From positions 1 through 23,516 of the IMG/VR virus record IMGVR_UViG_3300037493_000586: 23,516 nucleotides of DNA; one strand, written 5' to 3'. The stretch is from a virus. The translations under genes were made by a program, and so were the position numbers. Positions 1-23,516 of this stretch are shown here, one piece after another (position 1 is the first letter of the stretch; each line of letters starts with the position of its first letter). Under the pieces are notes generated by a model. It was not told the DNA's origin. It was given only the letters and a program-made list of their open reading frames with translations, and made no database searches.

Positions 1-2
1 TA

Positions 3-431
3 TTAAGCCCAAACAAACAACAAAAAGGTTACGAAACGGTTACTTTAAAAGGTAATATAAATAAAATGTGTTCTATTCATAGATTAGTTGCAAAAGCATT
101 TATACCGAACCCCCAAAATAAAAAAGAAGTTAATCATATAAATGGTATTAAAAATGATAATAGATTAGAAAATCTTGAATGGGCAACATCATCTGAAAAT
201 AGAGTACACGCATATAAAACAGGTCTTCAAAAAGGTCACCAAAAAAGAGGTAAAGATAGTCCATTATCAATGCCAGTTATTCAGTTAACATTAGATGGCA
301 AATTTGTAGCAAAATATGCAGCAGGAAAAGAAGCTGCAAGACAAATACGTGGTCATGCAGGTAGTATAAATAGATGTTGTAATGGTAAAAATAAATCATC
401 ATCAGGTTTTAAATGGGAATTTTCAATATAA
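3..431 (+). CDS. HNH homing-type endonuclease, 5'-truncated by the window edge
   Basis: The reading frame is open from base 3 to the stop at 429-431 (142 residues). The first ATG in view, at 66, falls inside the domain, so the true start lies upstream. Seen: a lead-in 'KGYETVTLKG', then 'IHRLVAKAFIPNP', then 'VNHINGIKNDNRLENLEW', the H-N-N/H core of the HNH_3 family. The C-terminal part, 'MPVIQLTLDGKFVAKYAAGKEAA' to 'GFKWEF', resembles the NUMOD1 DNA-binding repeat. Family knowledge: NUMOD4-HNH-NUMOD1 proteins are free-standing homing endonucleases common in phages, where they nick or cut cognate sites and spread. The NUMOD4 part would lie before base 3. The next gene starts 4 bases after this stop. 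Family assignment is firm; activity is inferred. Confidence 0.88.
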   Translation, partial: LSPNKQQKGYETVTLKGNINKMCSIHRLVAKAFIPNPQNKKEVNHINGIKNDNRLENLEWATSSENRVHAYKTGLQKGHQKRGKDSPLSMPVIQLTLDGKFVAKYAAGKEAARQIRGHAGSINRCCNGKNKSSSGFKWEFSI

Positions 432-434
432 ATT

Positions 435-668
435 ATGATAATATTATTAAACGCTCTATGGATTTCAGGTTTTGCTTTTGCACTTCATGAGTTTTTCCAT
501 TTTTTAATTAGCAAGTTTCCCAATAGGAAACTAAAGAAACCTTTTAGTTGTGTGACTTGCCTTTCTTTTTGGGTAGGGTTAATTGCTTCGGTAGTTCTTT
601 TCGATCCTTTGTTAATCTTTCTGCCTTTTGTTTTTACTAAAGTAATCAATAAGTTTTTATGGAATTGA
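435..668 (+). CDS. Small membrane protein with CxxC-SFW motif
   Basis: A 77-residue protein that I cannot name. Seen: a hydrophobic N-terminal segment (about residues 2-25), a short basic stretch (KFPNRKLKKP), a 'CVTCLSFWVG' motif, and a second hydrophobic segment (about 44-70). The two segments suggest two membrane spans with the cysteine pair at the start of the second. The C-x-x-C-x-x-F-W pattern is reminiscent of DUF1360-type phage membrane proteins, but the match is by eye only. The gene begins 4 bases after the HNH stop. Its end overlaps the next start (ATGGAATTGA), which supports translational coupling. Confidence 0.7.
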   Translation: MIILLNALWISGFAFALHEFFHFLISKFPNRKLKKPFSCVTCLSFWVGLIASVVLFDPLLIFLPFVFTKVINKFLWN

Positions 669-910
669 CACAGATGCAGTATGAGTTAATTATAGACTCT
701 ATAAAACGATATAGATTAACCATGTCAGAAAGATTTATGGTTTACCATGACGAAGACATCCACATGGCGAATGTTTTAAGAAAAGACTTAGGGATAAACG
801 AGCCACTTCCTAAGTGTAGTTCATGCGACGGCTTAGCCTATAGTGAGGCTTTATTTGGAGAGTTAAACAAATTAGTAATCAATTATGAAATACATCAAAG
901 TAAAATGTAG
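659..910 (+). CDS. Hypothetical protein with CSSC motif
   Basis: An 83-residue protein of unknown function. It looks mostly helical, with a 'KCSSCDG' cysteine pair near residue 53 that could hold a metal or form a disulfide, and no membrane segment or signal peptide. It overlaps the upstream gene by 10 bases and the downstream glycosyltransferase by 26. That tight packing on one strand is the main evidence that it is expressed. I recognise no family and assign no function. Confidence 0.6.
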   Translation: MELTQMQYELIIDSIKRYRLTMSERFMVYHDEDIHMANVLRKDLGINEPLPKCSSCDGLAYSEALFGELNKLVINYEIHQSKM

Positions 911-1655
911 CGGAAACGCAGGAGATATAGTTTACTCATTGAGCAGTCTATATCAGTATTGCCAGGATAACAACTGCAAAATAGTTTATTATATTAAAAT
1001 GGATATGCCAAGTGGTTTCACTTTAGAGACACATCCAACGGGTGCAGTTATGATGAATGACTTTATGTTCGATTTTCTTGCACCATTACTAAAAGCCCAA
1101 CCTTACATTCATGATGTTATAAAGTTAGGCAAAGAAGAGAATGTAATTTTAGATTTTGATATTGACTTATTTCGAAAGGACTATGTTAATTTGTCAGCAG
1201 GCAATATTCAGAACTGGATTTCAAACACCTATCACGAATTTAGACCAAACCTAAGTAAGCAATGTCTATTCTTACCTGAAAACATCGGCAACAATTACAT
1301 AATCGTAAACCGAACTACACGTTACAATAACTTCTTTATTGATTATTCAGTCTTAGCACAATACGATAATGTATACTTTGTAGGGACTGAGAAAGAGTTT
1401 AAACGCTTTGCGATTCACAATAATAACATTACTCATTTAAAAGTTTCTAACGCCTTAGAGATGGCAATAGCAATAAACGGATGTAAGTTATTTATTGGCG
1501 GTCAATCCTTAGCCTTTAGCATTGCAGAGCAATTAAAAGTCAAAAGAATATTAGAGCAGTATCTTTACGCTCCAAATGTTATCCCTCAAGGGGGCGAATG
1601 GTTTACTTTTCACACTGACGAACAATTTAAAAACATATTAAACAAAGTATTATGA
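885..1655 (+). CDS. Glycosyltransferase-like protein (GT9/GT-B type)
   Basis: 256 residues. The start 'KCSGNAGDIVYSLSSL' (residues 7-22) is the glycine-rich first loop typical of heptosyltransferase-like GT-B enzymes. The C-terminal half has 'YDNVYFVGTEKEF' followed by 'GCKLFIGGQSLAFSIAEQLKVKRILEQ' (199-225), the usual site for nucleotide-sugar binding. Knowledge: GT9-like enzymes transfer sugars from activated donors, and phage copies may glycosylate phage DNA, virion proteins or host surface. Inference: next to a methyltransferase this could be part of a modification cassette, but neither donor nor acceptor can be read from the sequence. It is shorter than cellular GT9 enzymes (about 330-350). 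The next gene overlaps its stop (ATGA). Confidence 0.7.
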   Translation: MKYIKVKCSGNAGDIVYSLSSLYQYCQDNNCKIVYYIKMDMPSGFTLETHPTGAVMMNDFMFDFLAPLLKAQPYIHDVIKLGKEENVILDFDIDLFRKDYVNLSAGNIQNWISNTYHEFRPNLSKQCLFLPENIGNNYIIVNRTTRYNNFFIDYSVLAQYDNVYFVGTEKEFKRFAIHNNNITHLKVSNALEMAIAINGCKLFIGGQSLAFSIAEQLKVKRILEQYLYAPNVIPQGGEWFTFHTDEQFKNILNKVL

Positions 1656-1849
1656 AAATTTTAGCAATCACATTTTTATCAATTATTGTCTTATGGATAA
1701 TATTTGCAACTATCGTTATGATATGGGGTAATTTATTTAAGAAGCCCCTCCGAGAAAAACTTGAGGAATTTACTCTTAGCTTTCTTATAGGGATGGTAAT
1801 GGTAGTATTTCTTTGTGTTATATTAAAATCATTAATCTTAATATTATGA
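1652..1849 (+). CDS. Small two-span membrane protein
   Basis: 65 residues, almost entirely two hydrophobic segments (about 1-28 and 42-64) separated by a charged loop 'FKKPLREKLEEFT'. There is no lipobox or known motif. The ATG overlaps the glycosyltransferase stop and its own stop overlaps the methyltransferase start, both as ATGA. This places it firmly between those two genes in one transcript. It may anchor a neighbour at the membrane, but that is a guess. A longer minus-strand frame across the region is a shadow. Confidence 0.6.
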   Translation: MKILAITFLSIIVLWIIFATIVMIWGNLFKKPLREKLEEFTLSFLIGMVMVVFLCVILKSLILIL

Positions 1850-2493
1850 TTGACGAATACGAAAAAATAGGCAACAGTTACAAGAGCAAAGTGTTCGGTA
1901 ACCCTCAAGACATTTACACCGACAACTACTGGTCAACTCCGATTCGTTCATCCATTGATGAACAAGTGGCTAATGTGGTAGACAAGAATAGACTTGTCAT
2001 GGAAAATTTAACTTTAATCGAACCTCGCAAGAACTTAGAGATTGCTTGTTCGCCTGGCGTTTTGCTTGGTGAAATGTCAAGGAACTTTGAGTGCGTAGGT
2101 ATCGAGGTTGATTCAAAGTATAAAGAACAAATTGAAAAGTATTCCAACGGCTCAGCTTTACACTTTGGGTTCTTCCCTGAAATCACAAAGGAGTGGGATT
2201 CAAGCCAATTCTCAAACATAATAGCATTAGATGTCTTTGAACACATTGAGGATAGTAAAGGATTCTTAAGAGAGTGCAATCGTTTAATGGTCAAAGGTGG
2301 GCATTTAATAATCCAATCCCCTATAATCTTAACCGATGGGCAAATGGATGACAAAATGTTTAACGGCTTAGAACATATTTGGATTTATGGGATTGAGGAC
2401 ATGAAAGCCTTGTTAATTGAAAACGGGTTTATCATTCACGATATTCAAAGACATAAGGTTGGACACGAACAAATAACCGCAGTAAAAATATAG
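1846..2493 (+). CDS. Class I SAM-dependent methyltransferase
   Basis: 215 residues from the chosen start. An in-frame ATG exists at 1813, but the one at 1846 forms the ATGA overlap used throughout this genome and removes an unlikely leader. Motifs: SAM-binding motif I 'NLEIACSPGVLLGEM' (63-77), an acidic end of beta-2 ('GIEVDS', 85-90), 'ALDVFEHIED' (127-136), and 'FLRECNRLMVKGGHLIIQSPI' (140-160), matching the Methyltransf_11/23 pattern of a helix followed by (K)GG and a beta strand. Knowledge: this class methylates small molecules, sugars, proteins or lipids. There is no DPPY/NPPF motif, which argues against an adenine-DNA methylase. Substrate unknown; the adjacent glycosyltransferase suggests a sugar. 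Confidence 0.8.
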   Translation: MIDEYEKIGNSYKSKVFGNPQDIYTDNYWSTPIRSSIDEQVANVVDKNRLVMENLTLIEPRKNLEIACSPGVLLGEMSRNFECVGIEVDSKYKEQIEKYSNGSALHFGFFPEITKEWDSSQFSNIIALDVFEHIEDSKGFLRECNRLMVKGGHLIIQSPIILTDGQMDDKMFNGLEHIWIYGIEDMKALLIENGFIIHDIQRHKVGHEQITAVKI

Positions 2494-2526
2494 AAATTAT
2501 AAACAAAAAACAATATATTATAAATA

Positions 2527-3531
2527 ATGGGAGTCCCTAAAACGCAAACCAACAAACTTACTGAGGATGCAATCTTAATGTTTCCTGAGATGTCCAAGAC
2601 TTCGATTGCAAGATACTTATTTGCTACCTATCCAACACACTTCAATAACATAGAGAATGCCAGGTCAATGGTTAGAAAGCTAACAGGAGCGCAAGGGGAT
2701 TTAAGACGAAAGTACAAACAAGTCGACCATGTTCCTGCAAGAGAGACTCAATTTAATCTACCTAAGTCAGAGGGTAAGTCAAGAATATTCTACCATTTAG
2801 ATAAGTCCATTAAGAACGCCCTTATCCTTTCTGACATACACTTCCCGAACCATGATGTCGAAGCTTTAAGGAGTGCGCTGATATACGGTAAGGAAAATAA
2901 CATTGATTGTATAATTTTAAACGGAGACATCTTAGACAACGAACCATTCACTAATCATGATGCACCCCCTCAGAAGTTGACCGCAGTAGCTGAATGGTTT
3001 CAAATGGCTGAAGATTTTCTTGATATGTTGATTAAAGAGTTTGGAGTTCCTATCCATTGGACTGAGGGCAACCACGATAACTGGTATAAGAGATGGCTAA
3101 TGAAGAAAGCCCCAATCCTTTTCAATGATGCTTACTACACAATGTCATCAAGACTTAAGTTAAGAGAAAAGGGAATAAAGTTTCATGACGAAAACATAAT
3201 CTTCATGGCAGGCAAACTCCCAATCACTCATGGTCATCTATTAGTAAGGGGGGCATTCTCTCCAGTTAACCCATCAAAAGGAATATTCAACAAACTAAAA
3301 GGCTCAATGCTTATAGGACATTGTCATCAAACAAGTGAACACTCCGAGAGTTTATTAGACGGCTCTTTAATTACAACTTACTCAACAGGATGTCTTTGCA
3401 CTTTAGCACCCTCATACGATCCACATAACATGAGACATAACTTAGGATTTGCAAGAGTAGAGATAAGAGACGGTGGAAACTATAGAGTACACAACAAACG
3501 AATAGATTACTTTACAAAACAAATTTACTAA
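2527..3531 (+). CDS. Calcineurin-like metallophosphoesterase with N-terminal helical/HTH-like region
   Basis: 334 residues. The metal-binding set is complete: D-x-H in 'ILSDIHFPNHD' (100-110), G-D-x-x-D in 'LNGDILD' (131-137), 'GNHDN' (181-185), 'THGH' (234-237) and G-H-x-H in 'IGHCHQTSEH' (263-272). Family knowledge: these enzymes use two metal ions to hydrolyse phosphomono- or diesters; in phages the substrate is rarely known. The first about 65 residues ('LTEDAILMFPEMSKTSIARYL' then 'ARSMVRKLTGAQG') look like a helix-turn-helix region that could bind DNA. An A/T-rich leader precedes the start. It lies about 370 bases before the terminase genes. A role in DNA processing or nucleotide metabolism is inference only. 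Confidence 0.9.
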   Translation: MGVPKTQTNKLTEDAILMFPEMSKTSIARYLFATYPTHFNNIENARSMVRKLTGAQGDLRRKYKQVDHVPARETQFNLPKSEGKSRIFYHLDKSIKNALILSDIHFPNHDVEALRSALIYGKENNIDCIILNGDILDNEPFTNHDAPPQKLTAVAEWFQMAEDFLDMLIKEFGVPIHWTEGNHDNWYKRWLMKKAPILFNDAYYTMSSRLKLREKGIKFHDENIIFMAGKLPITHGHLLVRGAFSPVNPSKGIFNKLKGSMLIGHCHQTSEHSESLLDGSLITTYSTGCLCTLAPSYDPHNMRHNLGFARVEIRDGGNYRVHNKRIDYFTKQIY

Positions 3532-3532
3532 T

Positions 3533-3760
3533 ATGTGGATAGAAGTTTTTGAACTAACGGCAGAACAAGAAGAGCAAGATTGGTACGATTTAGCAGAGTG
3601 CAACATCGTTTCAAGATTCTTTCTTACGATGGATTCCTTTTCCAAGTACACCGATGTGAACGGCTACGAATATGTATCGTTTTACTCTGGGGGGTGTGAA
3701 TGGATTAGCATTTTAAAATTGGATGAGTTTTTGGAGCTCTATATAAATAAAACACCATGA
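3533..3760 (+). CDS. Small acidic hypothetical protein
   Basis: 75 residues, rich in Glu/Asp and aromatic residues, with no membrane segment, cysteine motif or recognised domain. It starts 1 base after the metallophosphoesterase stop. Its stop overlaps the next small gene as ATGA. Its position and coupling make it a probable gene; its function is unknown. Small acidic phage proteins often bind host proteins, but nothing specific here shows that. Confidence 0.6.
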   Translation: MWIEVFELTAEQEEQDWYDLAECNIVSRFFLTMDSFSKYTDVNGYEYVSFYSGGCEWISILKLDEFLELYINKTP

Positions 3761-3903
3761 AGCCAAGACAAAGAACCGACCACGATTTATTAAGTAGACA
3801 AGAAGAGGCGAAACGAATAATTAAACGCCCTCAGTTTACTTCAAACTTTACCGCAGACAATAGACTATTCTATTTATACTTAGACATAATTAAACAAAAA
3901 TAA
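3757..3903 (+). CDS. 48-residue basic hypothetical protein
   Basis: A short frame that runs ATGAAGCCAAGA to TAA at 3901-3903. The product begins MKPRQRTDHDLLSRQEEAKR and ends 'FYLYLDIIKQK'. It fills exactly the gap between the acidic gene (ATGA overlap) and the small terminase, whose ATG lies 1 base after this stop. The basic N-terminal half could contact nucleic acid. The fit of both ends is the evidence for a real gene. Function unknown. Confidence 0.55.
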   Translation: MKPRQRTDHDLLSRQEEAKRIIKRPQFTSNFTADNRLFYLYLDIIKQK

Positions 3904-3904
3904 C

Positions 3905-4318
3905 ATGGCAGGACATCCAAGAAACATAGAAACACCCGAAAAGATGTGGGAACTATTTATCTCATATCAAAAACAAACCAAGGCAAACCCAAGATATAAG
4001 ACTCAATTTGTAGGCAGAGAGGGAGACATGGTTAAAGAACCCTTAGAGAGACCTTTAACATTAGAGGGATTTGAGAACTACTGCTATGATATTGTGGGAG
4101 TTGTAGGTCAGTATTTTGATAATCAAGATGATTTATATAAAGAATACATTGCTATCTGTCGCATGATAAGGAAACATATCCGCCAAGACCAAATCGAGGG
4201 GGGCATGGTAGGACAATACAACCCAAGCATAACACAAAGGCTTAACGGATTGGTTGAAAGACAAGAGACAACTATCAAAGAACAACCATTATTCCCTGAC
4301 GAACCTGCAAAAGATTAA
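3905..4318 (+). CDS. terS: Terminase small subunit, P22 gp3-like DNA-packaging protein
   Basis: 137 residues directly upstream of the large terminase. It resembles the small packaging proteins of the P22 gp3 type: 'RPLTLEGFENYCYDIVG' (about residues 49-65) matches the 'LTxEGF' helix, and 'IEGGMVGQYNPSITQRLNGLVER' (97-119) matches the conserved 'GG..G.(Y/F)N..I...L.GL' segment. Knowledge: small terminases form rings, recognise the packaging site and regulate the motor. Together with context this is a confident call, although the sequence of this family drifts and no search was run. An 82-base gap with small hairpins separates it from the large subunit. Confidence 0.85.
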   Translation: MAGHPRNIETPEKMWELFISYQKQTKANPRYKTQFVGREGDMVKEPLERPLTLEGFENYCYDIVGVVGQYFDNQDDLYKEYIAICRMIRKHIRQDQIEGGMVGQYNPSITQRLNGLVERQETTIKEQPLFPDEPAKD

Positions 4319-4400
4319 ACAAAAAGTGTCTTAATTAATTGATACTCATTAAACGAGTGCCAACCATCTACGGGGTGGAGACAAATAAAAGTTAAACAAA
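4319..4400 (+). other. Spacer between the terminase genes with two short hairpins
   Basis: This 82-base non-coding gap stands out because nearly all neighbouring genes touch or overlap. It holds ACTC (4344-4347) paired with GAGT (4355-4358), and CCATC (4364-4368) that can pair with GGTGG (4374-4378, one G-T). No T-run follows, so neither is an intrinsic terminator. It could be a packaging recognition site, a leader that sets terminase expression, or nothing. The assignment is tentative. Confidence 0.3.
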
Positions 4401-5561
4401 ATGTTCAAACGGACTACTGCAATCAATAAACTTCTAAAACTAACCAAGAGAAAAAGGGTAGTTCAAGGGGGAACGAGTGCAGGAAAAACCTTTGGCATAC
4501 TTCCGATATTGATTGACTATGCAACCAAGAACGCCAAGAGCGAGATAAGTGTAGTAAGTGAAACAATTCCCCATTTGCGTAGAGGTGCAATCAAAGACTT
4601 TCTTAAGATAATGGATTGGACGGGGCGTTATATCGATACTAATTGGAATCGAACTTTACTAACTTACACATTTGCGAACGGTTCTTTTATTGAGTTCTTT
4701 AGCGCAGACCAAGAAGCCAAACTTAGAGGAGCAAGAAGAAACATTCTTTATGTTAACGAGGCGAACAACTTATCCTTTGAAGCTTACCATCAACTAAGCA
4801 TAAGAACCTCACATCACATATGGTTAGACTTTAACCCGACCGCAGAGTTTTGGGTACACACCGAAGTATTAAAAGAAGAAGACTCGGAGTTGATTATTCT
4901 CAACTATAAAGACAATGAGACTTTAAGTGAGTCTATTATTAAGGACATTGAATCAGCAAAGGAGAAAGCCAAGACATCAGCATATTGGGAGAATTGGTAT
5001 AAGGTCTACGGACTCGGAGAACTTGGAGCGGTGCAAGGAACTATATTTAGTAACTGGAGTACAATAGACACCATCCCGAACGATGCAAGACTTTTAGGCA
5101 TAGGATTAGACTTTGGCTATTCAGTCGATCCAACGGCTTGTATTGGGATTTACAAGTACAATGACAGTTACATCCTGCATGAGTTGATATATCAAAAGGA
5201 ACTATCTAATAAAAACATATTTGATTTGATAAAGTCAGAGCCGACAATGGTCATATGTGACTCAGCAGAACCCAAATCAATAGCAGAACTACAAAGCTAC
5301 GGTCTTAAGTGTATGGGTGCTTTAAAAGGCAAGGATTCAATCTTGCACGGGATTCAATTGATTCAACAACAAAGCTTACTAATAACCAAACACTCAACTA
5401 ACCTAATCAAAGAACTGAGAGGTTATGTTTGGGCAACTGACCGAGACAACAAACCAACAGGCAACCCCGTTGAAATAAACAATCACTTAATGGATGCCAT
5501 GCGATATGGCTTCACTCACATTATACAACAACCAGGCTTAGGAACATATAGAATAAGATGA
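4401..5561 (+). CDS. terL: Terminase large subunit (ATPase and nuclease)
   Basis: 386 residues with both domains of a packaging motor, PBSX/Terminase_3-like. ATPase: Walker A 'GGTSAGKT' (23-30), Walker B 'ILYVNEAN' (115-122) with catalytic Glu120, and a likely coupling segment near 'LDFNPT' (142-147). Nuclease (RNase H fold): acidic residues in 'GIGLDFGY' (Asp237), 'MVICDSAEPKS' (Asp287) and 'HLMDAMRYG' (Asp365). Role: it pumps DNA into the prohead through the portal and cuts the concatemer. The length is normal to slightly short for the family. Its stop overlaps the next gene (ATGA). Unlike most phages the portal gene does not follow; it lies at 16143. Confidence 0.96.
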   Translation: MFKRTTAINKLLKLTKRKRVVQGGTSAGKTFGILPILIDYATKNAKSEISVVSETIPHLRRGAIKDFLKIMDWTGRYIDTNWNRTLLTYTFANGSFIEFFSADQEAKLRGARRNILYVNEANNLSFEAYHQLSIRTSHHIWLDFNPTAEFWVHTEVLKEEDSELIILNYKDNETLSESIIKDIESAKEKAKTSAYWENWYKVYGLGELGAVQGTIFSNWSTIDTIPNDARLLGIGLDFGYSVDPTACIGIYKYNDSYILHELIYQKELSNKNIFDLIKSEPTMVICDSAEPKSIAELQSYGLKCMGALKGKDSILHGIQLIQQQSLLITKHSTNLIKELRGYVWATDRDNKPTGNPVEINNHLMDAMRYGFTHIIQQPGLGTYRIR

Positions 5562-6190
5562 ACATAAAACAATACCAAGGAATCTACAACGCTATTAAGT
5601 TAGGCGGAGACGATGAAATAAGAACGGCATACAATGTGATGTCAGTTTTAACGGGAAAGTCAATTGGCGAATACCGAAAGATGAAATGGCTTGACTTTGT
5701 AAAAGAGCAGGAAGCTTTAGAGATTCCCGACATCACTTCTTTTCCTGATGCTTGGGTAACCGAGTTTGAGGTTAAGGGTGAAAAGTACTTTGTCAATCAG
5801 TATATAACCGATTGGAATACCGAACAGTTTATTTCCATGTCCTCTTTGACAAAGGAGAAAGAAGCCATCGTAGACAATCTGCATTTAATCTTAGCGACAT
5901 TATGCTATAAAGACAAAGACGAAGATGTTCAAATGACTGAGTTTAATCGACGGGCTGAATTATTCAGAGATCATTTAGACGTGGATGTTGCTTATCCGAT
6001 AGGGTTTTTTTTTGCACTTCTTTTAGTGAAATTGTCGGAGACTATCCAGTCCTCTTCAACAAAGAAAAAGACCAAGAAGAAGAAGAGCAAGAGTCGGATT
6101 GGTTCTCTAATAAGTGGTCTTGGTATGCGACAATTGATAAACTATTTGCGAAAGAAGATAGGAGCAAGTTTCCGTTCTATTACAAAATGA
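5558..6190 (+). CDS. Tail-assembly-chaperone-like protein, zero-frame product
   Basis: 210 residues in the zero frame. The first about 152 residues look like a real globular domain ('SIGEYRKMKWLDFV', 'FEVKGEKYFVN', 'NRRAELFRDHLDVDVAYPIGFFF'). After the T9 run at 6005-6013 the zero frame turns into a lysine/serine-rich tail ending in 'RSITK', which looks like chance translation, while the -1 frame continues sensibly to 6258. The natural product therefore seems to need a -1 shift, giving about 233 residues. Placement before tail genes, and knowledge that tail chaperones (lambda gpG/gpGT type) use -1 frameshifting, suggest a tail chaperone. The sequence itself does not name it, and a lost T in the assembly is the main alternative. 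Confidence 0.6.
   Translation: MNIKQYQGIYNAIKLGGDDEIRTAYNVMSVLTGKSIGEYRKMKWLDFVKEQEALEIPDITSFPDAWVTEFEVKGEKYFVNQYITDWNTEQFISMSSLTKEKEAIVDNLHLILATLCYKDKDEDVQMTEFNRRAELFRDHLDVDVAYPIGFFFALLLVKLSETIQSSSTKKKTKKKKSKSRIGSLISGLGMRQLINYLRKKIGASFRSITK
6005..6013 (+). promoter_or_regulatory. T9 slippery run, candidate -1 frameshift site
   Basis: Nine T's read in the zero frame as GGG TTT TTT TTT GCA. This contains the canonical heptamer T TTT TTT, on which both tRNAs can re-pair after slipping back one base. The downstream -1 frame is open to a TGA at 6256-6258 that overlaps the next ATG. I did not find an obvious stable pseudoknot by eye. RNA polymerase slippage on T9 could give the same result. Confidence 0.6.
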
Positions 6191-6258
6191 ACGCTTATGA
6201 CTTCTTGAACCATCTATGTTACTTGAAAGATAAAACCGATAACCAACCAAAGAAATGA
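6013..6258 (+). CDS. -1 frame extension of the chaperone-like gene
   Basis: Joined after the T9 run, this frame adds 81 residues. It includes 'GDYPVLFNKEKDQEEEEQ', then 'NKWSWYATIDKLFAKEDRSK' and 'FYYKMNAYDFLNHLCYLKDK', with an acidic linker followed by an aromatic-rich helical domain. Two facts support it. The composition is protein-like, unlike the overlapping zero-frame tail. Its TGA (6256-6258) forms an ATGA overlap with the next gene at 6255, as at 1652, 1846, 3757, 5558, 21005 and 21840. It has no sensible start of its own, so it should be made only as a fusion with the upstream 152 residues. Confidence 0.65.
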   Translation, partial: CTSFSEIVGDYPVLFNKEKDQEEEEQESDWFSNKWSWYATIDKLFAKEDRSKFPFYYKMNAYDFLNHLCYLKDKTDNQPKK

Positions 6259-6851
6259 AACTAAGTGATGAGATATTAGACAAGTGTGCGGATGTCCTAT
6301 TAGAATGGGGCAATAAGAACGCCGAGCAAATGAGAGTCTTCTTAAGGCAAAGACTAAAACAAAAACAAACTGAATCTAACTTAGCGCAGAGCATTCAAAC
6401 CAAAGGCGCAATGGTCAAAGGCGATGTTGTGACAATGACAATCGACCTAAACGATTACTGGATGTTTGTAGATTTAGGAGTCAAGGGTTTAAAAAATCGC
6501 TCAGCCTCAGGAGTGCCGACTAAGACTTATACAAATAAAGACTTTCCAGGTGGGTTCTCATTTAAAAATATGGCAACACCGCCTCAAATGATTAGTAACT
6601 TACAAGACTACATCGCAAGGAAAGGTATACCCGTAAGGACAAGCAAGAGTCAAAGTGGAGCTGAGGTAATTAAAAATAGTTTTACAATGGCTCAATCAAT
6701 GGCGGATGCAATCAAGATGAAAGGTATTGACGGCACTCAGTTCTATTCAGATACATTTAACGATGAATCATACCGAGAGTTAACCGAACAACTTTCAAAG
6801 GTAATCGGTCAAGAAGTAGAGTTCAGATTAATAACCGAATTTAAGAAGTAG
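6255..6851 (+). CDS. HK97 gp10-like tail completion / virion protein
   Basis: 198 residues. The pattern 'LNDYWMFVDLGVKGLKN' (about 68-84), then 'ATPPQMISNLQDYIARKGIPVR' (about 110-131), then 'AQSMADAIKMKGIDGTQFY' (about 150-168) matches what I know of HK97 gp10-type proteins: a beta strand with a conserved 'vDyG', a helix ending 'rKGI', and a late 'i...Gi....f'. Such proteins complete the tail or the head-tail joint. It couples by ATGA to the -1 frame of the preceding gene. Family assignment is by motif order only; 'structural protein' is safer than the exact joint position. Confidence 0.6.
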   Translation: MKLSDEILDKCADVLLEWGNKNAEQMRVFLRQRLKQKQTESNLAQSIQTKGAMVKGDVVTMTIDLNDYWMFVDLGVKGLKNRSASGVPTKTYTNKDFPGGFSFKNMATPPQMISNLQDYIARKGIPVRTSKSQSGAEVIKNSFTMAQSMADAIKMKGIDGTQFYSDTFNDESYRELTEQLSKVIGQEVEFRLITEFKK

Positions 6852-6853
6852 GT

Positions 6854-6940
6854 ATGGATATGTTTAGTTATTTATTCGGTGTTCTTATAGGGGCTATAGG
6901 GGCAAGAGTTATGCTTGAGTGGAGAAAGTCAAAAGAATAG
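6854..6940 (+). CDS. Tiny membrane peptide
   Basis: A 28-residue frame, 2 bases after the previous stop: MDMFSYLFGVLIGAIGARVM then LEWRKSKE. It has one hydrophobic span and a positively charged C-terminus, a common layout for small phage membrane proteins. No family is recognisable at this length. It fills most of the 126-base gap before the 6978 gene. It could be a chance frame. Confidence 0.35.
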   Translation: MDMFSYLFGVLIGAIGARVMLEWRKSKE

Positions 6941-6942
6941 CA

Positions 6943-6977
6943 AGGTATTTTTAAACTTAATTAATATTATATAAGTA
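6943..6977 (+). promoter_or_regulatory. Promoter-like leader motif before the distal tail gene
   Basis: AATATTATATAA at 6963-6974 sits 3 bases before the ATG at 6978. The identical 12 bases sit 3 bases before the ATG at 13030. Aligned this way, 6943-6945 (AGG) takes the place of the TTG seen at the other copies, followed by N19 and TATTATA. It is therefore a weaker match to the TTG-N19-TA pattern, and it may serve as a translation leader instead. Confidence 0.45.
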
Positions 6978-8207
6978 ATGGCAGTTACATTCATTCAACA
7001 ACCTGACCTTTTCGTAAGTGGGTTCGATCCAATTATCTATTTGGCTTCGAGCAGTCAAACAACGCAAACGAACTTTAGATATCGCATTCAAATATTAGAT
7101 GCTTCGGCAAATGTAATAACTGAGTTAAGAAAGCCTGCTTACTATGCTGATGGAACTGTGGACTTAGATGCACATAGAATCATAGAGAACTATTTGAGTT
7201 ACGATATGGCTAATCTAATCGCAGGTTCGGTAGGTTTTAAAACTGGAGTCAATGTGTTTAAAAAGTTTAAGATTAACATTCGGGAGGAATACGGAGCAGT
7301 CATAAGTGGTTATGCAAGTGCTGAGTCATCTTACATCTACGCTATTAATTCAGCTCAAACTTACCTCAATCAAATAAACAAGCCTATAAACGGTTTAGTC
7401 TATAAAGGTATACCGACAACCTTTGGAACATTTTTAACTAACCAACCCTCAACAATCGATATAAGAGTCGGGGATAGTTATGAATTAGGATTCTTGAATT
7501 ATGCGACCAACGGAACTGACCATATGAGAGTAAAGACTTATAATGAAGCAGGAACGCTACTTAAGAATAGCACATTTGCTAATCCTTGGGTGGTTGACAC
7601 AACGGATAAAGAACACTTCTTATCCGTGTTAGTTGGCGCAGGGAATTTAAACTCATGGACGGTTACTTCGGGTTCGGCTCAACCTTTAATCGCTGACTCT
7701 GTTGCTAAGTATGAAATCATGTTTGAGAACTCCTCAAATACTTTGGTAAGTAATACCTTAACTTTCAGAATAGACCGAGAATGCACTCGAGACGGAAACT
7801 ATAACCGATTATTTTGGCTCAATCCACTTGGTCGAATAGATGCTTTTAACTTTACGCAAATAGCGGATGACAACATAAGTGTACAAAGTAGCAATTATAA
7901 TCGACTACAAGGGACGAGGACAAGCTCAAGCATAACATACAATACTTACTCACACGAACGGAGCAACTTTTTTAATTCATCAAAACAAAGATATACTTTA
8001 AACTCTGGCTACATAAATACTGAAACAAGTCTTTGGCTTAAGGAGTGTGTTCAAAGTCCTTTGATTTTTATGATTATCAATGGGCAATTCGTAGCGGTCA
8101 ATATTTTAACAACTGAATACCAGGCGAAATCTACCTATAAAGAAAAGTTATTCAATGTAACGATGGAAGTGGAATTGAGTGCGGATACTAAAAGACAAAG
8201 ACTATAA
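6978..8207 (+). CDS. Tail structural protein, distal-tail-like
   Basis: 409 residues, beta-rich throughout. The late segment 'ECTRDGNYNRLFWLNPLGRIDAFNF' (about 269-293) and the C-terminal 'SLWLKECVQSPLIFM' to 'YKEKLFNVTMEVELS' resemble a protein of Bacteroidota siphophages that sits just before the large hub protein. Its position, between a completion protein and a hub with the tape measure close by, suggests a distal tail (Dit-like) or baseplate role. I see no enzymatic motif. The last base of the stop overlaps the next ATG (TAATGA). Structural role likely; exact identity uncertain. Confidence 0.6.
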   Translation: MAVTFIQQPDLFVSGFDPIIYLASSSQTTQTNFRYRIQILDASANVITELRKPAYYADGTVDLDAHRIIENYLSYDMANLIAGSVGFKTGVNVFKKFKINIREEYGAVISGYASAESSYIYAINSAQTYLNQINKPINGLVYKGIPTTFGTFLTNQPSTIDIRVGDSYELGFLNYATNGTDHMRVKTYNEAGTLLKNSTFANPWVVDTTDKEHFLSVLVGAGNLNSWTVTSGSAQPLIADSVAKYEIMFENSSNTLVSNTLTFRIDRECTRDGNYNRLFWLNPLGRIDAFNFTQIADDNISVQSSNYNRLQGTRTSSSITYNTYSHERSNFFNSSKQRYTLNSGYINTETSLWLKECVQSPLIFMIINGQFVAVNILTTEYQAKSTYKEKLFNVTMEVELSADTKRQRL

Positions 8208-11113
8208 TGAGAAATGAACTTGTAATAGGTGGATATAGCATAGACACCATTGAAGACTTAGACATCAACATCACTAAAGAAGTCTATAACATAGACGATC
8301 CGAGCAAAAGACAAAGTGACTTTAGTAAGTCGGTCGACATACCTGGAAGCAAGGCGAATGATTTTGTATTCAAGTCTTTGTTTGATGTTTCCTTTTCAAT
8401 CCGTAACTCCGACCAACTCAACCCCGACTTCAACCCAAGCAAGAAGGCAACTTGTATTTACTACCAAGACACGCTGCAACAAATAAGCGGTTATTGTCAG
8501 CTCAACGAGATTAAGATATTAAACAATGACCAAGTAACTTATTCGATAACTATCTACGGAAAGAACATAGACATCTTTAGTAAGCTAACAGACAAGACTT
8601 TAAATGACCTTACAACTTTAGGGACTGCGACTTGGAATGATACCGAGATAGTAAACTCTTGGACTGCGACATTTAATCCTACAATTAAACTGACTTATCC
8701 GATGTTAGATAGGGGAGTTAGTAAGTATGGAGCTAATGGTGATGGAGGTTCAAACCTTAGTTATAATTTTAACGCCTTTAAACCGTTTCTTTATGTAGGT
8801 CATATTTTTAACGCCATCTTTGCTGAGGCTGGAGTGTCTATAGAGGTGTCATCTTTTTTTAATACTGCACAATGGCAAAAGTTAATTCTTGAATGCGATG
8901 TCGCTAAATTTAGAAAAGAACAAGCTTTAATTGATGCAAGTATAGTGAAGGCTACAAGGTCAACAACCCAAACTTTATCTTTAGTATCAAGCGCAAATGC
9001 CTCGGACTACAGTTTAATTTATGACAAAGTACTTCAGTTTAACATAACAACAACCGATCCTTTAACCCAATATAACGCAACTACTGGCACATTCACTAAA
9101 TTAAACTCAGGTTACACAAACTTTGAAGCTAACTTTACTGTAGAAATAAATAAAGCAAGTGTTGGGGATGGTGGGGGTAAATTGTTTTTCTATATTATTC
9201 GCAAAAGAGGTTCAAGTTATGACCTAATAGGAGAGCATGGGGAATATATTGCTACAAATACTACTACCGATTATCTATTTAGAGTAGGCAGAAATCAAGT
9301 ATATCTTGAGGCAGGGGATGAAGTAAGAGTATGTTCAGCTAATTATCTTAAAAATGGTACATTCCAAAACAATTTAATTACTTCTTTATTCTTAAAAAAT
9401 AGTACAAATGATTTTAGGCAATTTGAAGATGGTCAAATAAGCTACAACCAAACATTTGATATTGCAAGAACGCTTCCTGCATTAAAACAAACGGACTTCT
9501 TAATGGCAATCTTTAAGATGTTTAATCTTTACATGAGTCCGATTTATGAAACGGGTGTAGTAATTGAGCCGAGAGATACTTACTTTACAAATGATATTGT
9601 TGATTGGACTGACTTGTTAGACACATCTAAAGACTTTACTATTAAGCCTCAGGGACTACTTGAAAATAAAGAGTTAGTCTTTACATACGCTGACAATGGC
9701 GATGACTACAATAGAGACTTTAAACAGTCAACTTCTTTTAACTATGGTTATAGAGATTTAATCTTCGACAACGAGTTTGTAAAAGAAACTAAAAAAGTAG
9801 AGATACCTTTTTGTTTAATTCCTTTAAAAAAGGATGACGATCAAAATGTTATGATGCGAACCGTATTTGATGGTATGGCAATGGAGAAAAGTCCTAAACC
9901 TATCATTGCTTATTTTGGTGGCATGAAGTCAGGGCGTTTAAGGTATTGGAATTTTAACAATACAACTGCTACCGACTATACAACTTATCCATTCGCTGGA
10001 CACATCGATGACTTAACCGCCCCTAATTATGACCTTGCGTTTGATGTTCAAGACTTCTACTATTATCTAACTCCCAATGCAAATGGAGTTACCACAACCG
10101 ACAATAATCTTTACAATCAATTTCATAAATCACAATGGGAACAAATAGGCAATAAAGATTCAAAACTTATTGAAGCTTACTTTAAACTTAGACCAAATGA
10201 CATAGCTAATTTAGATTTTAGAAAGACTTATTGGATTAAAGACAATGCTTATCGACTTTTGACTGTTCAAGATTACAACCCTAACGGAGATTCAACAACC
10301 TTATGTAAACTATTAAAGTTCGCATATCAATCCGTTTTTGTTCCTACGATTACAACGGCAAACGGGGGCAATGGACAAGGAGAGAAAGACGGTGGCTACA
10401 ACACAACCTCAGGAGTAATTAAGAAAGGCATCCTTGCAACGGGTGGCAATGTCATAAACGATAATACTGTCGGCATAGTTGTGACGGGCAAAGGGAATAA
10501 CTTAGGGGGCGATAACTCAAATGTAATGATTGCAGGGGATAACAACATTATCTTACCAGGCATTACCGATGTGATGTTAATTAACTCAAGCAATTTAACC
10601 ATTGCAGAAAGTCATGTTACCTACATTGATGGGATTCAATACACGGCTTCTAAGAAGTACGGAGCGTTTCACGATGAAACCATTCAAAATGTCGCACTCA
10701 TTAACACAAATTATGAAATCACTTTAACAAATACCGATTTAAGTAACGGAGTTTCTTTAGGTGCGCCAAGTTCAAGAATAGTCTTTGACAATTCAGGGAT
10801 ATATAATATTACTTTTAGCATTCAGTTAGTGAATGAATCAGCGCAAATACAAGATGCAAATATTTTTTTAAGAAAAAACGGGACTAATTTGACTCAATCC
10901 AATAGTCATCTTTCAATGCTGGAAAAACATGGGAGCAAAAATGGTGGGGCTATTGTAACGGTTAATTTCTTATTGTCAATGAGTGCAAATGATTATATCG
11001 AATTAGTTTGGAACACAACCTCAACGGATGTTAAAATTGAAACTATTCCTTTAATCGTAACTCCAAGTACTCCTGCAACCCCAAGTGTAATTATCACAAT
11101 ACAACAAATTTAA
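8207..11113 (+). CDS. Tail hub/fibre protein with C-terminal C1q/TNF-like domain
   Basis: 968 residues. The N-terminus 'ELVIGGYSIDTIEDLDINITKE' then 'KRQSDFSKSVDIPGSKANDFVF' (about 35-56) is a signature I associate with the tail-hub proteins of Bacteroidota phages, followed by a Tal-like body. Around 735-815 runs a repetitive Gly/Asn/Val-rich stretch ('IVVTGKGNNLGGDNSNVMIAG') like a short beta-helix. From about 813 ('KYGAFHDETIQ') to the end, 'FDNSGIYNITFSIQLVNESA', 'FLRKNGTNLTQSNSH' and 'DYIELVWN' fit a C1q/TNF-like jelly roll, a common trimeric receptor-binding fold. Probable role: joins tail tip to receptor. I see no catalytic residues. Confidence 0.75.
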   Translation: MRNELVIGGYSIDTIEDLDINITKEVYNIDDPSKRQSDFSKSVDIPGSKANDFVFKSLFDVSFSIRNSDQLNPDFNPSKKATCIYYQDTLQQISGYCQLNEIKILNNDQVTYSITIYGKNIDIFSKLTDKTLNDLTTLGTATWNDTEIVNSWTATFNPTIKLTYPMLDRGVSKYGANGDGGSNLSYNFNAFKPFLYVGHIFNAIFAEAGVSIEVSSFFNTAQWQKLILECDVAKFRKEQALIDASIVKATRSTTQTLSLVSSANASDYSLIYDKVLQFNITTTDPLTQYNATTGTFTKLNSGYTNFEANFTVEINKASVGDGGGKLFFYIIRKRGSSYDLIGEHGEYIATNTTTDYLFRVGRNQVYLEAGDEVRVCSANYLKNGTFQNNLITSLFLKNSTNDFRQFEDGQISYNQTFDIARTLPALKQTDFLMAIFKMFNLYMSPIYETGVVIEPRDTYFTNDIVDWTDLLDTSKDFTIKPQGLLENKELVFTYADNGDDYNRDFKQSTSFNYGYRDLIFDNEFVKETKKVEIPFCLIPLKKDDDQNVMMRTVFDGMAMEKSPKPIIAYFGGMKSGRLRYWNFNNTTATDYTTYPFAGHIDDLTAPNYDLAFDVQDFYYYLTPNANGVTTTDNNLYNQFHKSQWEQIGNKDSKLIEAYFKLRPNDIANLDFRKTYWIKDNAYRLLTVQDYNPNGDSTTLCKLLKFAYQSVFVPTITTANGGNGQGEKDGGYNTTSGVIKKGILATGGNVINDNTVGIVVTGKGNNLGGDNSNVMIAGDNNIILPGITDVMLINSSNLTIAESHVTYIDGIQYTASKKYGAFHDETIQNVALINTNYEITLTNTDLSNGVSLGAPSSRIVFDNSGIYNITFSIQLVNESAQIQDANIFLRKNGTNLTQSNSHLSMLEKHGSKNGGAIVTVNFLLSMSANDYIELVWNTTSTDVKIETIPLIVTPSTPATPSVIITIQQI

Positions 11114-11115
11114 AA

Positions 11116-12987
11116 ATGGCAAAAACTAAAATAGAAGTCGACCTGGTCATCAAAGGTGGCGAAAGCGTTGAACAAGTCGAAAACAAAACCAAGAGTTTAA
11201 AGACTCAGCTAAAAGAAATGAAGACTTTATTGGCTTCAGGAACTTTAGATAATGAAGCATTTAAAAAATTATCACAAGAGGCAGGACAACTACAAGACCA
11301 CATTGCCGATGTTAATCAACAAGTAAATAACCTCGCTTCAGATAGTAGAAGACTTGACGGTCTTATTGGAATAACTCAAGGTATAGTCGGGGGGTTTGCT
11401 GCCGTTCAAGGTATTACCGCTTTAGTAGGGGATGAAAACGAAGACTTGCAGAAGACAATGGTCAAGCTTCAAGGAGCAATGTCAGCTCTTGCAGGAGTTC
11501 AAGAGATCCAAAATGCACTACAAAAAGAAAGTACATTTATGATGGGAATTGCAGACCTTAAAGCGAAGGCATTATCCGTTTCAACAAGACTATATGCATT
11601 CGCAACTGGTGGAGCGACTACGGCAACCAATGCTCTTAGAATAGCACTAATTGGTTTAACTACGGCAGGGATAGGAATTGCAATTGTTGTTCTTATGAAG
11701 TATGTTGAAGCATTGAATAGACAAAAGGAAGTGGAGAAAGAAAGATTAAAATCTTTAAACGAATACAATGACGAACTTATTAAAAATAGTGTAGACACAA
11801 AGATTCAGACAAATAGCATTATACAATTACAAACAATTCTTAATGACAATAATAAAACATTAGCAGAAAAGAAAACTGTTTATAAAGAATTACAAACTTT
11901 AATCCCGTCACTTACTGAGTACACATACGAACAAGCCAAAGCAGAGGGTGTATTAAACGAAGCGATAACTAATGAGATAGCATTAATTGGGTTAAGAGCT
12001 AAGGCAACCGCACTTGAAAATTATGTAGTCAAGGAAGAGGAAAAGAAACTTGCTCAAGAACAAATTTCAAATGCAATTAAGCAAGTAAATGATTTATCAA
12101 AAATAAATAAATTAAAGTCAGAGGGAAATTATGTTACTGAGTTAAGCACTAAAAATATCGCCAAGTCATTAACTCCATTGGAACAACTTGCAAAGGTTAA
12201 CCAAGATATTATCGACTTACAAACAAAGCAAAATATAATTAAAGAAAAGGGCGAGAAAATAAGTGTAGACAAACCAAAGATAAATAAAGAAACTGATGCG
12301 GAGAGAGATGCAAGAGTTAAGAAATTAATTGCAGAACAAGAAGCAAGAGATAAGGAACAAGCAATATTGCTTGAAGAAGATAAGGTAGATAGGTTTGCAC
12401 AAATTAGGGCGGTTGATACTGAAAATATTATAAAAGATTCTCAAAGCAAATTATTTGCATTAGGGGAATATAATAGAGAGGTTTTGAATGCAGAGCAAAC
12501 TTTAGTGGATGCAAAACGAAACGCTTTAGAAACTGGCTTTAATATTGCTAATCAATTTACGGGTAAGAATAAAGCTTTAGCCGATACTTTATTTGCAATC
12601 CAAAAAGGTGTCGCTATTGCTCAAATTGTAATTGATACACAAAAAGAAATTGCAGGATATTATTCAAATCCAACTTGGAAGCTATTGCCTGACGGTGGTT
12701 TGTCTTTAGCATCCGCCGCAAGTGCAGGAGCAAAGATTAGAGCGGCTACAAGTATCGCTTCTATTGGAGCGACAACAGTCGGAAAGTTTATGGGTGGCGG
12801 TAGTGGTTCGGTTGGTGGCTCAACGGGTGGTGGTGGTTCGGTTTCAAGTCAACCGCCGAGAATGGATAAGTTTGAAAGCAATCGCCCTCCAATGAATCCA
12901 AATCAAAGAGTTTATGTTTTAGAAAAAGACATAACCGATTCTCAAGGCAGAGTTGCCAAGATAAGACATAACGCAACATTGATATAA
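11116..12987 (+). CDS. Tail tape measure protein
   Basis: 623 residues with tape-measure features. There is an N-terminal coiled coil (about 15-80, e.g. 'NKTKSLKTQLKEMKTLLASG'), an alanine/glycine-rich hydrophobic centre ('GIVGGFAAVQGITALVG', then 'TTATNALRIALIGLTTAG' to 'IAIVVLMKYV', about 85-198), long helical coiled coils (about 200-460), and a Gly/Ser-rich linker ('GGGSGSVGGSTGGGGS', about 556-571) before a short C-terminal domain. Role: sets tail length and is ejected with DNA. At about 1.5 angstrom per residue it predicts a tail near 90 nm. It begins 2 bases after the hub stop. The centre could be the part that crosses the inner membrane. Confidence 0.88.
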   Translation: MAKTKIEVDLVIKGGESVEQVENKTKSLKTQLKEMKTLLASGTLDNEAFKKLSQEAGQLQDHIADVNQQVNNLASDSRRLDGLIGITQGIVGGFAAVQGITALVGDENEDLQKTMVKLQGAMSALAGVQEIQNALQKESTFMMGIADLKAKALSVSTRLYAFATGGATTATNALRIALIGLTTAGIGIAIVVLMKYVEALNRQKEVEKERLKSLNEYNDELIKNSVDTKIQTNSIIQLQTILNDNNKTLAEKKTVYKELQTLIPSLTEYTYEQAKAEGVLNEAITNEIALIGLRAKATALENYVVKEEEKKLAQEQISNAIKQVNDLSKINKLKSEGNYVTELSTKNIAKSLTPLEQLAKVNQDIIDLQTKQNIIKEKGEKISVDKPKINKETDAERDARVKKLIAEQEARDKEQAILLEEDKVDRFAQIRAVDTENIIKDSQSKLFALGEYNREVLNAEQTLVDAKRNALETGFNIANQFTGKNKALADTLFAIQKGVAIAQIVIDTQKEIAGYYSNPTWKLLPDGGLSLASAASAGAKIRAATSIASIGATTVGKFMGGGSGSVGGSTGGGGSVSSQPPRMDKFESNRPPMNPNQRVYVLEKDITDSQGRVAKIRHNATLI

Positions 12988-12994
12988 GTCTATA

Positions 12995-13029
12995 TTGTAT
13001 CTTAATTACTTTTAAATATTATATAAACA
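12995..13029 (+). promoter_or_regulatory. TTG-N19-TATTATA promoter before the head module
   Basis: TTG at 12995-12997, 19 bases, then TATTATA from 13017, then the ATG at 13030. The TTG lies 35 bases before the ATG, exactly as at 15729/15764. Known Bacteroidota promoters have TTG near -33 and TAnnTTTG near -7 with similar spacing. The -7 box here is only a partial match. If used, the start of transcription falls at or next to the ATG. Confidence 0.5.
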
Positions 13030-14193
13030 ATGAAGCTACCTTTATATGTTTTAGACATTGATGAAAGTTTGGAAGATGAAACTTCAGTATTCGCAGTCGG
13101 TTTAGTTTTACAACCCGCAATTGAGAGGAATTGGCACACCTTTTCGGCTGAAGAACCTATAGTAGAGCATAAATTTACTGTAATTGATGAGGAAAAAAGA
13201 ATATTAGGTGGCTTTTTAATGGTCGCTGAACAACCTATTTACCGCAGAGATGAAGATGGTACTGAGTATTATGTCAAATTTACCGCAGAAAGCATCGCAA
13301 GAATCGTCAATAAGTTAGCAAAGAGTGGAAAACCACTAAGTTTTAACCTTAACCATGACGATAATCAACCCGTAAAAGGGGCTTATTTACTAAGTCATTT
13401 TATAATTGACAGTAAATTAGGCATGAAAACGCCCGATAACTTCACTCCTGCTCCTGATGGTTCTTGGTTTGGCTATGTAAAGATTGATGATGAATCAGTT
13501 TGGCAGAAAGCCAAGGATGGAGATATAAGAGGTTTCTCAGTTGAGGGTTACTTTAACGATATAAAAGTAGATGAAGCCGAGCAAACTGAATACGAAGAAT
13601 TAAAAAATAAAATAATATCGAATATGGAATTTAATAAATTAAAAAAGGTTTTGGGCGAAGACCTAACGAATCAACTTAAGAAAGTTTTTTCTGAAGAAGC
13701 TCCAATCGTAGAACCTGCGATTGAATTTGTAGAGACAAGCTTGTTAGACGGAAGCGCAATCGTTAAAGGAACTATCGCAGTAGGCGAAACAGTTACTTTA
13801 GTTTTGCCTGACGGTAGCGAAGTTCCTGCTCCAGACGGAGAACACACTTTAGAAGGTAATGTTGTTATCACTGTAATGGGTGGCGTAATCGAAGAGGTTG
13901 CAACTGCCGAAGAGGAAAGCCCATTGATTGACGAAGCATTAATGAGTAAAGTAAACGAAGCATTGGAAGCTCAGGCAAATGACTTTAAGAATCAAATTGC
14001 TGAAATTCATTCAAAGTATGCTCAAGAAATTGAAGCATTAAACCAAAAGGCAACTGCATTGTTTTCAGCAGTTGGAATCCTTGCTAAGACCGAAGAAGTT
14101 GAAGAAGTTAGCAAAGATGCAAAGAGAAAAAGTGCATCAGTTAGCGCAAGTCAATTCTCAAGATTAACTGAAATATTAAACAAAATAAAATAA
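13030..14193 (+). CDS. Head maturation protease (XkdF-like) fused to scaffold
   Basis: 387 residues in three parts. Residues 1-180: XkdF/S78-type serine protease, with 'AVGLVLQPAIERNWHTFS', His109 in 'FNLNHD' and Ser170 in 'DIRGFSVEGYF' as the likely catalytic pair. About 228-290: a beta-rich domain with 'GTIAVGETVTLVLPDGSEVPAPDGEHTLEGN'-type turns (seen in two strands; role unknown). About 305-387: a coiled-coil scaffold, ending basic. Role: the scaffold shapes the prohead, then the protease trims it for DNA entry. It directly precedes the capsid gene, as expected. An in-frame ATG at 13624 (Met199), preceded by a very A/T-rich patch, could make a separate scaffold. Confidence 0.85.
   Translation: MKLPLYVLDIDESLEDETSVFAVGLVLQPAIERNWHTFSAEEPIVEHKFTVIDEEKRILGGFLMVAEQPIYRRDEDGTEYYVKFTAESIARIVNKLAKSGKPLSFNLNHDDNQPVKGAYLLSHFIIDSKLGMKTPDNFTPAPDGSWFGYVKIDDESVWQKAKDGDIRGFSVEGYFNDIKVDEAEQTEYEELKNKIISNMEFNKLKKVLGEDLTNQLKKVFSEEAPIVEPAIEFVETSLLDGSAIVKGTIAVGETVTLVLPDGSEVPAPDGEHTLEGNVVITVMGGVIEEVATAEEESPLIDEALMSKVNEALEAQANDFKNQIAEIHSKYAQEIEALNQKATALFSAVGILAKTEEVEEVSKDAKRKSASVSASQFSRLTEILNKIK
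13624..14193 (+). CDS. Possible nested scaffold protein from internal start
   Basis: Met199 of the protease-scaffold gene (ATG at 13624) begins 'MEFNKLKKVLGEDLTNQLKK', exactly where the protease ends and the scaffold part begins. The bases before it (about 13597-13623) are strongly A/T-rich, like the leaders of separate genes here (for example before 14201). Knowledge: nested scaffold genes inside protease genes are known, as with lambda C/Nu3. The product would be 189 residues. Only the sequence context supports this. Confidence 0.4.
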   Translation: MEFNKLKKVLGEDLTNQLKKVFSEEAPIVEPAIEFVETSLLDGSAIVKGTIAVGETVTLVLPDGSEVPAPDGEHTLEGNVVITVMGGVIEEVATAEEESPLIDEALMSKVNEALEAQANDFKNQIAEIHSKYAQEIEALNQKATALFSAVGILAKTEEVEEVSKDAKRKSASVSASQFSRLTEILNKIK

Positions 14194-14200
14194 AAATAAG

Positions 14201-15163
14201 ATGAAACTTAAAAAATTCGCCTACGATACTACTGGTCTTCCAGCAGTCGTAAATGACCAATCACTTGAATTGTTGATCCGTTCTTTCTACGAAGGAAAGA
14301 CAGGAGCAACTTTCGCTAAGCAAACAGGTATCAAGAGTACTGCTGATTTGCACTACATCACAACAGAATTGTTCTACCAAGCTGACACTGCTTGTGCGTT
14401 CAACGCATCGGGTAAGACTGGCTTTTCTAAGAGAACCATCACAGTTGGTAAAATCAAAGTTCAACAAGAGTTCTGCGCAAAAGAACTTGAAGGATTTTGG
14501 ACTGAGAGAGCATTGCGCCCAGGCACTATGTATGACTATATTGCATTCGAAGCTGACTTCACTAACTTCCTTGTAGGTTTATTGACTGAAGCTAAAGAAA
14601 CTGCATTATGGCAATCTGCTATTGGTGGTTCAGGTGGTTCTAACTTAACTCAATTTGATGGTTTCAACAAAATCATCCTTGATGCAAGTGCTACTACTAT
14701 CAACGGTAACCCAACAGGTATCACTACAGGTACAGGAATCACAACTGCTAACGTAATAGGAATATTTGACGGTATGTGGGCTTTATTGCCAGCGAAGTTG
14801 AAAGGCAAAGCTGATTTACAATTTATGTGTGGTGGAGATACCTTCGACAAATTGATTCAAGCTTTAAAATCTGCTAACTTGTTCTTCTATGATGGTGTCA
14901 ACGGAAGTGCTTATCAATCTCAAGAGTTAATACTTCCAGGAACTGGTATTAAGGTAATTGCTTACTTCGGTTTAGATGGAACTAACCGCATCCACTTAGG
15001 TAGAACTTCAAACTTTATCATCGGAACTGACTTAGAGTCTGACGAAGATATGTTCAACATCCGTGAGAATCCAATCTCATTGACTATGATGCTTGATATC
15101 CACTTCAAAGTTGGAACTCAGGTGAAATTCCCGAATGAAATCGTAACATTTAAATTAGTATAA
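14201..15163 (+). CDS. Major capsid protein, probable HK97 fold
   Basis: 320 residues, between the protease-scaffold and the likely tube protein. Features fit an HK97-fold capsid. There is an N-terminal extended region, a strand-turn stretch 'FSKRTITVGKIKVQQEFCAKELEGFW' (about 75-100, seen as the E-loop/P-domain area), a long helix region ('DYIAFEADFTNFLVGLLTEAKETALW', about 112-137), a Gly/Thr-rich loop, an A-domain-like 'LQFMCGGDTFDKLIQALKS', and a C-terminal 'LDIHFKVGTQVKFPNEIVTF'. Codon use differs from neighbours, with many C-ending codons (TTC, TAC, AAC, ATC), as expected of the most heavily translated phage gene. No catalytic motif. Function follows mostly from context. Confidence 0.85.
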   Translation: MKLKKFAYDTTGLPAVVNDQSLELLIRSFYEGKTGATFAKQTGIKSTADLHYITTELFYQADTACAFNASGKTGFSKRTITVGKIKVQQEFCAKELEGFWTERALRPGTMYDYIAFEADFTNFLVGLLTEAKETALWQSAIGGSGGSNLTQFDGFNKIILDASATTINGNPTGITTGTGITTANVIGIFDGMWALLPAKLKGKADLQFMCGGDTFDKLIQALKSANLFFYDGVNGSAYQSQELILPGTGIKVIAYFGLDGTNRIHLGRTSNFIIGTDLESDEDMFNIRENPISLTMMLDIHFKVGTQVKFPNEIVTFKLV

Positions 15164-15165
15164 TC

Positions 15166-15681
15166 ATGGCTTGTTTACTATCAACTGGATTCACATTGGA
15201 CTGCCGAGATAGTATTGGCGGAGTCGATGAAGTTTACATCGGAGAATTAGAGTATTTGAACACTGCTACTTTCGCAAGTTCAGCGGGTGCGGTTACTGTA
15301 ATGGCAATGACGGGTGGCAAGAAGTTCTACAAATATGAACTTCGCAGAAACACCGCAGAGGCTAAAGCAGACAACGCAGGTGAGGTTACTTCAGGAAGTG
15401 GTTACATTATGCAGTCAGTTGAATTTTCTTTAGATAAGTTCGATGTTGCTAAACGTAACGAGATTAGAGTTCTTGCTCAAAAACCTTTAATGTTTATCGT
15501 TAAAGATAAAAACGGTTTGTTTAGTTTATACGGTTCTGAGAATGGTCTTGACCTTTCTACGGGAACGGCAGGAACTGGCAAAGCAGCGAGTGACCTAAAC
15601 GGATTTGTTTTGACATTTACAGGCGAAGAGAAGACTTACCCATTGGGCGTGTCTCAAGCAATTGTAACTTCATTAATCTAA
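15166..15681 (+). CDS. Probable major tail tube (or other abundant virion) protein
   Basis: 171 residues, starting 2 bases after the capsid stop. It is mostly beta, with 'GFTLDCRDSIGGVDEVYIGEL' at the start, 'GKKFYKYELRRNTAEAKADN' in the middle, and 'LYGSENGLDLSTGTAGTGKA' leading to 'DLNGFVLTFTGEEKTYPLG' near the end. The closing 'ng..ltf.g.e' pattern is like tail tube proteins, and this protein resembles one found after the capsid gene in Bacteroidota phages. Alternatives are a capsid decoration or head-fibre protein. A strong terminator follows within 20 bases, so capsid and this protein share the end of one transcript. Confidence 0.5.
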   Translation: MACLLSTGFTLDCRDSIGGVDEVYIGELEYLNTATFASSAGAVTVMAMTGGKKFYKYELRRNTAEAKADNAGEVTSGSGYIMQSVEFSLDKFDVAKRNEIRVLAQKPLMFIVKDKNGLFSLYGSENGLDLSTGTAGTGKAASDLNGFVLTFTGEEKTYPLGVSQAIVTSLI

Positions 15682-15698
15682 GAAATAATAATTAAATT

Positions 15699-15730
15699 AA
15701 AGGGAGGCTTTAGGGCTTCCCTTTTTTTTT
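15699..15730 (+). terminator. Strong intrinsic terminator after the capsid module
   Basis: AGGGAGGC (15701-15708) pairs with GCTTCCCT (15715-15722) with one G-T pair and a six-base loop, extended by two A-T pairs outside, and runs into nine T's (15722-15730). This is the clearest terminator in the window. Its T-run overlaps the TTG of the next promoter (15729-15731). Confidence 0.9.
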
Positions 15731-15763
15731 GTACTTACTTTAGTTTTTAATATAATGTAAGTA
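15729..15763 (+). promoter_or_regulatory. TTG-N19-TATAATG promoter before the portal operon
   Basis: TTG at 15729-15731, 19 bases, then TATAATG at 15751-15757; the ATG at 15764 lies 35 bases after the first T. It sits directly behind a strong terminator, where a new promoter is needed, which makes this the best supported of the set. Position predicts an mRNA with little or no leader. Confidence 0.6.
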
Positions 15764-16156
15764 ATGGTTAGACTTAATTTAGGAAGCAATGTGGTTGTAT
15801 TGACTTTATCCGAAAAGGTAACTATTGCAACGCCTAAGTTTTTATTCGAGTTTATAAATAATCAGACTCAACAAAAGTACTATTGTATTGCAAGTGATAC
15901 GAGCCTTTATACTGATAGATATAATAAATTTACCATTGTGGTTAAGACTACAACGCCGAGTCCTTTAATTGGCGAAATTCAAATCCCTTTAGGGGATGAA
16001 TACACCTACAATGTTTACGAGCAAGTGAGTTCAACAAATTTAGTCCCTACGGGTTTGACGGTAGTTGAAAATGGACTAATGACCTATGATAAGACTCTGA
16101 CTTCAAGAATTGAAAACGAATCTAACCTAACAAGAAAAGCCTATGAGCCAAACTAA
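15764..16156 (+). CDS. Small beta-rich virion-associated protein
   Basis: 130 residues, first gene after the terminator. Seen: 'NLGSNVVVLTLSEKVTIATP', 'FLFEFINNQTQQKYYCIASD', 'LYTDRYNKFTIVV' and 'IGEIQIPLGDEYTYNVYEQ', a run of alternating beta strands with no catalytic motif. I recall a similar small protein in Bacteroidota phage virion clusters, but no function. It overlaps the portal gene by 14 bases in another frame. This suggests coupling and a role at the head, such as neck or fibre attachment; that is inference. Confidence 0.6.
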   Translation: MVRLNLGSNVVVLTLSEKVTIATPKFLFEFINNQTQQKYYCIASDTSLYTDRYNKFTIVVKTTTPSPLIGEIQIPLGDEYTYNVYEQVSSTNLVPTGLTVVENGLMTYDKTLTSRIENESNLTRKAYEPN

Positions 16157-18116
16157 TAACTATTCATTCAGCAAGTTTCCCCTTTACGCTAATGAAACGC
16201 CCATTTTTCGCAAACAACCTAACATGGTTTATGTGCCTTATGGAAAGAACAATGATTACTCAGACTATTTATCTTATCTTTATAACAATAGCGGAATACA
16301 CGGTGCGATAATAAAAGGTAAGGCTACTTATATTTTTGGAAAAGGTTTTAAAATTAAAGCCGATTGGAACGGCGATAAAATAGGTTTACAAAAAACTTTA
16401 AACTCGATTAATAATTCTCAGACGGCTGATGAATTAGCAAGAAAGAAAATCTTTGAACGTACTCTTTACGGAGGTTGTGCTTACTTAATTGAATGGGATG
16501 TTTTTGGAAATATTAAATCAGTAAAGCTTCAACCGTTCAACACGATTAGAACTTGCGTAGATAAGTCGGAGTTTTACATATCTAAGGAATGGACAAGAGA
16601 ACAAAGCACTAATTCTAAATGGAAAAAGAGCAACGGCAGACTTCCTGAAGATACGGTAACTCTTCCAGCGTTTAACCCTTTAAAAAGAGAGGGCAAACAA
16701 ATCCTTTACCTAATAGACGATAATCCTGCAAGTGACATATACCCTTTACCTGAGTACAATAGCGGTGCTACACCAATAGAAACGGACATAGAGTGCAACT
16801 TCTTCCAACTTAACAATGTTAAGACGGGATTCTCAGCAGGAACAATGGTCACTTTCTTTAACGGAACGGCTATCAATGACGAAGAACAACTCGAAATTGA
16901 ACACGCTTTTAAAAGTAAAGCGAGTGGAACGGACAATGCAGGAGAAATACTTTTAAACTTTCAGAATCCAAACACAACCGCACCGACCATCAGTCCTTTA
17001 AGAAGTAACGATTTAGATAAACAATACGAGCAATTAAGCAAAGACACTATAAATAAGATTCTTTATTCTCATAGAGTTTCTAACGGTTTACTTTTCGGCA
17101 TAAAGACTCCTGGCGAACTTGGTGGAGGTCGGTCTGAATTTGATTTGTCTTGGGAACACTTCTCCAATACTTATGTAAAGCCAAAGCAACAAGAAGAAGA
17201 AGAGGACATGAATTATATTCTAAGTCTTTATGGATTTATAGGTAACCCCGTTGAATTGACCTCACTCGATCCAATTGGAATTGAATTGACCTCAGAAGTA
17301 ATAAGCAGAACTATTGATGCGGACTCATTTGCTGAGATGGTGTATGCAAGATTAGGAATTGAAAAACCTAACCTTGTAAAGAAGGATGACATCTTAACTA
17401 TTATTAATTCTAATCCTATCATTGCTCCAAAGATTCTTGAAAGTTTAACAACTAACGAGATTAGACAATTAATAAGCTTACCTGCAATTTTGGGGGGCGA
17501 TGATTTAAAACCGAGCGCATTCTCTACGGAAGAAGATTTTATCTTGTCTAAGTTTTTAGAAATTGGCGAGCCTGCCGAGAATTACACTATAGTTAAATCT
17601 TGTTTTGTTTATTCGGACTCCGATAATTTTGCAAAGGAAGATGACGATAAATTAATAGAGGCAATAAAGAAAGGTAAAAAGATTAAGATTTCTGACTTGG
17701 CTAAGAAATTAGGACTAAGCGAAAGTGAAATCTATAAAAGTTTAGAACGCTTAAATAAGAGTAATACTTTATTAGTTGACTATACGGAATCTAATGGAGA
17801 GGTAAGCATCACTCCGAAAACAATCCAAGAGCCAGAGACTCAAGAAATAGGATTAGAGACTAAATGGAGATACACAACTAATTTAAGCCCTCAACTTTTA
17901 AGTACTTCAAGACAGTTTTGTAAAGATTTGATTAATGCAAAACAATTATACTCAAGAGAGCAAATAAATAATATGCAAAATGAAGCAAATACAAGAGGTT
18001 ATAATGAAGATGTATTTAAATATAAGGGCGGATGGCAGACAATTAAAGGGACAGTCACTCATATTCCAAGTTGTCGGCATTTTTGGGAGAGCGTGTTAGT
18101 AAGTAAGAAAAAATAA
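16143..18116 (+). CDS. Portal protein with HTH-like and MuF-like C-terminal extension
   Basis: 657 residues, long for a portal. About 1-450 fits portals: 'YLYNNSGIHGAIIKGKATYIFG' (45-66), the 'RKKIFERTLYGGCAYLIEWD' core (100-119), 'NVKTGFSAGTMVTFFNG' (225-241), and 'INKILYSHRVSNGLLFGIKTP' (303-323). Role: dodecameric ring at the capsid vertex through which DNA passes. About 500-560, 'DDKLIEAIKKGKKIKISDLAKKLGLSESEIYKSLERL', is a winged-HTH-like segment. The tail 580-657 has 'STSRQFCKDLI', 'YSREQINNM', 'GGW' and 'IPSCRHFW', like the end of Mu gpF-type head morphogenesis domains. A portal fused to these parts is unusual in general, though I recall long portals in Bacteroidota phages. Confidence 0.85.
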   Translation: MSQTNNYSFSKFPLYANETPIFRKQPNMVYVPYGKNNDYSDYLSYLYNNSGIHGAIIKGKATYIFGKGFKIKADWNGDKIGLQKTLNSINNSQTADELARKKIFERTLYGGCAYLIEWDVFGNIKSVKLQPFNTIRTCVDKSEFYISKEWTREQSTNSKWKKSNGRLPEDTVTLPAFNPLKREGKQILYLIDDNPASDIYPLPEYNSGATPIETDIECNFFQLNNVKTGFSAGTMVTFFNGTAINDEEQLEIEHAFKSKASGTDNAGEILLNFQNPNTTAPTISPLRSNDLDKQYEQLSKDTINKILYSHRVSNGLLFGIKTPGELGGGRSEFDLSWEHFSNTYVKPKQQEEEEDMNYILSLYGFIGNPVELTSLDPIGIELTSEVISRTIDADSFAEMVYARLGIEKPNLVKKDDILTIINSNPIIAPKILESLTTNEIRQLISLPAILGGDDLKPSAFSTEEDFILSKFLEIGEPAENYTIVKSCFVYSDSDNFAKEDDDKLIEAIKKGKKIKISDLAKKLGLSESEIYKSLERLNKSNTLLVDYTESNGEVSITPKTIQEPETQEIGLETKWRYTTNLSPQLLSTSRQFCKDLINAKQLYSREQINNMQNEANTRGYNEDVFKYKGGWQTIKGTVTHIPSCRHFWESVLVSKKK

Positions 18117-18117
18117 A

Positions 18118-18690
18118 ATGAGTTTAAAACCACTTTTCGTATCCACCGCAACCATTAAAAAATATGGTGTAATTGAAAACAATGTCGATGACAAGTTAAT
18201 TGCTCAGACTATCATAATGGTGCAAGATTTACAACTTCAACAAATTTTAGGCTCAGACCTTTACAATGAAATTGCAAACCAAATAAACGCATCTACTTTA
18301 ACGGGTTTAAATCAAACTTTATTAGACGAATACATCAGAGACTTTATTATCAACGCAACCATTGCTGATGGGGCAATAATTTTTAACTATAGATTCAGTA
18401 ATAAAGGCGTAGTTACTCAAAACTCGGACAATCAACAACCAGTAAGTCAAAGAGAACTTGAATTGATAGAACAAAAATGGGGGCGCATGGCTGAGTTTTA
18501 CGGTAAAAGACTTTCGGGTTATTTAGCTGAAAACTCAAATATTTATCCTTTGTGGATGTCGGGAAATAATAAATTACAAGACATTCAATCAAGAGAGTTA
18601 GGATATGGCACAGGCATTTATTTAGGACGGTCAAGAAGAACAACAACAAACAATGAGCGAAAATATTACCCATACTGTAAAGATTGCTAA
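18118..18690 (+). CDS. Head-tail connector protein (gp6-like)
   Basis: 190 residues, starting 1 base after the portal stop. The N-terminus 'PLFVSTATIKKYGVIENNVDDKLIAQTI' and 'DLQLQQILGSDLYNEIANQI' (about 33-52) fit connector proteins of the HK97 gp6 type, a helical bundle under the portal (DUF6712-like in Bacteroidota phages). 'LLDEYIRDFIINATIADGAIIFNYRFSNKG' follows. The C-terminus ends basic with 'CKDC'. Knowledge: these proteins form the ring between portal and tail. The next small frame overlaps it by 38 bases. Placement next to the portal strengthens the call. Confidence 0.7.
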   Translation: MSLKPLFVSTATIKKYGVIENNVDDKLIAQTIIMVQDLQLQQILGSDLYNEIANQINASTLTGLNQTLLDEYIRDFIINATIADGAIIFNYRFSNKGVVTQNSDNQQPVSQRELELIEQKWGRMAEFYGKRLSGYLAENSNIYPLWMSGNNKLQDIQSRELGYGTGIYLGRSRRTTTNNERKYYPYCKDC

Positions 18691-18751
18691 TAAAAAAATC
18701 ACTAAAAAAAACTTGCAAAAGTTGATGATTTATATTGAAAAGAAAAAATGA
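18653..18751 (+). CDS. 32-residue lysine-rich peptide
   Basis: The frame begins MSENITHTVKIANKKITKKN and ends 'IYIEKKK', overlapping the end of the connector gene. Its TGA (18749-18751) forms an ATGA overlap with the next ATG at 18748, the coupling seen across this genome. It bridges a 57-base gap. Very basic; function unknown. It may act mainly to couple translation of the next gene. Confidence 0.45.
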   Translation: MSENITHTVKIANKKITKKNLQKLMIYIEKKK

Positions 18752-19176
18752 TAACTAAGAATACCTTATATCAGTACTTCAAAGATTTTGCCGACAATCA
18801 TCTGCAAATTAAAGACTATGGTTATGGAGACCTATGGGAAATTAGTTCGTCTACGGCTACGCAATACCCTTTATTTTGGGTATCTCCTCAACCATCTTCA
18901 ATTAGTGGTAATGATATTATTTATAACTTTAACATTTTAATAGGCGATAGGCTTGAGGATGGCGATGGCAATAAAGTAGAAGTTGAGTCGGACACTTTCC
19001 AAATTGGATTAGATTTATTTGCAACCCTTAATCTTCACACCGAATTAGACCTTGACAAGAGTAGCACATTTACCCCATTTATACACGACTTTAAAGATAG
19101 AATTGCAGGACATTTAATTACCTTGAGCGTATCAGCTCCATTTAATTACGATGAATGCGCAATACCCCAAATATAA
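18748..19176 (+). CDS. Tail terminator / tail completion candidate
   Basis: 142 residues. Visible features are 'YPLFWVSPQPSSISGNDIIYNFNILIGDRLEDG', a pair of strands, then 'VESDTFQIGLDLFATLNLH' (helix) and 'FTPFIHDFKDRIAGHLITLSVSAP' (strand pair). The order helix, beta hairpin, helix, strand, and the place after the connector, fit tail terminator or neck proteins. I have seen close relatives in Bacteroidota phage clusters without a firm function. No enzyme motif, no signal peptide. The call rests largely on position. Confidence 0.5.
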   Translation: MITKNTLYQYFKDFADNHLQIKDYGYGDLWEISSSTATQYPLFWVSPQPSSISGNDIIYNFNILIGDRLEDGDGNKVEVESDTFQIGLDLFATLNLHTELDLDKSSTFTPFIHDFKDRIAGHLITLSVSAPFNYDECAIPQI

Positions 19177-19194
19177 AAAAAAATAAAAAAAAAT

Positions 19195-19461
19195 ATGACA
19201 AGTTTAGAAAGAATTTCAGGAGCGGTAGGGAGTCAATTAGTAACTGGCACTTCCACAGTAACAAGAGTATTTAGTGCTTTAAGCATCAACGCTGATGCGG
19301 TAATAGCCGAAATATACTATGACAACGATTTAACCACAAACCAAGTGACGGCATTGGGAATCAACGCACAAACATTGACGGCAGGATCGATTATGTTTTG
19401 CAAGAACGATGTCCAATTCGGCAGAATTAAATTAACTTCAGGTTCGGTATTTATTCATTAA
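19195..19461 (+). CDS. Small beta-rich protein, possible fibre or capsid accessory
   Basis: 88 residues of Ser/Thr/Ala-rich beta segments: 'SGAVGSQLVTGTSTVTRVFSAL', 'AVIAEIYYDNDLT', 'TLTAGSIMFCKNDVQFGRIKLTSGSVFIH'. It is preceded by an A-run leader (about 19175-19193) with no Shine-Dalgarno sequence. One base separates it from the lectin-like gene. The composition fits a virion surface or fibre-attached protein, but no family is recognised. Confidence 0.55.
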   Translation: MTSLERISGAVGSQLVTGTSTVTRVFSALSINADAVIAEIYYDNDLTTNQVTALGINAQTLTAGSIMFCKNDVQFGRIKLTSGSVFIH

Positions 19462-19462
19462 T

Positions 19463-20257
19463 ATGCTGACTGTTGGATTAAATTTAAAGCCAAGAGTTAA
19501 GAAAGGTTTTGACTCAGATGCTCAAGCATTTTTTACAAGAGTGACGGTTGCAGGGGGTACACTTTCCGCAACGGAAAAACTTGCGACTAATCAACTTGTA
19601 CTTGATATGAAGAGTGCAGGGATATGGACTTCTATGAAAGCCATTTATCCAATGGTCGGTGCAAGTGCAGCAGCTTGCGCTCAAAACTTAAAGAGCAGTT
19701 CATTTACTGGTAGTTTTACAAGTGGATGGACATTTGCAAGCACTGGTGTAACTCCTAACGGAACAAGTGCATATATGGATACTGCATTAAATGCAAGCAC
19801 ACAATTAACACAAAATAACGCTTCGTTTTCAATATATAATAGAACTAATAGTGATGGGACTAGATGTGATATTGGCTGCACAGATTCAATAGCAGCAGCA
19901 AGATTAATAACTATTTATTCGCGACAAACTAATGTTATTAATGCTGATATAAATTCAACAGCATCAAGAATAAGCGTTGCAAATACAAATTCAATTGGTT
20001 TTTATTTAACACGAAGAACTGCTAATAATATTTTTAAATTAAATAAAAATAGTGTTAATATTGGGAATAATACTACAACCGATAATACTGTTATGCCAAA
20101 TTTCAATATATACTTAGGTGGAATACCATTTTTTAGTCAATTTTCTAATCGTGAATACGCATTTTCCTCTATAGGAGATGGTTTAACAGATTTACAAGCA
20201 TCAGATTTTTATACCAATGTGCAAACATTTAATACAACATTAAGCAGACAAGTTTAA
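19463..20257 (+). CDS. Lectin-like receptor-binding / tail fibre protein
   Basis: 264 residues. The N-terminal part 'DSDAQAFFTRVTVAGGTLSATEK' to 'LVLDMKSAGIWTSMKAIYPMVG' (17-66) is a helical segment common before concanavalin-like domains in Bacteroidota phage proteins, followed by 'NLKSSSFTGSFTSGWTFASTG'. About 80-264 is beta-rich with 'NASFSIYNRTNSDG', 'NIYLGGIPFFSQFSNREYAFSSIGDGL' and a closing helix, consistent with a LamG/concanavalin-like jelly roll. Likely role: host surface binding, perhaps to glycans. It is less well supported than the hub; other surface roles are possible. Confidence 0.65.
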   Translation: MLTVGLNLKPRVKKGFDSDAQAFFTRVTVAGGTLSATEKLATNQLVLDMKSAGIWTSMKAIYPMVGASAAACAQNLKSSSFTGSFTSGWTFASTGVTPNGTSAYMDTALNASTQLTQNNASFSIYNRTNSDGTRCDIGCTDSIAAARLITIYSRQTNVINADINSTASRISVANTNSIGFYLTRRTANNIFKLNKNSVNIGNNTTTDNTVMPNFNIYLGGIPFFSQFSNREYAFSSIGDGLTDLQASDFYTNVQTFNTTLSRQV

Positions 20258-20268
20258 AATAAAATAAT

Positions 20269-20493
20269 ATGAAAGGTTATCAATTAACAATAGAACAAAA
20301 AGAATCAATTCAAGGCGTGGAATACACCCCTTACCAATTTTTTAATTGTGTTCAAGACATAGACAATGTATGGTTTACATTCTTGTCTGAGTCTGACATC
20401 GTAGCAATTACAGGCACTGAATGGGCTTGGATATTAGATTGTCCATTAGTGGAATATGTTCCACCAACGCCACCACCATTCCCTAACGAATAA
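20269..20493 (+). CDS. Small conserved phage protein near fibre genes
   Basis: 74 residues: 'MKGYQLTIEQKESIQGVEYT', then 'FFNCVQDIDNVWFTFLSESD', then 'WILDCPLVEYVPPTPPPF'. I recognise this layout from small genes next to fibre genes in Bacteroidota phages, but know no function. The proline-rich end could be a binding tail, and a fibre chaperone is one possibility. An A/T-rich leader precedes it. Confidence 0.6.
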   Translation: MKGYQLTIEQKESIQGVEYTPYQFFNCVQDIDNVWFTFLSESDIVAITGTEWAWILDCPLVEYVPPTPPPFPNE

Positions 20494-20507
20494 TTTGCCG
20501 ATACCAT

Positions 20508-20687
20508 ATGAAAAACATGAATGATAATATAGCTGACCTACTACTCACTACAAGTGTACTTGGCACTATTGCCCATTACTCTTCCCTTATGCAACCTATC
20601 GTCAGTTTACTTGCGGGATTAATTGCAATTATTTCAGGTGTCTTCGCAATTAGGTACTATTATTTAAAATCTAAAAACAATGGCTAA
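20508..20687 (+). CDS. Small membrane protein, holin candidate
   Basis: A 59-residue frame with 'MKNMNDNIADLLLTTSVLGT', a first hydrophobic stretch (about 9-30), and a second, 'IVSLLAGLIAIISGVFAIRYYYL' (31-53), followed by 'KSKNNG'. Two spans and a charged tail fit a small holin, and the endolysin is 318 bases downstream. The frame closes with the next gene starting inside its last codons. Holins cannot be proved by sequence; the gene at 20799 is a rival. Confidence 0.5.
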   Translation: MKNMNDNIADLLLTTSVLGTIAHYSSLMQPIVSLLAGLIAIISGVFAIRYYYLKSKNNG

Positions 20688-20802
20688 AGCAAAAGTAGAA
20701 TTAAAATCATTTAGGAAAAAAACTAAAAAGAATGGAAAAGGTATCCATTCAAAAAATAATAAACCAAGCAAAAAGTATAGGGGGCAAGGCAAATGTCGAT
20801 GA
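20680..20802 (+). CDS. 40-residue basic peptide with KYRGQG motif
   Basis: The frame starts within the last codons of the 59-residue gene and begins MAKAKVELKSFRKKTKKNGK, ending 'KPSKKYRGQGKCR'. I recall this 'HSKN..K..KKYRGQG' form as a recurring small basic protein in Bacteroidota phages, so I think it is real despite its size. About 40 percent of residues are Lys/Arg, suggesting nucleic acid or envelope binding. No function is known to me. Its stop overlaps the ATG at 20799 (ATGA). Confidence 0.6.
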   Translation: MAKAKVELKSFRKKTKKNGKGIHSKNNKPSKKYRGQGKCR

Positions 20803-21008
20803 GAAAAACAAACACACCAAAATGGTTAAGTATAACCAGGAAGATAATGATTTATATCGGGGGTGCAACTTTCTTGCCTATGCTATTTGGTAAAATAGGA
20901 ATTAAAGATGTTGAGTTTGCACTTCAATGTTGGCTCGGAGCTTTAGGCTTATTGCAACTTTACATAGATAGTAAGTATAAAAAAGAACAAGATATTTACA
21001 AGCCATGA
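20799..21008 (+). CDS. Two-span membrane protein, holin or lysis accessory candidate
   Basis: 69 residues from the ATG at 20799, chosen because it forms an ATGA overlap with the upstream stop; an in-frame ATG at 20793 would add two residues. Segments 'KIMIYIGGATFLPMLFG' and 'FALQCWLGALGLLQLYI' are hydrophobic and the tail is charged ('DSKYKKEQDIYKP'). It overlaps the endolysin start by 4 bases, so it is made with it. This is a typical holin site, but two candidates lie in a row and either could be the holin, the other an antiholin or accessory. Confidence 0.55.
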   Translation: MRKTNTPKWLSITRKIMIYIGGATFLPMLFGKIGIKDVEFALQCWLGALGLLQLYIDSKYKKEQDIYKP

Positions 21009-21478
21009 TTGACCAAATAACTTTAGACCGAATAGAGCTTCTACACCCGAAGATAAAAGAAGAGGCTAAGGCTTTATACTCCGAGATATGTCAAACGCTC
21101 TCTAATGGGGTTATATGCCGTTTCTCGCACACATTAAGAACTATTGAAGAGCAGAACGCTTTATATTCTAAAGGTCGCTCAATTAAAGGACAAGTTGTAA
21201 CCAATGCAAAAGGCGGACAATCGTTTCATAATTTTGGCTTAGCAATAGATATTGTTTTAATCGTGGATGGTAAGGCAACATGGGAAAGAGGTAAGGACTT
21301 TGACAAAGACGGTCAGGCAGATTGGATGGAAGTTGTAAAGATATTTGAAAAGTACGGATGGTTTTGGGGTGGCAATTTTAGAACCTTTAAAGATTATCCG
21401 CATTTTGAAAAGACTTTCGGGTTGACAACTAAACAATTAAATAACAAAGAAAAAACAGGAAACTATCCGAAAATATAA
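21005..21478 (+). CDS. Endolysin, M15 family peptidase (L-Ala-D-Glu type)
   Basis: 157 residues. The zinc site is complete: 'SFHNFGLAID' (73-82) gives the S-x-H-x-x-G-x-A-x-D motif with His75 and Asp82, and 'DYPHFE' (130-135) gives His133 with Asp130 as the likely catalytic acid, as in T5 endolysin. 'RTIEEQNALYSKGRS' precedes it. Role: cuts the peptide stem of peptidoglycan at the end of infection. There is no signal peptide, so release should depend on a holin. It sits last in its operon, before a terminator. Confidence 0.92.
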   Translation: MIDQITLDRIELLHPKIKEEAKALYSEICQTLSNGVICRFSHTLRTIEEQNALYSKGRSIKGQVVTNAKGGQSFHNFGLAIDIVLIVDGKATWERGKDFDKDGQADWMEVVKIFEKYGWFWGGNFRTFKDYPHFEKTFGLTTKQLNNKEKTGNYPKI

Positions 21479-21522
21479 TTATCTTTGAACAGTAATAAGT
21501 TGTTGTTTTTTCATAAGTAAAA

Positions 21523-21550
21523 GAGCCTCTCAGAAATGGGGGGTTTTTTT
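21523..21550 (+). terminator. Weaker intrinsic terminator after the endolysin
   Basis: CCTCTC (21526-21531) can pair with GGGGGG (21538-21543) using two G-T pairs around a six-base loop, followed by seven T's (21544-21550). It lies about 45 bases after the endolysin stop and before a change of gene module. The stem is shorter and weaker than the one at 15699. Confidence 0.6.
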
Positions 21551-21673
21551 ATGACACAATTCTTTTAAAAGCCATCCCATAAAACTATATGCAAATGTTT
21601 GCTATTCCATACATTAAGCTACTTATTATATCTTAATGCACATAATATCGTACATTGCAATATGAAATAATAT

Positions 21674-21708
21674 TTTGTTTTGTAAGTTTAAATGTGTAAT
21701 ATTGCAAA
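21674..21708 (+). promoter_or_regulatory. TTTG-N19-TAATATTG promoter, with TTGCAA repeats
   Basis: TTTG at 21674-21677, 19 bases, then TAATATTG at 21697-21704, one base off the Bacteroidota -7 box TAnnTTTG. The ATG at 21709 is 34 bases after the TTG, again predicting a leaderless or near-leaderless mRNA. TTGCAA occurs at 21655-21660 and 21702-21707, the second overlapping the -7 box. These could be operator half-sites, which is inference. Confidence 0.55.
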
Positions 21709-21843
21709 ATGATTGAGAATTTAATAACAGTAAGAAACTTCGCCCTTAAAAACGGGAAGACTACCCAATGGGCATATGACCAAGTCAGAAAAAAGACGGT
21801 TAAATCGGTGGAAATTGACGGTGTTAAATTCATTGTAAAATGA
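21709..21843 (+). CDS. 44-residue wHTH/excisionase-like DNA-binding protein
   Basis: The frame reads 'MIENLITVRNFALKNGKTTQ' then 'WAYDQVRKKTVKSVEIDGVKFIVK'. The layout 'itVr.fA..nGkT.q..yd.v' then 'idGv.fi' fits the short winged helix-turn-helix of MerR/excisionase-like proteins: recognition helix, then a beta wing. It is the first gene of its operon, directly behind the promoter. The next gene overlaps its stop (ATGA). It may control its own operon, which is inference. Family assignment is by eye from a very short sequence. Confidence 0.6.
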   Translation: MIENLITVRNFALKNGKTTQWAYDQVRKKTVKSVEIDGVKFIVK

Positions 21844-22046
21844 CCGAGAAAGATTACATCCAGTTTATTGAAACCGAACTTAAAAAAAAGTATTCAATGA
21901 TTAAAACTGTTGAATACGAGTGGCGTTATACTATCCACTTTGGACAAACTGAGTTTGTATCCTTTGCGAACTTACAAAAGTCAACGATTAAACCTTTGAT
22001 GTCTCAGGGTATTCTACCACTTACAATTAAAAACTTATTAAAATGA
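21840..22046 (+). CDS. Small hypothetical protein
   Basis: 68 residues: 'DYIQFIETELKKKYSMIKTV', then 'YEWRYTIHFGQTEFVSFANLQKSTIKPLM'. It has a helix followed by a strand-turn-strand, and no motif of known function. It begins on the stop of the wHTH-like gene and its own stop overlaps the zincin start, both as ATGA. It is therefore the middle gene of a tight three-gene unit. Function unknown. Confidence 0.6.
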   Translation: MTEKDYIQFIETELKKKYSMIKTVEYEWRYTIHFGQTEFVSFANLQKSTIKPLMSQGILPLTIKNLLK

Positions 22047-22414
22047 TTTCAATTTTCAAACCAAGTTATTTGCTTTTATTAAGTGAGAATCCTTGCGATT
22101 TGTTTACTTATTTTAAAGTTGATGAAATGCACGGATTAAGCCTTGCAGAATGTGAAGCCTACAAGAATACCAAGTCAGATTCTTACTTTGCTGGGATGTC
22201 AAACATCATCCCAAACACTGACAAACGATTTGTTTATATAAACCTATCAAGATGTGGCAGTGACATTGAAACAATGGGATTGGTCTTTCACGAAATGATG
22301 CACCATTCATTTTGGCTACACAATTATGATGTAAACAAAGAAGAGGAAATAATAACTTGGGCAGAGGAGGAGAGTTACGAAGTAATAAAAACAATTAAAA
22401 ACTTACTAAAATGA
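22043..22414 (+). CDS. HExxH zinc metallopeptidase-like protein
   Basis: 123 residues. The zincin motif is clear: 'LVFHEMMHHSF' (80-90) holds H-E-x-x-H (83-87), with a further His at 88 and an acidic stretch 'EEEIITWAEEE' (100-110) that could supply the third metal ligand. 'FVYINLSR' precedes it as an edge strand. Knowledge: small zincins with HExxH are zinc-dependent hydrolases, usually proteases. Phage homologues are mostly uncharacterised. It has no signal peptide, so it would act in the cytoplasm, perhaps on host proteins; that is inference. Position outside the virion modules fits an accessory role. Confidence 0.7.
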   Translation: MISIFKPSYLLLLSENPCDLFTYFKVDEMHGLSLAECEAYKNTKSDSYFAGMSNIIPNTDKRFVYINLSRCGSDIETMGLVFHEMMHHSFWLHNYDVNKEEEIITWAEEESYEVIKTIKNLLK

Positions 22415-22590
22415 GCAATAATAAGTGCAACATATAGCACAATAAGATACAATGAGCAATAAAAGATACAAAAAGTTGCACAATAGTGCAATATATGACA
22501 CATTAACTCGGAAATTATCCGAATACAAAGCAATAAGTTGACCAAATTTATACTCACAGTATAAATAATAGCAAATAAACAAACCAATAA
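22415..22590 (+). promoter_or_regulatory. Palindrome-rich non-coding control region
   Basis: 176 bases without a gene. It contains a 14-to-15-base direct repeat beginning ATGAGCAATAA at 22411 and 22452, and several inverted repeats. These are GTGC/GCAC (22425-22428 and 22437-22440), TTGCAC/GTGCAA (22476-22481, 22486-22491), TCGGA/TCCGA (22508-22512, 22518-22522) and a 9-base pair of arms at 22546-22554 and 22558-22566. No T-run follows any stem, so they look more like operators or an origin than terminators. The minus-strand frames here are low-complexity Leu/Ile/Tyr shadows. Confidence 0.55.
22538..22567 (+). promoter_or_regulatory. TTG-N19-TATAAAT promoter overlapped by a perfect palindrome
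   Basis: TTG at 22538-22540, 19 bases, then TATAAAT from 22560. The arms 22546-22554 and 22558-22566 are perfect inverted repeats (half-site ATTTATACT, 3-base centre) that cover the spacer and the -7 box. A repressor bound there would block polymerase. The next ATG is at 22591, giving an 18-to-20-base leader, longer than at the other copies. Confidence 0.6.
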
Positions 22591-23007
22591 ATGAAATATA
22601 AATTAATTTTAATAATCTGCTTACTGGCATCATGCCAAAGTTACCGGGCAGAACGCAAAATCAGTAAACTTAAACAATGGGGTTACTTGTCCGACTCAAC
22701 CATTACCCGTTATGACACGATTAGAGGGTGGCAGAGAGATACATTTATTAAGTTTGATACAATCAATAGGGTTGATACGATAACCACCCTTAAAAACGGA
22801 ATTAAAGTGGTTACTTATATAAAGTGGAAAGAAAGAGAAGTGACTCAAATTGTAAGTCAAAAGGATACAATCTTTGAACATAAGTTTAAAACCAAAGTAA
22901 TTACTAAACCTGTTAAGTGGTGGAACAGATTCAAAATTGGTTTAATCTTTGGAATTATCGGAACGATTGCGATGTTTTACTCCGCTTATAAATTCAATAA
23001 ATTATGA
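22591..23007 (+). CDS. Probable unimolecular spanin (lipoprotein with C-terminal membrane span)
   Basis: 138 residues. The N-terminus 'MKYKLILIICLLASCQS' is a lipoprotein signal with lipobox L-A-S-C, cleaved before Cys15. The C-terminus 'WWNRFKIGLIFGIIGTIAMF' to the end (about 109-138) has one membrane span. Between them lies a charged beta-rich region ('RDTFIKFDTINRVDTI', 'GIKVVTYIKWKEREVTQIV'). Outer-membrane lipid anchor plus inner-membrane span in one protein is the layout of u-spanins such as T1 gp11, of similar size. Role: fuse the two membranes at lysis. It lies outside the endolysin operon. A simple lipoprotein accessory is the alternative. Confidence 0.6.
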   Translation: MKYKLILIICLLASCQSYRAERKISKLKQWGYLSDSTITRYDTIRGWQRDTFIKFDTINRVDTITTLKNGIKVVTYIKWKEREVTQIVSQKDTIFEHKFKTKVITKPVKWWNRFKIGLIFGIIGTIAMFYSAYKFNKL

Positions 23008-23393
23008 ACTTGAAAGAACAACAACAACATTTTAAAGAGTTGACTAAACTTATGGAGCATATATTGTTTTCAAAAGGCGATGACTACGCAAATGCAGACC
23101 GTTTAAGCAACTTTAAACTAAGCGGAGCTATCTCAGGGACTAACGCTCGACAAATAGCCTTAGACTTAATCGCAGTAAAAGTTTCGAGATTAGGAAACTT
23201 ATTCCATTCCGACAAAGTAAACAATGAAAGTATTTCCGATTCTATTTTGGATCTTGCCAACTATTCAATCTTACTTCACATGATAGTCAATGAGGGGACT
23301 TATAAGCAAATAGACAAACACACTTGCTTTGAAGCTTCACATTTTGAATGCAGATGCCAGGGGGAATGCGAACGTAATCCATCCAACTTATGA
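23004..23393 (+). CDS. DUF1599/Nmad1-like protein with cysteine-rich tail
   Basis: 129 residues. 'FSKGDDYANADRLSNFKLSGAIS' (about 22-44), then 'ALDLIAVKVSRLGNLFHSDKVNNESISDSILDLANYSILL' (about 52-91) fit DUF1599, also named nucleotide modification associated domain 1. This is the 'KGxDYa..d.l.NFk' and 'KxsRl..L......nEsi.D...DLanY' pattern of an all-helical, MazG-like fold. The tail 'HTCFEASHFECRCQGECERN' carries four Cys and could bind zinc. Knowledge: such proteins occur near DNA-modification genes but lack a proven reaction. It overlaps the spanin stop (ATGA). Confidence 0.7.
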   Translation: MNLKEQQQHFKELTKLMEHILFSKGDDYANADRLSNFKLSGAISGTNARQIALDLIAVKVSRLGNLFHSDKVNNESISDSILDLANYSILLHMIVNEGTYKQIDKHTCFEASHFECRCQGECERNPSNL

Positions 23394-23464
23394 TTTACCT
23401 ACTTTTATATCTTATTGGTGCGATTTTGTGTGTGGGTTTCATAGGCCAAGACGATTCACTCTAA
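23390..23464 (+). CDS. 24-residue membrane peptide
   Basis: Frame MIYLLLYLIGAILCVGFIGQ then DDSL, with ATG on the preceding stop (ATGA). It is one hydrophobic span and a short acidic end. The coupling supports it; the length makes chance possible. Function unknown. Confidence 0.35.
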   Translation: MIYLLLYLIGAILCVGFIGQDDSL

Positions 23465-23474
23465 AAAATAATCG

Positions 23475-23516
23475 TTTGATTTTTAAACACTTAGACTTAA
23501 TTACTAAAAATATTTA
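23475..23516 (+). promoter_or_regulatory. TTTG-N19-TA promoter-like site at the window end
   Basis: TTTG at 23475-23478, 19 bases, then TAATTACT from 23498. The run CTTAATTACT is shared with the leader at 13001-13010 (CTTAATTACT). The gene it would serve lies beyond the window. Confidence 0.4.

What the first reader, a model, noticed from the sequence alone, without database searches (positions are those of the whole stretch)
5558..6258. Candidate programmed -1 frameshift on a T9 run in a tail-chaperone-like gene
Seen: after GGG TTT TTT TTT GCA (6002-6016) the zero frame turns into a Lys/Ser-rich tail ending at 6190, while the -1 frame stays open with protein-like sequence to a TGA at 6256-6258 that overlaps the next ATG (6255) in the ATGA form used across this genome. 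Known: tail assembly chaperones are classic -1 frameshift genes. Inference: a 233-residue fusion is the functional or extended product. The gene is also far from the usual place, following terL rather than just before the tape measure.
Basis: partly seen in the sequence, partly recalled or inferred. Interest (0 to 1): 0.75.

Follow-up and report, generated by a model that had tools for sequence, protein, structure and literature searches.

The report
T9 slippage site in tail-chaperone-like gene
In this phage and in hundreds of related uncultured ones, a gene that probably helps build the virus tail makes a short and a long protein by slipping one base on an unbroken run of nine (rarely ten) T's, and the pattern suggests that the enzyme copying DNA into RNA slips, not the ribosome as in phage lambda.

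Summary
In detail: GGG-T9-GCA at 6002-6016, a zero frame ending at 6190, and an open -1 frame to 6258. It is not a sequencing error. The same junction was found in 33 other IMG/VR contigs of the window's clade and about 185 further distinct relatives, including isolated phages P12024S and P12024L. Downstream of the run the -1 frame is under purifying selection (pN/pS 0.15-0.5; the zero-frame overlap gives 1.4 in the window's clade), so the 233-residue fusion is a real product. Among about 218 distinct family members the run is T9 (about 210) or T10 (8), never shorter; the single T8 lies at a contig end. T9 occurs in all three codon phases, with at least five phase switches on the tree. A ribosomal -1 shift needs only T_TTT_TTT, which leaves flanking T's free, yet flanking T's always add up to two or three. 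No downstream RNA structure or Shine-Dalgarno-like motif was found. This favours transcriptional slippage (T9 to T10 in mRNA) over ribosomal frameshifting. Tail-chaperone identity is supported by split-gene design, context and single-frame relatives, but not by a significant homology match. I found no paper describing transcriptional slippage in a phage tail chaperone. RNA evidence is missing.

The parts
4401..5561 (+). terminase large subunit, gene directly upstream (overlaps the start of the next gene)
   Evidence: PHROG phrog_2 E 3e-35
5558..6190 (+). zero-frame ORF (210 aa): conserved N-domain (149 aa) + FFF + a 58-residue zero-frame extension that is not constrained as protein
   Evidence: zero-frame overlap pN/pS 1.41 versus 0.107 upstream; AlphaFold N-domain pLDDT 84.5
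6005..6013 (+). T9 run, proposed RNA-polymerase slippage site; the heptamer T_TTT_TTT at 6007-6013 would be the ribosomal alternative
6013..6258 (+). -1-frame tail (81 aa + TGA), joined to the N-domain after a one-base slip; conserved KW(G/S)W...I...A..D...K motif
   Evidence: alignment A2; pN/pS 0.147; no start codon ahead of the motif in 23 of 26 clade members
6255..6851 (+). next gene, ATG overlaps the -1 stop (ATGA); neck or tail-completion-like by position, no family match
11116..12987 (+). candidate tape measure protein (623 aa), about 5 kb downstream; assignment by length, position and weak PHROG matches to very long proteins of unknown function
   Evidence: phrog_21917 E 2e-13; no Pfam match
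15166..15681 (+). candidate tail tube protein by position and size
   Evidence: phrog_19091 E 3e-21, function unknown

Best explanation
The gene after terL encodes a two-product, tail-assembly-chaperone-like protein. The DNA template gives mRNA with U9, which yields the short product (N-domain plus an unimportant tail). During elongation the RNA polymerase of the infected cell slips on the nine-base run and adds one U in a fraction of transcripts; U10 mRNA is read into the -1 ORF and yields the 233-residue N-plus-tail fusion. By analogy with lambda gpG/gpGT, the short form would coat the tape measure and the rarer fusion would recruit tail tube subunits. Shown here: the conserved frame change, purifying selection on the -1 tail, and conservation of run length independent of codon phase. 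Inferred: that the slip is transcriptional, the ratio of products, and the chaperone role.
For: (1) Of 164 relatives fetched by N-domain similarity and complete across the junction, 162 are T9, 1 T10 and 1 T8, the T8 about 35 nt from a contig end. A distant group gave 41 distinct T9 and 7 T10. A pattern scan that accepted T7 or more found 116 T9 and 3 T10 in the family and no T7 or T8; its one T8 match is unrelated. (2) T9 sits in all three codon phases, with at least 5 phase changes forced by supported branches. T's outside the heptamer T_TTT_TTT are split 2+0, 1+1 or 0+2 and total two in 170 of 171 rows and three in one; in the distant group they are 2+0 (41) or 1+2 (7). In the close pair L149/L151 the run slid two bases with matching changes at both ends. 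(3) pN/pS of the -1 tail is 0.15, 0.51 and 0.29 in three clades; the zero-frame overlap gives 1.41, 0.91 and 0.79. (4) No excess RNA structure downstream (mean z -0.03 against -0.08 for controls) and no recurrent upstream motif. (5) Long T runs elsewhere in the contigs are depleted (T8: 10 seen, 22 expected; T10 or longer: 0 seen, about 4 expected), while T9 is enriched at this site. (6) Published: nine A or T is the length at which selection against slippage becomes evident in many bacteria, and 9A/9T runs are used by IS elements (PMC1088944); the RNA:DNA hybrid is nine nucleotides (PMC5574713); transcriptional slippage in Shigella mxiE occurs at 20-30% (PMC4256274). (7) Single-frame relatives of the tail exist after terL in other phages.
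Against: No RNA data: the U10 transcript has not been seen. The window still contains a perfect ribosomal heptamer, so ribosomal slippage, alone or in addition, is not excluded. Part of the flanking-T conservation could come from hydrophobic residues, since a T at the second codon position means a hydrophobic residue. No significant sequence or fold match to a known tail chaperone was found. The gene is not next to the tape measure gene.
Confidence: 0.66

Rival explanations
1. Ordinary programmed -1 ribosomal frameshifting on T_TTT_TTT, as in lambda G/GT, with no role for RNA polymerase.
For: A perfect heptamer lies in the right phase in the window and in every family member. Tail chaperone genes are classic ribosomal frameshift genes (PMC5009743).
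Against: Only seven T's are needed, yet the flanking T's always total two or three whichever side they lie on. No T7 or T8 variants in about 218 distinct members. No downstream structure or SD-like element.
Confidence: 0.17
2. The -1 tail is a separate gene reached by its own start or by termination-reinitiation, and no fusion is made.
For: P12024S/L annotators and PHROGs treat the two parts as separate genes (phrog_32199 and phrog_38404). In the window the zero-frame stop overlaps an ATG in the -1 frame (ATGA at 6187-6190).
Against: The overlap between the run and the zero-frame stop is already constrained in the -1 frame (pN/pS 0.20). 23 of 26 window-clade members have no start codon ahead of the W.W motif. 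Reinitiation at 6187 would make only 23 residues.
Confidence: 0.03
3. T9 is a sequencing or assembly error, or the gene is a decayed single-frame gene.
For: Homopolymers are error-prone, and T10 would give one continuous frame.
Against: The same T9 in 33 of 33 clade members, about 210 distinct relatives and two isolate genomes; strong purifying selection on both parts.
Confidence: 0.01
4. The slippage is real, but the protein is not a tail assembly chaperone; for example a terminase- or neck-associated protein needed in two lengths.
For: It lies directly after terL; no significant homology to any known chaperone; about 5 kb from the tape-measure candidate.
Against: Split two-length design, position at the head of the tail genes, and HK97 gp13 chaperone (2ob9) and several annotated chaperones among the weak fold matches outside the family.
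Confidence: 0.13

Closest known systems
Phage lambda G/GT tail assembly chaperone (programmed -1 ribosomal frameshift; conserved among long-tailed phages)
   Same: Short N-domain product plus a -1-frame extension from one gene in a tail-gene operon; neither part resembles other proteins by sequence.
   Different: Lambda uses a ribosomal slippery site near the end of G, shortly before the tape measure gene (general knowledge and PMC5009743). Here an unbroken T9/T10 is conserved across codon phases, the zero-frame extension runs 23-91 codons, and the gene follows terL.
Shigella mxiE and related type III secretion genes (transcriptional slippage)
   Same: Homopolymer slip gives a longer product and affects the adjacent downstream gene; short and long forms from one gene (PMC5009743, PMC4256274).
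   Different: Bacterial secretion genes, not phage morphogenesis; slippage is proven there and inferred here.
9A/9T transposase genes of IS elements, and Thermus dnaX (programmed transcriptional realignment)
   Same: Run of nine as the slip site (PMC1088944).
   Different: No relation in protein or element; A9 in dnaX.
Nonlabens/Persicivirga phages P12024S and P12024L, genes 38 and 39 (P12024S numbering)
   Same: True relatives: after terL, T9 in the DNA, -1 tail with the KW.W motif.
   Different: Annotated as two hypothetical genes (phrog_32199, phrog_38404); zero-frame extension only 28 codons.

Membership tests
Lambda-type G/GT frameshifted tail assembly chaperone | Upstream ORF plus overlapping downstream ORF in the -1 frame, both under selection | tested here: met
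Lambda-type G/GT frameshifted tail assembly chaperone | Gene lies between tail tube and tape measure genes | tested here: not met
   Follows terL; the tape-measure candidate is about 5 kb downstream and the tail-tube candidate further on. TCUEAP1 also has a short gene after terL, several genes before its annotated tape measure gene.
Lambda-type G/GT frameshifted tail assembly chaperone | Ribosomal slippery heptamer X_XXY_YYZ, often with a stimulator | tested here: inconclusive
   T_TTT_TTT present; no structure or SD-like motif; conservation extends beyond the heptamer
Lambda-type G/GT frameshifted tail assembly chaperone | Sequence or fold homology to known chaperones | tested here: inconclusive
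   No Pfam or PDB sequence match. Foldseek: 2ob9 HK97 chaperone ranks 3rd of 350,542 chains but E 3.5; annotated chaperones at E 0.3-1.3.
Lambda-type G/GT frameshifted tail assembly chaperone | Needed for tail assembly, binds tape measure and tail tube, absent from virion | not testable with these tools
   needs experiment
Programmed transcriptional realignment (slippage) site | Conserved A/T homopolymer long enough to slip (about nine or more) | tested here: met
Programmed transcriptional realignment (slippage) site | Run conserved as a run, independent of codon phase and encoded residues | tested here: met
   All three phases, at least 5 switches
Programmed transcriptional realignment (slippage) site | Runs of this length avoided elsewhere in the same genomes | tested here: met
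   32 of 35 T9 at this site; T10 or longer none
Programmed transcriptional realignment (slippage) site | Heterogeneous mRNA (U8/U9/U10) at the site | not testable with these tools
   no transcript data available

The most novel reading that the evidence does not exclude
A large, mostly uncultured group of probable Bacteroidota siphophages sets the ratio of its two tail-chaperone forms by RNA polymerase slippage on T9/T10, a mechanistic replacement of lambda-type ribosomal frameshifting in a conserved phage assembly step. In one subgroup the zero-frame extension is also kept open over 65-91 codons, possibly as a second functional C-terminus.
Probability: 0.6. Interest if true: 0.75.

Novelty: new variant of a known kind. 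Interest (0 to 1): 0.62.

Why it matters
Tail-chaperone recoding is the textbook case of a ribosomal frameshift conserved across phages while sequences diverge. If this group reaches the same two-product outcome through the RNA polymerase, it is the ratio of products that is under selection, not the mechanism. It would also be a natural readout of slippage by Bacteroidota RNA polymerase, testable in cultured phages P12024S/L. It also corrects annotation: two 'hypothetical' PHROG families (32199 and 38404) would be one gene, and hundreds of viral contigs carry a mis-split or truncated gene.

Tried and rejected
Sequencing error: rejected. Separate downstream gene or reinitiation: rejected for the window's clade. 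Pfam, PHROGs and PDB sequence searches gave no function. tblastn in phage records gave no match for the window, group B or group C proteins; only an L087 query reached P12024S/L. Genome-contig scans: the N-domain profile found no relative; the TerL scan gave only distant Firmicutes-type TerL, so no bacterial host was placed. F. psychrophilum phage Fpv5 (TerL 55% identical) has no such gene after terL and no T9 gene. RNA structure search downstream: nothing. A test of whether selection keeps the zero frame open was negative in the window's clade (P 0.43) but positive in group C (P about 0.003).

Full report
OBSERVATION. The window is an IMG/VR virus record. The sequence shows GGG at 6002-6004, nine T's at 6005-6013 and GCA at 6014-6016. 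The zero frame gives 210 residues to 6190; the -1 frame gives 81 residues from 6013 to a TGA at 6256-6258, which overlaps the ATG of the next gene at 6255.

IS IT REAL? The N-domain found 33 other IMG/VR contigs at 77-98% identity. All carry GGGTTTTTTTTTGCACTTCTTT without exception and a zero-frame product of 208-210 residues. A whole-collection pattern scan that allowed 6 to 13 bases between the flanks returned 33 matches, all with nine. A sequencing error is excluded. Genes directly after terL in more distant relatives and loci from profile searches carry the same design. So do two isolated phages, P12024S and P12024L, where the parts are annotated as two hypothetical genes and fall in two PHROG families (32199 and 38404). 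The N-domain profiles of the window/B groups and of group C match each other (hhalign E 4e-8, probability 95). The C-tails align across groups with the KW.W motif.

WHICH FRAME IS CODING? In the window's clade (26 distinct sequences) pN/pS is 0.107 in the N-domain, 0.147 in the whole -1 tail, 0.199 in the overlap read in -1, and 1.41 in the overlap read in zero frame. Groups C and B give 0.51 and 0.29 for the tail and 0.91 and 0.79 for the zero-frame overlap. The -1 tail is therefore the selected protein. In 23 of 26 clade members the -1 frame has no start codon ahead of the W.W motif, so it is reached only by changing frame. Single-frame genes with a related tail occur after terL in other contigs (L078/L079; tail hhalign E 1.5e-6, probability 90), and weakly in the Elizabethkingia phage TCUEAP1 (E 2.5e-4, probability 43), which supports the fused form as a functional protein.

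HOW IS THE FRAME CHANGED? Both mechanisms give the same protein, so the evidence is evolutionary. A ribosomal -1 shift needs T_TTT_TTT; T's outside that heptamer would be free. Run lengths: 162 T9, 1 T10 and 1 T8 (near a contig end) among 164 loci fetched by N-domain similarity; 41 T9 and 7 T10 among distinct members of the L087-like group; 116 T9, 3 T10 and no T7 or T8 among family matches of a pattern that accepts seven or more (the script's strict motif flagged 98 of the T9 cases, and I counted the other 18 by eye from their LEFR...GWF-type tails). Distinct members together number about 218: about 210 T9 and 8 T10. The run lies in all three codon phases, and the tree needs at least five phase changes on supported branches (deep placements of long branches are unsure). 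The T's outside the heptamer are 2+0, 1+1 or 0+2 and sum to two in 170 of 171 rows (three in one), and to two or three in the distant group. In the sister pair L149/L151 the run slid by two bases, gaining at one end what it lost at the other. If left and right flanks were free and independent, a sum of exactly two would have a chance below about 0.19 per independent lineage whatever the T frequency (my rough bound), so six or more lineages make chance unlikely. Hydrophobic-residue constraint can explain part of this but not the left-right compensation. TTC is used for 23-34% of Phe codons in the N-domains of the three large groups but never inside the run, which both models predict. There is no excess RNA structure downstream and no common upstream motif. 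T9 elsewhere is rare, and runs of ten or more T's are absent from the 340 kb examined. These traits match published transcriptional slippage sites: nine as threshold length (PMC1088944), a nine-nucleotide RNA:DNA hybrid (PMC5574713), and efficiencies of 15-55% in the Shigella type III genes (PMC4256274). I put transcriptional slippage at about 0.8 given a real frame change, and ribosomal slippage at about 0.17.

WHAT IS THE PROTEIN? The N-domain is predicted with confidence (pLDDT 84.5) and the tail poorly (64). Fold searches give no significant outside match. HK97 tail assembly chaperone 2ob9 ranks third in the PDB at a non-significant E of 3.5; in BFVD, below the family's own members, annotated tail assembly chaperones appear at E 0.3-1.3. 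With the two-product design, the place at the head of the tail genes and the single-frame relatives, a tail-assembly-chaperone role is the best inference (about 0.8), not a demonstrated membership.

HOST. Isolated relatives infect Bacteroidota: P12024S/L on Persicivirga carry the gene itself, and TerL relatives occur in Flavobacterium, Elizabethkingia, Phocaeicola, Bacteroides and Cellulophaga phages. The window's own host is not placed.

NOVELTY. Full-text searches for transcriptional slippage with tail chaperones, phage tails or Bacteroidetes phages gave reviews and tools but no such case; the library lacks most subscription journals, so this is not proof of absence. I rate it a new variant of a known kind: the lambda G/GT outcome, probably by a different machine.

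Noticed in passing
L110-L189 (group C loci), zero frame after the T9: The zero-frame extension stays open for 65-91 codons, longer than codon shuffles that keep the -1 protein allow (P about 0.003); possible second functional C-terminus or selection against early stops.
   Followed up: partly
L306:10047-10927 (Flavobacterium phage 6H, gp10, - strand): A fold relative of the N-domain is annotated as 191 aa while its PHROG profile (25418) is 293 aa; the unannotated gap 10047-10352 holds a -1-frame ORF, but there is no T9. Another kind of split or a broken copy.
   Followed up: partly
window 15699-15730: Clean intrinsic terminator (11-bp stem, then T's) after the tail-tube-like gene 15166-15681; its U-tract is the only other T9 in the window.
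   Followed up: no
window 19175-19193: Two A9 runs separated by one T at the boundary between genes ending at 19176 and starting at 19195; could add slippage or affect initiation.
   Followed up: no
L498, L501, L506, L524, L538, L540, L541: A subset of the L087-like group uses T10 in phase 1 with the same -1 relation; a natural length variant for testing slippage rate against run length.
   Followed up: partly
L206 near its 3' end: Single T8 case about 35 nt from a contig end; probably an assembly error.
   Followed up: no
window 16143-18116: Portal-like protein (phrog_33693) with a weak C-terminal helix-turn-helix match at residues 503-541, unusual for a portal.
   Followed up: no
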